Source: Tamlana crocina
GTDB taxonomy: Bacteria; Bacteroidota; Bacteroidia; Flavobacteriales; Flavobacteriaceae
Direction of reading: 5' to 3'
Assembly: GCA_040429635.1 (NCBI GenBank)
Contig: CP158972.1
Location: 2,986,001 to 3,050,000 of the forward strand
Length of the DNA: 64,000 nt
The notes under the pieces are model-generated. The model made no database searches, had not been told where the DNA came from, and worked only from the letters and a program-made list of their open reading frames with translations. The translations under genes and the position numbers were made by a program. Below are positions 1-64,000 of this stretch, in pieces (position 1 is the stretch's first letter; every line of letters starts with the position of its first letter).

Positions 1-1422
1 AGGGTCGCCTTGCCGCAATCCTTTTTCCTTTAAAATGGCCATTAATTCATTTTCCAATTCATCGTACTGATATTTACCCAAAAGGGCAAACCAATGGAAA
101 ATAGCACCTTCTCGCTTTACTTTTCCTTTGGCATGGAAATGATACCAAACAAGCCCCAAAACCACAATTCCTGTGGTAAAAAGAATAGGCATCCACCCTA
201 AATAAATAATCAATATAAACGAAATGACTATCCCAACAACTTGCATAAACGGATAAAGCGGTGACAAATACCCGGGATCGTAAGATTCGATTTTACTTTT
301 CCTGAAGACGATAACAGAAAAATTGATGAATATAAAAATGAGCAACTGAAAAGTACTGGCTAGTTTAACTATTCCTTCTTCAGACAATAAAAGGATGAAC
401 AAAATAATCAAAGCCGTTGTGAAAAATATGGCCATTACCGGAGTGCCCTTGCCTCCAATTTTAGACAGCACGGCGGGCAATAATTTGTCTCTCCCCATGG
501 CAAATGGATAACGGGAAGCAGATAAAAGTCCCGCATTACCCGTAGAAGCAAATGCGGCAAGAGCAGCAACAGACATTAGCAACACGCCCGCATTTTCCGG
601 TAACCAATTAAACATTTTCGATGCCGCAACGGCAGCAGGCGCCATTTCGTTAGCAAATGTTTCTGGTTCGATAACAGCCACCATGATGTAAACGCCCAAA
701 CCGTAAATGAGTCCGGTAACCACCAAAGACAGCACCATTCCCAAGGGGATATTCCTTTCTGGGTTTTTAATTTCTTCGGCTACACTCACAATTTGAGTGA
801 GCCCTAGGTACGATACAAAAACGAATCCAGCCGATGTGAACAGTCCGCCCATACCGTCTGAAAAAAATGGTGTAAACTGCTCTCCAAGTGCTTCTTTCCC
901 TAATGTGTTTCCGAAGCATATCAAGTAAATCCCATCAACAATAAATGTAATTAAGATGACTAACAGAAAGGTTACGAATACTTTTTGGAACGCCGACGTT
1001 TTTTTTGCTCCTACGAGATTTAAAGCCATAAAAAAAAGTGTAGCCACAATGGCAACGGTTTTAGTTGGAACATCCCAAAATATGGCCGCATAAGCACCGA
1101 TACCAATAATGGCGAAGGTCGTTTTTAGCATTAAGGCGAAATAGGTTCCTAGTCCACCAATAGTTCCCATTAAAGGCCCCAAACTTCTGTCGAGAAAGAA
1201 ATACGCTCCGCCTGACCGTGGTAAAGCGGTTGAGATTTCTGCAATACTGAACATGGACGGTAATATTAATACCCCAGCAAGCATATAGGCCAAAAACACC
1301 GATGCTCCTGTATAATGAGACGCTATACCTGGCAGTAAAAAAAAGCCGGAACTGAACATAGCCCCTGTACTAATGGCAAAAACATCAAACAGCCCTAATT
1401 CTTTTTTTAGTCTCTTTCTCAT
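1..1422 (-). CDS. APC-family amino acid permease (3' end outside the window)
   Basis: Inner-membrane amino acid/polyamine transporter of the APC superfamily. The ATG at 1422 opens a frame with no stop to the window edge, giving 474 visible residues. After a short basic N-terminus comes the first-helix motif GAMFSSGFFLLPG, the family's glycine-rich unwound segment. Next are GGAYFFLDRSLGP and a long series of hydrophobic helices to about residue 430. The last 40 residues are polar (AKGKVKREGAIFHWFALL), which suggests a cytoplasmic C-terminal region beginning where the window ends. Substrate cannot be told from sequence. The gene stands alone here; the next gene (mazG) is also on the minus strand, 180 bp upstream. 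Confidence 0.85.
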   Translation of the reverse strand, partial: MRKRLKKELGLFDVFAISTGAMFSSGFFLLPGIASHYTGASVFLAYMLAGVLILPSMFSIAEISTALPRSGGAYFFLDRSLGPLMGTIGGLGTYFALMLKTTFAIIGIGAYAAIFWDVPTKTVAIVATLFFMALNLVGAKKTSAFQKVFVTFLLVILITFIVDGIYLICFGNTLGKEALGEQFTPFFSDGMGGLFTSAGFVFVSYLGLTQIVSVAEEIKNPERNIPLGMVLSLVVTGLIYGLGVYIMVAVIEPETFANEMAPAAVAASKMFNWLPENAGVLLMSVAALAAFASTGNAGLLSASRYPFAMGRDKLLPAVLSKIGGKGTPVMAIFFTTALIILFILLLSEEGIVKLASTFQLLIFIFINFSVIVFRKSKIESYDPGYLSPLYPFMQVVGIVISFILIIYLGWMPILFTTGIVVLGLVWYHFHAKGKVKREGAIFHWFALLGKYQYDELENELMAILKEKGLRQGDP

Positions 1423-1603
1423 AATTAAACATGTCAAAAAAGGTTTAACTATTACTAATCTGATTAAAAGATAAGAAAAAGTAATTATTTAAATTCGAAG
1501 GAACAGAAAATTACACGCGAATACGCCTGTATTTATAATAAGATATCGTTTTATCTCAATGGAATCCTTGTTTTTTCTGACCCAATGGATAAACTGCTGC
1601 TAA

Positions 1604-2377
1604 CTAAAGTTGTTTGGCCTCTTCCCAAAACACGTCCATTTCGGCCAAAGTCATGTCTTTTAAAGGTTTATTCAAATTTTTAGCCTTGCCTTCTAAATAT
1701 TGAAATCGTTTAGAAAATTTTTTATTGGTACGCTCCAAGGCATTTTCTGGGTTTATATTCAAAAATCGGGCATAGTTAACCATGGAAAACAGCACATCGC
1801 CAAACTCACTTTCAATGGCATCGACATCACCGCTTTTTACTTCGGCTTTAAATTCATTGAGCTCCTCCTCTACTTTTTCCCAAACTTGGTTGGGCTGCTC
1901 CCAATCGAAGCCCACACCAGCCACTTTTTCTTGAATCCTGTTGGCTTTTACCAATGCTGGCAAACTTCTGGGCACACCTTCCAACACGCTTTTTTTGCCT
2001 TCTTTTAATTTTAGGTTTTCCCAATTTCGTTTTACATCGTCTTCATTTTCAACTTTTACATCGCTGTAAATGTGCGGATGTCTGCTTATCAATTTTTCGC
2101 ATATGCTGTTGCAGACATCAGCAATATCAAAATCGTTGGTTTCACTACCAATTTTTGAGTAGAACACAATGTGGAGCAATACATCGCCCAATTCTTTTTT
2201 TACTTCCTCCAAGTCGTTGTCCAAAATGGCGTCTCCCAACTCGTAAGTTTCTTCAATAGTTAAGTGCCGAAGCGTTTCTATAGTCTGTTTTTTGTCCCAC
2301 GGACACTGCTCACGGAGCTCGTCCATAATGGTGAGTAATCTATCGAAGGCCTTTAGTTGTTCTGCTCTTGAATTCAT
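1604..2377 (-). CDS. mazG: Nucleoside triphosphate pyrophosphohydrolase MazG
   Basis: Cytoplasmic house-cleaning enzyme that hydrolyses NTPs and dNTPs to the monophosphate and pyrophosphate. The 257 residues match the two-domain MazG length (about 260). The N-terminal domain has CPWDKKQT (25-32), EETYE (42-46) and ELGD (62-65), the metal-binding acidic helices. The C-terminal copy has a second acidic set, EEELNE (about 170-175) and EFGD (191-194). Both acidic sets are intact, so the C-terminal active site should work. The start is the only sensible ATG and has a short AT-rich upstream region. No operon partner is visible. Confidence 0.95.
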   Translation of the reverse strand: MNSRAEQLKAFDRLLTIMDELREQCPWDKKQTIETLRHLTIEETYELGDAILDNDLEEVKKELGDVLLHIVFYSKIGSETNDFDIADVCNSICEKLISRHPHIYSDVKVENEDDVKRNWENLKLKEGKKSVLEGVPRSLPALVKANRIQEKVAGVGFDWEQPNQVWEKVEEELNEFKAEVKSGDVDAIESEFGDVLFSMVNYARFLNINPENALERTNKKFSKRFQYLEGKAKNLNKPLKDMTLAEMDVFWEEAKQL

Positions 2378-2547
2378 TGAAATACTTTAAAATATTTCCC
2401 GTAAAAGTATAAATAACTTTGAAAAGTATTGTTATGACAAAACGTGAACAAAATCAACATTAATCTTTGAAAAATAATATTTTTTATTAATTTAGTGATA
2501 TAATTCTCTCATTTTTAACAACAACCAAGCCCTAAACCCCAAATAAA

Positions 2548-3222
2548 ATGAGATTCTTTTTGTTGTTATTACTTTTCCCAGGAAACCTATTTGCCCAAGT
2601 TGGCATTGGAACCACTGAACCTACAGCCGCTCTGGATGTAAATGGCACGTTTAGAGTTAGAACCACTACTAATGAAACCGACAAAGAGGTTATTAGAGAT
2701 TCCATTTTAGTGATCTCCCGATCGGGGAACGTAAACCGTGTTGAAAGCACCGAAATTATAGATGCTGCATTACCCTCTATGGTACGGGCTTCTTTTTCTA
2801 ATAGTGGAGACATTGGGCACACCATGTTTTCTGGAAGCAGTGTTTTAACATTTAACAACGAACTTTCAGACTCAAACGATGAGTTTGATACAGCAACATA
2901 CACATTTACCGCCAAACAGGACGGAATTTACCATATTAGTGCACAGATGAAAATAAGCTCTTCGCTTTCTGTAAGTACAAACATTGGTTTGGGTATTTAT
3001 AAAAATGGAAGCTTAGTTGCCGAGCAAAATTACATTAATGTTCAAGTAAGTGTACTAAGCTTATTAAATGTTAACGTTTCTCCACCCATCCGTTATGTTA
3101 CTACCGTTATAGATTTAAACGAAAACGATACCATTCACTTTGAAGTTACCTCATCATTAGGCTCCATAAATATAGAAGGCGCTTCTACCGAAAGTTACTG
3201 TGCTATTTATCAAATACGATAG
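2548..3222 (+). CDS. Secreted C1q/TNF-like domain protein
   Basis: Exported protein of 224 residues with no enzymatic motif. A signal peptide covers residues 1-16 (cleavage after NLFA). It is followed by QVGIGTTEPTAALDVNGT, a head sequence common in Bacteroidota surface and fibre-like proteins. Residues from about 88 to the end are beta-rich, with a C1q/TNF-type pattern: DTATYTFTAKQDGIYHIS, then IGLGIYKNGSLVAEQNY, ending in YCAIYQIR. Such jelly-roll modules usually trimerise and mediate binding or adhesion; the ligand is unknown. The gene is monocistronic, between mazG (divergent) and the terminator of the DUF4252 operon (convergent). Confidence 0.7.
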   Translation: MRFFLLLLLFPGNLFAQVGIGTTEPTAALDVNGTFRVRTTTNETDKEVIRDSILVISRSGNVNRVESTEIIDAALPSMVRASFSNSGDIGHTMFSGSSVLTFNNELSDSNDEFDTATYTFTAKQDGIYHISAQMKISSSLSVSTNIGLGIYKNGSLVAEQNYINVQVSVLSLLNVNVSPPIRYVTTVIDLNENDTIHFEVTSSLGSINIEGASTESYCAIYQIR

Positions 3223-3238
3223 CTCTATTTTTTCCAAA

Positions 3239-3270
3239 GAAAAAGCCATCCCTGAAAAGAGATGGCTACT
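3239..3270 (-). terminator. Rho-independent terminator of the DUF4252 operon
   Basis: Arms AGCCATC (3244-3250) and GATGGCT (3261-3267) form a 7-bp stem. On the minus strand the stem is followed by a T-rich tract (3239-3243), so it best serves the operon ending at 3298. It could also stop read-through from the C1q-like gene. Confidence 0.6.
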
Positions 3271-3297
3271 AATCATTCTTTTATCGTTTAAGCCTTT

Positions 3298-3840
3298 TTA
3301 CTTAAAAAAATTCATAATATTTTCCACTTGACTTTGATCGAAGTTGGATTGCTTCATGACGTTGATTAATGTGAGCATTTTTTCGGGGTTCATGTCGTCG
3401 CCCAAAATCCGTACAATACCAAAACCCAACTCTTTTGAATTTCCAAAAACTATCACCTCATCCGCCTCGTCATCGTCACCAATATATTTCACCTCAATTT
3501 TGTTGCCTTTATCGCTAAATTCCATCAAGTCGTAGTACTTGCTTTGGTTTAAAATGGATTTCACTTTTGCGAGTTCGGTGTGGTACGATTCGGTATTGGC
3601 TTCGTTAATCTTATATCCCAAAAAATTTAATTTATCTACCGAATTATAGGCTTCGGTCTGTTCTGGGGTGAATTGGGTTTTATCGACCTCAATCATTGAC
3701 AACGGAAAATCTTGTGTGATAAAGTTTTTATTCTCCTGATTTTCTACGTAATACCGCTGTAAACTCACCTCGTTACCGCAGCTTGACAAAAAGGCTGCGG
3801 TAAAAAAGGTAAAAATTAAATATTTAACTGCTCGTTGCAT
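3298..3840 (-). CDS. DUF4252 lipoprotein (second of two)
   Basis: Membrane-anchored lipoprotein of 180 residues. The signal peptide ends in the lipobox FLSSC (Cys 21). The body matches the DUF4252 pattern seen in Bacteroidota: a polar alpha/beta domain ending in DDMNPEKMLTLINVMKQS. Function is unknown. It follows the other DUF4252 gene by 9 bp and is the last gene of a sigma factor operon. An envelope-associated effector or sensor role is inferred only from that context. Confidence 0.75.
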   Translation of the reverse strand: MQRAVKYLIFTFFTAAFLSSCGNEVSLQRYYVENQENKNFITQDFPLSMIEVDKTQFTPEQTEAYNSVDKLNFLGYKINEANTESYHTELAKVKSILNQSKYYDLMEFSDKGNKIEVKYIGDDDEADEVIVFGNSKELGFGIVRILGDDMNPEKMLTLINVMKQSNFDQSQVENIMNFFK

Positions 3841-3849
3841 GATGGATGA

Positions 3850-4410
3850 TTATTTGTTTTTCTCTAGGTGTTTTCCTCCCGGTATGTTCATTTTATCGGT
3901 GAGTTTCGATATTTCATTCAAATTAATATCACCGGTGAGCGACACCACAACGGTTTCAATTTTGCGCTCTTTTCCGTTAATCTCTATTTTGTCTTGCATC
4001 ACTTTATCAATGCCGTTTACAAAGATCAAAAGTTCCTTTACGTGGTCGGCATCCTTGCCCTCCTTAACATAAAAATTAACGTTGGTGCCATCGTCCTTTA
4101 CTTCCATCAATTCTTCCAAACTACTGGAACGCGACTTTACCCACTTGGCTATATCGCCCGAAATAGACTGGTTATCGGTTACTATGGTTTTAAAACTGGT
4201 GATGCTTTTTACCATATCCATATAAGCCCTAGCTTCGGCATCATCGGTATCGATGCCTATTTTTGCTATCATCTGGAACATTTTAGGCTTAATGTTTACG
4301 TAGGTAACATCGGTATTGTCGCTATATTTTTCAAAAATATCCTTTTGTGCCAATGCGGTTAGCGGCAGTAACATTACGGCCATTGCTATTAATATGATTC
4401 TATTTTTCAT
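3850..4410 (-). CDS. DUF4252 secreted protein (first of two)
   Basis: Periplasmic protein of 186 residues with a signal peptide cleaved after LTALA (about residue 21). There is no lipobox, unlike its downstream paralogue. The segment AKWVKSRSSSLEELMEVKDDG and the run of hydrophobic strands fit DUF4252. It lies between the anti-sigma-like gene (86 bp upstream) and the lipoprotein paralogue (9 bp downstream). That gap contains a 16-bp palindrome. One soluble and one lipidated paralogue in tandem suggests a pair that work together; this is inference. Confidence 0.75.
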   Translation of the reverse strand: MKNRIILIAMAVMLLPLTALAQKDIFEKYSDNTDVTYVNIKPKMFQMIAKIGIDTDDAEARAYMDMVKSITSFKTIVTDNQSISGDIAKWVKSRSSSLEELMEVKDDGTNVNFYVKEGKDADHVKELLIFVNGIDKVMQDKIEINGKERKIETVVVSLTGDINLNEISKLTDKMNIPGGKHLEKNK

Positions 4411-4470
4411 GGTTCTTGTTTTTAAGTTATTTAATACGTTCTGTTTTTTTTTGATTCATGCTGAAACGCC

Positions 4471-4486
4471 CCCGATAATTATCGGG
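4471..4486. repeat. 16-bp perfect palindrome CCCGATAATTATCGGG
   Basis: Self-complementary sequence between the anti-sigma-like gene and the first DUF4252 gene. Short palindromes of this kind recur in flavobacterial intergenic DNA. On transcription it would form a strong hairpin inside the operon and could protect or attenuate the mRNA. A related hairpin (TCCCGAA/TTCGGGA) lies at 10025-10043. Confidence 0.6.
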
Positions 4487-4496
4487 ACAGCAAATG

Positions 4497-4973
4497 CTAG
4501 TTTTTAAAGATTATACTTGTGGTGTTTTCAATCGTGTTAAGATAGTTTAAGGTTGAAGTGCCTTTGTCTACTTCCTTTAAATACCCCACGGTTGAAGCGC
4601 CTTGGTTGAATTTTTGGGAAATCAGTTCCATTGATTTTGAAAATTCATTAAAGGCCAATTCTGGGTCTTCATAAGTTCCTAATTCATTCGCTTTATTGAA
4701 TGATTGATTCAGGTAAAACCCGAGCATAAGAACGGCTACAGCTGCGACAGAAATCCATTTGTAATTAAATCTACTTTTAGTTTTTAATGGAATGTCTTTA
4801 GTAAACTGTTCCTGCTGACTTACCGAAAAATACGCAAACATGGGCTTGTAATGCTCTAAATGCGGAGCAACCGTGTCGCTTAAAAAATAGTGTTTTAACA
4901 CTTGCTCTTCCTTTAGGGTGGTTTCGCCTTTTTCGTATTTCTCCAGTAATTTTTCTATATTATTTAATACCAT
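4497..4973 (-). CDS. Single-pass membrane protein, probable anti-sigma factor
   Basis: 158 residues with one transmembrane segment at about 72-89 (WISVAAVAVLMLGFYL). The N-terminal 70 residues are probably cytoplasmic (EKLLEKYEKGETTLKEEQVLKHYFL) and the C-terminus periplasmic. This topology and the 14-bp overlap with the upstream ECF sigma gene are typical of sigma/anti-sigma pairs. No zinc-binding HxxxCxxC motif is visible, so it is not a ZAS-type anti-sigma. No specific family was recognised with certainty. Confidence 0.65.
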   Translation of the reverse strand: MVLNNIEKLLEKYEKGETTLKEEQVLKHYFLSDTVAPHLEHYKPMFAYFSVSQQEQFTKDIPLKTKSRFNYKWISVAAVAVLMLGFYLNQSFNKANELGTYEDPELAFNEFSKSMELISQKFNQGASTVGYLKEVDKGTSTLNYLNTIENTTSIIFKN

Positions 4974-5469
4974 AATTATGTGTATTAGTCAATTTTTCCC
5001 GTATTGTTTTTCTCGCTCTCGATAACGCCACGCGCACTGCCGTTTGGTTCATATCGAGCATTTTTGCAATCTCATCGTAATCGTATTCTTCAACATCCCT
5101 TAACTGAATAATCATGCGTTGCTGTTCGGGCAATCCTTCAATAATTCTGCCCACCCAGTTTACGCTATCGTTTAGCTCAACCTGTTTTTGCAATGCCGTT
5201 TGGTTGTCTTCGTAATTGCTGTGCACCAATTTTAGGTTTTGTGCTTGCTTCGACTTTAATTTATCAAAACAGTAATTCTTGGTCATCGTCATCGAAAAAG
5301 CTTCAACGTTTTTATATTCCTGAATCTTTTTCTTGTTGTTCCATAATTTCAAAAGCACTTCCTGCGTGGCATCTTCGGCCTCCTCGGTCGATACCAACAG
5401 CCGTTTTGCTAAACGAAACACCTTATCCTTAAAAGGCATTACAATATTTAAAAACTCGGTTTGAGTCAT
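4960..5469 (-). CDS. ECF RNA polymerase sigma factor
   Basis: Alternative sigma-70 factor of 169 residues that directs RNA polymerase to a specific promoter set. Region 2 spans about 10-75 and includes EEAEDATQEVLLKLW (30-44). Region 4 spans about 105-160 with LPEQQRMIIQLRDVEEYDYDEIAKML followed by the helix-turn-helix MNQTAVRVALSRARK. It begins a four-gene operon: sigma, anti-sigma-like protein, two DUF4252 proteins. Its stop overlaps the next start by 14 bp, implying coupled translation. It diverges from the S41 protease gene, with an 11-bp inverted repeat between them. Confidence 0.93.
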   Translation of the reverse strand: MTQTEFLNIVMPFKDKVFRLAKRLLVSTEEAEDATQEVLLKLWNNKKKIQEYKNVEAFSMTMTKNYCFDKLKSKQAQNLKLVHSNYEDNQTALQKQVELNDSVNWVGRIIEGLPEQQRMIIQLRDVEEYDYDEIAKMLDMNQTAVRVALSRARKTIREKLTNTHNYGIK

Positions 5470-5560
5470 TTTGGTCTGGTTTAAAAACAGCTTGGTTATT
5501 GCTATTTGATATTACGACGAAGTAGTTTCAATTTTGTTACAAAAGTTTTTTAATAAGCAA

Positions 5561-5601
5561 TAATGTAAGTAATTTTAGAGTTTTATAGACTACTTACATT
5601 A
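5561..5601. repeat. 11-bp perfect inverted repeat in a divergent promoter region
   Basis: Arms TAATGTAAGTA (5561-5571) and TACTTACATTA (5591-5601) are exact complements separated by 19 bp. They sit 10 bp before the S41 protease ATG and 91 bp from the sigma factor start. It could be a protein-binding site or an mRNA hairpin. Confidence 0.6.
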
Positions 5602-5611
5602 AAATTGTTAT

Positions 5612-7096
5612 ATGCGAAATTTAAAAGCCCTAATTCTACTCTTCATGGTATCACTGCTAACGGTGAGTTGTTTTGAAGACAACGACGACATTCCCGTTTC
5701 CACGGAAGAGATAAACGACTTTGTTTGGAAAGGCATGAACCTGTTTTACCTGTACAAAGCAGATGTGCCCAAATTATCGGATAACGAATTTGGGATTAAC
5801 ACCGTTGAAAACAGATATGGGCAAACAGCAGCCTACAGTAATTATTTGAGCAATTTCGAAAGCCCTGAAGACCTTTTTGAAAGTTTAATATACAACCGCC
5901 CCTCCGTTGACCGTTTCAGTTGGATTGTTAACGATTACATTGCTTTAGAGCAGTTTTTTGACGGCGTTGTTACCAGCAACGGTATGGAATATCAACTATT
6001 CCGATTTTCATCAACCGACACCAACCGCTACGGTGTGGTAACCCATGTATTGCCCAACACCAGTGCCGAAACCCAAGGTGTAAAACGGGGCGATATTTTT
6101 TATGGTATAGACGGCAACCAATTAACAGCAAATAACGCCTCCCAGCTTTTAAACCAAGACAGCTATACCATCAACTTAGGAAGCTACGACACCAATGGTA
6201 CGGAAGAACTGAGCGATGACTCTATTACCCCTACCTCCCAAGCCATCAACTTAAACAAAATTCAATACACCGAAAACCCCATTCTATTGAGTGATGTCTT
6301 AAACGTAAACGGTACCAACATTGCTTATTTAATGTACAACGGCTTTACGGGTACCGAGCAGTTTAACCAAGAACTCAATAGCACTTTCGGATCCTTTAAA
6401 AATGCAGGTGCTACCGAATTGGTTTTAGATTTGCGCTATAACCCAGGCGGTTCGGTTTATACCGCCATCATGCTCGGCAGCTTGGTAACAGGGCAGTTTA
6501 CAGGAGAAATATTTAGCACCGAACAATGGAACGCCGAATTTCAAGAGGCCTTTGAAGACGAAGACCCCGAATTGCTCATCAACCGATTTATCGACAATAA
6601 TGATGGTACGCCGCTTAACAGTCTTAATCTCTCAAAAGTTTATGTTTTAACTACAGGCAGGAGTGCTTCAGCAAGCGAATTGGTCATTAACTCGTTACGC
6701 CCTTATATTGAAGTCGTTCAAATAGGAACCTCCACGGCCGGTAAGTACCAGGCTTCAACCACACTTTACGATTCACCCAATTTTAGACGTGAAGGGGTTA
6801 ACCCTAACCATACTTACGCCATGCAGCCATTAATTTTTAAATCGGCTAACGTAAACGGTGTAAGCGATTATTTTGATGGTCTTTCTCCCGATATTGCCAT
6901 TGGCGAACAAATTAACAATCTGGGGATTTTAGGTGATGAAAACGAACCACTTTTGGCCGAGGCTATAGCAAACATAACCGGCAGCAGTCGTGCACTAAAG
7001 CAAAAAACGGAATATTTGGAAATCACAAATGGCAGTGAGGACTTTAAACCATTTGAAAAAGGTATGTATGTTGAAAATAAATTTCCCAACTTTTAA
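5612..7096 (+). CDS. S41 family C-terminal processing peptidase lipoprotein
   Basis: Envelope serine protease of 494 residues. The lipobox LTVSC places the lipidated Cys at residue 20. A PDZ-like segment lies around 140-200 (HVLPNTSAETQGVKRGDIFYGIDG). The S41 core follows: YLMYNGF, LVLDLRYNPGGS (270-281), the serine motif TGRSASASE (348-356) and the lysine in GTSTAGKYQ (Lys 378). The Ser/Lys dyad is therefore intact. The start is the only ATG before the signal peptide. The PP-loop ATPase gene follows after 9 bp, suggesting co-transcription. Its substrate is unknown. Confidence 0.88.
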   Translation: MRNLKALILLFMVSLLTVSCFEDNDDIPVSTEEINDFVWKGMNLFYLYKADVPKLSDNEFGINTVENRYGQTAAYSNYLSNFESPEDLFESLIYNRPSVDRFSWIVNDYIALEQFFDGVVTSNGMEYQLFRFSSTDTNRYGVVTHVLPNTSAETQGVKRGDIFYGIDGNQLTANNASQLLNQDSYTINLGSYDTNGTEELSDDSITPTSQAINLNKIQYTENPILLSDVLNVNGTNIAYLMYNGFTGTEQFNQELNSTFGSFKNAGATELVLDLRYNPGGSVYTAIMLGSLVTGQFTGEIFSTEQWNAEFQEAFEDEDPELLINRFIDNNDGTPLNSLNLSKVYVLTTGRSASASELVINSLRPYIEVVQIGTSTAGKYQASTTLYDSPNFRREGVNPNHTYAMQPLIFKSANVNGVSDYFDGLSPDIAIGEQINNLGILGDENEPLLAEAIANITGSSRALKQKTEYLEITNGSEDFKPFEKGMYVENKFPNF

Positions 7097-7105
7097 TACG
7101 AACTT

Positions 7106-7819
7106 TTGAGTAAACACAAAACCTATTTCAACTGGAGTACGGGTAAAGATTCGGCCTTGGCACTGTACCACTTGCTTCAAAATAAAAATTTTTCAGTTGA
7201 AAAACTCGTTACCACAGTAAACAGTCATTTCAATCGGGTATCGATGCACGGACTTCGGAATGAATTGCTCGTAGCCCAGACCAACGCCATTAAAATTCCC
7301 GCCAGTTTAATCGAACTTCCCGAAATGCCCAGTATGGCCGTTTATGAACAAAAAATGACCGAAACCATTTCCCAATTAAAAAGTGAAGGCTTTACCCATG
7401 CCGCCTTTGGTGATATTTTTTTGGAAGATTTAAAAAGCTACCGAGAAAGTCAATTGGAAAAAGTAGGTATAAAAACGGTTTTTCCTATTTGGAAGCGAGA
7501 CACTAAAACTCTGTTAACCGAGTTTTTAGATTTGGGTTTTAAAACCATTGTGGTTTGTGCCAATTCAAAATATTTTGGCGAAGACTTTGTCGGAACAACA
7601 ATCGACAAGCACTTTATCGAAAACCTTCCTGAAGGTGTAGATGCCTGCGGCGAAAATGGCGAATTCCACACTTTTTGTTTCGACGGCCCCATTTTCAATA
7701 AACCTATTGAATTTTCAATAGGCGAAAAAGTATACCGCGAATATGATAACCCCAACACAGACGATTCCATTTGCAAATCTGAGAAATATGGGGTTTGGTA
7801 TTGCGATTTGATTCCATAA
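7106..7819 (+). CDS. Dph6-like PP-loop ATPase (diphthine-ammonia ligase family)
   Basis: Cytoplasmic ATP pyrophosphatase of 237 residues related to the archaeal/eukaryal diphthine-ammonia ligase family. The PP-loop STGKDSALALYHL begins at residue 11 (usual form SGGKDS). The second family block is AFGDIFLEDLKSYRESQL (about 99-116). Bacteria lack diphthamide, so the true substrate here is unknown. The start is TTG, 9 bp after the S41 stop; no ATG fits the PP-loop spacing. It converges on btuB with a terminator between, so any B12 link is positional only. Confidence 0.8.
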   Translation: MSKHKTYFNWSTGKDSALALYHLLQNKNFSVEKLVTTVNSHFNRVSMHGLRNELLVAQTNAIKIPASLIELPEMPSMAVYEQKMTETISQLKSEGFTHAAFGDIFLEDLKSYRESQLEKVGIKTVFPIWKRDTKTLLTEFLDLGFKTIVVCANSKYFGEDFVGTTIDKHFIENLPEGVDACGENGEFHTFCFDGPIFNKPIEFSIGEKVYREYDNPNTDDSICKSEKYGVWYCDLIP

Positions 7820-7822
7820 AAA

Positions 7823-7845
7823 ATGCCTCCAAAAAGCGGAGGCAT
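7823..7845. terminator. Hairpin between the Dph6-like gene and btuB
   Basis: Stem ATGCCTCC/GGAGGCAT with a 7-nt loop directly after the Dph6-like stop. Flanking A and T tracts are short. It probably acts in both directions for the converging genes. Confidence 0.65.
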
Positions 7846-7881
7846 TTGAAATAAGCGGTTAAGACTGGAGAAAATATTGAT

Positions 7882-9759
7882 TTATAAATTGATGTTCAAA
7901 CCTAAATTTACATTTCGTCCTTTAGTGGTGTAACCCAAAACCTCAACATAGTCTTCGTTGAATAAATTGGTTACACTTGCAAAAAGCTTCACTTTATTGT
8001 CTATCAGCTTTTGGCTGAAATAAAAGTCCAATAATGAATAGCTGCTCAATTCTTCATTCATAAAGGTTGAAAAATTGGTATCGGTTCTACTCCCCACAAA
8101 CTGATAGTTTATAGATGCATAGCTGTTTTTACAAAAATGGTAACCAAGTCCGGCATTTACTTTATGCTTCGGTATTCTTAGTCGCACACCATCCTTTAAT
8201 TCGGTAAAGGTATAATTGGCGCTAAACTGTAAATTTTCAATAATCTCAATTTCTGCTTCGGCTTCAAAACCATGTACCGTGGCATCAGTGGTTGCATTTT
8301 CGTAGCCCGTGGTATACACAATGGTATTTTCTTCGTTTCTGTTGAAATATAATCCGCTTAAACGGATCCCGTTTTTGGTATTGTACTCCAGACCACCTTC
8401 AATGGTTTTGTTTTCTTCGGGCTCTAAATCTGGATTGGCCCCAAAATAGCCGAATAATTGCGATAAATTAGGCGCAATAAACGAGGTAGCATACGAACCA
8501 AAAACCTTGGCATAGCCTTCTTCTAAAGAGATGCTATATGATGGATTTGCACTATACACTAAATGCGAACCGTACTCGCTGTGGTTATTTAAACGTCCAC
8601 CGATATTGATGTTCAAGCCAAAATCGGACACATAAACCACATTCAAATATGGGTCGGTATTACTGAAACTTTCTTCGTTGGCAAACAAACTATTGTATTT
8701 GCCGTAGTTTAAACCAACCACAGTATGGAATTGCCCATTAAAAACATATTTATGAAAGGCATCAACCAAATAGGTTTCGCCCTCATTTTCTGAAGTAGAA
8801 CCAGAACCAGAAATAGTTTTACGGTCAATTTTGGTATATGCCGCATTCACCTGAAAACTTCCATTCTCATAACTAAATTTTGGCGATAACCCCACTCGTT
8901 TTTGTTTCGATACATATTGGTCATCGGTATCGGCCAAAGTATAGGTTGGCGCAGGAAAACCATCAATATCGGTCTTTAAGTCATCGTAGCTTGCAAAAGC
9001 ACTTACTTCAAAAGCATCGCTAAATTCGTAACCTAATTTTAAACGGGTATTGTAGCGCGAAAACGGGTCTTTTTCTGGGGTTTCAGATTTTGCTGCCGAA
9101 AGCCCATCTACATATTTATTTCCAAAACTGGCCACATAACTCAACTTGTTCAAAGTTCCGTTTACCGAAACACTATTGGTGAAGTTCGCTCCATTATAAT
9201 TTTGGTCGTCTTGATTTTGGTTGGTACCCACCACAGTTAAAAAACTTCCTGAAACGGCATTTTTCGACGCCTTTTTCGTGCTAATGTTTATCACCGCCGT
9301 GGCCGCTGCGTTTCCGTAAAGCGTACTGGCCGAACCTTTTATAATTTCAATACTTTCAACCGTGTTCAAATCCAATAAACGTAAATCGAAGTCGTTGGCC
9401 ACAATAGAAGGGTCGTTTACCTGCACGCCATCAATCAACACCAATACTTGGCGGTTGTTTCCGCCGCGAATGTAGTTTCCTAAATTTTGTCCCTCAACAC
9501 TTCGGCTACCGTTTATTTCAATACCACTTTTAGTATTAATCAATTCTGCCAACGAACGGCCTTGGTTGCGTTCAATTTCCTCTTTTGAAATTTTAATCAC
9601 CGTTTTGCCTGAATGCTCACGTTTCAATTCAAAACGTGAATCGGCAACAACCACCTCATCCAGTTGTTGCAATGTTGTGGTTTGTGCCTGTTGTTGGGCA
9701 AAACCAAATGCAGATATACCAAAACATAATACACCTAAAACTCTTGTTTTTTTGTTCAT
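7882..9759 (-). CDS. btuB: TonB-dependent vitamin B12 receptor BtuB
   Basis: Outer-membrane beta-barrel that imports cobalamin using TonB energy. 625 residues: signal peptide 1-21, a candidate TonB box at LDEVVVADS (about 33), a plug domain at about 45-155 (SGIEINGSRSVEGQNLGNYIRGG, VLVLIDGVQVNDPS, IEIIKGSASTLYGN), then a 22-strand-type barrel ending in VNLGLNINL. Length and plug are close to the BtuB class (E. coli BtuB is about 614). The assignment to B12 rather than another cofactor rests mainly on the cobalamin riboswitch in its leader and the neighbouring ABC importer. Expression should fall when cobalamin is plentiful. Confidence 0.9.
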   Translation of the reverse strand: MNKKTRVLGVLCFGISAFGFAQQQAQTTTLQQLDEVVVADSRFELKREHSGKTVIKISKEEIERNQGRSLAELINTKSGIEINGSRSVEGQNLGNYIRGGNNRQVLVLIDGVQVNDPSIVANDFDLRLLDLNTVESIEIIKGSASTLYGNAAATAVINISTKKASKNAVSGSFLTVVGTNQNQDDQNYNGANFTNSVSVNGTLNKLSYVASFGNKYVDGLSAAKSETPEKDPFSRYNTRLKLGYEFSDAFEVSAFASYDDLKTDIDGFPAPTYTLADTDDQYVSKQKRVGLSPKFSYENGSFQVNAAYTKIDRKTISGSGSTSENEGETYLVDAFHKYVFNGQFHTVVGLNYGKYNSLFANEESFSNTDPYLNVVYVSDFGLNINIGGRLNNHSEYGSHLVYSANPSYSISLEEGYAKVFGSYATSFIAPNLSQLFGYFGANPDLEPEENKTIEGGLEYNTKNGIRLSGLYFNRNEENTIVYTTGYENATTDATVHGFEAEAEIEIIENLQFSANYTFTELKDGVRLRIPKHKVNAGLGYHFCKNSYASINYQFVGSRTDTNFSTFMNEELSSYSLLDFYFSQKLIDNKVKLFASVTNLFNEDYVEVLGYTTKGRNVNLGLNINL

Positions 9760-9841
9760 TTTAAATAAAAAATTACTCGGAATCGCATGGATTTCATACG
9801 CAAACTTTTATCCCGAAAGTTCAACTTATTGGTTTGAAAAT

Positions 9842-10010
9842 TGGCAGGTCTCCTGACTTGTTTTATGCTATTTCACCTTCCCAGCTAAAGGCCAGTGGTT
9901 TTGAAGTAAACAGCATCCTCATATGAGGTACCGAAACGAGTTCGGCATAAACCTACAGTTGCGGGAACAGTTCTGGAATTGACCTTAAAAGTCGCACCAG
10001 ATTCCCTTTT
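9842..10010 (-). promoter_or_regulatory. Cobalamin riboswitch (B12 element) upstream of btuB
   Basis: Read on the minus strand, the segment carries the B12-element blocks in order: GGGAATCTGGTGCGA, the core CCCGCAACTGT, CCACTGG, AGCTGGGAAGGTGA, and the terminal B12 box AGTCAGGAGACCTGCC. It lies about 83 nt upstream of the btuB ATG. I see no obvious intrinsic terminator in the 9760-9841 expression platform, so control of translation initiation is more likely than termination (inference). The riboswitch is transcribed away from the btuFCD operon and cannot act in cis on it. Confidence 0.93.
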
Positions 10011-10024
10011 AATTGGCGAAGCCA

Positions 10025-10043
10025 TCCCGAACCTTATTCGGGA
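10025..10043. repeat. Small hairpin at the 5' side of the riboswitch leader
   Basis: TCCCGAA (10025-10031) and TTCGGGA (10037-10043) with a 5-nt loop. In the btuB transcript it precedes the riboswitch aptamer. It is flanked by two copies of TGGCGnAGCCA (10014-10024 and 10074-10084). Confidence 0.5.
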
Positions 10044-10099
10044 CCTCAAAAAGTCTCGAAATCATTTTCTTTGTGGCGTAGCCAAACCAAAATTCGCTG

Positions 10100-10107
10100 C
10101 AAAAGTA
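10100..10107 (-). promoter_or_regulatory. Candidate -7 box for btuB
   Basis: TACTTTTG on the minus strand matches the Bacteroidota -7 consensus TAnnTTTG. It lies upstream of the riboswitch, as needed for the leader to be transcribed. No clear -33 element was seen. Confidence 0.5.
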
Positions 10108-10150
10108 AACATTCCCTTTTTAAACTTTATCCTAAAACTGGAAATAATAT

Positions 10151-10158
10151 TACTTTTG
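10151..10158 (+). promoter_or_regulatory. Candidate -7 box for btuFCD
   Basis: TACTTTTG just ahead of the operon. A GTG lies only 2 nt downstream and a TTG 20 nt downstream. A TSS about 5-7 nt after the box favours the TTG as the translation start. Confidence 0.5.
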
Positions 10159-10178
10159 ACGTGACCAAAAACCAGATT

Positions 10179-11324
10179 TTGAAAAAACTCTTCACCATAC
10201 TTTTTGTTTTATTAGCCGTTTCGTGTAAAAATGAAACATCAAAAAAAACAGTTGAGCCCCTAGCTGGCACAACACTAAACTTAAAATACGCCAAAGGGTT
10301 TTCGGTGGAAGCTTTTAAAACACACAAAATCCTCACCATTGAAAAGCCGTGGCCCGAGGCCGAAAAAAGTTACCGATTTGCTTTATTGAAACCTGGTTAT
10401 GATCCTGATTATTGGTCTACTGAACAATCGCGGTTTGATGGTGTTATCGAACTTCCCATTGAAAATATCGTCGTGACCTCCACCACCCATCTTCCGGCAT
10501 TGGAATTGTTGGATGAAACTGAAACGCTTACAGGTTTCCCTGGGGTAGATTATATTTCTTCGGAAAAAATTAGGACTCGCATCGACCAAAAGAAAATTAG
10601 GGAATTGGGCAAAAACGAGGGCATCAACACCGAAGTGTTATTGGAATTGAACCCCGAAGTAGTCGTTGGTTTTGGCATTGACGGCAATAACCGGTCTTTG
10701 GAAACCATAAAAAAATCGGGCATTCCCGTCATTTTTAATGGCGACTGGGTGGAAGAATCGCCATTGGCAAAAGCCGAATGGATTAAGTTTTTCGGGGCAC
10801 TATTTAACAAAGAAAAACAAGCCGATTCTATTTTCAACCAAATTGAAAATGGTTATCTGGAAGCCAAAACACTGGCTAAAAATATAGAAAACAAACCTTC
10901 CGTTCTGGCAGGTGCCATGCACAGTGATGTTTGGTATCTGCCCAACGGCACCAGCACCGAAGCGCAACTTTTCGAAGATGCCGGACTGAATTATCTCTGG
11001 AAAGATTCCAAAGGCACGGGAAGCTTAAAACTTAATTTTGAATCGGTTTTCGTAAAAGCCAAAAATGCCGATATTTGGTTGAATCCGTCAAATTACACGA
11101 GTTTGCAAACCTTAAAAAACAGCAGTGAGCAGCACAGTATGTTTTCAGCCTATATAAACAAAAACGTATTTACCGTAACCAACACCACGGGCGAAACCGG
11201 CGGTGTCATTTATTTTGAGCTTGGCTTAACCCGACCCGATTTGGTCTTGAAAGACTTAATCAAAATCGGCCACCCGGAACTATTGCCAAACCACAACTTA
11301 TTCTTTTTTAAAAAATTACCATAA
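10179..11324 (+). CDS. btuF: B12 ABC transporter substrate-binding lipoprotein (BtuF-like)
   Basis: Periplasmic-face solute-binding protein delivering cobalamin to BtuCD. From TTG 10179 it has 381 residues and a compact lipoprotein signal ending LLAVSC (Cys 16). The alternative in-frame GTG at 10161 adds six residues. A longer frame reaching 10071 gives a basic, non-signal N-terminus and is rejected. The class III binding-protein fold is indicated by VVTSTTHLPALELLDE, LTGFPGVDYISSEKIR and LNPEVVVGFG. B12 rather than siderophore or haem specificity is inferred from adjacency to riboswitch-controlled btuB. It abuts btuC with no gap. Confidence 0.82.
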   Translation: MKKLFTILFVLLAVSCKNETSKKTVEPLAGTTLNLKYAKGFSVEAFKTHKILTIEKPWPEAEKSYRFALLKPGYDPDYWSTEQSRFDGVIELPIENIVVTSTTHLPALELLDETETLTGFPGVDYISSEKIRTRIDQKKIRELGKNEGINTEVLLELNPEVVVGFGIDGNNRSLETIKKSGIPVIFNGDWVEESPLAKAEWIKFFGALFNKEKQADSIFNQIENGYLEAKTLAKNIENKPSVLAGAMHSDVWYLPNGTSTEAQLFEDAGLNYLWKDSKGTGSLKLNFESVFVKAKNADIWLNPSNYTSLQTLKNSSEQHSMFSAYINKNVFTVTNTTGETGGVIYFELGLTRPDLVLKDLIKIGHPELLPNHNLFFFKKLP

Positions 11325-12356
11325 TTGCCTAACCAAAGAACATACCGCCTTTCATTTTTAGTATTGATTTTATTGCTCTTGGTATGCTTTTTTGCAAACA
11401 TCAGCTTGGGCTCGGTGTCCATTCCGTTTAAGGATATTTTCAATAGTTTAATAGGAAATCCCACTGAAAAAGATAGCTGGCAACACATTATTATAAACTA
11501 CCGGTTACCTAAAGCCATTACTGCCATTGTGGTAGGGTCTGGTTTGGGTATTTCAGGCCTTTTGATGCAAACGCTTTTTAGAAACCCCTTAGCAGGGCCT
11601 TTTGTGTTGGGCATCAGTTCGGGGGCCAATTTGGGCGTGGCTTTGGTTATTCTGGGTTCCAGTATTTTTGGAGGCATTTTTGCTTCACTATTTATATCGA
11701 AATGGGGTATTGTTATTGCGGCCAGCTTGGGCAGTTTTTTGGTTCTGTTGGCGGTTATGGTGGTTTCCATAAAAATAAGGGATACCATGGCTATTTTAAT
11801 AATCGGACTCATGTTTGCCAGCATAACCGCTGCTATTGTTAGTGTGCTTTCGTATTTTGGATCGGCCGAACAATTGCAACAGTACATTTTTTGGGGTTTT
11901 GGCAGCTTGGGCAATTTATCATGGGGCGATTTATTTATACTTTCCCTCATTTTCGCAGTGGGTATTCTTCTGAGCATCACTTCCATAAAATCGCTAAACT
12001 CATTGCTTTTAGGGGAAAATTACGCTAAAAGTCTCGGCCTGAACATCAAAAAAAGCAGGTTGCTCATTATTGTTGCCACCAGTTTACTGGCCGGAACGAT
12101 TACGGCATTTACGGGCCCTATCGCTTTTATCGGGTTGGCCATTCCGCATATCACTCGGCAAGTTTTTAATACCGCTAACCATAAAATTTTGTTGCCCGCC
12201 GTATTTTTGTTCGGTGCCATTGTCATGCTGGTTTGCGATAGTATTGCCCAATTACCAAGCAGTGATTTTACTTTACCCATCAACGCAATCACAGCCTTGG
12301 TTGGTGCTCCTGTGGTGATTTGGTTATTGACCCGAAAACGAAAAATGGTGTTTTAA
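11325..12356 (+). CDS. btuC: FecCD-family ABC permease (BtuC-like)
   Basis: Inner-membrane permease of 343 residues, the usual size of FecCD/BtuC subunits that form a 20-helix dimer. Visible motifs are GLGISGLLMQTLFRNPLAGPFVLGISSGANLG (first cytoplasmic region) and AFTGPIAFIGLAIPHITRQ (coupling-helix region that contacts the ATPase). The start codon is TTG, immediately after the btuF stop. The stop overlaps the btuD ATG (TAATG). The tight packing implies a single btuFCD transcript. Confidence 0.9.
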   Translation: MPNQRTYRLSFLVLILLLLVCFFANISLGSVSIPFKDIFNSLIGNPTEKDSWQHIIINYRLPKAITAIVVGSGLGISGLLMQTLFRNPLAGPFVLGISSGANLGVALVILGSSIFGGIFASLFISKWGIVIAASLGSFLVLLAVMVVSIKIRDTMAILIIGLMFASITAAIVSVLSYFGSAEQLQQYIFWGFGSLGNLSWGDLFILSLIFAVGILLSITSIKSLNSLLLGENYAKSLGLNIKKSRLLIIVATSLLAGTITAFTGPIAFIGLAIPHITRQVFNTANHKILLPAVFLFGAIVMLVCDSIAQLPSSDFTLPINAITALVGAPVVIWLLTRKRKMVF

Positions 12357-13150
12357 TGGCAGGCAAACCACAACATATCATCCTAAAAACAAAAAACCTT
12401 TCTGTAGGCTACAGTTCCAAAAAAGGCAAACAGGTTATCGCTTCAAACATCAACATTGAATTAAAACAAGGCGAATTGGTGGGCTTGATTGGTGCTAACG
12501 GCATTGGAAAATCCACACTTTTAAGAACTATTACCAACGTTCAAAATCCATTAGGCGGTTCTATTCAGCTCAACCAAAAAGAAATACAAAATTATAATAG
12601 TTTCGATTTGGCCAAAGTATTGAGTTTGGTGCTTACCGAACCGATGGCTTCCAAAAATTTATCGGTTTTCGAGGTGGTGGCTTTGGGCCGGCAGCCTTAT
12701 ACCAATTGGATTGGCTCTTTATCCAACGGCGATTTAAATCAAATAGAAAACGCGCTGAAGCAAACCAACATTGAAGATTTAAAACATAAAAAATGTTACG
12801 AACTCAGTGATGGCCAATTGCAAAAAGTGATGATTGCCCGCGCCTTGGCACAGGATACCGATTTGATTGTACTCGATGAGCCTACCACACATCTCGACAT
12901 GTACCACAAGGCCTATATTTTAAAACTGCTCCAAAAATTGGCAAAAGATACTGGTAAAACCATATTATTTTCGTCACACGAAATCGATTTGGCCATTCAG
13001 TTGTGTGACAATTTAATCGTCATGACCAATAATAATGTAGTTTCCGGACAACCCTGCCAACTGATCGAAACTCATGTTTTTGAAAACCTGTTTCCGAAAG
13101 ATTTAATCGCTTTTGATGAAAAAACGGGAACGTTTCGAGTGAAAAAATAA
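12356..13150 (+). CDS. btuD: ABC transporter ATPase (BtuD-like)
   Basis: Cytoplasmic nucleotide-binding subunit of 264 residues energising the BtuC channel. Walker A GANGIGKS is at 46-53, the signature is LSDGQ (150-154, usual form LSGGQ), Walker B LIVLDE at 170-175, and the switch histidine is in SSHE. The ATG at 12356 overlaps the btuC stop by one base. An in-frame ATG 36 bp upstream (12320) would overlap btuC further and adds 12 residues unlike the family, so it was not used. Confidence 0.9.
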   Translation: MAGKPQHIILKTKNLSVGYSSKKGKQVIASNINIELKQGELVGLIGANGIGKSTLLRTITNVQNPLGGSIQLNQKEIQNYNSFDLAKVLSLVLTEPMASKNLSVFEVVALGRQPYTNWIGSLSNGDLNQIENALKQTNIEDLKHKKCYELSDGQLQKVMIARALAQDTDLIVLDEPTTHLDMYHKAYILKLLQKLAKDTGKTILFSSHEIDLAIQLCDNLIVMTNNNVVSGQPCQLIETHVFENLFPKDLIAFDEKTGTFRVKK

Positions 13151-13220
13151 AGAATTCCAAAAACCATTTGCCTTAGTCAAATCTGAATACGCCCAGTTTC
13201 AATCTTCTCTCTAAAACGTT

Positions 13221-13228
13221 TATCTTTG
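13221..13228 (+). promoter_or_regulatory. Candidate -7 box for rmuC
   Basis: TATCTTTG, 17 bp before the rmuC ATG, matching TAnnTTTG. It separates rmuC transcription from the btuFCD operon. Confidence 0.5.
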
Positions 13229-13245
13229 GTATTATTTTTTCCAAA

Positions 13246-14631
13246 ATGAACGACAGCCTTATCCTTTTTCTAGCCATTGTAATTGCCGCTGCCATCGGTG
13301 CCTTTTTGGGCATGTTTATCAATAAACTAAAATCCCAAAACGAAAAAAGCACCCTGACCGAACGCAACAACCATTTAGAACAACAACTCCAAGAACATAA
13401 GCAATTAGCCGAAGTAGAGTGGAACAGGCAAAGCGAAAATTTCAGCAAACAAATCCAAGATTTAAAGGAAAACACTACCAAAATTGAAAACGAGCGCGAG
13501 GCCATCCGCAGGGAAAAGGATTTATTAAATTCTGAATTGGCCAGACGCAATGCCGATTTTGAAAACCTTCAAATAAAAAATCGAGAGCAAAAGGCTGAAG
13601 TCGAGCAATTACAGGAAAAATTCACCAAGGAATTCGAAAACTTGGCCAATAAAATCTTGGATGAAAAATCGAATAAATTCACCGAGCAGAATAAAGAAAA
13701 CATTAAAAACATACTCAATCCGCTTCAAGAAAAAATAAAGACTTTTGAAGAGAAAGTCGATTTAACCCAAAAGGAAAGCATTAGTATGCATTCTGCCCTA
13801 AAGGAGCAATTATTGGGGCTGAAAGACCTGAACCAACAAATGACGAAAGAGGCCACAAACCTAACGCGCGCATTGAAAGGTGACAGCAAAATGCAGGGAA
13901 ACTGGGGCGAATTGGTACTGGAACGTGTTTTGGAAAAATCGGGATTGGAAAAAGACCGCGAGTATTTTGTACAGCAAAGCTTTACCTTAGAAAACGGTTC
14001 GCGCTTGCTACCCGATGTGGTTTTGCACCTTCCCGACGGCAAAAAAATGGTAATTGATTCCAAAGTTTCACTGACCGATTACGAACGTTTGGTTAATGCA
14101 GAAGATCACGATAAACCACTGTTTTTAAAGGCACATGTTAATTCGGTAAAAAAGCACGTAGATCAACTTTCACAAAAAAACTACCAAGATCTTTACGATA
14201 TTGAGTCACCCGATTTTGTATTGATGTTCATCCCCATCGAACCAGCCTTTGCCGTTGTGGTAAACGAAGACACTTCCATTTACAACAAAGCTTTCGAAAA
14301 AAATATCGTTATAGTTACACCCTCCACCCTATTGGCCACTTTGCGTACTATCGATACCATGTGGAACAACGAAAAACAACAACGCAACGCCATGGAAATT
14401 GCCCGTCAAGCTGGCGCACTTTATGACAAATTTGAAGGCTTAGTAAGCGACTTAACTGGTGTGGGCAAAAAAATTGACGCCGCAAAAAGCGATTATTCCG
14501 CAGCCATGAATAAGTTGGTTGAAGGCCGCGGCAATATTGTAAAAAGCGTAGAAAAATTAAAAAAAATGGGAGCGAAAGCCAAAAAATCGCTGCCCGAAGC
14601 TATTATAAAACGATCTCAAGAAGACGAATAA
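13246..14631 (+). CDS. rmuC: DNA recombination protein RmuC
   Basis: RmuC-family protein of 461 residues linked to limiting inversions and recombination at repeats. An N-terminal transmembrane anchor (about 3-25) is followed by a long coiled coil (about 30-200, rich in E, K, Q and N). The nuclease-like RmuC domain follows: GNWGELVLERVLEKSGL, LLPDVVLHLPDGKKMVIDSKVSLTDYE, PDFVLMFIPIEPAF. The PD-(D/E)xK-type elements (PDVV, DSKVS) are present. The thioesterase gene follows after 12 bp and is probably co-transcribed. Confidence 0.94.
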   Translation: MNDSLILFLAIVIAAAIGAFLGMFINKLKSQNEKSTLTERNNHLEQQLQEHKQLAEVEWNRQSENFSKQIQDLKENTTKIENEREAIRREKDLLNSELARRNADFENLQIKNREQKAEVEQLQEKFTKEFENLANKILDEKSNKFTEQNKENIKNILNPLQEKIKTFEEKVDLTQKESISMHSALKEQLLGLKDLNQQMTKEATNLTRALKGDSKMQGNWGELVLERVLEKSGLEKDREYFVQQSFTLENGSRLLPDVVLHLPDGKKMVIDSKVSLTDYERLVNAEDHDKPLFLKAHVNSVKKHVDQLSQKNYQDLYDIESPDFVLMFIPIEPAFAVVVNEDTSIYNKAFEKNIVIVTPSTLLATLRTIDTMWNNEKQQRNAMEIARQAGALYDKFEGLVSDLTGVGKKIDAAKSDYSAAMNKLVEGRGNIVKSVEKLKKMGAKAKKSLPEAIIKRSQEDE

Positions 14632-14643
14632 ACTCTTTAAACC

Positions 14644-15180
14644 ATGTTTAAACACGCCAAAGAATCACAAATTACCATCACGGAACTCATGCTGCCCTCA
14701 CATTCCAATTTCAGCGGAAAAATACACGGAGGGTATATTTTAAATTTAATGGACCAAATAGCCTTTGCTTGTTCTTCGAAGCACTCTAGGCATTATTGCG
14801 TAACGGCTTCGGTAAACCGAGTGGACTTTTTGAATCCCATTGACGTGGGCGATTTGGTAACCTTAAAAGCATCGATAAATTACACGGGGCGTACCTCTAT
14901 GGTCGTAGGTGTTCGGGTGGAATCAGAAAACATCCAAACGGGCGATATAAAGCACTGCAACTCATCTTATTTTACCATGGTCGCTAAAGACCAAAATGGG
15001 AAAAATGTGCCCGTTCCGGGATTGATTTTAGATGATGTGCAAAGTGTGCGCCGATTTGCCAGAAGTATCGCCAGACAGCAACAGGCCAAAACGCGTACTA
15101 CACAATTTAAATCTTCAGAATTTAAAATTGAAGAGCATTTAGAGCTTATAAAAACACAGAATGCTAAAGTGAAGTTATAA
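14644..15180 (+). CDS. Acyl-CoA thioesterase (hotdog fold)
   Basis: Cytoplasmic thioesterase of 178 residues related to the YciA/BACH group, cleaving acyl-CoA to free acid and CoA. The active-site block HSNFSGKIHGGYILNLMDQIAFACSSKHS has the conserved HGG and Asp. SVNRVDFLNPIDVGDLV and GRTSMVVGVRVESE are typical of the fold. The C-terminal 40 residues are polar and may be flexible. It is probably the second gene of an rmuC operon and ends in a terminator shared with carB. Confidence 0.88.
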   Translation: MFKHAKESQITITELMLPSHSNFSGKIHGGYILNLMDQIAFACSSKHSRHYCVTASVNRVDFLNPIDVGDLVTLKASINYTGRTSMVVGVRVESENIQTGDIKHCNSSYFTMVAKDQNGKNVPVPGLILDDVQSVRRFARSIARQQQAKTRTTQFKSSEFKIEEHLELIKTQNAKVKL

Positions 15181-15192
15181 AAATTGGAACAA

Positions 15193-15222
15193 TAAAAAAG
15201 CCGCTTTTTAGCGGCTTTTCTT
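15193..15222. terminator. Bidirectional terminator, thioesterase / carB
   Basis: GCCGC-TTTTTA-GCGGC flanked by an A tract on one side and a T tract on the other, between two converging genes. Confidence 0.8.
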
Positions 15223-15238
15223 ATTTTATTTATTTACA

Positions 15239-18091
15239 TTATTTACTCAAATACATTTTTCGTCTAGAGTACAATTCGTAAAACTCATCATCCTTTAAGC
15301 TATCAATAAACAAGATGCTTTCTCCGGTACTCTTCATTTCTGGCCCTAATGTTTTATCTACATTCGGGAATTTATTGAAAGAGAATACAGGTTGCTTAAT
15401 GGCATAGCCTTCCAATTTCGGGTTAAAGGTAAAATCTTTTACTTTCTTCTCGCCCAACATCAATTTGGTAGCGTAGTTTACGTAAGGCTCACCGTATGCT
15501 TTCGCGATAAACGGCACTGTTCTCGACGCTCTTGGGTTGGCCTCGATAATATAAACCGTATCGTCTTTTACTGCAAACTGAATGTTTATCAAACCAACCG
15601 TATTAAGTGCCAAGGCAATCTTTTTAGTGTGGTCTTTAATTTGTTGCATCACAAATTCACCTAAATTAAATGGCGGCAAAGTAGAGTTACTATCGCCCGA
15701 GTGTACACCACAAGGCTCGATGTGCTCCATGATACCGATGATGTAAACATCTTCGCCATCACAAATGGCATCAGCTTCTGCTTCAATCGCTCCTTCCAAA
15801 TAATGGTCTAAAAGCAGTTTGTTGTTCGGGATGCTTTGCAGCAAGCTAACCACGTGCTTCTCCAACTCCTTTTCGTTGATTACGATTTTCATACCTTGTC
15901 CACCCAATACGTAAGATGGTCTTACCAAAATTGGGAAATCCAATTCTTTGGCAACTGCTAGGGCTTCATCGGCAGTTTCGGCCGTATCAAACTTTGGATA
16001 AGGAATGTTGTTCTCTTTCAATAAAGTTGAGAAACTTCCACGATCTTCAGCTAAATCCAACGACTTAAAGCTTGTTCCGATAATTTTTATACCGTAACGA
16101 TCTAATTTTTCAGCCAGTTTTAATGCGGTTTGCCCACCTAGCTGAACGATTACGCCCTCTGGTTTTTCGTGCTTGATGATATCGTAGATGTGCTCCCAGA
16201 ATACCGGCTCGAAATACAGTTTGTCGGCCGTGTCAAAATCGGTTGAAACCGTTTCCGGGTTACAGTTAATCATAATGGTTTCGTAACCACATTCGGCAGC
16301 AGCCAACACCCCGTGAACACAGCAGTAGTCGAACTCAATACCTTGCCCGATTCGGTTTGGTCCCGAACCTAGTACGATAATTTTTTTCTTGTCTGTTACC
16401 ACACTTTCGTTGTGAGCATATCTATTGCCATCAGCCGTTTCCATGTCGCTTTCAAAAGTAGAATAGTAATATGGTGTTTTGGCCTCAAATTCTGCGGCAC
16501 AGGTATCAACCAGTTTATAAACTCTGTTGATGCCCAATTCCTCTCTTTTGTTGTAAACCTGACTTTCCAAACAGCCTAACATGTGGGCAATCTGTCTATC
16601 ACCGTAACCTTTTTGTTTCGCCTCTAGAAGAAGTTCTTTTTCAATAGTATCAATATTGAAGGTTGATATTTCTTTTTCGAGGAAATACAATTCTTCGTAT
16701 TGCTTTAAGAACCACATGTCTATTTTGGTAATCTCATGGATTCTGCTCAACGGAATACCCATTTTTATGGCATCGTAAATGATGAATACACGATCCCAAG
16801 ACGCAAAGGTCAACTTTTCTATAATTTGGTCGTAGTTGGTATTCTCTTTACCGTCTGCACCTAAACCGTTACGTTTAATCTCTAATGATTGGGTTGCCTT
16901 GTGAAGCGCTTCCTGGAACGAACGTCCAATACCCATCACCTCACCTACGGCTTTCATTTGAAGCCCCAAAGTACGGTCGGATCCTTCAAATTTATCGAAG
17001 TTCCAACGTGGTATTTTTACAATTACGTAATCTAAAGTAGGCTCGAACAATGCCGAAGTCGATTTTGTAATCTGGTTGTTCAATTCATCCAAGTGGTAAC
17101 CCAAGGCCAATTTGGCAGCGATTTTTGCAATTGGGTAACCTGTAGCTTTACTAGCCAATGCAGAAGAACGCGATACACGTGGGTTGATTTCAATGGCAAT
17201 GATATCTTCATTTTCATCTGGAGAAACCGCAAACTGCACGTTACATCCACCGGCAAAATCACCAATGCTACGCATCATGTGGATGGCCATATCACGCATA
17301 CGCTGATAAGTTCTGTCACTCAACGTCATAGCTGGTGCAACGGTGATGGAATCTCCAGTGTGGATTCCCATAGGATCCATATTCTCGATAGAACAGATAA
17401 TAACCACGTTATCGTTGGAATCCCTTAAAAGCTCCAGCTCGTATTCTTTCCAACCTAATAAAGCCTTATCAATCATCACTTCGTGGATTGGAGAAATTTC
17501 CAAACCATTACGCAATAATTTATCAAAATCCTTTTCGTCATAAACAATCGACGCTCCCGCTCCCCCTAAAGTAAACGAAGAACGGATACACAATGGAAAA
17601 CCAAACTCCTGTGCAATTTCTTTTCCTTTTAAGAAAGAGGTTGCTGTTGCTTGGGGCGCCATTGGGATACCAATTTTTGTCATCAAATCCCTGAATTGCT
17701 CACGATCTTCAGTAATGTTTATGGCATCAATATCAACACCTATAATTTCAACTCCAAAATCTTCCCAAATTCCTTTTTCATCAGCCTCAATACAAAGGTT
17801 TAAGGCTGTTTGCCCTCCCATTGTTGGTAAAACGGCGTCAATTTGTGGGTGTTCCTTTAAAATCTTAATTATCGATTTGGTGTTCAACGGAAGCAAGTAC
17901 ACATGATCGGCCATAGATGGGTCGGTCATGATTGTAGCCGGGTTGGAGTTGATCAAAATAGTTTCAATTCCATCCTCTCTTAACGACCTAAGTGCCTGAG
18001 ATCCTGAATAGTCAAATTCGCATGCTTGTCCAATTACAATTGGCCCCGAACCAATAATTAAAATAGATTTTAGTTTTTCGTTTTTCGGCAT
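15239..18091 (-). CDS. carB: Carbamoyl-phosphate synthase large subunit, short form
   Basis: Makes carbamoyl phosphate from bicarbonate, ammonia (from CarA) and two ATP, for pyrimidines and arginine. It has 950 residues against about 1073 in E. coli. Both ATP-grasp halves are present: N-terminal IGSGPIVIGQACEFDYSG and NVQFAVSPDENEDIIAIEINPR; C-terminal LGSGPNRIGQGIEFDYCC and NIQFAVKDDTVYIIEANPRASRT. The protein ends soon after EMKSTGESILFIDS, so the C-terminal MGS-like allosteric domain (UMP/IMP/ornithine site) is absent. I recall this short form as usual in flavobacteria. No carA is in the window. Confidence 0.96.
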   Translation of the reverse strand: MPKNEKLKSILIIGSGPIVIGQACEFDYSGSQALRSLREDGIETILINSNPATIMTDPSMADHVYLLPLNTKSIIKILKEHPQIDAVLPTMGGQTALNLCIEADEKGIWEDFGVEIIGVDIDAINITEDREQFRDLMTKIGIPMAPQATATSFLKGKEIAQEFGFPLCIRSSFTLGGAGASIVYDEKDFDKLLRNGLEISPIHEVMIDKALLGWKEYELELLRDSNDNVVIICSIENMDPMGIHTGDSITVAPAMTLSDRTYQRMRDMAIHMMRSIGDFAGGCNVQFAVSPDENEDIIAIEINPRVSRSSALASKATGYPIAKIAAKLALGYHLDELNNQITKSTSALFEPTLDYVIVKIPRWNFDKFEGSDRTLGLQMKAVGEVMGIGRSFQEALHKATQSLEIKRNGLGADGKENTNYDQIIEKLTFASWDRVFIIYDAIKMGIPLSRIHEITKIDMWFLKQYEELYFLEKEISTFNIDTIEKELLLEAKQKGYGDRQIAHMLGCLESQVYNKREELGINRVYKLVDTCAAEFEAKTPYYYSTFESDMETADGNRYAHNESVVTDKKKIIVLGSGPNRIGQGIEFDYCCVHGVLAAAECGYETIMINCNPETVSTDFDTADKLYFEPVFWEHIYDIIKHEKPEGVIVQLGGQTALKLAEKLDRYGIKIIGTSFKSLDLAEDRGSFSTLLKENNIPYPKFDTAETADEALAVAKELDFPILVRPSYVLGGQGMKIVINEKELEKHVVSLLQSIPNNKLLLDHYLEGAIEAEADAICDGEDVYIIGIMEHIEPCGVHSGDSNSTLPPFNLGEFVMQQIKDHTKKIALALNTVGLINIQFAVKDDTVYIIEANPRASRTVPFIAKAYGEPYVNYATKLMLGEKKVKDFTFNPKLEGYAIKQPVFSFNKFPNVDKTLGPEMKSTGESILFIDSLKDDEFYELYSRRKMYLSK

Positions 18092-18126
18092 TTTCTTCTG
18101 GTTATATATTGAATTTTAATTCGTTG

Positions 18127-18134
18127 CAAAAATA
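18127..18134 (-). promoter_or_regulatory. Candidate -7 box for carB
   Basis: TATTTTTG on the minus strand, about 36 bp upstream of the carB ATG. It lies after the rpmH terminator, so carB has its own start. Confidence 0.5.
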
Positions 18135-18148
18135 ATGATACTTAGATA

Positions 18149-18184
18149 TAAAAAAAGGCGTTACTCTTAAGTAACACCTTTTTA
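18149..18184 (-). terminator. Terminator downstream of rpmH
   Basis: Imperfect stem GGCGTTAC/GTAACACC with a T run on the minus strand just upstream of the carB promoter. It insulates carB from rpmH transcription. Confidence 0.7.
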
Positions 18185-18205
18185 ATTATGAACAATTGTT
18201 AATCA

Positions 18206-18367
18206 TTATTTCTTATGTCTAGTTTCAGATGACACAGATAATCTTTTTCTACCTTTAGCTCTTCTACGCGCTAATACCTTTCTGCCGTTAGCAGAAGCCA
18301 TTCTTTCTCTAAAACCGTGCTTGTTTCTTCTTTTTCTTTTAGAAGGCTGAAATGTTCTTTTACTCAT
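18206..18367 (-). CDS. rpmH: 50S ribosomal protein L34
   Basis: Ribosomal protein of 53 residues, read directly from the sequence. It begins [20 protein letters not shown], continues with [21 protein letters not shown] and ends RHKK, which matches L34 throughout. It is strongly basic and binds 23S rRNA. It has its own candidate promoter (18431-18438) and terminator. No rnpA follows it; carB is downstream instead. Confidence 0.97.
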
Positions 18368-18657
18368 TATCTTGTATCTTTAAAATCTGAATAGTAATTT
18401 TTAATCTTAGGCTCCCTTAAAAACCGAGGGCAAATATACGAACCCTTTATAACTTTGCAAACCTTTTTTAAAAATATTATTGAAATTATTTTCAGTCACT
18501 ACGGACGCCCTACAACGCTAGTATTTAAGAGTAACCAACACGCTTTTTACAGCAGGGGCATACGCTTTTTTTCATAAAATTTTAGTTTCTTTGCAGTCTT
18601 AAACCACGAATTGAAGTTCCTTTTTAAAGGAAATCAAACCTAAAACTGTTTAAAAAC
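18368..18657. other. Intergenic region, rpmH / TPR gene
   Basis: About 290 bp between divergent genes. It holds the rpmH promoter (18431-18438). Near the plus-strand gene are a weak TTTCTTTG box at about 18590 and a small palindrome TTCCTTT/AAAGGAA in the leader. No ORF or RNA gene was recognised. Confidence 0.5.
18431..18438 (-). promoter_or_regulatory. Candidate -7 box for rpmH
   Basis: TATATTTG on the minus strand, about 64 bp before the rpmH ATG; fits TAnnTTTG. Confidence 0.5.
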
Positions 18658-19233
18658 ATGTTCAATAAAAACATAAAACTTGTTATTGCTGTTGCCATTA
18701 TAGCTTATGCCGTTTACCAATTTACCGAAGGCTACATTGGCAATGGAATCATGCTCATTCTGTTATCGCTTATTTTTGTGTTCCTTTATTTTAAGAATGA
18801 ATTTATTCTGTTAGCCTTTTTAAAATTGAGGAAGCAAGATTTTGATGGTGCCAAAAAGTGGCTGGATAAAATCAAGAATCCAGAATCGGCATTGGTAAAA
18901 AAACAACAGGGCTATTATAATTATTTACACGGACTAATGGTTTCGCAAACCAATATGAACGAAGCCGAAAAATATTTTAAGAAAGCCCTTTCGCTTGGGT
19001 TGTCTATGGATCACGATTTAGCCATGGCAAAATTAAACTTGGCCGGCATTGCTTTTTCTAAACGAAGAAAACAGGAAGCCCAAAAATTGCTTACCGAAGC
19101 CCAAAAACTGGACAAGCAAGGCATGCTCACCGAACAAATTAAAATGATGAAACAAAATATGAAGCGTGCCGTTGGCCCCAACCAACATTATGGAGCAGGC
19201 GGTTCGTTAAGAGCACAAAAAAGAAGAGGATAA
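18658..19233 (+). CDS. Membrane-anchored tetratricopeptide protein
   Basis: 191 residues. Two hydrophobic segments near the N-terminus (about 6-20 and 28-55) anchor it in the inner membrane. The remainder is helical with a TPR pattern (GLMVSQTNMNEAEKYFKKAL, AMAKLNLAGIAFSKRRKQEAQKLL), so it probably scaffolds a protein partner on the cytoplasmic side. The extreme C-terminus is basic (RAQKRRG). Family function is unknown. It is monocistronic with a strong terminator. Confidence 0.65.
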   Translation: MFNKNIKLVIAVAIIAYAVYQFTEGYIGNGIMLILLSLIFVFLYFKNEFILLAFLKLRKQDFDGAKKWLDKIKNPESALVKKQQGYYNYLHGLMVSQTNMNEAEKYFKKALSLGLSMDHDLAMAKLNLAGIAFSKRRKQEAQKLLTEAQKLDKQGMLTEQIKMMKQNMKRAVGPNQHYGAGGSLRAQKRRG

Positions 19234-19267
19234 ACCATTTATTTTTTTAAAATTTAACCCTAGAAAA

Positions 19268-19297
19268 AAACTCGGAGCTAACACTTCGAGTTTTTTT
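19268..19297. terminator. Terminator shared by the TPR gene and cls
   Basis: A 10-bp stem with one G-U pair, AAACTCGGAG / CTTCGAGTTT, and a CTAACA loop followed by seven T. Its last bases run into the cls stop codon (19296-19298). Confidence 0.8.
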
Positions 19298-20747
19298 ATA
19301 TCAATGGCGACCACAAACGGCAATAGGACTCTTTGAGTTTGGCCAATTTCGGTCGGTTTACCCATCTTTCTGGTTCAATCGCTTCACTGCTATTTAAGTC
19401 TTCCATAAATTGCCGTTTCAACATTTTACTTTTTACTTCGTCGTAAACAAAAGCATTAACTTCAAAATTGATATTGAAACTGCGGTAATCCATATTTGAG
19501 GTGCCAATGGTTGAAAAAATATCGTCAACCACCATAGTTTTGGCGTGTACAAATCCTTTGGTATATCTATAAACCTCAACACCGGCCTCTAATAAATGCT
19601 CTAAATACGAATTGGTTGCATGTTTAACCACCCACGAATCTGATTCTTTCGGGATAATCAATTTCACATCTACCCCACTTTTTGAAGCGACTTGCAGCGC
19701 CATGATTATTTGGTCGTTTGGGACGAAATATGGCGTGGTGATATACACGTAATCTTCGGCGGTGGTGATGGCGGTAAAAATAGCCTCCATAATATACGCC
19801 CAATCGGTATCTGGCCCACTCGCTGCAATCTGAACCGCAACATTTCCCTCGCAGTCTATCTTCGGAAAATAAGAATTTGAGATTTCCAGTTCTTGATTCG
19901 ACACAAAATGCCAAGTGGTAAAAAAACTGATCTGCAACGATTTCACAGCTTCACCAACCAATCTTAAATGGGTATCGCGCCAAAAATTGTCGTTGTATTC
20001 ATTAACGTATTCATCAGCAATATTTATTCCACCAACATAAGCTACTTTCCCATCAACAACTGCTATTTTTCTATGATTGCGGTAATTCATTTTTCCGGTG
20101 AACTTCGAAAACACTACGGGCATGAACGGAAAATGCTCAATACCGCAATCATTCAGTCGTTGTTTGGTTTTTGAGGATAATTTGCTCCCTACGTCATCAT
20201 ACGTTAGCCTCACCCTTACACCTTCGGATGCTTTTTTGCATAAAACATCCAACAATTTATCCCATATTTGCCCATCCATAATCACGTAATACTCCAGATG
20301 GATGTGATTTTTGGCCGCTTTAAGATCTTTTAGTAAATAGTCAAATTTTTCATCTCCATCAATTAAAATATCAACATCGTTACAGAGCGTTAAGGGTGAA
20401 GTTTTATTATCATAAAGCAATTTTACCAATTTCACCTTGCCTTCAAGGTAGTCGTCAACCTTTTGTATTTCCTCGCTATCCAATTCCAACTCATCATTTA
20501 TCGATTTTATGGTGCTTTGGTTTAGGACGTGTTTTCTACTGAAAATTTTATTCTTTCTATACTCTTGTCCAAAAAGATAGTAGATTAAGAGCCCCAAAAA
20601 AGGAAAAAAAAACAAAACAATGATGTACGACAAAGTTTTGGTTGGGTTGATGTTTTTGAGCACAATGGTTATAACCGCAGAAATGGCTATAATATAATTT
20701 AGGATAATTAATATTTCCAAAAAATGCTCTTTAATAAAATCTATCAC
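19296..20747 (-). CDS. cls: Cardiolipin synthase
   Basis: Inner-membrane phospholipase-D-type synthase that condenses two phosphatidylglycerols to cardiolipin and glycerol. 483 residues, the usual Cls length. Two N-terminal transmembrane helices (about 10-31 and 40-60) precede two HKD catalytic motifs: H225-K227-D232 in HRKIAVVDG and H401-K403-D408 in HAKTMVVDD. Both are intact. It starts 6 bp after the lytic transglycosylase stop, so they share a transcript. Confidence 0.94.
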   Translation of the reverse strand: MIDFIKEHFLEILIILNYIIAISAVITIVLKNINPTKTLSYIIVLFFFPFLGLLIYYLFGQEYRKNKIFSRKHVLNQSTIKSINDELELDSEEIQKVDDYLEGKVKLVKLLYDNKTSPLTLCNDVDILIDGDEKFDYLLKDLKAAKNHIHLEYYVIMDGQIWDKLLDVLCKKASEGVRVRLTYDDVGSKLSSKTKQRLNDCGIEHFPFMPVVFSKFTGKMNYRNHRKIAVVDGKVAYVGGINIADEYVNEYNDNFWRDTHLRLVGEAVKSLQISFFTTWHFVSNQELEISNSYFPKIDCEGNVAVQIAASGPDTDWAYIMEAIFTAITTAEDYVYITTPYFVPNDQIIMALQVASKSGVDVKLIIPKESDSWVVKHATNSYLEHLLEAGVEVYRYTKGFVHAKTMVVDDIFSTIGTSNMDYRSFNINFEVNAFVYDEVKSKMLKRQFMEDLNSSEAIEPERWVNRPKLAKLKESYCRLWSPLI

Positions 20748-20753
20748 TAAATG

Positions 20754-21674
20754 CTAGTTATATTGTCCTTTTTCTGGTATATCTATAAAATATTGTTTTC
20801 TAGACCTATTGTTCAAATGTGGTTCGCGCAGCCAAGGATTGTGTATTTTCAACAATTTATAATTGATACCAAATTGCTCGGCAAACTTTGTAAAATCGGT
20901 AACTGCGGTATCGACTTCCACTTGATAAGTAGGCACTTGCGTATACAAATCCTTTTCTCTAAAATTGAAACCATATTTGGTTGGATTTGATAAAATTTCC
21001 TTGAGTGCCACAATTCTAAAAATGTACCGTCCGGTTTCCTCCCCCAAAAGCAAATCGTAGTAATCTTCTACGTTTTGCTCTCGCAATCGTCTGGAAACAC
21101 CCGCATTTCCAGCATTGTAAGCAGCTGCAGCCAGTGTCCACGACCCTAAATCTTCTTTCGACTTTAAAAGGTACTTGCACGCTACTTCAGTAGCTTTTTC
21201 CAAATGGTATCGTTCATCAACATTATCGTTAACTTCCAGTCCGTTTTCACGCCCAGTAGCTGGCATAATTTGCCACACCCCACGGGCTCCAGCCGGAGAA
21301 ACGGCATTGGTCAGTCCGCTTTCAATTACGGCCAAATATTTAAAATCGTCCGGCACCCCATGTTTTGCTAAAATAGGCTCAATTACCGGGAAGTATTTTT
21401 TTGCTCGTTTGAACATCAACAGCCCATTAGACTGCCAATAGGTATTTACCAAAAGTTCCCTGTCCATTCGTTCTAAAATATCTGGATTATTAATGGGCAT
21501 GGGCTCTCCTGCAAAGTTTAAATCTTGAGGTATTTGAAGCGCATAAACGTTATAATCGTTAATTAATTTTTTTTCAAAATTCTCATCAGTTGGCGCGTCT
21601 TGCAAAGCATAAACAAACAGTGCGCATAAACTTAATAATCCCACTAACGCCAAGGCTTTCTGTACAATCTTCAT
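20754..21674 (-). CDS. Lytic transglycosylase (SLT domain)
   Basis: Periplasmic murein-cleaving enzyme of 306 residues that forms 1,6-anhydroMurNAc ends. A signal peptide covers about 1-23. The SLT domain contains the catalytic glutamate in AVIESGLTN (Glu 118), then SPAGARGVWQIMPATGRENG and AAAYNAGNAGVSRRL. It resembles the catalytic part of MltD, but no LysM repeat is recognisable in the C-terminus. It lies between a hydrolase gene (37 bp upstream) and cls (6 bp downstream) in an apparent envelope operon. Confidence 0.9.
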   Translation of the reverse strand: MKIVQKALALVGLLSLCALFVYALQDAPTDENFEKKLINDYNVYALQIPQDLNFAGEPMPINNPDILERMDRELLVNTYWQSNGLLMFKRAKKYFPVIEPILAKHGVPDDFKYLAVIESGLTNAVSPAGARGVWQIMPATGRENGLEVNDNVDERYHLEKATEVACKYLLKSKEDLGSWTLAAAAYNAGNAGVSRRLREQNVEDYYDLLLGEETGRYIFRIVALKEILSNPTKYGFNFREKDLYTQVPTYQVEVDTAVTDFTKFAEQFGINYKLLKIHNPWLREPHLNNRSRKQYFIDIPEKGQYN

Positions 21675-21711
21675 CTTTAAAAAGTTTTTTTATAAAATTA
21701 AAAAAATAAAC

Positions 21712-22377
21712 CTAGTTGTTTAAAATTATTCTAGGCAAATTTTCATTGAACCATTTATATTTATTTATAATGGCAATATGTGTTCCGTTTTTAATAACGG
21801 TGCAATTTTTAATGTATTTTATAGGGAACACTGGATCTTTATCTCCATGAATATGAACAATGTCTTTTCGGTGTTCCTTTTGCTCCCAACATACCATATG
21901 TTTTATGGCCCAGCTTAAATATTTAGGATCGTTTACCGAAAGGTATTTTTTATACAACTCCAAACGTTTTGTCATGGTTTTACCGAAAGCATATTTTTCA
22001 AAAACATCTATTTTACTGGCCAACTGTGTGGGCAAAATTTTATACGCACAAGTGGTTTTGGCCAAAAGCATTCGTTTTGGGAGTTCGAACATGCTTTTAA
22101 CACTCGAAACAATAATAAGTTTCCGCGCGTTAATATGCTTATCCATTTGCTGAACCAGCACACCTCCAAAAGACACCCCAACCAATACCACATCTGCATG
22201 TTTTATTTTTTTGGACATACGCAGAGCATAATCGTCAAGCCCCTCATTATCAACAGGTATGTCCCACTCTAAAAAATGCATTTTGAATTGGTCTTCAGCT
22301 AATTTTATGTACTCAAAAATTTTAGGGCTAGCAGCCATTCCAGGCATAAAATAAACATGTATTAGCTCTTGACTCAT
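21712..22377 (-). CDS. Alpha/beta hydrolase
   Basis: Small cytoplasmic hydrolase of 221 residues. The nucleophile elbow is GVSFGG with Ser 69. Probable Asp and His partners are in HGDKDPVFP and NGTHIAIIN. There is an oxyanion-type MPGMAAS near the N-terminus and no signal peptide. Substrate is unknown. It is the first gene of a probable three-gene minus-strand run with the lytic transglycosylase and cls. Confidence 0.75.
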   Translation of the reverse strand: MSQELIHVYFMPGMAASPKIFEYIKLAEDQFKMHFLEWDIPVDNEGLDDYALRMSKKIKHADVVLVGVSFGGVLVQQMDKHINARKLIIVSSVKSMFELPKRMLLAKTTCAYKILPTQLASKIDVFEKYAFGKTMTKRLELYKKYLSVNDPKYLSWAIKHMVCWEQKEHRKDIVHIHGDKDPVFPIKYIKNCTVIKNGTHIAIINKYKWFNENLPRIILNN

Positions 22378-22422
22378 AGGACATTAACATCTTAATCGCT
22401 TTATTCTTAGCTTTTTTTTGCG

Positions 22423-22430
22423 TACTTTTG
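22423..22430 (+). promoter_or_regulatory. Candidate -7 box for the GNAT gene
   Basis: TACTTTTG about 61 bp before the ATG at 22492; matches TAnnTTTG. Confidence 0.5.
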
Positions 22431-22491
22431 CACAAAGTTATACAAATAGTATCCACTATTTTACATTCCTTATAAATTAAAATATATTATC

Positions 22492-22788
22492 ATGGTTGAA
22501 GCTGCAGAATTAATTGACAATGAGTTCTTGCGTCAATTTGAAATTAAAGTTGACGGACAATTAGCAAAAATTGAATACTCATCGCAAGAACGAAAGATCT
22601 TTTTAACCAAGCTAGTTATCCCAGAAGACATTAAAGACGAGAATTTTAAAAAGGATTTTTTAGCGCTTGTTTTTGAACAGATTGCCGACCGTAATTTAAG
22701 CATTGTGCCCACCAGCCCCGAAATTGCAAAATTTGTGAGAAGCAACCGAAAATACAAACGCATGCTTCCGGTTGGGGTAAGGATTTAA
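22492..22788 (+). CDS. Small GNAT-like acetyltransferase (YjdJ/NATD1 type)
   Basis: 98-residue protein of the compact N-acetyltransferase group. The pattern FEIKVDGQLAKIEYSSQERKIFLTKLVIPEDIKDENFKKDFL followed by VPTSPEIAKFVRSN fits this group's strands and the acetyl-CoA loop region. The classic Q/RxxGxG/A loop is poorly conserved here, so catalysis is uncertain. It is monocistronic and ends in a strong hairpin terminator. Confidence 0.75.
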   Translation: MVEAAELIDNEFLRQFEIKVDGQLAKIEYSSQERKIFLTKLVIPEDIKDENFKKDFLALVFEQIADRNLSIVPTSPEIAKFVRSNRKYKRMLPVGVRI

Positions 22789-22804
22789 CTGATATTTATA
22801 TCAA

Positions 22805-22845
22805 CAAAAAAGCCGAAATTCAAAATTGAATTTCGGCTTTTTTGT
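22805..22845. terminator. Strong bidirectional terminator, GNAT / mtaB
   Basis: A perfect 13-bp stem AGCCGAAATTCAA (22811-22823) / TTGAATTTCGGCT (22826-22838) with a 2-nt loop as written, flanked by A and T tracts. Confidence 0.88.
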
Positions 22846-22858
22846 TTTTCGTAAATAC

Positions 22859-24184
22859 TTAAGACACTATTTGGTTTACAAACTGAAATCTTACCAATCC
22901 GTCGGCATCAATTTCGGCCAATTCCACCTCGTGTAATGTATTTACCAGTTCGGGGTTCCATGGGGTTTTCACTTTTACGTAGTTTTCAGTAAAACCATGA
23001 ATATAACCTTCTTTGTTTTCGCTTTCAAAAAGTACCGTTCTGGTAGTTCCTATTTGGCTCTCATAAAACGCACGGCGCTTTTTTACCGATAGTCCACGCA
23101 ACATTTTGCTGCGTTTGCTTCTTACATTTTTAGGAACTACACCATCCATTTCGGCTGCTTCGGTATTATCCCGTTCGGAATAAGTAAACACATGTAAATA
23201 TGAAATATCAAGCTCGTTCAAGAAATTGTAGGTCTCCAAGAAGTGCTCATCGGTTTCACCTGGAAACCCAACAATAACATCCACACCAATACAGGCATGC
23301 GGCATCACTTCTTTTATTTTCGCAACACGATCCACATAAAGCTCACGCATGTAGCGGCGCTTCATTTTTTTTAGGATGTCGTTACTGCCAGATTGCAACG
23401 GTACATGAAAATGGGGCACAAAGGCTCGAGATTTCGACACCAAATCAATCGTGTCGTTTTTCAATAAATTTGGCTCAATTGATGATATTCGAAGGCGTTC
23501 AATACCTTCAACTTTATCTAATTCGGTCACCAAATCCAAAAAGGTATGTTCATGTTTTTTATTTCCGAATTCACCTTTCCCGTAATCACCAATATTTACG
23601 CCGGTAAGCACAATTTCCTTGATGTTCTGTTCTGAAATCTCCTTGGCGTTTTTCAGCACATTTTCCATCGTATCACTCCGGGAAATACCGCGCGCCAACG
23701 GAATGGTACAATAAGTACACTTATAATCACAGCCATCCTGAACCTTTAAAAAAGCACGAGTACGGTCGCCAATGGAATAACTCCCCACGTAGAAATCGGC
23801 CTCCTCAATTTCGCAAGAATGCACTTCCCCAAAGTCATTTTTGGAAAGATCGTTTAAATAATCGGTTATTTTGAACTTTTCGGTGGCCCCCAAAACCAAA
23901 TCCACGCCCTCTACATCGGCCAATTCTTGGGGTTTAAGCTGAGCGTAACAGCCCACGGCTGCGACAAAAGCCTCTGGATTTACCTTCTGGGCCTGTTTTA
24001 CTATGGTTTTAAAACGCTTATCGGCATTTTCAGTGACCGAGCAGGTATTAATTACATAAATATCTGCCTTTTCCGAAAAATCTACCCGATCAAAGCCCTC
24101 GTCGTTAAAACTTCTGGCAATGGTAGAGGTTTCTGAAAAATTCAGCTTGCACCCCAAAGTATAAAACGCCACCTTTTTGTCCAT
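22859..24184 (-). CDS. mtaB: tRNA t6A37 methylthiotransferase MtaB
   Basis: Radical SAM enzyme converting t6A to ms2t6A at tRNA position 37. 441 residues. The N-terminal UPF0004 domain supplies three cysteines for one [4Fe-4S] cluster (Cys 12, 48, 79). The radical SAM motif CDYKCTYC supplies Cys 152, 156 and 159. A TRAM-like C-terminal region follows (about 370-435). DGCDYKCTYCTIPLARG is typical of MtaB rather than MiaB. It is monocistronic, with a candidate promoter at 24265-24272. Confidence 0.93.
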   Translation of the reverse strand: MDKKVAFYTLGCKLNFSETSTIARSFNDEGFDRVDFSEKADIYVINTCSVTENADKRFKTIVKQAQKVNPEAFVAAVGCYAQLKPQELADVEGVDLVLGATEKFKITDYLNDLSKNDFGEVHSCEIEEADFYVGSYSIGDRTRAFLKVQDGCDYKCTYCTIPLARGISRSDTMENVLKNAKEISEQNIKEIVLTGVNIGDYGKGEFGNKKHEHTFLDLVTELDKVEGIERLRISSIEPNLLKNDTIDLVSKSRAFVPHFHVPLQSGSNDILKKMKRRYMRELYVDRVAKIKEVMPHACIGVDVIVGFPGETDEHFLETYNFLNELDISYLHVFTYSERDNTEAAEMDGVVPKNVRSKRSKMLRGLSVKKRRAFYESQIGTTRTVLFESENKEGYIHGFTENYVKVKTPWNPELVNTLHEVELAEIDADGLVRFQFVNQIVS

Positions 24185-24264
24185 AAACCCTTTTGTTGTT
24201 CCGCCATCCTTTTTGGGATTGCTACAGAATCATTTTAATATTTATCTTTACGCTTAAAAGATTG

Positions 24265-24272
24265 CAAATTTA
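24265..24272 (-). promoter_or_regulatory. Candidate -7 box for mtaB
   Basis: TAAATTTG on the minus strand, about 80 bp upstream of mtaB. A weaker TATCTTTA (24243-24250) faces the opposite gene, so this is a compact divergent promoter region. Confidence 0.45.
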
Positions 24273-24287
24273 CAACTAATAAACCAC

Positions 24288-25916
24288 ATGATAAAACCTG
24301 TTTTACGCCAAACAATATCTTATTTATCAATTAGTTGTGCTTTGTTTTTTCTTTTTTCCTGCGGGAGCGGTTCCCGCTCAAACCAAGACCATTTGGTTTT
24401 TCGTTACAACGAATACGCCAACATCAACACTTTAGACCCTGCGTTTTCGAGAACTTTGCAAGATAACTCGGTATGCAACCAACTTTACAATGGCTTGGTT
24501 CAATTGGATGACGAACTGAATATTTTACCCAGTATTGCAAAAAGTTGGCAGGTTTCGGAAGACGGACTTACTTACTCTTTCAATTTAAGGAACGACGTCT
24601 ATTTTCACAAACACGCCCTTTTCGGAAAAGACTCTACGAGAACAGTAACAGCTTCCGATTTCACATACAGCTTAAACCGTTTACGCGACGAAAAAATTGC
24701 TGCCCCTGGCAGTTGGGTTTTAAATAAAGTAGATGACTTTAAAGCGGTGAACGATACCATTTTCGAAATTTACTTAAAACAGCCGTTCCCCGCATTTATT
24801 GGGTTGCTTACCATGAAATACTGCTCGGTGGTGCCCAAGGAAATCGTGGATCATTATGGCAGCGAATTCCGCTCGCACCCCATTGGTACGGGTCCCTTTA
24901 AATTTAAACGTTGGGAAGAAAATATAAAATTAGTATTCCGTAGAAACAAAAACTATTTTGAAACGGACGAAAACGGGCAACAACTCCCCTATTTAGAAGC
25001 TGTGGCCATTACCTTTTTACCCGATAAACAAAGTGAATTTTTACAGTTCATTCAAGGCAACCTCGATTTTTTAAATAGTTTGGATGCCTCATACAAAGAC
25101 GAACTCTTAACTGCCGATGGCAAGCTTCGACAGAAATATGCCGAAACCGTTAACATGATTCGTGGCCCGTATTTAAACACCGAATATTTGGGTTTTTATT
25201 TAGATTCGGAAACACCCGAAATACAATCGGAACTCATTAGAAAAGCCATAAACTACGGTTTTGACCGAAAAAAAATGATGGTGTATCTAAGGAACGGCAT
25301 TGGTAATCCGGCCAACGGAGGCTTTATTCCCATTGGGCTGCAAGGACATGATAAATCGATTGGTTTCACTTATCAACCCGAAAAAGCCAAACAGCTTATC
25401 CAACAGTTTAAAGCCGAAAGTGGCATTAAAAATCCCGAAATCACATTGGTAACGACCAGTAATTATTTAAGTTTTTGCGAATTTATTCAGCGTGAGCTTC
25501 AAAAGGTAGGATTGAAAATTAATGTGGACGTGATGCCTGAAGCCACTTTGCGTGCGGCACGCTCCAACGGAAAAGTGGACATGTTCCGAAGTTCATGGAT
25601 TGCCGATTATTTGGATGCCGAAAATTACCTATCGATTTTTTACAGCAAGAATTTTGCTCCGGGTGGCTCCAACTATTTTCATTATAAAAATGCTGAATTT
25701 GACAGCTTATACAACAAAGCTTTCACTGTTACCGATATTGAAAAACGAAAATTGCTTTACACTGAAATGGATTCTTTGGCTATGGACAAAGCTTTGATGG
25801 TGCCTTTGTATTATGACGAAGTGATTCGGTTTACCCAAAAGCACGTTAGTCGATTGGGTATTAACCCTATTAATCTTTTGGATTTGAGATACGTTAAAAA
25901 AGAAAAGGCGAACTAA
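24288..25916 (+). CDS. Oligopeptide ABC transporter substrate-binding lipoprotein
   Basis: Extracytoplasmic solute-binding protein of family 5 (OppA/DppA type), 542 residues. The lipobox FLFSC puts the lipid anchor at Cys 25. Family landmarks are LDPAFSRTLQDNSVCNQLYNGLVQLD, PSIAKSWQVSEDGLTYSFNLRNDVYFH, HPIGTGPFKFKRW and the C-terminal SWIADYLDAENYLSIFYSKN. No permease or ATPase genes are adjacent, so it would partner with subunits encoded elsewhere. Its stop abuts the convergent gene at 25917 with no spacer. Confidence 0.9.
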   Translation: MIKPVLRQTISYLSISCALFFLFSCGSGSRSNQDHLVFRYNEYANINTLDPAFSRTLQDNSVCNQLYNGLVQLDDELNILPSIAKSWQVSEDGLTYSFNLRNDVYFHKHALFGKDSTRTVTASDFTYSLNRLRDEKIAAPGSWVLNKVDDFKAVNDTIFEIYLKQPFPAFIGLLTMKYCSVVPKEIVDHYGSEFRSHPIGTGPFKFKRWEENIKLVFRRNKNYFETDENGQQLPYLEAVAITFLPDKQSEFLQFIQGNLDFLNSLDASYKDELLTADGKLRQKYAETVNMIRGPYLNTEYLGFYLDSETPEIQSELIRKAINYGFDRKKMMVYLRNGIGNPANGGFIPIGLQGHDKSIGFTYQPEKAKQLIQQFKAESGIKNPEITLVTTSNYLSFCEFIQRELQKVGLKINVDVMPEATLRAARSNGKVDMFRSSWIADYLDAENYLSIFYSKNFAPGGSNYFHYKNAEFDSLYNKAFTVTDIEKRKLLYTEMDSLAMDKALMVPLYYDEVIRFTQKHVSRLGINPINLLDLRYVKKEKAN

Positions 25917-26246
25917 TTACTCCTCAATATTTTTCCCAATATCGCCAATTTCATCTTTTACGACAACAACAGATTTTTTCCAACGGTTTTCCAATAGAGT
26001 ATAAAATCCCCAAAGCGTGAGCAAACCTACGGGCAGGGACAGTAGGTTAATTCCAAAAGAATTCCAATCAAAACCCCAACCAAATATCCTCATATCTAAA
26101 ATAGCAACAATAGCCAGCACCACAGCACCTGAAACATAATAAATAACTATACTCAAAATAGCATAGAGCCATTTGCTTTGATTATATTCTTCGGCCAAAT
26201 CATAAAACCGTTTTCCTATAAAGTAAATAAGTAAAATCCCGAGCAT
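25917..26246 (-). CDS. Small membrane protein of unknown function
   Basis: 109 residues with hydrophobic segments at about 1-12, 27-50 and 62-83 and a charged tail (KKSVVVVKDEIGDIGKNIEE). No family was recognised. The ATG lies 3 bp after the stop of the GlmU-like gene, so the two are almost certainly co-transcribed. Confidence 0.6.
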   Translation of the reverse strand: MLGILLIYFIGKRFYDLAEEYNQSKWLYAILSIVIYYVSGAVVLAIVAILDMRIFGWGFDWNSFGINLLSLPVGLLTLWGFYTLLENRWKKSVVVVKDEIGDIGKNIEE

Positions 26247-26249
26247 GAA

Positions 26250-27425
26250 CTATTCTCTTCTATATTTTTTAGTCTCTTCAAAAACATGCTCCAGAATCGC
26301 TTTGTCCTGTTCGGTGAATTCCATGTTACGGCGTGCCATTACTACCTCGGCCACTTCAAAAGCTTTTTTGGTCAAGTAAGTGGTGAAACCACCGCTACCG
26401 CCCCAACTGAAACTGGGAACAAAATTTCTAGGGAAACCGCTGCCAAAAATATTGGCACTTACGCCCACAACGGTCCCGGTATTAAACATGGTATTGATGC
26501 CACATTTACTGTGATCGCCCATCATGAGTCCGCAAAACTGCAGTCCGGTTCTGGCAAAGCTCTCGGTTTGGTAATCCCATAGCCTTACTTCGGCATAGTT
26601 ATTTTTAAGATTTGAGGTATTGGTATCGGCACCCAAATTGCACCATTCGCCTAAAACGGAATTGCCCAAATAGCCATCGTGACCTTTATTGGAATTGGCA
26701 AACATGACAGAATTGTTAATCTCTCCGCCGGCTTTACAACTGGGGCCAATGGTAGTTGGCCCATAAATTTTTGCGCCTATTTTAATAGTTGCCCCTTGGC
26801 AAAGTGCCAACGGCCCACGAATAATAGAACCTTCCATGATTTCAGAATTTCTACCAATGTAAATCGGACCTTTACTCGCATTGAGCGTAGTGAATTCCAG
26901 TTTTGCCCCTTTTTCGATAAAAATATTCTCGGGAGCAATAACATTGTTGCTCGACGGAATAGGCTGCGAACTTCTATTTTTTGTTATCAGCGTATAATCT
27001 TCCTGAATGGCTTCACCGTTTTTTGAGAAAATATGCCAAGCATGTTCAATCTTTACGATATCTTCAGTAAATTCAACAGCTTCATAATCATCAAAATCAA
27101 TATCTTCCTGGGCTTCCTTAGCAAAAAAGGCAATAACATCTTCATCCTTAAAAATGGCCTGGTTTTCTTTTAAATCCTTAACCATTTCCACCAATTCCAA
27201 ATTAGGGAGGTATGAAGCGTTTATCATTACATTTTCTTCCATTTCCACCATAGGAAATTTATCAGAAAGATAATCTTCAGTAACCGTTGTGGTTGTGGTA
27301 TCTAAAAACGACTCCCATTTTTCCCTAATGGTTAGTATGCCAACACGTATATCGGCTACAGGTCTGGTAAATGTAAAGGGCAACAAGTTGTTGCGCGAGG
27401 GTCCATCAAAAAGAATATAATTCAT
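26250..27425 (-). CDS. GlmU-family putative sugar nucleotidyltransferase
   Basis: 391-residue protein with an N-terminal nucleotidyltransferase-like region and a C-terminal left-handed beta-helix of hexapeptide repeats (about 185-330: IYIGRNSEIMEGSIIRGPLALCQGATIK, IYGPTTIGPSCKAGGEI). It matches the Bacteroidota GlmU-like group rather than GlmU itself, being shorter than E. coli GlmU (456). The usual GxGTRM pyrophosphorylase signature is not seen; the N-terminus reads ILFDGPSRNNLLPFTFTRPVADIRVGI. The role is probably envelope sugar metabolism, not proven. Confidence 0.8.
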   Translation of the reverse strand: MNYILFDGPSRNNLLPFTFTRPVADIRVGILTIREKWESFLDTTTTTVTEDYLSDKFPMVEMEENVMINASYLPNLELVEMVKDLKENQAIFKDEDVIAFFAKEAQEDIDFDDYEAVEFTEDIVKIEHAWHIFSKNGEAIQEDYTLITKNRSSQPIPSSNNVIAPENIFIEKGAKLEFTTLNASKGPIYIGRNSEIMEGSIIRGPLALCQGATIKIGAKIYGPTTIGPSCKAGGEINNSVMFANSNKGHDGYLGNSVLGEWCNLGADTNTSNLKNNYAEVRLWDYQTESFARTGLQFCGLMMGDHSKCGINTMFNTGTVVGVSANIFGSGFPRNFVPSFSWGGSGGFTTYLTKKAFEVAEVVMARRNMEFTEQDKAILEHVFEETKKYRRE

Positions 27426-27490
27426 AATAGCTGGTGTTGTAAACTACGGCAAAGGTTTTTAAAGTCCTTCACTTCGTTTTTTTGCACATT

Positions 27491-27498
27491 CAAATGTA
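27491..27498 (-). promoter_or_regulatory. Candidate -7 box for the GlmU-like gene
   Basis: TACATTTG on the minus strand, 65 bp upstream of the ATG and directly after the rpmE terminator. Confidence 0.45.
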
Positions 27499-27509
27499 GC
27501 TTAATTGTA

Positions 27510-27545
27510 CAAAACAAAAAAGCCTTTCATTGCTGAAAGGCTTAA
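27510..27545 (-). terminator. Terminator of rpmE (L31)
   Basis: Stem AGCCTTTC (27521-27528) / GAAAGGCT (27535-27542) followed on the minus strand by a T-rich run. Confidence 0.8.
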
Positions 27546-27565
27546 AAAATATATTGTTACTAAGA

Positions 27566-27817
27566 TTATTTTTTAAACTTAGCGTATTTGTTTTTGAACT
27601 TATCGATACGACCGGCAGTATCAACCAATTTAGATTTACCAGTGTAGTATGGGTGCGATGTTCTGGAAATTTCCATCTTAACTAATGGATACTCAACACC
27701 GTCAACTTCAATTGTTTCATTAGTATCGGCAGTAGATTTAGTTAAAAATACATCGTCGTTAGACATGTCTTTAAACGCCACTACTCTATAATTTTCTGGA
27801 TGTATACCTTTTCTCAT
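27566..27817 (-). CDS. rpmE2: 50S ribosomal protein L31, type B
   Basis: 83-residue ribosomal protein of the 50S subunit. [42 protein letters not shown] and the basic end KYAKFKK are diagnostic. The zinc-binding cysteines of type A L31 are absent, so this is the zinc-independent type B. It is monocistronic, with a candidate promoter at 27855-27862 and its own terminator. Confidence 0.96.
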
Positions 27818-27854
27818 CGCTAAATGCTTTTTATTCTTTTCAATTTTGGAAGTG

Positions 27855-27862
27855 CAAATTTA
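27855..27862 (-). promoter_or_regulatory. Candidate -7 box for rpmE2
   Basis: TAAATTTG on the minus strand, about 37 bp upstream of the ATG. Confidence 0.5.
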
Positions 27863-27929
27863 AGTATTTTTTACAAATGCGCAACACTTTTTTGTATTTT
27901 TTATTTCAACCACAAATGTAACGTTTTAG

Positions 27930-27937
27930 TATCTTTG
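27930..27937 (+). promoter_or_regulatory. Candidate -7 box for the DUF4199 gene
   Basis: TATCTTTG, 39 bp before the ATG at 27977. Its position argues against the longer in-frame start at 27824, which would lie upstream of the promoter. Confidence 0.5.
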
Positions 27938-27976
27938 GCCACTAACCTGTCAGCTAACAAAAACGAGCACAATATT

Positions 27977-28507
27977 ATGGAAAAATCTTTGAAATCTATT
28001 GCCACCAATTACGGTTTGTATTTGGGTGTTGCACTATCGCTTATTACCGTTTTGGCCTACGCCATTAACATTGAGTTGCTGACCAATATGTGGCTGGGCA
28101 TATTTATAATGATAGCCATTATTGTTTTTGGCATTATTTCGGTTGCCAAAACCAAACAAGCCCAAGGTGGTTATGCGAGTTTTAAACAGGCCTTTACTTC
28201 GTATTTCATAACCGTTCTTTTAGGGCTGGTAATTAGCACATTAGTTTCTTTCCTATTATTTAATGTTATCGATACCGAAGCTGCCGAAGTATTAAAACAA
28301 AAAACTATCGAGCAAACGGTTACCATGCTTGAAGGCTTTAATACGCCCACAGAAGTTATCGATCAAACGGTACAGCAAATAGAATCGCAAAATCAATATT
28401 CCATTGGCAACATACTAAAAGGTCTGGCTGGTTATTTGGTGCTTTTCAGTATAATAGGGCTTATTGTTGCCGCCGCGTTGAAAAAAAATAATCCGGACGC
28501 CGAATAA
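27977..28507 (+). CDS. DUF4199 integral membrane protein
   Basis: 176 residues. Four hydrophobic segments (about 12-28, 34-54, 70-92 and 144-168) with a glutamine-rich amphipathic region between the third and fourth fit DUF4199. TKQAQGGYASFKQAFTSYFIT is the most family-like stretch. Function is unknown. It precedes a polyprenyl-type glycosyltransferase by 39 bp. I infer a shared envelope context rather than a proven partnership. The start was chosen by the promoter at 27930 and by the poor N-terminal extension. Confidence 0.75.
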   Translation: MEKSLKSIATNYGLYLGVALSLITVLAYAINIELLTNMWLGIFIMIAIIVFGIISVAKTKQAQGGYASFKQAFTSYFITVLLGLVISTLVSFLLFNVIDTEAAEVLKQKTIEQTVTMLEGFNTPTEVIDQTVQQIESQNQYSIGNILKGLAGYLVLFSIIGLIVAAALKKNNPDAE

Positions 28508-28512
28508 TTCAG

Positions 28513-28520
28513 TACTTTTG
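28513..28520 (+). promoter_or_regulatory. Candidate -7 box for the glycosyltransferase gene
   Basis: TACTTTTG six bases after the DUF4199 stop and 26 bp before the next ATG. The two genes may therefore be transcribed separately as well as together. Confidence 0.5.
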
Positions 28521-28546
28521 GACTATTGAATTCAGAATCCATTTAA

Positions 28547-29497
28547 ATGAACATATCTGTAGTTATACCACTACTTAACGAACAGGAATCTTTAACAGAA
28601 TTACACGATTGGATTGTAAACGTTATGCAGTCCAATCGTTTTTCGTATGAAATCATTTTTATTGACGATGGCAGCACCGACGGTTCTTGGGAAACTATCT
28701 CCAAATTTTCTGAACAAAATGATAACGTAAAAGGTATTCGTTTTTTGAAAAACTTCGGAAAATCGCAGGCTCTCCACGCAGGTTTTGAAAAAGCCGAAGG
28801 CGATGTAGTCATTACTATGGATGCCGATTTACAGGACAGCCCCGATGAAATTCCCGAACTATATAATATGATAACCAACAGCGGTTTCGATTTGGTTTCG
28901 GGCTGGAAAAAGAAACGCTACGATTCGGTTATTTCAAAAAACATGCCGTCCAAACTCTTTAATTGGGCGGCACGGAAAACATCGGGTGTAAAACTAAACG
29001 ATTTTAACTGCGGATTGAAAGCTTACAGAATTGATGTCGTAAAAAATATTGATGTCAATGGCGAAATGCACCGCTATATTCCCGTGCTTTCAAAAAATGC
29101 GGGTTTCACCAAAATTGGCGAAAAAGTGGTTCAGCACCAAGCCCGAAAGTATGGCGTCACCAAATTTGGGATGAACCGATTTATCCACGGCTTTTTAGAT
29201 TTGATTACCATTTGGTTTTTATCGCGTTTTGGCAAGCGCCCTATGCACTTGTTCGGCGCATTGGGTTTTATTATGTTTGCCATTGGTTTTGCCTTTTCGG
29301 CCTATTTGGGCGTCGACAAATTGTTTTTAAACCCTAGCGGAAGGCTCATCACCCAGCGTCCGCAATTCTATATTGCCCTAGCCACAATGGTTATTGGCAC
29401 GCAATTTTTTGTGGCCGGATTTTTAGGCGAAATCGTTCTTCGAAACAAATCCGATAAAAAACGCTATTTAATCAAAGAGAAATTGAATTTAAATTAA
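28547..29497 (+). CDS. Family 2 glycosyltransferase, polyprenyl-phosphate type
   Basis: Membrane glycosyltransferase of 316 residues resembling DPM1/GtrB enzymes that load a sugar onto undecaprenyl phosphate. The GT-A core shows VVIPLLNEQESL, IDDGSTDGSW and the metal-binding ITMDADLQDSPDEIPEL. FNCGLKAYR and the HRYIPVL segment are typical of the DPM group. Two C-terminal transmembrane helices lie at about 235-258 and 275-300. The sugar is unknown. A phosphohexomutase follows, consistent with supply of activated sugars. Confidence 0.9.
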   Translation: MNISVVIPLLNEQESLTELHDWIVNVMQSNRFSYEIIFIDDGSTDGSWETISKFSEQNDNVKGIRFLKNFGKSQALHAGFEKAEGDVVITMDADLQDSPDEIPELYNMITNSGFDLVSGWKKKRYDSVISKNMPSKLFNWAARKTSGVKLNDFNCGLKAYRIDVVKNIDVNGEMHRYIPVLSKNAGFTKIGEKVVQHQARKYGVTKFGMNRFIHGFLDLITIWFLSRFGKRPMHLFGALGFIMFAIGFAFSAYLGVDKLFLNPSGRLITQRPQFYIALATMVIGTQFFVAGFLGEIVLRNKSDKKRYLIKEKLNLN

Positions 29498-29564
29498 GAT
29501 TTTTCAAACTATTTATTAACTTTAAAAACTTCATCCATCCGTAGGATGATTAACAGCTATTAAT

Positions 29565-29572
29565 TAATTTTG
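29565..29572 (+). promoter_or_regulatory. Candidate -7 box for the phosphohexomutase gene
   Basis: TAATTTTG, 20 bp before the ATG at 29593. Confidence 0.45.
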
Positions 29573-29592
29573 ATCTAAACTTTCAAGAGATT

Positions 29593-31323
29593 ATGATACA
29601 CATTGAACCCAAAATTTTAGAACGGATCAATGCTTGGCTTACTCCAGCATTTGATGAAAACACACAAACGACGATTAAAGAGAGTATTGCCAACAACCCG
29701 AAAGATATTCAAGAAAGTTTTTATAAAGATTTAGAGTTTGGAACAGGAGGAATGCGCGGTGTCATGGGCGTAGGCACCAACCGTATCAATAAATATACTT
29801 TAGGAAAAAGCACCCAGGGGTTAAGCAATTATTTACACAAGCAATTTCCTGGCGTGACTCCAAAAACCGTAATCGCTTATGATTGCCGCCACAACAGTAA
29901 AACTTTGGCCAAGGTTGTTGCCGATGTGTTTTCGGCCAACGGCATTGAGGTTTATCTTTTTGAAGATTTACGCCCAACACCAGAATTATCGTTCGCGGTA
30001 AGACATCTAAAATGCCACTGTGGAATTGTTTTAACGGCATCGCACAACCCACCAGAATACAATGGCTACAAGGTGTATTGGCAAGATGGGGGCCAATTGG
30101 TGCCACCACACGACAGCGCCGTAATTGATATGATAAACGAGTTGGACTACGCCGACATCAAATTTGAAGCCAATAACGATTTAATTCATTATATAGGAAA
30201 AACGGTTGACGGTGCTTTTGTTGATGCCTCGGTTGACAACGGATGCGTTGGCGCTACCCAAGCCGCTAAAGACGATTTAACCATTGTGTTTACTTCGCTT
30301 CACGGCACTTCGATAACGGCAGTACCTGAAACCTTAAAACAGGCGGGGTACAAAAACGTTCATATTGTAAAAGAACAGGAAGTACCCAATGGTGGTTTCC
30401 CAACGGTAAAATCGCCCAACCCCGAAGAGCCAGCGGCCCTAAAAATGGCTTTGGAATTGGCCGAAAAAGTAAATGCCGATATCGTTATTGGCACCGACCC
30501 CGACTGCGACCGTTTGGGTGTGGCCGTTCGGAATTCCGAAAATGAGCTGCAATTGCTCAACGGAAACCAAACCATGTTGATGATGACCGATTTCCTTTTG
30601 AAAAAATGGAAAAACGAAGGCAAAATAAAAGGCAAGGAATTTATTGCCACAACCATTGTTTCTACCCCAATGCTTAACCGATTGGCAGAAGCTTACGGTG
30701 TTGAAAATAAAATTGTACTTACCGGTTTTAAATGGATCGCCAAACTGATTCACGATTTCCCTGAATTAGATTTTATTGGTGGCGGCGAAGAAAGTTTTGG
30801 CTATATGGTGGGCGATTTTGTTCGCGATAAAGATGCGGTTACCTCAACATTATTGGCTTGCGAAATTGCAGCCATTGCAAAATCGAATGGCAGTTCGTTC
30901 TTTGAGGATCTTTTAAAACTATATACCGAGCACGGTTTCTATAAAGAAAAATTAGTATCGCTTACCAAAAAAGGGATTGAAGGCGCCGAGGAAATCAAGC
31001 AAATGATGACAGATGCCCGAAACAATACGTTAAAAGTCATCAACGGTTCAAAAGTGGTTCGTTTTGAAGACTATAGTTTATCAACATCTAAAAATATGTC
31101 CACGGGAGAAGAAAGCAAACTGGATATTCCAAAATCGAATGTTTTGATCTATTACACCGAAGACGGCAGCCAAGTGGCCCTGCGCCCCAGCGGTACAGAA
31201 CCAAAAATAAAATTCTACGTAAGCGTAAATACCAAATTAAATAATGTTTCCGATTTTAAAAAGACCGAAGCCGAACTCGATGCCAAGGCCGAAGCCATTT
31301 TAAAAGACATGAAATTAATTTAA
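29593..31323 (+). CDS. Phosphohexomutase (phosphoglucomutase/phosphomannomutase)
   Basis: Cytoplasmic alpha-D-phosphohexomutase of 576 residues interconverting hexose 1- and 6-phosphates. The active serine is Ser 150 in [16 protein letters not shown]. The magnesium loop is [10 protein letters not shown], the sugar loop GGEESFGYM and the phosphate loop [12 protein letters not shown]. All four are intact. The length and the N-terminal [21 protein letters not shown] match the long PgcA/PGM2-like subgroup. Glucose versus mannose preference cannot be told from sequence. Confidence 0.93.
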
Positions 31324-31330
31324 TAACCCG

Positions 31331-31338
31331 TATCTTTG
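31331..31338 (+). promoter_or_regulatory. Candidate -7 box for the MsbA-like gene
   Basis: TATCTTTG eight bases after the mutase stop. A predicted TSS near 31344 places the following hairpin in the 5' leader of the exporter mRNA. Confidence 0.45.
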
Positions 31339-31348
31339 CTAAAAATTC

Positions 31349-31383
31349 ACATGCTTTTATGGTTTCCATAAAAGCATGTTTTA
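31349..31383 (+). terminator. Perfect 14-bp hairpin, terminator or leader attenuator
   Basis: ACATGCTTTTATGG (31349-31362) and CCATAAAAGCATGT (31366-31379) with a TTT loop and a short T tract. It can end mutase transcription, but it also lies between a candidate promoter and the MsbA-like gene. Confidence 0.65.
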
Positions 31384-31404
31384 TAAATAGACAATTCTGG
31401 TTTA

Positions 31405-33234
31405 ATGAATCATTTTTATAATATTTTAAGGTACGCCAAACCTTATAAAAGTTATGCTTTTGGGCATATTATTTCCAACGTGTTTTATGCACTATTCGGC
31501 ACCCTGTCTTTTATCGCATTAATACCAATGCTCGATATTTTATTCGAAAAAAAGGACGAGGTTACCCAAATTGCCAAACCCGTTTACGATGGCATTGGCG
31601 GATTAAAAGACTACTACAAAGATTTTTTGGCTTACCATGTTAACCAATACGCCGAAAACGACCCGCAAAAAGCATTGCTATTGGTGGTTGGACTTATCAT
31701 TTCCTTGTTTTTACTAAAAAACATTTTTGGCTATTTGGCCAATTATTTCATGGTGTTTTTAAGAAATGGCGTGGTACGCGATTTACGGAATGCCGTTTAC
31801 ACCAAAACGGTAGAACTGCCACTCTCCTACTTTTCAGAACAAAAGAAAGGTGATATTATGGCCCGTGTTACTAACGATGTGGCTACACTTCAATATTCCA
31901 TGCTTCCGGTTTTGGAGCTTATTGCCAGAGAACCGTTAATGATTATTTTCACATTAATAGGTATGGTTATTTTGAGCGCCAAGCTTACCATTTTTGTGTT
32001 CATTTTTATTCCGATATCGGGTATTATTATTTCAAGAATCGGAAAGAGTTTAAAACGAAAATCAGATCGCGTTCAAAACGAACAGGGCGTAATTCTTTCT
32101 ACTTTAGAAGAAACCTTAACCGGATTGCGCATTATTAAAGGTTTTAACGCCGAACAAAAATTCGACAATAAATTCAGGGAAAGTTCAAACCGATTTTACA
32201 ACTTTTCGAACAAACTTTTGAACCGCCAAAACCTCGCCTCTCCAACCAGTGAATTTTTAGGCATTTTGGTAATTTCTATTTTATTGTGGTATGGAGGCCA
32301 ATTGGTGTTGGTTGATGGCTCTTTGGATGGTAGTTCTTTTATCGCTTTTATGGGCTTAGCCTATAATATTATGGTACCGGCAAAGGCGATTTCTAGAGGA
32401 CTTTACAACATCAAACAAGGAAATGCCGCAGCCGAGCGCATCCAAGAAATTATCGATACGCCAAACCCGCTGCGCGATAAACCAAATGCCATTGAAAAAA
32501 CCGATTTCAATTCAGAAATTGAATTCAAAAACATTTCGTTTAAATATCAAGATGATTATGTCTTGAAGAATTTCTCGTTAACCATTCCCAAAGGAAAAAC
32601 CGTGGCTCTAGTAGGGCAATCGGGCAGTGGAAAATCGACCATTGCCAACTTAATTACCCGTTTTTACCACGTTAATAAAGGCGAGATTTTAATTGACGGC
32701 ATCAACATCAACAACATTACCACGAGTTCACTACGCAAACAATTGGGCATCGTTACCCAAGATGCCATTTTGTTTAACGATACCATAAAAAACAACCTTA
32801 AACTGGGGAACGAAAACGCCACGGACGAAGCGGTTATTGAAGCACTAAAAGTGGCCAATGCCTGGGAATTTGTAAAAGAACTGCCCCATGGCATCGATAC
32901 CAACATTGGTGATGCAGGGAACAAACTTTCCGGAGGACAAAAACAACGACTGAGCATTGCACGTGCCGTGCTTAAAAGTCCGCCGATTATGATTTTAGAC
33001 GAAGCCACATCGGCTCTCGATACCGAAAGCGAACGCTTGGTGCAGGTGGCACTGGAAAATATGATGAAAAACAGAACGTCCATTGTTATTGCCCACCGTT
33101 TGTCTACCATCCAAAACGCCGATGAAATTGTGGTACTCAACAAAGGTGAAATTGTTGAACAAGGCAAACACAATGCACTTATTGAACAAAAAGGTGTTTA
33201 CCAAAAGCTGGTTGAAATGCAAAGCTTCGAATAA
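31405..33234 (+). CDS. MsbA-like ABC exporter (fused permease/ATPase)
   Basis: Homodimeric ABC half-transporter of 609 residues in the lipid-A/multidrug exporter group. The N-terminal membrane domain has six predicted helices (about 15-350). The ATPase domain begins at about 372 with IEFKNISFKYQDDYVLKN and has Walker A GQSGSGKST, signature LSGGQKQRLSIARA, Walker B IMILDEATSALD and the H-loop IAHRLST. FSEQKKGDIMARVTNDV is a typical intracellular coupling loop. Lipid flipping is plausible; the substrate is not determinable. It ends in a clear terminator. Confidence 0.92.
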   Translation: MNHFYNILRYAKPYKSYAFGHIISNVFYALFGTLSFIALIPMLDILFEKKDEVTQIAKPVYDGIGGLKDYYKDFLAYHVNQYAENDPQKALLLVVGLIISLFLLKNIFGYLANYFMVFLRNGVVRDLRNAVYTKTVELPLSYFSEQKKGDIMARVTNDVATLQYSMLPVLELIAREPLMIIFTLIGMVILSAKLTIFVFIFIPISGIIISRIGKSLKRKSDRVQNEQGVILSTLEETLTGLRIIKGFNAEQKFDNKFRESSNRFYNFSNKLLNRQNLASPTSEFLGILVISILLWYGGQLVLVDGSLDGSSFIAFMGLAYNIMVPAKAISRGLYNIKQGNAAAERIQEIIDTPNPLRDKPNAIEKTDFNSEIEFKNISFKYQDDYVLKNFSLTIPKGKTVALVGQSGSGKSTIANLITRFYHVNKGEILIDGININNITTSSLRKQLGIVTQDAILFNDTIKNNLKLGNENATDEAVIEALKVANAWEFVKELPHGIDTNIGDAGNKLSGGQKQRLSIARAVLKSPPIMILDEATSALDTESERLVQVALENMMKNRTSIVIAHRLSTIQNADEIVVLNKGEIVEQGKHNALIEQKGVYQKLVEMQSFE

Positions 33235-33270
33235 AGCTTTAGAAAACAAAAATTTTTACAAAAGAAAAAA

Positions 33271-33304
33271 GGATAGCGATTTGGGGGCGGCTATCCTTTT
33301 TTTG
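33271..33304 (+). terminator. Terminator of the MsbA-like gene
   Basis: Stem GGATAGC (33271-33277) / GCTATCC (33290-33296) followed by a T run. Confidence 0.8.
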
Positions 33305-33388
33305 TTTTTGCTAGATTTGGGGCAATCCAACATTTATAAGTAGGTTTCTGGTACAAATATATGTCACAAATATTTATCCTACAAGAAA

Positions 33389-33425
33389 AAATACACTTAA
33401 TCGAATTTTAAATACACTTCATCGA
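33389..33425 (+). repeat. Tandem 16-bp direct repeat upstream of the sigma factor gene
   Basis: AAATACACTTAATCGA (33389-33404) and AAATACACTTCATCGA (33410-33425) differ at one base and are spaced 21 bp start to start, two helical turns. They lie about 100 bp before the sigma gene and could be an operator. Confidence 0.55.
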
Positions 33426-33526
33426 TGTTTTTATTTGTAACATATTGATTTTAAACGTGTTTTATTTCAAAGAAAATTTCATTTAAACTTTTACTATTTT
33501 TATCAGTCTAAAATCAAACTATTTTA

Positions 33527-34069
33527 GTGATCGAGGAAGTACAACTGTTAGTACAATTAAAATCCGACAAGGATAAAGACGAAGCTTTTAGGGCATTGAT
33601 TTCGCTCTACAAAGAACGGTTGTATTGGCATATCAGAAATATTGTGAAATCACATGACGACACTGACGATGTACTTCAAAACACATTTATAAAAGTTTAT
33701 AAAAATATTCATAATTTTAAAGGAGAAAGCAAACTGTTTTCGTGGATGTACCGCATCGCTACTAATGAGTCGATTACGTTCATCAACAAAAATGCCAAGC
33801 GGTTACAAACCAGTAGCGAAGAAGTTCAGCAGCAGGTTATAAATAATTTAACTTCCGATGTGTATTTTGAAGGCTCGGATATCCAATTAAAATTGCAAAA
33901 AGCCATTGCCACATTGCCCGAAAAACAGCAATTGGTATTCAATATGAAATATTTTCAGGATTTGAAATACAAGGAAATTTCAGAAATATTGGAAACCAGC
34001 GAAGGGGCCTTAAAAGCCTCGTACCATATCGCCGTAAAAAAAATTGAAGACTATTTAACTAACAATTAA
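33527..34069 (+). CDS. ECF RNA polymerase sigma factor
   Basis: Sigma-70 family factor of 180 residues with a GTG start. Region 2 covers about 20-90 (DDTDDVLQNTFIKVYKNIHNF, then SKLFSWMYRIATNESITFI). Region 4 covers about 125-178 (LPEKQQLVFNMKYFQDLKYKEISEIL, helix-turn-helix ETSEGALKASYHIAVKKIE). It heads a three-gene operon with a membrane protein and a Spy-like periplasmic protein. Its partners differ from those of the sigma operon at 3-5.5 kb. Confidence 0.93.
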   Translation: MIEEVQLLVQLKSDKDKDEAFRALISLYKERLYWHIRNIVKSHDDTDDVLQNTFIKVYKNIHNFKGESKLFSWMYRIATNESITFINKNAKRLQTSSEEVQQQVINNLTSDVYFEGSDIQLKLQKAIATLPEKQQLVFNMKYFQDLKYKEISEILETSEGALKASYHIAVKKIEDYLTNN

Positions 34070-34102
34070 ACCTTTATAAAAAAAAGTAGTCTTATAAATA
34101 GA

Positions 34103-34603
34103 ATGAAAGACAACAAGTTACATAACATTAAAAACACCGGGTTTAAAGCTCCCGACAATTACTTTGATACTTTAGAAGACAGACTGTTTACTGAAGCCAA
34201 ACTCAAAGCAAATGTTGGCGGCCCTGGTTTTGTTATGCCCGAAGGTTATTTAGACGGACTGGAAAATACCATTCTCAATAAAGTTCCGAAAACTGAGGAA
34301 CCAAAAGTCATTTCTATTTTTAGCAAAAGAACTTTGGTTTACGTATCGAGCATCGCGGCTGCCATTTTGTTGCTTTTCAATTTATCGATTTTAGAAACCA
34401 AACCCACTACTTTTGATTCTTTGGACACCGAAACCGTTGAAAATTATATTTTAGAAGAAGATATTGGTAGCTACGAAATCAATGCTTCCCTTACGGCAGA
34501 CGATTTTTATGTCGATAATTTCTCTGAAGAGACCATTGATGACGAATCTTTTGAAGACTATATTTTAAACGATGTTAACCTTGAAGACATAATGTTAGAA
34601 TAA
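34103..34603 (+). CDS. Single-pass membrane protein, probable sigma regulator
   Basis: 166 residues with one transmembrane segment at about 78-94 (VYVSSIAAAILLLFNLSIL). The N-terminal half is probably cytoplasmic and contains two similar motifs, FKAPDNYFDTLEDRLF and FVMPEGYLDGLENTIL, each with a Y-x-D/L-x-L-E pattern. The C-terminal half is very acidic and periplasmic. Position directly after an ECF sigma gene (33 bp) and topology suggest an anti-sigma role. There is no known anti-sigma signature. Confidence 0.65.
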   Translation: MKDNKLHNIKNTGFKAPDNYFDTLEDRLFTEAKLKANVGGPGFVMPEGYLDGLENTILNKVPKTEEPKVISIFSKRTLVYVSSIAAAILLLFNLSILETKPTTFDSLDTETVENYILEEDIGSYEINASLTADDFYVDNFSEETIDDESFEDYILNDVNLEDIMLE

Positions 34604-34612
34604 TACAAGAAC

Positions 34613-35071
34613 ATGAAAAAGAAAATTCTCCCTATACTCATTCTTTTTATTTCTATCAATGCGTTTTCGCAACGCCACGATAAATTTAAAAAACTGAAAA
34701 TCCCTTTTATCTCAGAACGCGTTAATTTAACAGCTGATGAAGCCGAAAAATTTTGGCCCATTTATAACGCTTACGAAGAAACCACTTCAAAATTAAGGCA
34801 CGAAAACATTAGAGGATTGCACCGCGAAATAAAAGAAAACCGCGAATCGTTAACTGAAGCAAAAGCCAAACAACTTCTTGCCGATTTAACCAAGTACGAA
34901 AACCAATTGCACGCCGAGGAAGCCAAACTGATTAAACAACTAAAGCCTATCCTTTCTGACAAAAAAATCATTTTGCTGAAAATGGCCGAAGAGGATTTTA
35001 AAAAACGATTGTTTGACAGATACGTCGATAAAAAATTAAAACACCGCATGGAAAAAGAAAAGGACCAATAA
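34613..35071 (+). CDS. Spy/CpxP-like periplasmic protein in a sigma operon
   Basis: Exported protein of 152 residues, signal peptide 1-19 (INAFS|Q). The mature part is helical and highly charged (NLTADEAEKFWPIYNAYEETTSKLR, ESLTEAKAKQLLADLTKYENQLHAEEAKLIKQLKPIL). It resembles the Spy/CpxP-like group often annotated as a sensor of ECF-type sigma factors. It probably monitors periplasmic protein or metal stress and feeds back on the upstream sigma pair (inference). It starts 9 bp after the membrane regulator gene. Its stop lies inside a terminator hairpin. Confidence 0.72.
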   Translation: MKKKILPILILFISINAFSQRHDKFKKLKIPFISERVNLTADEAEKFWPIYNAYEETTSKLRHENIRGLHREIKENRESLTEAKAKQLLADLTKYENQLHAEEAKLIKQLKPILSDKKIILLKMAEEDFKKRLFDRYVDKKLKHRMEKEKDQ

Positions 35072-35085
35072 AAGGTTCTTTTTTT
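35060..35085. terminator. Terminator overlapping two gene ends
   Basis: Stem AAGGACC (35060-35066) / GGTTCTT (35074-35080) with one G-U pair, then a T run. It includes the stop of the Spy-like gene and touches the stop of the convergent lipoprotein gene. Confidence 0.65.
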
Positions 35086-36112
35086 ATTCCCTAAATGTTA
35101 ATTTTGAAATGCGTTCCGCGCCAGCAGCATACGCCACACTATCGTTTAAAAACCTAATGGTGTAAAACCCCTCGTCGCTTAAGTGTTTCCATGTTTCGCC
35201 GGCATCGTTGCTAAAATCGATGCCCTTAAAACCAATAGCCACCAATTCCTTTCCATTTCTGTTCGGAATATATTGCACACAACTTCGGTAACCCGGATTT
35301 TGGTTTTGCGCTACCAACTGCCAAGTTTTTCCACCATCGGTCGTTTTCATTTTGTTGGCTGAATTCGCATCCGGATTGGTATAATCGCCCCCAATAGCAA
35401 AACCATTCAGTTCATCATAGAAGTCGATGGAATAAATGCCCTCAGTGTCTTTTTCCTTAACAATAGGCGTATCGAAAACCTGCCAAGTTTTGGCTTTATC
35501 GGGCGAGTAATACACACGTCCAGCCGTGGTAGCCACCCAAGTGTGATCGCCCACAATGGCAATATTGGTATCGCTGGCGGCAAAAGCACCTTCGTTTTCA
35601 ATACCTTTTGGCAATTCATCGCAAGTCAATTTTGTCCAAGTTTCGCCAGCATCACGGGTTACGATAACACTTAAACAACCATCGGTAGAATCGCCAATGG
35701 CGATGCCTTCCTCGTCGTTCCAAAAATCCATAGAATCGTAAAAGGCTTTGGGGTGGTTTTCTTTGTAAACCAACATTCCATTTTTGTACAGTTCAACAGG
35801 AGTTCCAATAGAAAGATAAAAAAAGTTATCATTCTGGATAGCGCAAGACCTAAAGCGGGATTCTGAACTTCGTAATAATTCAATTTCATTTATCTCTTTT
35901 AACCCATCAAAGAATAAGGAATACTGCTTCCCAACAGAAGAAATGCCTAATAACCTCTCTTCATTCAACTCTATAGCCCTAACATTCAAAAGCGAATCTT
36001 TTAAAAGCGTTTCAATTTCAACCATATTAAAAATTCGAGGAATAAAATCGCTCTTCTTCCCGCAGGAAACACAGTATACCAAAGCTAACAGACCAACAAA
36101 AAATGATTTCAT
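35084..36112 (-). CDS. BNR/YCF48-like beta-propeller lipoprotein
   Basis: Lipoprotein of 342 residues; the lipobox YCVSC gives Cys 17. The body is a beta-propeller with repeated Asp-box-type motifs: DAGETWTKL, DKAKTWQVF, DGGKTWQLV and DAGETWKHL. These resemble photosystem II assembly factor YCF48 and sialidase BNR repeats. Flavobacterial genomes often label it oxidoreductase, with no motif to support that. A surface binding or assembly role is more likely. It is monocistronic. Confidence 0.75.
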   Translation of the reverse strand: MKSFFVGLLALVYCVSCGKKSDFIPRIFNMVEIETLLKDSLLNVRAIELNEERLLGISSVGKQYSLFFDGLKEINEIELLRSSESRFRSCAIQNDNFFYLSIGTPVELYKNGMLVYKENHPKAFYDSMDFWNDEEGIAIGDSTDGCLSVIVTRDAGETWTKLTCDELPKGIENEGAFAASDTNIAIVGDHTWVATTAGRVYYSPDKAKTWQVFDTPIVKEKDTEGIYSIDFYDELNGFAIGGDYTNPDANSANKMKTTDGGKTWQLVAQNQNPGYRSCVQYIPNRNGKELVAIGFKGIDFSNDAGETWKHLSDEGFYTIRFLNDSVAYAAGAERISKLTFRE

Positions 36113-36186
36113 AGATACTAATTTTCGGAAAAGATAAACCTATTCATCTAATTAATAAAACATTCGTGAATTCATGGCAATTAACG

Positions 36187-36194
36187 TAACTTTG
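36187..36194 (+). promoter_or_regulatory. Candidate -7 box for the RsmB-like gene
   Basis: TAACTTTG about 63 bp before the ATG at 36258. Confidence 0.45.
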
Positions 36195-36257
36195 CCTGCT
36201 TAAATTTCAGTTTATGGTAAGACTGCTTACTGCGACTGAAAACTGATTACTAAAAAA

Positions 36258-37475
36258 ATGCGACTACACAGAAATTTATGCTTTGCGGTTATTGATGGAT
36301 TGACCGATATTTTTAACGAAGGAAACTATGCCGACAAAGTGATACAGCAATTATTAAAACGCGATAAACGTTGGGGCGCTCGCGACCGTGCTTTTGTGGC
36401 CGAAACCACTTATGATATTGTCCGTTGGAAACGCCTTTACGCCGAAATTGCCGAAGTAAAAGAACCGTTTGATCGCGACAATCTGTGGCGCCTTTTTGCC
36501 GTTTGGGCCACTTTGAAAGGCATCAAATTACCGGATTGGAAGTATTTTGAAAATACCCCAACCCGAAAAATAAAAGGCCGTTTTGATGAGCTTTCTAAAA
36601 TTAGAAAATTCCGTGAGTCCATTCCCGATTGGATTGACGAAGTGGGCGCAAAAGAATTGGGCAATGCTGTATGGACCAAAGAAATTGCCATGCAAAACGA
36701 ACAGGCCGATGTTATTCTGCGCGTCAACACCTTAAAAACGACCAAAGAAAAACTGCAAAGTATTCTTTTTGATGAAAATACTATTGAAACCGAATTTGTA
36801 AAAGGCTACCCATCGGCATTAAAACTAAAGGAACGTGCTAATGTTTTTGTAACCGATGCTTTTAAAAACGGACTTTTTGAAGTTCAGGATGCCTCCTCGC
36901 AATTGGTCGCCGATTTTCTGGATGTAAAACCCGGAATGAAAGTAGTGGATACCTGTGCCGGTGCGGGTGGAAAAACCCTGCATTTAGCGGCTTTAATGCA
37001 AAATAAAGGGCAGGTTATTGCCATGGATATTTACGAAAGTAAACTTAAAAAGCTTAAAATTCGTGCTAAGCGCAATGGGGTTCACAACTTCGATATGCGC
37101 GTAATCGACTCTACCAAACCCATAAAGAAACTGCATAGCAAAGCCGACCGTGTTTTGATCGACGCCCCCTGCTCAGGATTGGGCGTGCTACGTCGCAACC
37201 CCGATGCCAAATGGAAATTGGAGCCCGAGTTTTTAGACCGCATTCGTGTAACCCAACAAGAGGTGCTGCAACAATATTCAAAAATGGTAAAACCCGGCGG
37301 AAAACTGGTTTACGCTACCTGTTCGGTACTCCCTTCGGAAAACCAAAATCAGGTGGAAGCCTTTTTAAAGACAGACGTTGGTGCCGATTTCAATTTTGTA
37401 AAAGACAAAAAAGTATTCGCCCACGAAAGTGGTTTTGATGGGTTTTATATGGCGCTTATGGAACGGAAAGCCTAG
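36258..37475 (+). CDS. RsmB/NOP2-family RNA m5C methyltransferase
   Basis: SAM-dependent cytosine-5 RNA methyltransferase of 405 residues. The N-terminal helical domain is NusB-like (about 1-130). SAM motif I is VVDTCAGAGGKT (229-240). The two catalytic cysteines are Cys 305 in DAPCSGLG and Cys 355 in YATCSVLP, both present. Target RNA (16S rRNA C967 as in RsmB, or another site) cannot be decided. It is monocistronic and followed by a palindromic repeat. Confidence 0.92.
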   Translation: MRLHRNLCFAVIDGLTDIFNEGNYADKVIQQLLKRDKRWGARDRAFVAETTYDIVRWKRLYAEIAEVKEPFDRDNLWRLFAVWATLKGIKLPDWKYFENTPTRKIKGRFDELSKIRKFRESIPDWIDEVGAKELGNAVWTKEIAMQNEQADVILRVNTLKTTKEKLQSILFDENTIETEFVKGYPSALKLKERANVFVTDAFKNGLFEVQDASSQLVADFLDVKPGMKVVDTCAGAGGKTLHLAALMQNKGQVIAMDIYESKLKKLKIRAKRNGVHNFDMRVIDSTKPIKKLHSKADRVLIDAPCSGLGVLRRNPDAKWKLEPEFLDRIRVTQQEVLQQYSKMVKPGGKLVYATCSVLPSENQNQVEAFLKTDVGADFNFVKDKKVFAHESGFDGFYMALMERKA

Positions 37476-37483
37476 TTATTCGC

Positions 37484-37576
37484 GTCATTCTGAACTTGTT
37501 TCAGAATCACATTAATTACTAACTCTTTTTTAACAAGAGGCCTAAATAGCGCTTCGACTGCGCTCAGCGTGACAAT
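37484..37576. repeat. Composite palindromic repeat, full copy 1 (about 93 bp)
   Basis: Begins GTCATTCTGAA and ends GCGTGAC, so the termini GTCA/TGAC are inverted. The first unit has the hairpin ATTCTGAA/TTCAGAAT. The second unit carries the core TTCGACTGCGCTCAG (37553-37567). A variable middle of about 40 bp lies between. The same layout is found inverted at 63655-63749. Confidence 0.75.
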
Positions 37577-37623
37577 TCAAGTTGACGAAAACTATAAAAA
37601 TTCAGTTTTTAAATCTTCTTCCG

Positions 37624-37631
37624 TATTTTTG
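37624..37631 (+). promoter_or_regulatory. Candidate -7 box for the fructosamine kinase gene
   Basis: TATTTTTG ends only 4 bp before the ATG at 37636. If used, the mRNA would be leaderless or nearly so. Confidence 0.45.
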
Positions 37632-37635
37632 AATC

Positions 37636-38496
37636 ATGCAAAACGATTTAAAAATCCACCTTTCAGGGATATTGAATGAAGACATTTGCAGTATGTCACC
37701 TGTTCACGGTGGCGATATTTCAACGGCTTATAAAATTGAAACGGCCACAAATGCCTATTTCCTAAAAACCAACCAAGCTTCATCCGCATTAACCATGTTT
37801 GAAATTGAAGCCAACGGACTCAACTTAATTGGCAGTACCAATACCATAAAAACCCCTAAAGTTTTGTTTTGTAATCGTTTTGGCAACCATGCTTTTCTTT
37901 TAATGGAATTCATTGAAAGCAAATCACCTTCCGCCAAAGATTTTGAACATTTAGGCCAACAACTCGCCCAATTACACCAATGTTCTTCTAAAAATTTTGG
38001 ACTGGAAACCGACAATTTTATTGGCAGTTTGCCACAAAGCAACACGCAACACAGCAATTGGGTCGATTTTTATATTCACGAACGGTTGCAACCCCAGTTT
38101 AAATTGGCACATCAAAAACATTTGCTTACTTCCTCTGAAATTCCTTCGGTTAAAAAAATGAACAATTCTCTATCTCCTTTATTCAAAAACATCAAACCGT
38201 CGCTATTGCATGGCGATTTGTGGAGTGGCAATTATTTAATTTCAAAAGATGGCACACCATATTTAATAGACCCCGCCGTGTATTTCGGACACAACGAGGT
38301 TGATATTGCCATGAGCAAATTGTTTGGCGGTTTTGGCGAGAGTTTTTATCAATCTTATGTTGAAATCTTTCCGTTTTCAGACGAAACTTCAGCCCGAATC
38401 GACATTTACCAATTGTATTATTTGTTGGTTCACCTCAACTTATTCGGAAATTCTTACCGAAATTCGGTTAAAACCATTTTAGAGAAATACTTTTAA
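37636..38496 (+). CDS. Fructosamine kinase family protein
   Basis: Cytoplasmic kinase-fold protein of 286 residues that phosphorylates protein-bound or free ketosamines, allowing deglycation. The catalytic loop is HGDLWSGNYL with Asp 194, and the metal-binding DPA follows (PYLIDPAVYFGHNEVDIAMSKLFGGF). The N-terminal GGDISTAYKIET is the glycine loop. All catalytic parts are present. It is monocistronic, between repeat copy 1 and purL. Confidence 0.9.
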   Translation: MQNDLKIHLSGILNEDICSMSPVHGGDISTAYKIETATNAYFLKTNQASSALTMFEIEANGLNLIGSTNTIKTPKVLFCNRFGNHAFLLMEFIESKSPSAKDFEHLGQQLAQLHQCSSKNFGLETDNFIGSLPQSNTQHSNWVDFYIHERLQPQFKLAHQKHLLTSSEIPSVKKMNNSLSPLFKNIKPSLLHGDLWSGNYLISKDGTPYLIDPAVYFGHNEVDIAMSKLFGGFGESFYQSYVEIFPFSDETSARIDIYQLYYLLVHLNLFGNSYRNSVKTILEKYF

Positions 38497-38571
38497 TTTT
38501 CGGTGTTAAAATCCTGTTCGTAACCCTTTCAAAAATCGAAAATCCGAGATCTACAATCTAAAATAAAAACG

Positions 38572-38579
38572 TATTTTTG
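38572..38579 (+). promoter_or_regulatory. Candidate -7 box for purL
   Basis: TATTTTTG, 32 bp before the purL ATG. Confidence 0.5.
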
Positions 38580-38611
38580 CATTTTCAAATACATTTACAA
38601 ACCCGTACATA

Positions 38612-41600
38612 ATGATTCATTTCTTTGGAAACGTAACCGGCAAAGTGTTTGCCGTACAAACAACAAAAGAATTATCAACCGAAACCATTTCTAAACTAAC
38701 ATGGTTATTTGGCAACCAGCCTAAAATAGAGCAAGCATCATTGGATGCTTTTTTTGTTGGACCACGTGCTGCAATGATTACCCCTTGGAGTACCAATGCT
38801 GTGGAAATCACCCAAAACATGGGGATTTCTGACATTATTCGAATTGAGGAATTCCAAGCCGTTTCGGAAGATTTTAAGGATTTCGACCCGATGATTTCTG
38901 AAAAATTCAACGGACTGAATCAAGAATCATTTACCATAAACATCAAGCCGGAGCCTATTCTGGACATTGAAGATATTGCCGCTTACAACATTCAGGAAGG
39001 GCTTTCATTGAGCGACGAAGAGGTTGAATATTTAGAAGGTGTTGCCAAGAAAATTGGTCGCCCGTTAACCGATTCTGAAGTATTTGGGTTTTCACAGGTA
39101 AACAGTGAGCACTGTCGCCATAAAATTTTTAACGGCACATTTGTAATTGACGGCGAGGAAAAACCGACGTCACTATTCAAGTTGATCCGTAAAACTTCGG
39201 AAACCAACCCGAACGATATTGTTTCGGCCTATAAGGACAACGTAGCCTTTATTAAAGGCCCAAAAGTAGAGCAGTTCGCTCCAAAACGTGCTGACGTTCC
39301 TGAATTTTACCAAACCAAAGATTTCGATTCTGTAATTTCGCTTAAAGCGGAAACCCACAACTTCCCAACCACGGTTGAGCCTTTTAACGGTGCAGCAACG
39401 GGTTCGGGTGGCGAAATTCGCGACCGTTTGGCTGGCGGAAAAGGTTCTTTGCCTTTGGCAGGAACAGCGGTTTACATGACGTCGTATTCGCGTTTGGAAG
39501 ACAACCCATTCGACTCCGCTCAGGGCAGGCCTTGGGAAAAAGCGATGGACGAGCGCAAGTGGTTGTACCAAACTCCCATGGATATTTTAATAAAAGCTTC
39601 AAACGGCGCTTCCGATTTTGGCAATAAATTCGGTCAGCCGTTAATCTGCGGTTCGGTGTTAACGTTCGAGCACGAAGAAGATGCCAGAAAACTTGGCTTC
39701 GACAAAGTAATCATGCAAGCCGGAGGTATTGGTTACGGAAAATCTGAACAAGCCTTAAAAGACACCCCAAAAACAGGCGATAAAGTCGTTATTCTAGGTG
39801 GCGAAAACTACCGTATTGGTATGGGTGGTGCCGCGGTATCAAGTGCCGATACGGGTGAATTTGAATCGGGCATTGAACTGAATGCCGTACAGCGTTCTAA
39901 TCCCGAAATGCAAAAACGTGCAGCCAACGCCGTTCGTGGTATGGTAGAAAGCGATGAAAACCATATTGTTTCCATTCACGATCATGGTGCTGGAGGACAC
40001 TTAAACTGTCTATCGGAATTAGTTGAAGAAACCGGTGGGCATATCGATTTGGATAAACTTCCCGTTGGCGACCCCACCCTATCCGACAAAGAAATTATTG
40101 GTAACGAATCCCAAGAGCGTATGGGATTGGTTATTTCTGAAAAACATATTGACACGCTTCAAAAAATTGCCGACCGTGAGCGTTCGCCCATGTATACCGT
40201 AGGCGATGTTACCGGCAATAATCGCTTTACTTTCGAGAGCAAAACCAACGGGCACAAACCGATGGATTTGGCTATGGAAGACATGTTTGGCAGCTCGCCA
40301 AAAACCTATATGTACGATAAAAAGGTTACTCGAAATTATGCTGATGTGACTTACAATCCTGATAATTTCAACAACTATCTGGAGCAAGTATTACAACTTG
40401 AAGCTGTTGCGTGTAAAGACTGGTTGACCAATAAAGTAGACCGTTGTGTTGGCGGAAAAGTAGCCAAGCAACAATGTGTTGGTCCGTTGCAAATTCCATT
40501 GAACAACGTTGGTGTTATGGCATTGGATTTTAAAGGCAAGGAAGGTATCGCTACATCTATTGGGCATTCACCTATTTCGGGATTAATCAATCCGGTAGCT
40601 GGAAGCAGAAATTCCATCACCGAAGCTTTAACCAACATTATTTGGGCGCCACTAAAAGATGGATTAAAAAATGTATCGCTATCTGCAAACTGGATGTGGC
40701 CTTGTAAAAACGAAGGTGAAGACGCGCGCTTATACGAAGCGGTTGAAGCGGTTTCAGAATTTGCTATCGATTTGGGTATCAACGTCCCAACCGGAAAAGA
40801 TTCACTTTCCATGAAGCAAAAATACCCTAACGAAGAGGTTATTTCTCCGGGAACCGTAATCATTTCGGCTGCAGCTAACTGTATCGACATAAACAAAGTA
40901 ATTGAGCCTGTATTCCAAAAAGGAGCAGGAAGTATATACTACATCAACCTATCTCAAGATTGTTTTAAATTAGGCGGAAGCTCATTTGCCCAAGTAGTGA
41001 ACAAAATTGGAAAAGACACTCCAAATGTTCAAAACGCCGGGTATGTTAAAACGGTTTTTAACACCATTCAGCAATTAATTTTAGAGGAAAAAATTGTTGC
41101 GGGCCATGATGTGGCATCGGGTGGATTAATCACAACGCTTTTAGAATTGTGTTTTGCCGACAATAATTTAGGTGCTGAATTAAACTTAACTGCTCTGGCT
41201 GAAAATGATTCAACTAAAGTATTGTTTGCTGAAAATGCAGGTTTGGTTATTCAATCGAAAGACGCTTCAATCGAATCTGTATTATCTGAAGCCAACATTG
41301 AATTCTTCAACATTGGTAACGTTGCCGAAAGCGATAGCTTAATCATCAGCAACGGAAATGACACGTTCAACTTGTCTGTTTCTAAATGGCGTGATACTTG
41401 GTTCAAAACATCGTTCTTATTAGACCAAAGACAAACGGCGAATGGTTTAGCGCAAAACCGTTACGATAATTATAAAAATCAACCATTACAATACAGTTTC
41501 CCGAGTCATTTTACTGGGAAGTTAAAAGATGTGGTTTCTGTTCCTCTCAACCACCAAAAGCCAAAAGCAGCCATTCTTCGTGAAAAAGGAAGTAACTCCG

Positions 41601-42307
41601 AACGCGAAATGGCCAACGCCATGTACTTGGCTGGGTTTGATGTAAAAGATGTACACATGACCGATTTAATTTCTGGTCGTGAAACATTGGAAGATATTCA
41701 GTTTTTAGGTGCTGTTGGTGGATTCTCAAACAGTGACGTTTTGGGTTCTGCGAAAGGTTGGGCCGGAGCTATTAAATACAACGACAAAGCGAATGAAGTG
41801 ATTAAAAATTTCTTCAAACGAGATGACACTTTATCAGTTGGTATTTGCAATGGTTGCCAATTGTGGATGGAATTAGATTTAATCAATCCAGAACACGATG
41901 TTCATGGCAAAATGCTCCACAACGATTCGCACAAACACGAGAGTTCGTTTACATCGGTAAAAATTCAAGAAAACAATTCGGTGATGCTCTCCAACTTAGC
42001 GGGAAGCACCTTGGGGGTTTGGATTTCACATGGGGAAGGTAAATTCAGTTTACCAAAAGCAGAAGACCAATACAACATTGTTGGTAAATACGCTTATGCG
42101 GAATACCCACACAACCCCAACGGATCGGATTATAACACCGCCATGATGTGCGATAAAACAGGACGCCATTTGGTAACCATGCCACATATCGAGCGTTCTA
42201 TTTTCCAATGGAACTGGGCCAATTATCCAACAGGAAGAAAAGACGAAGTTTCTCCTTGGGTTGAAGCTTTTGTTAATGCCCGAAAGTGGATTGAAAACAA
42301 AAAATAA
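38612..42307 (+). CDS. purL: Phosphoribosylformylglycinamidine synthase
   Basis: Large single-chain FGAM synthase (1231 residues) of purine synthesis: FGAR + glutamine + ATP gives FGAM. An N-terminal PurS-like region (about 1-150) is followed by two AIRS-type synthetase halves (HNFPTTVEPFNGAATGSGGEIRD, VSIHDHGAGGHLNCLSELVEE) and a C-terminal glutamine amidotransferase with its cysteine in VGICNGCQLW. Between SYSRLEDN and RPWEKAM lie seven residues, PFDSAQG (299-305), encoded by an intergenic-repeat core at 39506-39526. The frame is kept, so the enzyme is probably functional. Confidence 0.96.
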   Translation: MIHFFGNVTGKVFAVQTTKELSTETISKLTWLFGNQPKIEQASLDAFFVGPRAAMITPWSTNAVEITQNMGISDIIRIEEFQAVSEDFKDFDPMISEKFNGLNQESFTINIKPEPILDIEDIAAYNIQEGLSLSDEEVEYLEGVAKKIGRPLTDSEVFGFSQVNSEHCRHKIFNGTFVIDGEEKPTSLFKLIRKTSETNPNDIVSAYKDNVAFIKGPKVEQFAPKRADVPEFYQTKDFDSVISLKAETHNFPTTVEPFNGAATGSGGEIRDRLAGGKGSLPLAGTAVYMTSYSRLEDNPFDSAQGRPWEKAMDERKWLYQTPMDILIKASNGASDFGNKFGQPLICGSVLTFEHEEDARKLGFDKVIMQAGGIGYGKSEQALKDTPKTGDKVVILGGENYRIGMGGAAVSSADTGEFESGIELNAVQRSNPEMQKRAANAVRGMVESDENHIVSIHDHGAGGHLNCLSELVEETGGHIDLDKLPVGDPTLSDKEIIGNESQERMGLVISEKHIDTLQKIADRERSPMYTVGDVTGNNRFTFESKTNGHKPMDLAMEDMFGSSPKTYMYDKKVTRNYADVTYNPDNFNNYLEQVLQLEAVACKDWLTNKVDRCVGGKVAKQQCVGPLQIPLNNVGVMALDFKGKEGIATSIGHSPISGLINPVAGSRNSITEALTNIIWAPLKDGLKNVSLSANWMWPCKNEGEDARLYEAVEAVSEFAIDLGINVPTGKDSLSMKQKYPNEEVISPGTVIISAAANCIDINKVIEPVFQKGAGSIYYINLSQDCFKLGGSSFAQVVNKIGKDTPNVQNAGYVKTVFNTIQQLILEEKIVAGHDVASGGLITTLLELCFADNNLGAELNLTALAENDSTKVLFAENAGLVIQSKDASIESVLSEANIEFFNIGNVAESDSLIISNGNDTFNLSVSKWRDTWFKTSFLLDQRQTANGLAQNRYDNYKNQPLQYSFPSHFTGKLKDVVSVPLNHQKPKAAILREKGSNSEREMANAMYLAGFDVKDVHMTDLISGRETLEDIQFLGAVGGFSNSDVLGSAKGWAGAIKYNDKANEVIKNFFKRDDTLSVGICNGCQLWMELDLINPEHDVHGKMLHNDSHKHESSFTSVKIQENNSVMLSNLAGSTLGVWISHGEGKFSLPKAEDQYNIVGKYAYAEYPHNPNGSDYNTAMMCDKTGRHLVTMPHIERSIFQWNWANYPTGRKDEVSPWVEAFVNARKWIENKK
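39506..39526. repeat. Repeat core inserted in frame inside purL
   Basis: 21 bp containing TTCGACTCCGCTCAG (39509-39523), which differs by one base from the core of the intergenic repeats at 37553 and 63661. It encodes PFDSAQG between otherwise family-like purL segments. The minus-strand frames give LSGVEW and PERSRM, peptides typical of this repeat. Confidence 0.7.
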
Positions 42308-42313
42308 CAATAC

Positions 42314-42353
42314 AAAAAAACGCTATCAATTTAAGTTTTGATAGCGTTTTTTT
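42314..42353. terminator. Bidirectional terminator, purL / DUF3820
   Basis: Stem CGCTATCAA (42321-42329) / TTGATAGCG (42338-42346), extended by A and T tracts, between converging genes. Confidence 0.85.
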
Positions 42354-42369
42354 ATTTTGGGATTCACGG

Positions 42370-42600
42370 TTATTTTTTAGGGTATTGTCTTTTAATATTC
42401 CGAATAAGATCTTCCAGTCCATTAAGCTTTAGTTCGTAAACCTGTTTCAACATATCGCCTAATTTTCCTTGGGGAAAACCTTTGCTGTGATACCAAACCA
42501 CATAATGTTCGGGCAAATCAATCAGGTAACGCCCTTCATATTTCCCGAAAGGCATTTTGGTATGGGCCAAATCGATTAAAAACTGTTTATCGGGAAGCAT
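42370..42600 (-). CDS. DUF3820 family protein
   Basis: 76-residue cytoplasmic protein. MPFGKYEGRYLIDLPEHYVVWYHSKGFPQGKLGDML is the DUF3820 core, which family annotation calls a putative quorum-sensing-regulated virulence factor. The biochemical role is unknown. The same short fold is found linked to exonuclease-type proteins elsewhere, but no such fusion is seen here. The ATG begins one base after the stop of the LysM gene, so it is the third gene of a guaA-LysM-DUF3820 run. Confidence 0.85.
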   Translation of the reverse strand: MLPDKQFLIDLAHTKMPFGKYEGRYLIDLPEHYVVWYHSKGFPQGKLGDMLKQVYELKLNGLEDLIRNIKRQYPKK

Positions 42601-42601
42601 A

Positions 42602-44524
42602 CTATTGCTTTACTTCAACGATAGATAAGTTATCGTACTTCACCAAGTAAACAGAATCGTTGTAGTAACCGCCCATCAACTCTTTTTTATAGGCAAACTT
42701 ATTTTCGATGTACTCGGTTAATGGCGCATGCTTTACAGACAAATACAAATCGCTTGAAGACACTAATCGCAACACCACATCCATGGTTAAATCGAAGCCT
42801 TTGACTGCTTTGTTATTTGGAGTAATTCGATAGGTATCGTTATATTTCTTTAAGAAAATTTTATGGTCGCTTTCATTATAGGATTTAGACCCCGTTGCAA
42901 AATGAAACTGAAGTTTAGACAAATGGGTGTTGTTTATTTGGTCGCCTTCAAACGCCGAATTCAAACGGGTAGTAACCAGTACTATTTTTCGCGCTTCTTC
43001 TTCGTCATTTCCATTTCTAATCAATGAAGCCAAAACACTGATAACATTAGCTGCAAAGCCTTCATTTTGGGTTTCTAAAAACACGATGTTTTTTCCGGGT
43101 TTCAATGCATTTTCAATATCCTCGCGCGTTACAAAAAATTCATCTTTTCCGTCCTTATTTTTTCTGGAAAGCACTTGTTTGGCTCGTCCGAATTCCTGTT
43201 TCAGTTCATTCGATATCGTTGTATTTTTTGTATCGTGAACAATGATAATATTGGATGATAACGAATCGGTCTTTACAAAATTGATTACCTTAGCTTTCAA
43301 CAGTTCATCTGAAGGTCGGGCTTGGAATACGTTATCATAAAGCTTTAAATTAGTGCCAATGGGCGACACCACCGGGATGTGGAACTTTCTTAAATCTGAG
43401 GCAGCACGTTCAAAATTTCTTCCAGTTAATGGGCCAATAACCGCATCAATATTTTCAAAATCATTTTCTTTTATAATACGCGATACTTCAGCAGTTTCAT
43501 TTTTGGTATCGTAAACATCCAACTTCAGCGAAATCCCTAAAGTTTTCAATGAATCGACAGCCATTAAAACCCCCGAATAAAAATCTAAAGAGGTATTCAA
43601 ATAAGGGTCGTTTTTTATGCTTTGCTTGGTATCGGCAACCGAATCGAAATCCACGCGATTTAACCTAAAAGGCAGCATAATGGCGATACGTTTGGTGCTA
43701 AAATCTGAAATGCTATCTACCAAATTAATTGTTTCCGAAATAGAAAAATTATCAGTAGTCGCCGTGTAGGGAATTTTTAAAATCATGCCCTCTTTTAAGC
43801 CACTTTCCTTTAGTCCCGGATTTAACTTTTCAAGGTCTTCCTGCTCTAAACCTAATTTCAGCTTTAAGCGATAAAAACCTTCCTTGGGCAATACTTTATA
43901 GTACCCATATTTTTCATCTACTGTTTTCACATCTTCAGTAGAAAGGTTAGGTACATTGATTTCTTCACCAACTTTTAAAACTTCGGGCATTCCTGGATTT
44001 AGAGCCTCCAATTCGTTTACTGATATTCCAAATTTATAGGCAATACGCCATTTCCCTTCTTTGGGTTTTACAGTGTAAGTTTTGGTGGTTTCGGCCACCT
44101 CAACGGTTTCTGTAGTTTTGTAAACTGGTATTTGGATTCTGTCGCCTTTTCTTAACGGATTGGCATACAAAAAGGAGTTGTGCTTTTTTATATCCTCTTC
44201 TGTTACATTGTATTCTTTTGCCAAACTGTACAAAGTTTCCTTTCGTTTGGTTTTATGTTCTTTAAATCCTTGGAGTTCTTTGGTTACGGTAACTTTGGGC
44301 TGCTTTGCCTTTGATATCGGGATAATGAGAATGGTATTAGCCTTTAATCCCTTTTTGGCATCTGGATTGAGTTCGTAAATATCATAAGGCGAAACAAAAT
44401 ATTTTTTTGAAACCTCTTCGATAGTCTCGCCTGCCTTCACTTTATGTGTGCTGAAATTTTGTGCATTTACAGATGAAAAACCGAATACTACTACTAGAAT
44501 AAAAGCTAAAAGAAATCTACTCAT
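42602..44524 (-). CDS. Four-LysM protein with a PBP1-like periplasmic domain
   Basis: Exported protein of about 640 residues. The start at 44524 gives a clean signal peptide (MSRFLLAFILVVVFGFSSVNAQ); a start at 44545 adds seven residues. Four LysM-type repeats follow (first two clear: HKVKAGETIEEVSKKYFVSPYDIYELNP, HKTKRKETLYSLAKEYNVTEEDIKKHN; two more divergent). From about residue 285 to the end is a type-1 periplasmic-binding fold (RIAIMLPFRLNRVDFD, VIGPLTGRNFERAASDLRKFHIPVVSPIGTN). LysM would bind peptidoglycan. The second domain recalls the LpoA C-terminal domain, so a cell-wall regulator is possible. Confidence 0.8.
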   Translation of the reverse strand: MSRFLLAFILVVVFGFSSVNAQNFSTHKVKAGETIEEVSKKYFVSPYDIYELNPDAKKGLKANTILIIPISKAKQPKVTVTKELQGFKEHKTKRKETLYSLAKEYNVTEEDIKKHNSFLYANPLRKGDRIQIPVYKTTETVEVAETTKTYTVKPKEGKWRIAYKFGISVNELEALNPGMPEVLKVGEEINVPNLSTEDVKTVDEKYGYYKVLPKEGFYRLKLKLGLEQEDLEKLNPGLKESGLKEGMILKIPYTATTDNFSISETINLVDSISDFSTKRIAIMLPFRLNRVDFDSVADTKQSIKNDPYLNTSLDFYSGVLMAVDSLKTLGISLKLDVYDTKNETAEVSRIIKENDFENIDAVIGPLTGRNFERAASDLRKFHIPVVSPIGTNLKLYDNVFQARPSDELLKAKVINFVKTDSLSSNIIIVHDTKNTTISNELKQEFGRAKQVLSRKNKDGKDEFFVTREDIENALKPGKNIVFLETQNEGFAANVISVLASLIRNGNDEEEARKIVLVTTRLNSAFEGDQINNTHLSKLQFHFATGSKSYNESDHKIFLKKYNDTYRITPNNKAVKGFDLTMDVVLRLVSSSDLYLSVKHAPLTEYIENKFAYKKELMGGYYNDSVYLVKYDNLSIVEVKQ

Positions 44525-44584
44525 ACCGTTTAATTGAGAAAACATAAATATAATAAAAACACCAACCGTTTTGGTTATATACGT

Positions 44585-44638
44585 TGATTGTTATTTAAAA
44601 AGACGACTTTAAAATACCTTCTTTCTAAATAACAATCA
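44585..44638. repeat. 12-bp perfect inverted repeat between guaA and the LysM gene
   Basis: TGATTGTTATTT (44585-44596) and AAATAACAATCA (44627-44638), with 30 bp between. No T run follows, so it is not a standard terminator. It may be a leader structure of the LysM gene. Confidence 0.5.
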
Positions 44639-44677
44639 TACAATGTGCCAAAAGGCGGTTAAGTCAAAACAAATTGA

Positions 44678-46213
44678 CTATTCCCACTCAATGGTGGCGG
44701 GTGGCTTCGAACTGATGTCGTACACTACCCTATTAACGCCTTTTACTTTATTTATTATATCGTTTGATGTTTTTTGAAGGAATTCGTATGGCAAATTTAC
44801 CCAATCGGCGGTCATGCCATCGGTGCTTTCAACAGCTCTCAATGCCACACATTTTTCGTACGTACGCTCATCTCCCATAACGCCAACACTGTTTACCGGA
44901 AGTAACATCGCTCCCGCTTGCCAAACTTTATCGTATAGTCCCCAAGATTTTAATCCATTGATGAAAATCGCATCCACCTCTTGTAGAATCCTTACTTTTT
45001 CTGCAGTAATGTCGCCTAAAATTCGAATACCCAATCCTGGCCCCGGGAACGGATGGCGACCCAAAAGTTCTGGGTCGATCCCCAAGGTTGCTCCTACTCG
45101 TCTTACTTCATCTTTAAAAATAGCACGTAAAGGCTCTACGATTTTAAGCTTCATAAAATCTGGCAATCCGCCTACGTTATGGTGACTTTTTATAGTGGCC
45201 GAAGGGCCGCCGGTAGCCGACACACTTTCAATAACATCGGGGTAAATGGTACCTTGTGCCAACCATTCCACATCTTTCAATTTATGGGCTTCATCATCAA
45301 ACACCTCGATAAACGCATTACCAATGGCTTTACGTTTTTTCTCTGGGTCTTCAATGCCTTTCAATGCGGCCAAAAATCGCTCGGAAGCATCTACTCCTTT
45401 TACGTTAAGCCCCATGCCTTCGTACTGCTTTAGTACGTTTTCAAATTCATTTTTACGAAGCAGACCGTTATTAACGAATATACAATACAGGTTTTTACCT
45501 ATGGCCTTGTTTAAAAGTACGGCAGCCACGGTAGAATCCACGCCTCCGGAAAGCCCTAAAACGACTTTTCCATCGCCTACTTTTTGCTGAATGGCTTCAA
45601 CGGTTTCTTCAACAAAAGACTGCGGCGTCCAATCTGGGTTCAATCCGGCTATTTTCACCAAAAAGTTTTCCAACAATTGTTTTCCGTCGGTTGAATGATA
45701 TACTTCAGGGTGAAACTGAATGGCATAAGTGGTTTCGCCTTCAATTTTATAGGCGGCATTTTCCACATCGTGCGTGCTAGCAATTAGCACCCCATTTGTA
45801 GGTAATTCTTTTATGGTATCGCTATGGCTCATCCAAACTTGACTGCCCGAAGTAATATTTTCAAAAAAGGTTTCATCCTCCTTCACATAAGATAAATTAG
45901 CTCGACCATACTCACGCGTGTTTGAAGGCGCTACATTTCCACCAGAAAAATGGGCCAAATATTGGGCACCATAGCAAACGGCCAACATGGGTTTTTTACC
46001 GCGTATGTTGCTTAAATCGGGATGCAAAGCATCTTCACCCCTAACGGAATTGGGACTACCAGAAAGGATTACGGCCTTGTATTCTTCAATGTTTGACGGA
46101 ATTTTGTTGAATGGATGTATTTCGGAGTAAATGTTGAGTTCCCTAACTCTACGGGCAATAAGCTGTGTGTATTGCGATCCGAAGTCTAAAATAAGTACCT
46201 TATCGTGTTGCAT
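44678..46213 (-). CDS. guaA: GMP synthase (glutamine-hydrolysing)
   Basis: Converts XMP to GMP with glutamine and ATP. 511 residues from the ATG at 46213. The class I amidotransferase domain has its cysteine in LAVCYGAQ (Cys 80) and His/Glu in QFHPEV. The ATP-PPase domain has the P-loop [10 protein letters not shown] (about 219), and the dimerisation domain ends KPPATIEWE. An in-frame TTG at 46219 overlaps the candidate -7 box, so the ATG is preferred. The LysM gene follows 153 bp downstream in the same direction. Confidence 0.97.
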
Positions 46214-46216
46214 GCG

Positions 46217-46224
46217 CAAAAATA
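46217..46224 (-). promoter_or_regulatory. Candidate -7 box for guaA
   Basis: TATTTTTG on the minus strand, ending 3 bp before the guaA ATG. If functional, the guaA mRNA is leaderless. Confidence 0.45.
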
Positions 46225-46275
46225 ACGATTGATTTTATATTGAAAAATTATAGCCTTATGTTTTTTGAACAAATT

Positions 46276-47646
46276 CTACTCCATCGAATCTAAAATCATT
46301 TGGATATCCTTTTCGGTGGTATCGGGATTGATAAAACAGAACCGCGACACGGTTTCGAAGGTATCTCCATTTTTCCATTTTGTTGGAGTTACTAACGCAA
46401 ATCCCGATTTATGGTTTTCGTAAGTCCAGTGTTTATAGTCCTCTGGTTGCCAACCAATCCTCCTAAAAAGCACACAGGATAGGCTCGGTTCTCTTACCAA
46501 CTCAACATTGGGATTCTCTTCAATCATTTTTCCTGCAATTTGTGCCAACTCCAATCCGCGCTCTACGGCAACTTTATAACTATCGGTACCGTGGGTAGCC
46601 AACGAAAACCAAAGTGGCAATCCTCTAACCCGGCGCGTTAACTGTATTTGATAATCTGTTGGATTGAAACCGTGCGCCCCTTCGTCCTTAAAGATATCCA
46701 AATACGAGCCTTGTTGCGAATGGGCTTCCTTGGCCAATTCTGGTTTTTTGTAAATTACGGCTCCGCAATCGTAAGGCGAGAACATCCATTTATGCGGATC
46801 GATGGTAATGCTGTCGGCCCGTTCAATGCCATTGAACAAATGCCTTGCCGAATCGGCCACCAAAGCCCCACCTCCATAGGCAGCATCAACATGAAACCAT
46901 AGCTTCTCTGTTTCGCAAACCTCAGCAACGCCTTCTAAATCGTCAATAATTCCGGCATTGGTCGTTCCGCCGGTGGCCACCACCGCAAATAAACGCTTTC
47001 GTTGGTGAAAGGTCAGTCCGTCTATCGTTTTTCTTAAATCATCTCCGGTAAGTTTTTCTTCGGTATCTACCAATAAAATATCCACATCGGCCACCTTCGC
47101 CATCGCTTTTATGGACGAATGCGCACCAATGGAAGTAATTATCAAACCTTTTTCGCGCTTATAAGTATCATCACATCGCCAAAATTCGCGGGCCGTAACA
47201 ATAGCCGACAAGTTTGCGGCCGTTCCGCCACTGGTAAACACGCCAAAAGCGCCGTTGGGCAATCCGGTTAGTGACACCATCCAGCGCATGGCCTCATTTT
47301 CACAAAAAATACCGCCCGCACCTTCCATCCAGTATGCGCCGTGAATGCTCGATGCCGAAGTCACCAAATCGAACATTATTGCTGCTCGGGTGGGCGATGC
47401 TGGCACAAAGGCCAAATTTCGTGGGTGATCTACAGGCACATTGGCTTTCGACAAATATTTACGCCATAACTTAAAGGCATACTCGCCGCCAATCCCCTCG
47501 GGCGTTACGGTTTCGCCGACCAATGCTTTTAGCTCTTCTTCCTTTTTGGGTTTACCAATAGGATGTTCAACGGCCGAAATTCTATTGATGGCATATTTCA
47601 TCACATCCAAGGTCATTTCAACCAAGTCAATATCTATTTTGTGCAT
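46276..47646 (-). CDS. PLP-dependent group II amino acid decarboxylase
   Basis: Cytoplasmic decarboxylase of 456 residues in the glutamate/aromatic/aspartate decarboxylase group. Schiff-base lysine is Lys 286 in TIDPHKWMF. The cofactor Asp is Asp 254 in HVDAAYGGG, and GGTAANLSAIV binds the phosphate. The substrate is not determinable from these motifs. It starts 2 bp after the bshC stop, so the two form an operon. That position hints at cysteine, aspartate or a related amino acid, but this is speculation. Confidence 0.88.
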   Translation of the reverse strand: MHKIDIDLVEMTLDVMKYAINRISAVEHPIGKPKKEEELKALVGETVTPEGIGGEYAFKLWRKYLSKANVPVDHPRNLAFVPASPTRAAIMFDLVTSASSIHGAYWMEGAGGIFCENEAMRWMVSLTGLPNGAFGVFTSGGTAANLSAIVTAREFWRCDDTYKREKGLIITSIGAHSSIKAMAKVADVDILLVDTEEKLTGDDLRKTIDGLTFHQRKRLFAVVATGGTTNAGIIDDLEGVAEVCETEKLWFHVDAAYGGGALVADSARHLFNGIERADSITIDPHKWMFSPYDCGAVIYKKPELAKEAHSQQGSYLDIFKDEGAHGFNPTDYQIQLTRRVRGLPLWFSLATHGTDSYKVAVERGLELAQIAGKMIEENPNVELVREPSLSCVLFRRIGWQPEDYKHWTYENHKSGFALVTPTKWKNGDTFETVSRFCFINPDTTEKDIQMILDSME

Positions 47647-47648
47647 AA

Positions 47649-49265
47649 CTATAAAGTGAGAATTGAAAATTCGCCTTTTAGCGGCTCTAAACTTTCAATT
47701 AAATTTGGAATTAAACGCGCGCCATATTCCAAATAAAATTCTGAGAAATTGGCGTTGCGCTCTTGTAAACTTTTGTTCGGGAATAATTCGTTCTGAATAT
47801 CGGTCATTCGTAAAACCTCATCAGAAAGTTTTCGTTTTTGGGCTTTCAGCAGCCGCTTTTCAAGATGCTCCAGTCCTTTTATCTGTTTTGTTTCCTGTGC
47901 ACTTACCGCCCCCAAAAACGATTTATCGGTTTTTGTGGCCAATTGGTACAGTGCTTCAAACTGTTGTTTTAAGTGTTCTTTTTGGTTTGAAAAATCGATA
48001 TCAATATTCGAAATGTCACGTACCTTTTTATTTATGAACGAATCCCGCTTCAGAAAAATGTCTTCAGAAGAAATATCTAATTTTTGAAGCTTTTTGAGTT
48101 GATTTTCAGACTGAATCAACACCGAATTCCTCAACAACAGCATCGGAAACGGTACATTTACCTGTTCAAAAAACTGCTTTAATTGAAACCAGTATGCCAG
48201 CTCGCCACCGCCACCAATGTAGCAGAGGTTTGGCAAAATCACTTCTTGGTACAGCGGGCGCATAATTACATTTGGCGAAAAACGCTCAGGCACCTCATTG
48301 AGGTGTTTTAGCATCTCACTCTTGCTCCAAGAAAGGTCTGTATTTAAAACTTTATAAACTCCATCCGGATAGCTGTCGGAATCTAAAACAATGCGCTCAC
48401 GTAAATTTTCAGTTAGGTAAAACAGATTGATTTCGCGAGGGTTCACCTGAATTTTATAATTTTCGGGAAGTTGATTAATCTGTGCATTAGTTTCTGTTAC
48501 CTGTTTAAAAGAGGTCTGTTCGAACAATTCCTGCTCAATAAACGGCACAAACTGCTTTTTTAAATCGGCATCATTTCCATCAACAATTACCAATCCGTAG
48601 TCCTTGAACAGCTCGTTGGCCAAATATCGGGTGGCGTCGGTTAAATTATCGTGTTTTAAATAGGCTTCATTAAAAAGGCGCTTTAAAAATTCGGCATTTT
48701 TACTCGGTCCCAAATCTTGCGAAAACAAATTAAAAACCGCCTCTAAACCTTCGGTAGAAAGTTCGCCCACAGCGCCGCTGGCATTTTTATTCCAATGGAT
48801 TTTTTTTCCATTAAAATTGAAATAATTAATTTCTTCAAAATCGTGGTCTTCTGTTGCCATCCAATACACGGGCACAAAATTGAAATCGGGATAGGCTTTC
48901 TTCAATTCGCAGGAAAGGTTTATGGCCGAAACAATTTTATAGAGAAAATAAAGTGGCCCCGTAAATAAGTTAAGTTGATGCCCCGTAGTAATCGTAAAAG
49001 TACCCGAAGACTTTAAGGTTTCAATATTTTGAAGCGTTTTTTCTGAAGCCTCAACCGAACTGTACTGTTTTTTTAAAGCGGAAACCAAAATTGCTCTCGA
49101 TTCAGCTGTAAAAAATCGCTCCTTTTCTTCAATTTGATTTTTAAAATTTCCCAGTTTCGGAAACCTGTTATAAAATGGCTTCAACTGTGGGTTTTCATCT
49201 AGATAATCACAGATTAGCGGAGAAAAATAGCCTGTTTTACGAAACGTTATTGAATTGTGCTGCAT
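47649..49265 (-). CDS. bshC: Bacillithiol biosynthesis cysteine-adding enzyme BshC
   Basis: Putative cysteine ligase completing bacillithiol (Cys-GlcN-malate) from GlcN-malate. 538 residues, the usual BshC length. Recognisable blocks are FTITTGHQLNLFTGPLYFLYKI, FVPVYWMATEDHDFEEINYFN and PNLCYIGGGGELAYWFQLKQFF. The C-terminal coiled coil (about 375-460) is typical. bshA and bshB are not in the window. It shares a transcript with the PLP decarboxylase downstream. Confidence 0.93.
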   Translation of the reverse strand: MQHNSITFRKTGYFSPLICDYLDENPQLKPFYNRFPKLGNFKNQIEEKERFFTAESRAILVSALKKQYSSVEASEKTLQNIETLKSSGTFTITTGHQLNLFTGPLYFLYKIVSAINLSCELKKAYPDFNFVPVYWMATEDHDFEEINYFNFNGKKIHWNKNASGAVGELSTEGLEAVFNLFSQDLGPSKNAEFLKRLFNEAYLKHDNLTDATRYLANELFKDYGLVIVDGNDADLKKQFVPFIEQELFEQTSFKQVTETNAQINQLPENYKIQVNPREINLFYLTENLRERIVLDSDSYPDGVYKVLNTDLSWSKSEMLKHLNEVPERFSPNVIMRPLYQEVILPNLCYIGGGGELAYWFQLKQFFEQVNVPFPMLLLRNSVLIQSENQLKKLQKLDISSEDIFLKRDSFINKKVRDISNIDIDFSNQKEHLKQQFEALYQLATKTDKSFLGAVSAQETKQIKGLEHLEKRLLKAQKRKLSDEVLRMTDIQNELFPNKSLQERNANFSEFYLEYGARLIPNLIESLEPLKGEFSILTL

Positions 49266-49468
49266 GCTTCGGTTTAAAATCGTGTAAATATAAGGCTATT
49301 CTACTTTTTGAAATCTAAAAATAACGTTAAGAGTTCAACCCGACAGTTTTTAATGTCTCCATAAAAGCGCACCCCATAACACCATTAATCAACTGAACAT
49401 CAGAAACCTATTGCAAAAATGTGATTTTTTTAGTATCTTAAGATATTATTTCACCGAAAACAATTGCC

Positions 49469-50734
49469 ATGCGATACTCCATTTTTTTTCGATTTATCTG
49501 GACCTTAGCATTATTTTTAATGTTTAGCGGAACTGCTTTTACCCAAACCGAAGACAACTTTAAAGCCATTCAAGGCAAAGTTGTTGATGCCGATACTAAC
49601 GCCCCTTTAACTTTTACCGATATTGTTATTGACGAAACGAATATTAGCACAGTAACGAACGGACAGGGTGAATTCTTATTAAAAATTCCAGAAGCTTATT
49701 TAGATGGTTTTATAAAAGTTTCACATTTGGGTTACGAAAAAATGACCGTGAGCATATCATACCTCGAGGACAACGAAAAAATAAAACTCACCCCCGTCCC
49801 TACAAAACTTAATGAAGTAAGCCTAATTGCCTTGCCAAACCAAGATGCCCGCGAGTTAGTTATTAATACCTTAAAAAAGAAAAGCTCGATTTACAACAAT
49901 AACAATACGCTAATGACTGCATTTTATCGGGAAACGATAAAAAAGCGTCGTAAAAATGCCTCACTTTCGGAAGCTGTGGTAAAAATACATAAACAACCTT
50001 ACAACAATTTTAGAAACGACCACATTGAATTGATTAAGGCCAGAAAAAAAACCGACTACTCGAAACTAGACACCATTGCCCTTAAATTGCAAGGCGGACC
50101 GTTTAGCAACCTTTACACCGACATTATTAAATATCCAGAGTATATTTTTACTGAAGAAAGTTTGCCCTTGTATCAATTTAGTTTTGACCACCCCACAACC
50201 GTAAACAACGACCTTGTATATGTTGTTGATTTCAAACAGAAAAAACATATTCCAACTCCGCTTTATTACGGGAAGCTATATATTGATGCCAAAACCTTGG
50301 CCCTAACCAGTGCCGTTTACAGTTTAAATGTTTCCAATAAAGACCTATCCAGCCAAATGTTTGTGCGTAAAAAACCAAGAAAAGTTGACGTACAGCCCAA
50401 AGAAGCAAACTACAGAGTAAATTACCGCACCCAAAATGGCAAATGGCATTACGCCTACAGTAATATATCGCTTACGTTTAAAGTTAACTGGAAGGGTAAA
50501 TTATTCAACAGCACATATACCCTTAGCAGTGAAATGGCCATAACCGATTGGGAAATAAAAGACCCCGCGCTGGCCAGAAACAAAAGTACGCTTTTAAGAC
50601 CGTCAACCATTTTAACCGAAAAGGCATCTGGCTTTTCCGACCCTAGATTTTGGGGCGAATACAATATAATTGAGCCCGAAAAATCTATTGAATCGGCCAT
50701 AAAAAAAATACAGCGACAATTAAAGCGCACCTAA
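49469..50734 (+). CDS. Secreted protein with a carboxypeptidase-like regulatory domain
   Basis: 421 residues with a signal peptide (about 1-24, ending SGTAFT). Residues about 33-115 form a carboxypeptidase-regulatory beta-sandwich (IQGKVVDADTNAPLTFTDIVIDETNISTVTN, HLGYEKMTVSI). The remainder is a beta-rich region with a central ETIKKRRKNASLSEAVVKIHKQPY. Many Bacteroidota surface proteins share this layout; I know of no enzymatic activity. A near-paralogue is at 59304-60773. The gene is monocistronic. Confidence 0.75.
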   Translation: MRYSIFFRFIWTLALFLMFSGTAFTQTEDNFKAIQGKVVDADTNAPLTFTDIVIDETNISTVTNGQGEFLLKIPEAYLDGFIKVSHLGYEKMTVSISYLEDNEKIKLTPVPTKLNEVSLIALPNQDARELVINTLKKKSSIYNNNNTLMTAFYRETIKKRRKNASLSEAVVKIHKQPYNNFRNDHIELIKARKKTDYSKLDTIALKLQGGPFSNLYTDIIKYPEYIFTEESLPLYQFSFDHPTTVNNDLVYVVDFKQKKHIPTPLYYGKLYIDAKTLALTSAVYSLNVSNKDLSSQMFVRKKPRKVDVQPKEANYRVNYRTQNGKWHYAYSNISLTFKVNWKGKLFNSTYTLSSEMAITDWEIKDPALARNKSTLLRPSTILTEKASGFSDPRFWGEYNIIEPEKSIESAIKKIQRQLKRT

Positions 50735-50769
50735 ATATTTACTACATTTATCAATAAACTTTTTGAATT

Positions 50770-51564
50770 TTGATAGATTTTTTCCTGAGCAGTGACGCTA
50801 TAATGGCCTTGCTAACCCTTACGTTTTTAGAAATTATTTTAGGGATTGACAATATTGTTTTCATCTCTATTATCGCAAATAAATTACCAGAGCATCAACA
50901 ATCGAAAGCCACAAAAATCGGATTGATCTTAGCCATGGTACAACGTGTTGTGCTTTTATTTTTTGTTAGCTTTTTAGTGAGTTTAAAAGAACCGTTTTAT
51001 ACCATAAATTCTTCTTGGTTACAAATAGCCATAAGCTGGCAGGCAGTGATATTATTTGTTGGCGGACTGTTTTTAATCTACAAGAGCACCTCTGAAATCC
51101 ATGAAAAAGTAGAGCACCCAAAACACGATCAAAACCAACTTAACGAGAAAAAACTAAATAGCCTTTCGCAAGGCTTGGTTCAAATATTGATAATCGATTT
51201 TATCTTTTCAATCGATTCGATTTTAACCGCCGTAGGAATGACCAATGGGCTACACCCCAACAACAACTACACTTTGGTTTTAATGATAATTGCAGTAGTA
51301 ATCTCTATTATTATCATGATTGCGTTTGCCAACCCCATTCGAGAATTCATAAAAAAACATCCGAGTATGCAAATATTGGGCTTGGCGTTTTTAATATTAA
51401 TAGGTTTTATGCTGATAACAGAAGCAGCTCATCTTTCGCATACGAAATTGTTTGGAAACGAGGTGGGCGCCATACCAAAAGGCTATCTTTACTTTGCTAT
51501 TGCGTTTTCGTTGTTTATTGAATTCCTGAATTTTAGAATCAATAAAAACGCAAAAAAAATCTAA
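50770..51564 (+). CDS. TerC family membrane protein
   Basis: Inner-membrane protein of 264 residues with seven predicted helices. It starts with TTG (IDFFLSSDAIMALLTLTFLEIILGIDN). The family's acidic helix pairs are LEIILGIDNIVFISI and IIDFIFSIDSILTAVGM, associated with metal handling or tellurite resistance. The ion is unknown, and manganese export is one role known for the family. Its stop overlaps the parC stop by 4 bp (CTAA). Confidence 0.88.
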   Translation: MIDFFLSSDAIMALLTLTFLEIILGIDNIVFISIIANKLPEHQQSKATKIGLILAMVQRVVLLFFVSFLVSLKEPFYTINSSWLQIAISWQAVILFVGGLFLIYKSTSEIHEKVEHPKHDQNQLNEKKLNSLSQGLVQILIIDFIFSIDSILTAVGMTNGLHPNNNYTLVLMIIAVVISIIIMIAFANPIREFIKKHPSMQILGLAFLILIGFMLITEAAHLSHTKLFGNEVGAIPKGYLYFAIAFSLFIEFLNFRINKNAKKI

Positions 51565-54230
51565 AACAGCGAGGTTTGCCCTTCACTATCCATATCAAAA
51601 TCATCATTTCCGTTTTCTTTATCGGAATTGGAAGATTCTTGACTTTCATTGGCTGAAACCTTGGAAGACACATCGGTTTCATCAACCACTTCCAGGTCAT
51701 CGGCGTGTACTTCTTCAGGGGCTTCGTATGGCAACGGATCCAACAAATTAATTTGGTTCACTTTATCTTTGGTAAGTTGATTACCCAAAGCTGAAATCCC
51801 TTTAATAGCGATAAATTCTTCCAAGTTGATTTCTAAATTATCCTTTCTGTCTTTTCCGCGTTCTTTGGCAAAAACCACTTCGGCCATCGGTTTCCAATCG
51901 GTCGAAACAATTTCCAATTGCGAATTGGGGTGATCTGAAATAAAGGATTCTTCCTTACCTTCCTGCTCGATTAAAAAACGCTTAACGTAGTAAAGTTCTT
52001 TTTCCCCATTGTAATAGATGGCCGAAATAGGCTTTTTTGGAACCCATTTTTCCATAACAATCATATCGTCATCAAAATGCATCGTCACTTCGGGAGTAAC
52101 CGTTTTTACCATTCCGGTTTGATCAATAATCAACAGCTTGTCTTCGCCCCTAAATTCGCCAATCAGTTCGCCGCGTCCATCTAAATTCAAACGCTGAACG
52201 GTGTCATCAAACCAAATTTTTCGAGGTTTTAAAGTAGAAATCCCTTTCTCCTTCAACTCGACGCGCTTTACGGCATATTTGGTCACCACATTTCCTTTTG
52301 AGGCACGCCCTTTTATTAAAATATCGGCAAAATCGATATCCCATTTCAACTTTTTAATGCTGCCCGCTTGGCGCAACAATATGGTAACCACTTCGGCCTC
52401 ACCATTGGGGTTTGCAGAAAAATACAAGGTTACAGAACCTTTGTTTCCGTTGGTTAAATCATATTCCCTATCGCGGGTAATGCTGGTAACAGCAAAGCGT
52501 TTTATGTATGATGGCCCTTTTTTTCCATCGCGGTAAATCATGTTATAAATGGTGCGCTTGTCTTTCTTTTTGAAGACCGCCACGTGGATGATGTCTTTCC
52601 CCACAAAGGTTTTGGAATCCACTTTGGTTACCATCATTTTACCTTCTCTGGTAAACACGATAATATCGTCAATATCGCTACAATCGCACACGTATTCATC
52701 ACGGCGCAATGACGTGCCAATAAAACCTTCATCCCTATTTACATAAAGCTTGGTGTTTCTGATGACTACTTTTGTAGCATCAACATCATCAAAAATTCGG
52801 ATTTCTGTTTTGCGTTCGCGCCCCTCGCCATAGTCTTTTTTCAATCGCTTAAAATAGGCAATGGCATAATCGATTAAGTGTGCCAAATGATGCTTTACTT
52901 GGGCAATCTCTTCCTCTAAAGCATCAATTTTTTGTTGGGCTTTATCTATATCGAATTTTGAAATTCGTTTGATTCGAATTTCCGTTAACCGAACAATATC
53001 TTCTTCCGTTATGGCCCGTTTTAAATGTTTGATATGAGGCTGAAGTCCTTTGTCGATGGCTTGAATGACGCCTTCCCAAGTTTCTTCCTCTTCAATATCG
53101 CGGTATATTCGGTTTTCTATAAAAATACGTTCCAACGAAGCGAAATGCCACTGTTCTTCAAGTTCGCCCAATTTAATCTCGAGCTCCTGCTTTAAAAGCT
53201 GAACCGTGTTATCGGTACTTCTTCGAAGCATTTCTGAAACCCCGATAAAAAGCGGTTTATTGTCTTCAATAACGCAACCCAAGGGCGAAATGGAACTTTC
53301 GCAATTGGTAAAGGCATACAGCGCGTCGATGGTTTTGTCGGGCGACAAACCAGAAGGCAAATGCACCAATATTTCTACTTCGGCAGCTGTATTATCCTCA
53401 ATTTTCTTAATCTTGATTTTGCCTTTATCGTTAGCTTTTAAAATAGAATCGATTAACGAGGATGTGGTAGTACCAAAGGGCAGTTCGGTAATAGCCAAAG
53501 TGGTTTTGTCCACCTGCGAAATACGGGCACGAACACGTACCTTCCCGCCTCTTAAACCGTCATTATAATTGGAAAAATCGGCAATTCCAGCCGTTGGAAA
53601 ATCGGGCAATATTGTAAATCGTTTGCCTTGTAAATGCTTTATGGAAGCCTCGATAAGCTCCATAAAATTGTGCGGCAATATTTTGGTGGAAAGCCCAACG
53701 GCAATTCCCTCGCCACCTTGGGCCAATAGCAACGGAAACTTTACCGGTAAATTGATGGGCTCTTTACGGCGGCCGTCATAACTGGCCTGCCATTCGGTAA
53801 TTTTGGGACTGTAAACCACTTCTAAAGCAAATTTTGACAAACGTGCTTCGATGTAACGGGATGCCGCTGCACTGTCGCCCGTTAAGATGTTTCCCCAGTT
53901 CCCTTGGGTATCGATCAATAAATCTTTCTGACCGATTTGCACCATAGCATCGGCAATACTGGCATCGCCGTGCGGATGGTACTGCATGGTATGCCCCACA
54001 ATGTTGGCTACTTTGTTGTAGCGCCCATCGTCGAGGTCTTTCATAGAATGCATAATACGACGCTGAACGGGTTTAAAACCGTCTTCAATTGCGGGCACGG
54101 CCCGTTCTAAAATAACGTACGAGGCATAATCCAAAAACCAATCTTTATACATGCCCGTAACACGGGTTATGGTTTCTTGGGGCTCTCCGTCGTTTTTAAT
54201 TAAATCGTCGTCGTTTTCTTCTTCTATCAT
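51561..54230 (-). CDS. parC: Topoisomerase IV subunit A
   Basis: DNA cleavage/rejoining subunit of a type IIA topoisomerase, 889 residues. The catalytic tyrosine is Tyr 126 in AAASRYIEARL. The quinolone-region sequence is HPHGDASIADAM. The C-terminal propeller is less conserved than that of GyrA and lacks a clear GyrA box, supporting ParC. The last 50 residues are an acidic, serine-rich tail ending SEGQTSLF. It is downstream of parE with a small ORF between. Confidence 0.93.
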   Translation of the reverse strand: MIEEENDDDLIKNDGEPQETITRVTGMYKDWFLDYASYVILERAVPAIEDGFKPVQRRIMHSMKDLDDGRYNKVANIVGHTMQYHPHGDASIADAMVQIGQKDLLIDTQGNWGNILTGDSAAASRYIEARLSKFALEVVYSPKITEWQASYDGRRKEPINLPVKFPLLLAQGGEGIAVGLSTKILPHNFMELIEASIKHLQGKRFTILPDFPTAGIADFSNYNDGLRGGKVRVRARISQVDKTTLAITELPFGTTTSSLIDSILKANDKGKIKIKKIEDNTAAEVEILVHLPSGLSPDKTIDALYAFTNCESSISPLGCVIEDNKPLFIGVSEMLRRSTDNTVQLLKQELEIKLGELEEQWHFASLERIFIENRIYRDIEEEETWEGVIQAIDKGLQPHIKHLKRAITEEDIVRLTEIRIKRISKFDIDKAQQKIDALEEEIAQVKHHLAHLIDYAIAYFKRLKKDYGEGRERKTEIRIFDDVDATKVVIRNTKLYVNRDEGFIGTSLRRDEYVCDCSDIDDIIVFTREGKMMVTKVDSKTFVGKDIIHVAVFKKKDKRTIYNMIYRDGKKGPSYIKRFAVTSITRDREYDLTNGNKGSVTLYFSANPNGEAEVVTILLRQAGSIKKLKWDIDFADILIKGRASKGNVVTKYAVKRVELKEKGISTLKPRKIWFDDTVQRLNLDGRGELIGEFRGEDKLLIIDQTGMVKTVTPEVTMHFDDDMIVMEKWVPKKPISAIYYNGEKELYYVKRFLIEQEGKEESFISDHPNSQLEIVSTDWKPMAEVVFAKERGKDRKDNLEINLEEFIAIKGISALGNQLTKDKVNQINLLDPLPYEAPEEVHADDLEVVDETDVSSKVSANESQESSNSDKENGNDDFDMDSEGQTSLF

Positions 54231-54236
54231 TAAAAG

Positions 54237-54368
54237 CTATTCTTGATTTTTAGGCTTTCCGTTTAACGTTACCTTACCTACTCTTTGCAACCTATGCACT
54301 TGCTCGCTACTGGTGTGCTTTCTCAAGTATTCATAAGATCGCTTTTTAACATTTTTATTGTACAACAT
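54237..54368 (-). CDS. Candidate small basic protein between parE and parC (43 aa)
   Basis: Uninterrupted 44-codon frame beginning MLYNKNVKKRSYEYLRKHT and ending LNGKPKNQE. It starts 21 bp after the parE stop and ends 6 bp before the parC ATG, filling the whole intergenic gap on the same strand. It is basic (11 K/R in 43) with no membrane segment. Not recognised as any family. The tight spacing supports translation; the short length means chance is possible. Confidence 0.5.
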   Translation of the reverse strand: MLYNKNVKKRSYEYLRKHTSSEQVHRLQRVGKVTLNGKPKNQE

Positions 54369-54389
54369 AACTGTTTAATTTTATTTAGT

Positions 54390-56243
54390 TTATTCTTCTA
54401 TTACATCCATTTCCACCTTCAAATTGTCGATGATAAACTCCTGTCTTGTTGGCGTATTTTTGCCCATGTAAAACGACAACAGCTCATCGATGGACATGCC
54501 CTCGTCCAACATTACGGGATCCAATCGCATATCGTCCCCAATAAAATGTTTGAACTCGTCGGGCGAAATTTCCCCAAGTCCTTTAAATCGTGTTATTTCA
54601 GGCTTTGGTTTTAGTTTGTTAATCGCATTAACACGCTCTTCCTCTGTGTAGCAATAAATGGTTTCCTTTTTATTTCGAACACGGAACAATGGCGTTTGTA
54701 AAATATATAAATGCCCTTCTTTGATTACCTCTGGAAAAAACTGAAGGAAGAACGTAATGAGCAACAACCGGATATGCATACCATCAACATCGGCATCGGT
54801 GGCGATAACCACGTTGTTGTAACGCAAATCTTCGAGTGATTCCTCAATATTTAAAGCCGCTTGAAGCAGGTTGAATTCTTCGTTTTCGTAAACAATTTTC
54901 TTTGTAAGCCCATAACAATTCAAAGGTTTTCCTTTTAAACTGAATACGGCTTGCGTATTGACATCGCGCGATTTGGTGATACTTCCCGAAGCCGAATCTC
55001 CCTCGGTAATAAACAGAGTAGTTTCTAAGTTTCGGTCGTTTTTGGTATCGCCAAAATGCACACGGCAATCACGTAATTTTTTGTTGTGCAGGCTGGCTTT
55101 TTTGGCACGGTCTCTTGCTAATTTTCGGATGCCCGAAAGCTCCTTTCGTTCACGTTCTGCCTGCAAAATTTTACGTTGAATTTTTTCGGCCGTATCTGCA
55201 TTTTTGTGCAGATAATTATCGAGTTGGGTCTTAACAAAATCGTTAATGTACGTTCGAACCGTTGGGTAATCACCACCCATATCGGTAGAACCAAGCTTTG
55301 TTTTGGTCTGACTCTCGAAAACAGGCTCCATCACTTTTATGGAAATGGCCGCTACAACCGATTTCCTAACATCGGAAGCATCGTAATTCTTTCCGTAAAA
55401 CTCCCGAATGGTTTTTACCAAAGCTTCACGGAAGGCATTTAAATGCGTCCCTCCTTGAGTGGTATTTTGTCCGTTAACAAACGAATGGTACTCTTCGCTA
55501 TACTGGGTTTTATTGTGGGTTAATGCCACTTCAATATCGTCGCCACGTAAATGAATGATAGGATACAGCAAATCGGATTCATTGATATTTTCGTTCAACA
55601 AATCCTTTAATCCGTTTTCACTGAAATACTTTTCACCGTTAAAAACAATGGTCAACCCCGGGTTGAGGTACACATAGTTTTTAAGCATTTTCACCACATA
55701 TTCACTTCTGAATTTGTAGTTTTTAAAAATGGTGCCATCGGGAACGAAGGACACTTTAGTTCCTTTTCTTCGGGAAGTATCGTCAAGGCTTTCTTCATTC
55801 GTGAGGTTACCCTGCTCGAATTCCGCGGAAGCTGATTTTCCGTCACGCGTCGATTCCACCCTAAAATAAGTTGAAAGGGCATTAACTGCCTTGGTACCTA
55901 CCCCATTCAATCCCACCGATTTTTTGAAGGCCTTGGAGTCGTATTTTCCGCCAGTGTTCATTTTCGAAACCACATCGACCACCTTCCCCAGCGGAATGCC
56001 TCGTCCGTAATCGCGAACAATCACTTTATTCCCCTGGATGGAAATTTCGATGGTCTTTCCGGCGCCCATTACAAATTCATCGATGGAGTTATCCAGAACC
56101 TCTTTCAGTAGGATATAAATACCATCGTCTGGCGAGCTTCCATCGCCCAATTTACCGATATACATACCGGGGCGCATTCTAATATGCTCCTTCCAGTCTA
56201 ACGAACGTATATTGTCTTCGGTATAATTGGTTTCTTCCGCCAT
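54390..56243 (-). CDS. parE: Topoisomerase IV subunit B
   Basis: ATPase subunit of topoisomerase IV, 617 residues, clearly shorter than GyrB and lacking its insert. The GHKL ATP site shows [28 protein letters not shown] and [14 protein letters not shown]. The Toprim region has [12 protein letters not shown] and [18 protein letters not shown]. The protein ends [18 protein letters not shown]. It heads an operon with the 43-aa ORF and parC. Confidence 0.95.
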
Positions 56244-56361
56244 AAATCTATTTAAGTGAATTTTCGTGAGGGGTTGCTAATATAACATAACCATTTAAAA
56301 AATGAAAAAGCCCCAACACAAAATAATTAACAATATAACAGGATTTGTTGAGAAACCAAAT

Positions 56362-57267
56362 TTAAGCCAGCGACTTCTTTTTTATGGACACCAACCATAT
56401 CCCCACAATAACCCAAAAAGCACCAAGCCACTGCATGGGCGTTAAATGTTCATTCAAAAAAATGGACGCCAAAACAATGGTTGAAATGGGCCCGATACCC
56501 GAAATAACGGCGAAATTTGAGGAATTGATTCGGTTGATGGCTTCTGACACCAAATACGACGGAATTACCGTTGCAAAAATGGCTATTAAAAATCCGAGCA
56601 AATAGACTTGCCAGCTTAAATTTAAAATATTTGTTTTTGAAAATATGCCGTAGTGAATGAATACGCAAACACAGGAAACCAACATAGCATACGATGTAAA
56701 CCTTACCACACCAAACTTCGGGATCAACCATCCGCTACCCAATAAATAAGTGGCATACGTAATAGCACAAAGCAAAATTAAAACCCCACCGATAAAGGCC
56801 TCTTTTCCGGTAGCGGCTGCTTCTCCCCAAAAGGCCAAAATAATACCCAAATAGCTCAATGCAATAGCGATAATCTGAATTTTTGTGATAGGCTTTTTCA
56901 AAAAGATTTTATTGAATACCAAAACCATTGTGGGATACAAAAACAGGATGATACGCTCTAAGCTTGCCGATATATATTCCAAACCAACAAAATCGAAATA
57001 ACTGGACAAATAGTAACCCAAAAAACCGAAAAACAACATCCAAGCGTAATCCTTTCCTAAAACACTTACTTCACTTTTCTTTCTGCTGTAAACAATGGCA
57101 ATGGCCAAATAAAACGGAAACGAAAACAACATACGCAATAGCAAAACACTCAGCGCATCCACATTATATTTGTAGGCCAATTTGACCATAACCGCTTTTG
57201 AAGAAAATAGCACGATACCCAAAATGCCGAGCAATATGCCGTAAACGAATGATTTTTTTGATTTCAT
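56362..57267 (-). CDS. EamA/DMT family transporter
   Basis: Inner-membrane protein of 301 residues with ten predicted helices in two EamA repeats (about 8-145 and 155-295). The first repeat has YNVDALSVLLLRMLFSFPFYL; the second has SSNFAVISGIGPISTIVLASIFLNEHLTPMQWLGA. Members export metabolites or amino acids; the substrate is unknown. No obvious operon partner is visible. Confidence 0.88.
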   Translation of the reverse strand: MKSKKSFVYGILLGILGIVLFSSKAVMVKLAYKYNVDALSVLLLRMLFSFPFYLAIAIVYSRKKSEVSVLGKDYAWMLFFGFLGYYLSSYFDFVGLEYISASLERIILFLYPTMVLVFNKIFLKKPITKIQIIAIALSYLGIILAFWGEAAATGKEAFIGGVLILLCAITYATYLLGSGWLIPKFGVVRFTSYAMLVSCVCVFIHYGIFSKTNILNLSWQVYLLGFLIAIFATVIPSYLVSEAINRINSSNFAVISGIGPISTIVLASIFLNEHLTPMQWLGAFWVIVGIWLVSIKKKSLA

Positions 57268-57328
57268 TCAACTAAAATAAAAACGGCACAAATAAACAAG
57301 CAATATAAGTCGTAGCGTTTTACGACGT

Positions 57329-57817
57329 TCAGCTAAGTACTAGCTTTGCTCCTATTTGGTTTTTAGCTATGGCTTCGGCTTTTTCCTTTAAAAAACGATT
57401 TCGTCTTTTCAACAAACTGAACATATAACGTTTTAAAAACAACACATTTGCCAACTTCCCAAGTGCTCCGTAAGGCGCTTTGAAGTCAAATATATCGGTC
57501 ATTACGGTTTTTCCATTTTCTTCCCTGAACCTATGCTCATGCTTAAACGACTTAAAGGCGCCGAACACCATTTCGTCTACAAAATAATAGGGCGCATCAA
57601 ATTCAGTTATCTTTGAAGTTAAATGCTGTACTACCCCAAAGTGTTTCGCCTCCCAGCTTACCCATTCGCCTTGACTTATTAAGCCAGATATTTTTCCCGC
57701 TATAGCTTTTTCTTCGGAAAACCTTAATGATTCTTGATGGATATCAATATTTCTGGCTACATCAAAACATGTTTTGATATCTGCATTGATTTCGGTTTCA
57801 ATGGTTAGGGTTGGCAT
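57329..57817 (-). CDS. SRPBCC-fold protein
   Basis: 162-residue START/Bet v1-like protein with a hydrophobic ligand pocket expected. IETEINADIKTCFDVARNIDIHQESL, then HFGVVQHLTSKITEFD and MVFGAFKSFKHEHRFREENGKTVMTDIFDFKAPYG follow the family pattern. No signal peptide is seen, so it is cytoplasmic. The ligand is unknown. It lies between the EamA gene and ychF without a shared transcript being evident. Confidence 0.8.
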   Translation of the reverse strand: MPTLTIETEINADIKTCFDVARNIDIHQESLRFSEEKAIAGKISGLISQGEWVSWEAKHFGVVQHLTSKITEFDAPYYFVDEMVFGAFKSFKHEHRFREENGKTVMTDIFDFKAPYGALGKLANVLFLKRYMFSLLKRRNRFLKEKAEAIAKNQIGAKLVLS

Positions 57818-57956
57818 AGTTTCCTGCTTTTTAATTAAATACCGTTACCAAGAAATGAACTTACATCTTAAATCAGCAACCACATAAAACAAGCTCCACA
57901 AAGAAACTAAAATTAAAATAAAAACCTACAAAAATTAATTTATAATTCCCTGTTTT

Positions 57957-59051
57957 TTAAACATTAAATAAGAAATGCATCACGTCACCATCTTTTACAA
58001 TGTAGTTTTTTCCCTCAACGCGCATTTTACCAGCTTCTTTCACCTTGGCTTCACTTCCAAAGTTAACGTAATCGTCGTAACCAATCACTTCTGCACGGAT
58101 GAATCCTTTTTCAAAATCGGTGTGAATGACGCCGGCCGCTTGTGGTGCAGTAGCTCCAATGCCAACCGTCCATGCGCGCACCTCTTTTACACCTGCGGTA
58201 AAGTAAGTTTGTTGGCTCAATAGCTTATAGGCACCACGGATTAATTTTGCTGAACCTGGCTCGTCCAATCCAATATCCTGCAAAAACATTTGGCGCTCTT
58301 CGTAGTCGTCCAACTCATTAATATCGGCTTCCGTTCCAACGGCCAAAACCAAAACCTCGGCTTTTTCGTCTTTTACGGCTTCCTTTACTTTTTCAACAAA
58401 CGCATTTCCTGAAACCGCCGAACCTTCGTCCACATTACAAACATACATTACAGGCTTATCGGTAATAAACTGGTTGGGTTTTACGTAATCGGCATAATCA
58501 TCTTCAGAAAACTCCAAGGCTCTAACCGAAGTTCCCGATTCCAAACCCGCTTTAATTTTCAACAATACAGCCTCTTCAGCTTGGGCTTCTTTATTCCCTG
58601 TTTTTGCGGCACGCTTAACTTTGTCCAGCTTTTTTTCAGCAGTTTCCAAATCCTTAAGCTGTAATTCCATATCGATGGTTTCTTTGTCACGAATGGGGTT
58701 TACGCTACCATCAACATGCACAATATTATCATTTTCAAAACAACGTAACACATGCAGGATTGCATCGGTTTCGCGGATATTTGCCAAAAACTGGTTGCCC
58801 AAACCTTCGCCTTTACTGGCGCCCTTTACCAATCCGGCAATATCGACAATCTCGACAGTTGCGGGAATAACGCGATCTGGTTTCACCAACGATTCCAATT
58901 TTTCCAATCTTGGATCAGGCACGTTTACCACACCAATATTGGGTTCGATGGTACAAAACGGAAAGTTGGCACTTTGCGCTTTGGCGTTAGACAAACAATT
59001 AAACAACGTTGATTTTCCTACGTTTGGCAATCCTACAATACCTGCTTTCAT
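57957..59051 (-). CDS. ychF: Obg-like ATPase YchF
   Basis: Ribosome-associated P-loop ATPase of 364 residues, matching the family length. The G1 motif is [12 protein letters not shown] (residues 7-18). A TGS domain follows at about 280-362 and ends [15 protein letters not shown]. The start is the ATG giving MKAGIVG. Eight additional in-frame residues upstream (to 59075) come from a palindromic repeat and were rejected. Confidence 0.95.
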
Positions 59052-59055
59052 AAGC

Positions 59056-59085
59056 CTTTCCCTAACCCTTTCCAAAGGAAAGGGA
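59056..59085. repeat. Repeat-like hairpin in the ychF leader
   Basis: CCCTTTCC (59066-59073) and GGAAAGGG (59077-59084) form an 8-bp stem with an AAA loop, with related CCCTT-type flanks. It resembles the short palindromic elements of flavobacterial intergenic DNA and lies a few bases from the ychF start codon. Confidence 0.55.
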
Positions 59086-59174
59086 ACAAATTCGGGTAAA
59101 TTAAATTATACATTAAACTTCTCCATCACACATCCTTCCTTTTGGGATGGAAAGAGAATGGACTTTTGCGAGTG

Positions 59175-59182
59175 CAAATGTA
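59175..59182 (-). promoter_or_regulatory. Candidate -7 box for ychF
   Basis: TACATTTG on the minus strand. It would give a leader of about 115 nt containing the palindrome at 59066-59084. Confidence 0.4.
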
Positions 59183-59303
59183 GTCAATAAAATAGAATTC
59201 CGAAGTTTAAAAAGAAGGGTGCGCTTCAAAAAATTCTGTAACATTATCCATCTTCAATCGTTTGATAGTTAGAAAAGCCCAAAACGGGCATGGATTAAAT
59301 TTT

Positions 59304-60773
59304 ATGGCAAAAAAAGCGATTTTGATTATGGCCTTTGGGCTATTTGGTTTTTTGGGGTTTACACAGTCGATTACCGCCAGAATCATCACTAAAAACAACG
59401 GAGAGCCGATTCCTTATGCTTCCGTTAAAACGGGTGAGCACAGCGGCGTTATTTCTAACGACGAAGGTTATTTCACCATTCAAAACCAAAATGCCCCCAT
59501 CACCATTTCGTGCATGGGCTACCAAAACAGAACGCTTTCGGTACAACAAATACAAGAATCCAATTTCACGATCGAATTGGCCGATGCCGTTAACCAACTT
59601 AGCGAAGTATTGATCAGCAATAAAATACCGAATGCCGATTCGATTATAGCCGAAGTGAGGCGCAACATCAGCAAAAACTACGATTACGACCTTAACCGTT
59701 ACCCTATTTTCAGAAGGAATTCTGAACAGACCAACTTTGAAAACTTGGATTTTGAAATTGAAAAGGCATCACACATCAGTAAAACAAATATTGAAAAATT
59801 GAATGCGAATCTGCATGCCCTCTCCCAAAAAATCCGCGAAAGCGATATGGTGCATTTTACCGATATTAAGGGCGAACTCGCCACGTTTAATTTAGACAGC
59901 AGCAAACTTTCGGTGCAAAAAGCTACAAAATTACTGGATTACAAAAACGACCTCTCGATTGAAGATATCCAACAAAAGGCCCAAAATTTGGTTTTAACCT
60001 ATCTGGATACCACCAAAACCTACAAACTTAAAACGGGGATTTTTAAAATTGAGGATTCGTTGTCACTGACGGACGAGGAATTCAAAGAAAATAACAAAAA
60101 TAAATTTGAAGTGAAACACCTCAATAACGATACTCGCCATTTATTGAGGCATGCGCAGTTTTTCGAAAACTCCTTTTTAAGCAAAATTACCGATAGCAAT
60201 CTTTACGAATTTACTTTTGAAGATATTACCCAGAGCAACAACGAACCTACTTATATTATACAATTTGAGCCGCGACGCGGAAAAAGTAAATATGCGGGCA
60301 AAATTTATGTGAGCCACTCCACTTATGCCATAACCCGTTTGGACTACGGCTTTTATAAAAACAGACACGGCAGCAAACTGAACCTCAAACTGCTTTTGGG
60401 CGTTAAATATATTGCCAATGTTGACGAAGGCACTCTACTTTTTGAAAAAAATGACCAAAACATCTACCACCCTAAATACACCAAACAAACCACCGGTAGC
60501 TATTTTTATGTGAGCCGCGATTTAAAACTTATTGAAAACAGCACTGTTAAACATAAAATAGGATTGACTTTTAAAATTGAAGGTCGAAACACCATTAAAA
60601 AAGAAATGCTGTTTTCCCAAAATAGTAAACTCAGCCAGAGCGAATTTGCTAACATCGAACAAACCAAAAAAGGCAAATACCAAATTTTAAGCAAGTTCGA
60701 TAAAACCCTTTGGGAAAGCGAAGACACTTTGGAACCTCTGGCAGAAATGAAGGCTTTTGAGGTAAATGACTAA
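59304..60773 (+). CDS. Secreted carboxypeptidase-regulatory-like protein
   Basis: 489 residues from ATG 59304, which gives a clean signal peptide (MAKKAILIMAFGLFGFLGFTQS). The longer frame from 59262 adds 14 unhelpful residues. Residues about 20-100 form a carboxypeptidase-like regulatory domain (ARIITKNNGEPIPYASVKTGEHSGVISND, MGYQNRTLSVQQ). The rest is a beta-rich region ending GKYQILSKFDKTLWES. It resembles the protein at 49469-50734 in layout. No catalytic motif; the function is probably at the outer membrane surface. Confidence 0.75.
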   Translation: MAKKAILIMAFGLFGFLGFTQSITARIITKNNGEPIPYASVKTGEHSGVISNDEGYFTIQNQNAPITISCMGYQNRTLSVQQIQESNFTIELADAVNQLSEVLISNKIPNADSIIAEVRRNISKNYDYDLNRYPIFRRNSEQTNFENLDFEIEKASHISKTNIEKLNANLHALSQKIRESDMVHFTDIKGELATFNLDSSKLSVQKATKLLDYKNDLSIEDIQQKAQNLVLTYLDTTKTYKLKTGIFKIEDSLSLTDEEFKENNKNKFEVKHLNNDTRHLLRHAQFFENSFLSKITDSNLYEFTFEDITQSNNEPTYIIQFEPRRGKSKYAGKIYVSHSTYAITRLDYGFYKNRHGSKLNLKLLLGVKYIANVDEGTLLFEKNDQNIYHPKYTKQTTGSYFYVSRDLKLIENSTVKHKIGLTFKIEGRNTIKKEMLFSQNSKLSQSEFANIEQTKKGKYQILSKFDKTLWESEDTLEPLAEMKAFEVND

Positions 60774-60845
60774 CCTAAATAGGTAGTCAAACAAAAACTC
60801 TATTTTTTTCCTACATTTACCTCAATAACTTTTTACAACACTTTT

Positions 60846-62402
60846 ATGAGAAAGCCTATACTCGCCTTAATTCTATTGTTTTTTGTACAATTAAACCATG
60901 CGCAACGGGATATTTCGGTTGAATTTGGAAGCGTATTTAAAAATGATAAGCGCGAAATCCCTATAGATATTATTGGCAAAGACGAAAACGGTTATTACCT
61001 ACTTTATTCCGAAGGGAAGTATGGACAAGGCGACGATATGTATTTAAGGCAATTCAACCTAGATTTAACACCTTCTGGAAAGGAAATCAATTTAAAGGAC
61101 GATACCTACGAAGGTAAATTTAATTCATTGGGGCTTGTAAAAATTAAGGACAACATAACCCACGTTTTTTGCCTGCTTACGGATGAAGGCAAAACATTCT
61201 ATTACCAGAATACCGATTTAAAAACGTTTTCGTTAGGCCCAAAACAGTTAATCACCACCATTGAAAACGACACCAAAAGTGCCAGGAACTCGTTAAGCCG
61301 ATTTATGATCAGCGAAGATGAAAACACCATTTTTCTGTTTTACACCATCCCGAATAAAAACAAAGAAACGGCAAAAATCAGGGTTCAAACATTCGATTCC
61401 AGTTTTAATGAAAAATCTATTTCGTCATACGAACTCCCATTTAAAAACGACGTGCTTTCATTCCGAAGGATATTTATAAACAATAAAAATGAGCTTTTCT
61501 TTCTTTGTAAAAAGTATGATTCCTATAAAATATTAGCCGACGGAAACAACAAACGATACGAATACCTTCTTTACAAAGTAGAACCCGAAAAGCTTAACCT
61601 ACTTTCTACCGTAAGGTCGCCCGAAGTTCACTTAAGAAATCTTAATATTACGCTAATAAACGACAACGAATTAATTTTATCTGGGCTAACTTCAAAAAAG
61701 AACATATACGCCATGACAGGGGTTTTCAGTTCTAAAATTAACTTGAATACAGGTGAAAAAATTTACTCTAAGCACACCCCACTTTCGGCTGAGTTTTTTG
61801 CGCAATTACTTGAAGATGGCAAGCAAAAAAACAAAGCCATTGAAAAATATAACGACGGAAAAAGGGAAAATCAAAATTATGTTCTCCAACAAACCCTTAA
61901 ACTCGATAATGATGAAGTACTCGTTTTAGCCGAACAAGTTTGGTCTTATACTTATAATTATGCCACAACCTACTACCACCATAATATTGCCGCCATTAAA
62001 CTAGACGCCAATGGCGACCTGATTTGGGCTAAAAAAATTGGAAAAAGAAACGACAAACCCAATGTACCCATTTACAGTTCGTATTTTCCAATATGCAAAA
62101 ACAACCATTTATTTTTGTTGTACAATTGCAGCGAAAAGAACCTAAACCACAAAAGTGGCCATTTAGCCAATTATTTTACAGATTTTGACCGCGCGTTTAT
62201 TGCCACAGATTTAAACCTCAATACAGGCGATTATATTAGAAAACCATTAATTAGAAATTTTCAACTGGAAGATATTACCATTAGACCCTTACTGTATAAT
62301 TGGATGAGCGATGACACCTTACTTATGTTTGGTCAAGATATAGATAACCTGAAAAATCAACGTTTTGTTAAAATAAAGTTTAACCCTGAAGGCATGGAAT
62401 GA
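60846..62402 (+). CDS. Secreted protein of unknown function, propeller-like
   Basis: 518 residues with a signal peptide (1-20, LNHA|QR). Several blocks such as DENGYYLLYSEGKYGQGDDMYLRQFN and EDENTIFLFYTIPN suggest repeated beta-strand units, perhaps a propeller, but no family is recognised. No lipobox or anchor is visible. It follows the regulatory-domain gene by 72 bp on the same strand and might be co-transcribed. A half repeat lies just after the stop. Confidence 0.6.
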   Translation: MRKPILALILLFFVQLNHAQRDISVEFGSVFKNDKREIPIDIIGKDENGYYLLYSEGKYGQGDDMYLRQFNLDLTPSGKEINLKDDTYEGKFNSLGLVKIKDNITHVFCLLTDEGKTFYYQNTDLKTFSLGPKQLITTIENDTKSARNSLSRFMISEDENTIFLFYTIPNKNKETAKIRVQTFDSSFNEKSISSYELPFKNDVLSFRRIFINNKNELFFLCKKYDSYKILADGNNKRYEYLLYKVEPEKLNLLSTVRSPEVHLRNLNITLINDNELILSGLTSKKNIYAMTGVFSSKINLNTGEKIYSKHTPLSAEFFAQLLEDGKQKNKAIEKYNDGKRENQNYVLQQTLKLDNDEVLVLAEQVWSYTYNYATTYYHHNIAAIKLDANGDLIWAKKIGKRNDKPNVPIYSSYFPICKNNHLFLLYNCSEKNLNHKSGHLANYFTDFDRAFIATDLNLNTGDYIRKPLIRNFQLEDITIRPLLYNWMSDDTLLMFGQDIDNLKNQRFVKIKFNPEGME

Positions 62403-62439
62403 ACTATTGTGAAGTTTGGAAGCTGGAAGCAAGAAGTTT

Positions 62440-62470
62440 GTCATGCCGAGCGCAGTCGAAGCATCTCTTT
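62440..62470 (-). repeat. Half copy of the palindromic repeat family
   Basis: GTCATGCCGAGCGCAGTCGAAG with the core (minus) TTCGACTGCGCTCGG at 62446-62460. No partner unit was found next to it. It lies between converging genes. Confidence 0.65.
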
Positions 62471-62507
62471 TTTGAAATTTGGAATTTAGCCCTTTGGAAT
62501 TTGAAAA

Positions 62508-63500
62508 TCAAAACTGGCTATTATAAATTTCCAAGATCATTTCGGTGGCATTTCTAGCCGATTCGCCCGAAATTAAGCAATCACCACCATTCTGTATCGC
62601 AGCAATAAAATCGTTTAAAATAATTTCATGGTTGGTAGTGTCTGCTACGGCCGCTGTGGCGGCTCCGGTGTGTGTGTTTTCATATGGAGTTTGCGCTGTT
62701 GGGTTTTCAACACCTTCAATATCCCAATGGGTAATCACATCGTTTTCTAAAATCAAATAGCCTTTACTAGTGTAAATTTCTATTTTCGCAGGAAAACCGG
62801 GTTTTGTGGCTGTTGATGCGGTAATTGTTCCAATCATTCCAGAATCGTGAAGGCAAATAGCCGCACCGTGGTCTTCCACTTCAATATCGTGTACAAAAGT
62901 CCCTAATTGACTTACCAGTTTTTTGGGTTTCCCAAAGAACCAATAATACAAATCGATGTAATGTGAAGCCTGCTGAATAAAAGGACCTCCGCCATCAATG
63001 CCGTAGGTACCCCGATATGGCGACGAATTATAATAAGCATCATCACGATAGTTTTTTACAGAAAGATCTACTGAAAAAATGCGCCCCAATTCACCGGAAT
63101 CAATCATTTTTTTCACAATGGGATTGTCTGAACTGTAGCGCCGTTGGTACGCTACACCCAATTTCACATCGTTTTTTTTACTAGCTTCAATCATTTTATC
63201 GATAGCCTCCAAAGTAATATCGATGGGCTTTTCGCAAAGCACGTGTTTTCCTTTGTTGGCTGCTTCAACAGCACTAATATGATGCAGTCCGTTTGGCGTA
63301 CAAATTATAACCGCATCAAAATCAACCGATATTTCCGAAATACTTTTAAAAAAAGGCAAGTGACTTAAAGCTTTTGGTTTTTCAGACTTTCGAGAAACCA
63401 CTGCCACAACTTCTGCATTTGAAATATTATTGACTGCGGAAAGATATGTGGAAGCAATATTGCCACTGCCCACAATGACGAATTTGATGGTTTTAGTCAT
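62508..63500 (-). CDS. Gfo/Idh/MocA family oxidoreductase
   Basis: NAD(P)-dependent dehydrogenase of 330 residues. The N-terminal Rossmann fold shows VGSGNIASTYLSAV (about 10-23). The catalytic Lys is in CEKPID (about 92-97). GVAYQRRYSSDNPIVKKMI and DGGGPFIQQASHYIDLYYWFFG belong to the C-terminal domain, with the likely active histidine in SHYIDL. Sugar or sugar-nucleotide oxidation is typical for the family; the substrate is unknown. No neighbouring sugar genes are seen. Confidence 0.88.
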   Translation of the reverse strand: MTKTIKFVIVGSGNIASTYLSAVNNISNAEVVAVVSRKSEKPKALSHLPFFKSISEISVDFDAVIICTPNGLHHISAVEAANKGKHVLCEKPIDITLEAIDKMIEASKKNDVKLGVAYQRRYSSDNPIVKKMIDSGELGRIFSVDLSVKNYRDDAYYNSSPYRGTYGIDGGGPFIQQASHYIDLYYWFFGKPKKLVSQLGTFVHDIEVEDHGAAICLHDSGMIGTITASTATKPGFPAKIEIYTSKGYLILENDVITHWDIEGVENPTAQTPYENTHTGAATAAVADTTNHEIILNDFIAAIQNGGDCLISGESARNATEMILEIYNSQF

Positions 63501-63823
63501 GTTTTAACTTTATTTGAAAACTATCGGGTTGGTGCGCTAGTTACCACTAAGATATGAAGTTTATTTTACAACAATTACCCGCCTAAAATTCATTTTCATT
63601 AATTTAATTAAGAACCCCCGTTCTCAATCATAAAATTGCCCGTCACCCAGAATTGTCACACTGAGCGTAGTCGAAGTGTTGTTTCTGTGTCTCATTACAA
63701 AATGGTAATCTACAAACAATATGAGATGCTGAATTGAGTTCAGCATGACGAAAACTAGGTATTATCAAAACAGACAATCAAATTTAATTTCAGAGACCCA
63801 AATACTTTCAAAAAAACAACAAA
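63501..63823. other. Intergenic region, Gfo/Idh gene / next gene
   Basis: About 323 bp. It holds the full palindromic repeat copy 2 (63655-63749). The first 150 bp probably contains the oxidoreductase promoter, but no clear TAnnTTTG box was found. No ORF is supported. Confidence 0.5.
63655..63749. repeat. Composite palindromic repeat, full copy 2 (about 95 bp)
   Basis: Inverted relative to the copy at 37484-37576. It begins GTCACACTGAGCGTAGTCGAA (core 63661-63675) and ends in the hairpin ATGCTGAA/TTCAGCAT followed by GAC. The termini are again GTCA/TGAC. The middle is variable. Confidence 0.75.
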
Positions 63824-64000
63824 CTAATTTCCCGTTTTTTGCAGCGTCCATCGCCGTCCCAATAGATCTGTACCGGAAATGTTACCATTGGGATCCATTT
63901 GAAGGCTTACACTTCCACTATCCGGAACAGTACCACTAAAGAGGGAAACCATAACATTATAAGACAATAATTTGTTGTACGGATTGTAGCCCCAAGTGCC
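63824..64000 (-). CDS. C-terminal end of an unidentified protein (5' part outside the window)
   Basis: 58 residues to a TAG at 63824-63826; the frame is open to the window edge. It reads GTWGYNPYNKLLSYNVMVSL, continues SGSVSLQMDPNGNISGTDLLGR and ends WTLQKTGN. The glycine/serine-rich strands and terminal WTLQKTG suggest a secreted or surface beta domain. No family was recognised. Confidence 0.55.
   Translation of the reverse strand, partial: GTWGYNPYNKLLSYNVMVSLFSGTVPDSGSVSLQMDPNGNISGTDLLGRRWTLQKTGN

Follow-up and report, generated by a model that had tools for sequence, protein, structure and literature searches.

The closest described case of a small protein acting on a type II topoisomerase is YacG of the proteobacteria, a gyrase inhibitor of 65 amino acids that contains a zinc finger and binds GyrB. 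YacG is reported not to inhibit topoisomerase IV (PMC10886550). A broader frame of reference is the GMSC catalogue, which contains lineage-specific families of conserved small proteins (PMC11364881). Here we consider a microprotein gene of Tamlana crocina that lies between the two genes for topoisomerase IV.

The locus is contained in the window, the whole 64,000-nucleotide stretch of T. crocina DNA that was analysed, and all three of its genes are on the minus strand. The upstream gene (56243..54390) has gyrB/parE-type domains according to Pfam and NCBIfam, and it is labelled parE (topoisomerase IV subunit B) because parC adjoins. The downstream gene, parC (54230..51561), encodes topoisomerase IV subunit A and is recognized by the same two libraries. 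Between them is an ORF of 43 codons plus a stop, running from an ATG to a TAG (54368..54237), with a product that reads MLY...KRSYEYL...GKVTLNGKPKNQE and with a case as a gene that is built on its anatomy, its homologues and purifying selection. The parE stop is separated from its start codon by 21 nt (54369..54389), which include bases of the initiation context considered below, and its own stop is followed by 6 nt before the parC start (54231..54236). These coordinates bear out the initial annotation, which proposed a 43-codon frame on this strand with spacers of 21 and 6 bp. The description of the product as basic and soluble also fits the sequence, from which a pI of 10.4, a charge of +7.7 and a GRAVY of -1.46 are computed. 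The gene is single-copy in the T. crocina genome. Could a frame of this size be an accident? The 159-nt parE-parC gap was shuffled 2000 times by dinucleotides; with ATG, GTG and TTG starts allowed in the three sense frames, 0.2% of the shuffles contain an ORF of at least 43 amino acids. Alone this is thin support, and conservation is the deciding evidence for a gene.

That evidence comes from a profile search, which finds homologues at E <= 1.5e-7 in 28 of 299 sampled Flavobacteriaceae genomes from 23 genera (as defined by the group codes of the genome collection). The profile was made from 23 loci (L001-L021, L025 and L026), so 23 of the 28 positives are its own rows; the five beyond them are G071, G110, G115, G121 and G134. 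The next match after the 28 is at E 0.009. Every match in the 28 positives is located between parE and parC when its flanks are read, and the same profile finds no second copy elsewhere in these genomes. The conserved frame that the initial annotation suggested looking for in the gap of other Flavobacteriaceae is therefore present. A search of the 299 genomes with the single T. crocina protein gives matches in 62 of them at E <= 1, and 23 of these loci are in the parE-parC gap. The gene is found in all three genomes of its own genus, and a pattern scan of named genomes for the C-terminal motif gives 22 loci, including ones from Algibacter (also Flavobacteriaceae), Tamlana, Hyunsoonleella and Yeosuana. 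No credible further member was found in 296 order-level and 296 phylum-level genomes, samples that overlap the family set. The best match there (E 5.7e-4) was rejected as a 29-residue stretch with an internal stop, and L179 was rejected as a member of the family since it is without a parE or parC match.

Extraction from 53 loci gave 52 ORFs, and the removal of 14 duplicates left 38 distinct ones. One of these, L086, is a doubtful homologue (3.3 bits, picked by eye) that is counted among the 38 but entered neither the profile nor the tally of start contexts. The proteins have 42-48 residues and a pI of 9.7-11.9, and they are very basic and hydrophilic throughout. Their consensus is MLYNKxKxxxKKRSYDYLHxHxxxxxVxRLxKxGRVMLNGKPK, with conservation that spans the N-terminus (MLY), the middle (KRSYDYL) and the C-terminus (LNGKPK). 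The common MLY start is partly built in, because extraction required M-[L or F]-Y. However, this cost no ORF, L179 being the only one of the 53 loci that failed to yield one, and M1, L2 and Y3 are invariant in the 23 profile rows, which were gathered without the requirement. There is one cysteine in the 38 ORFs (in L137) and no cysteine pair. The stop codon is 0-13 nt before parC in 34 of the 38 and overlaps the parC start in two (L137 and L138). L010 and L015 differ, for there a further gene follows the ORF and 533-534 nt separate its stop from parC. Across the family the stop codon, the spacing and the frame relative to parC all vary.

The pattern of substitution points to selection on the protein. 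Eight disjoint close pairs, chosen by hand as six of the closest plus two for breadth, have a pooled pS of 0.430 and pN of 0.083, giving a pN/pS of 0.19 (Fisher p 1.4e-29). The ratio is 1.22 and 1.67 in the +1 and +2 sense frames and 1.44, 0.34 and 1.45 in the antisense frames, the 0.34 frame being the one that shares the wobble position. Compared with its nearest relative, L054, the T. crocina ORF has a dS of 0.89, a dN of 0.040 and a dN/dS of 0.05. Over all pairs pS is 0.63 and pN 0.35, with synonymous sites near saturation. A dN/dS analysis had been proposed by the initial annotation, and both the pooled pN/pS and the dN/dS of the T. crocina ORF indicate that purifying selection is acting at the protein level. 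In the eight pairs pN is 0.038-0.141 for the microprotein, 0.010-0.043 for parE and 0.008-0.033 for parC. The ratio of the microprotein value to that of the flanking gene is 1.1 to 3.8 for parE and 2.1 to 5.6 for parC, so the microprotein is less constrained than its neighbours. Judging from conservation and codon pattern, this is almost certainly a real protein-coding gene and not a chance frame.

The region before the ORF also has features expected of a gene. An A is found at -13 and at -12 in 34 of 37 starts each, at -6 in 29 and at -3 in 25, with G at -3 in nine, against a background of 55% A across the 18-nt region before the starts. A ribosome-profiling study of Flavobacterium johnsoniae lists -3, -6, -12 and -13 as positive determinants of initiation (PMC6847099). 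The microprotein starts carry this Flavobacterium initiation signature, and the T. crocina ORF has three of the four positions (A at -6, -12 and -13, with G at -3). A second feature is the sequence TAnnTTTG, the -7 box (PMC9723704). It occurs upstream of the ORF in 22 of the 26 gaps of at least 97 nt, as against 4.8 expected by shuffling, an excess that is descriptive because related genomes are not independent. In 20 of these 26 long-gap genomes it is 55-105 nt before the start. Loci with the box at this distance include L004-L007, L009, L012, L013, L016 and L021, as well as L055, L136, L137, L139 and others; in L018 and L025 it is inside an additional gene. Microprotein-free gaps have TAnnTTTG in 12 of 47 cases as against 14.2 expected, but most of them hold another gene, which makes the two sets unequal. 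If only gaps of at least 97 nt that lack any other ORF of 50 or more codons are compared, 20 of the 23 with the microprotein contain the box, whereas of the nine without the microprotein two contain it at any position. The promoter-like box and the microprotein gene occur together as if travelling jointly.

The box is absent from the 21-nt gap of T. crocina, where transcription probably runs on from parE into the ORF. In the long-gap genomes the position of the box suggests that the ORF may lead a transcript with parC. The proposal of a translated linker gene in the topoisomerase IV operon is upheld in part. A translated gene in the cluster is strongly supported by its presence at this site in 28 of 299 genomes, the pooled pN/pS and the flavobacterial start context described above. 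The words "linker gene in the operon" have to be qualified, because most long gaps have a promoter-like box after parE and ahead of the ORF.

What of the relatives that do not have the gene? The remaining 271 of the 299 family genomes have no match at E <= 1.5e-7, and parC was detected in 295 of the 299. From the parC list 75 profile-negative genomes were fetched (60 from its upper part, some skipped, and 15 from lower down), and 74 of them, L086 included, have parE within 1.5 kb of parC. In 73 of these 74 gaps parE and parC are kept without the microprotein; the remaining gap is that of the doubtful L086. The initial annotation had treated relatives with no ORF in the gap as evidence against the gene. 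This objection applies in half: the microprotein is lineage-restricted and dispensable, but not spurious. A search of the negative gaps, read in the sense direction, found no microprotein remnant (best E 2).

Instead, other genes are often found there. The commonest gap gene in the sampled relatives encodes a membrane protein of about 160 amino acids, seen by eye in 25 of the 74 negative gaps and matched in Pfam only below threshold (DUF1761, E 1.1e-4). It has the pattern MRTNN...KYFEYDSDG...RKKRKYIRQSL (e.g., L076, L078, L089, L090 and L092), and L010 and L015 carry it in addition to the microprotein. A zinc-ribbon-like protein of about 110 amino acids with membrane segments is encoded in the gap of L082 and, upstream of the microprotein, in L018 and L025. 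There are also lipoprotein-like genes (L079, L100 and L102) and a GIY-YIG-like gene (L080), all labelled by eye. By the same inspection, other negative gaps encode a membrane protein of about 60 amino acids and many are without an evident gene. Within Flavobacteriaceae, then, the parE-parC gap accepts exchangeable genes and their turnover there is fast. A tree made by a quick method from parE C-terminal fragments, which is poorly resolved (two of 107 inner branches starred), groups 36 of the 38 positives with 29 negatives in a single supported clade (65 rows); L061 and L086 are outside. The parE tree needs 17 presence/absence changes, so several losses are likely, with gain and loss not separated. 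Within one clade, then, the gene seems to be old, and repeated loss or replacement is probable.

Searches beyond the family return little. The microprotein has no match at E <= 0.001 in Pfam, NCBIfam, PHROGs or PDB sequences. Matches of single members to Pfam (best RQC, 0.013) and PHROGs (best 0.017) were taken as chance, as were those to L28 and uS10 among PDB sequences (best E 0.65 and 0.14). AlphaFold2 models of the T. crocina protein and L058 are of low confidence (pLDDT 65 and 68), and both have two short helices and, after these, isolated bridge residues, so the predicted fold is probably two short helices and then an extended tail. Foldseek finds nothing at E <= 0.001 for either model. 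For the L058 model against the PDB, the best E is 1.1 among the best 50 of 52 matches, and these 50 include chain E of the wheat 40S subunit at E 7.0, which may be eS4, an S4-domain protein. The titles and abstract openings of the literature matches listed make no mention of an ORF in the parE-parC gap. The microproteins constitute a small-protein family that has no model in the libraries searched and has a fixed address in the topoisomerase IV cluster.

The initial annotation suggested that the product could bind DNA or the enzyme, a candidate role to which its charge and location point. Most likely it is a small protein that binds nucleic acid or serves topoisomerase IV as an accessory. Made together with ParC, the microprotein would act in trans as an accessory protein with affinity for nucleic acid. 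Its contact would most plausibly be with topoisomerase IV or the DNA of that enzyme, which it would thereby tune, and it would be useful and not essential. Conservation over the whole length together with the high pI is more in keeping with a working basic protein than with a leader peptide. We give this reading as a whole about an even chance. That topoisomerase IV itself is the partner, a point suggested by location, is possible and rather doubtful. The protein has no known domain, its fold matches are not significant and its models are of low confidence, so that a binding partner cannot be named. Further observations count against an accessory role. The gene is missing from many relatives that have parE and parC, its pN exceeds that of both neighbours, and in L010 and L015 another gene separates it from parC. 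The common location may also be mere vertical inheritance within one family. A bolder version is somewhat unlikely: a dedicated, clade-specific small subunit or modulator of topoisomerase IV that arrived in the parE-parC gap with its own promoter, partly freed parC from parE transcription and tunes decatenation. To our knowledge, a dedicated topoisomerase IV microprotein would be the first.

Perhaps the microprotein instead binds RNA as a minimal S4-like (alpha-L) protein, with the ribosome or some other RNA as its target, and has only its transcript in common with parC. One clue comes from a profile-profile comparison with five S4 domains of the same genome, which scores 22.1 (prob 54%). Controls were column-permuted, window, block-permuted and reversed; none of 400 column-permuted profiles reaches this score (peak 16.7), and 96 parE windows peak at 12.4. 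By eye, the order R....L ... S......L...GRVxLNG agrees with S4, and the two helices of both AlphaFold2 models are in S4-like order ahead of the bridge residues. However, nine of 400 controls reach the score when columns are permuted in blocks of six (maximum 25.2), which means that a single short local motif supplies most of the signal. Moreover, neither Pfam (23 members and three consensus sequences) nor PDB sequences give an S4 match, and Foldseek, as stated above, finds nothing at E <= 0.001. The resemblance of the C-terminal half to the S4 RNA-binding motif is suggestive only, a lead, and an S4-like protein of this kind seems quite unlikely. The first prompt for S4 was a set of weak out-of-slot profile matches (E 0.009-0.09), now rejected. 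Eleven of the 13 fetched are one orthologous protein, methylmalonyl-CoA epimerase according to NCBIfam TIGR03081 (one of the 11 scanned), and the other two are long unrelated frames. As matches to another protein they have no bearing on S4.

What if the peptide itself does little? As a cis-acting leader ORF, its translation, or stalling at the C-terminal GKPK, would set the ParC level by coupling. This would suit an ORF that adjoins parC in 36 of 38 cases, that in many genomes would be the first of the parC transcript given the upstream promoter-like box, and that has a well conserved C-terminal LNGKPK. The microprotein pS, below that of both parE and parC in five of the eight pairs, could also mean some nucleotide constraint. 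Nevertheless, the MLY and KRSYDYL blocks are as conserved as the C-terminus, two loci have a gene between the ORF and parC, and the stop codon, spacing and frame relative to parC vary, all of which makes a leader rather unlikely. The low pS, with the compactness of the region and its closeness to parC, could also be ascribed to a conserved RNA or DNA element in which the open frame is incidental. However, substitutions are mostly synonymous in the ORF frame, the only other low-ratio frame is the one sharing its wobble position, third codon positions vary most, and Rfam has no match at E <= 1 for 54100..54500. The frame-specific pattern largely contradicts such an element, which we consider exceedingly improbable. 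A function that has nothing to do with topoisomerase IV or nucleic acid (e.g., membrane, stress or phage-related), in a slot that tolerates passengers, would suit the unrelated cargo in the gap of relatives. It is unlikely to much the same degree as a leader, since the protein is very basic and hydrophilic throughout and the 28 genomes have no copy at another place. The trans-acting accessory protein is the preferred reading. Binding to topoisomerase IV, if true, would make the microprotein a natural regulator acting on a major antibiotic target and on chromosome separation. Even without such binding it defines a well-bounded small-protein family with a clear presence/absence pattern, and its function is testable because the gene occurs in named, isolated strains.

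How does this compare with known systems? The S4 domain (PF01479) shares with the microprotein the order helix, helix, GxVxxNG and a weak profile-profile similarity, but the microprotein is shorter between the helices, lacks the last strand (by eye) and has no sequence-search match to it. The families of the GMSC catalogue are similar in that a short ORF is established by conservation and codon pattern, whereas the microprotein adds a fixed topoisomerase IV address and, in most long-gap genomes, a promoter-like box. YacG resembles what is proposed here in its small size and in having a type II topoisomerase as its target. The YacG family has no sequence match to the microprotein in Pfam or NCBIfam, and unlike YacG the microprotein has no cysteine pair, and hence no zinc finger, and is encoded inside the topoisomerase IV cluster itself.
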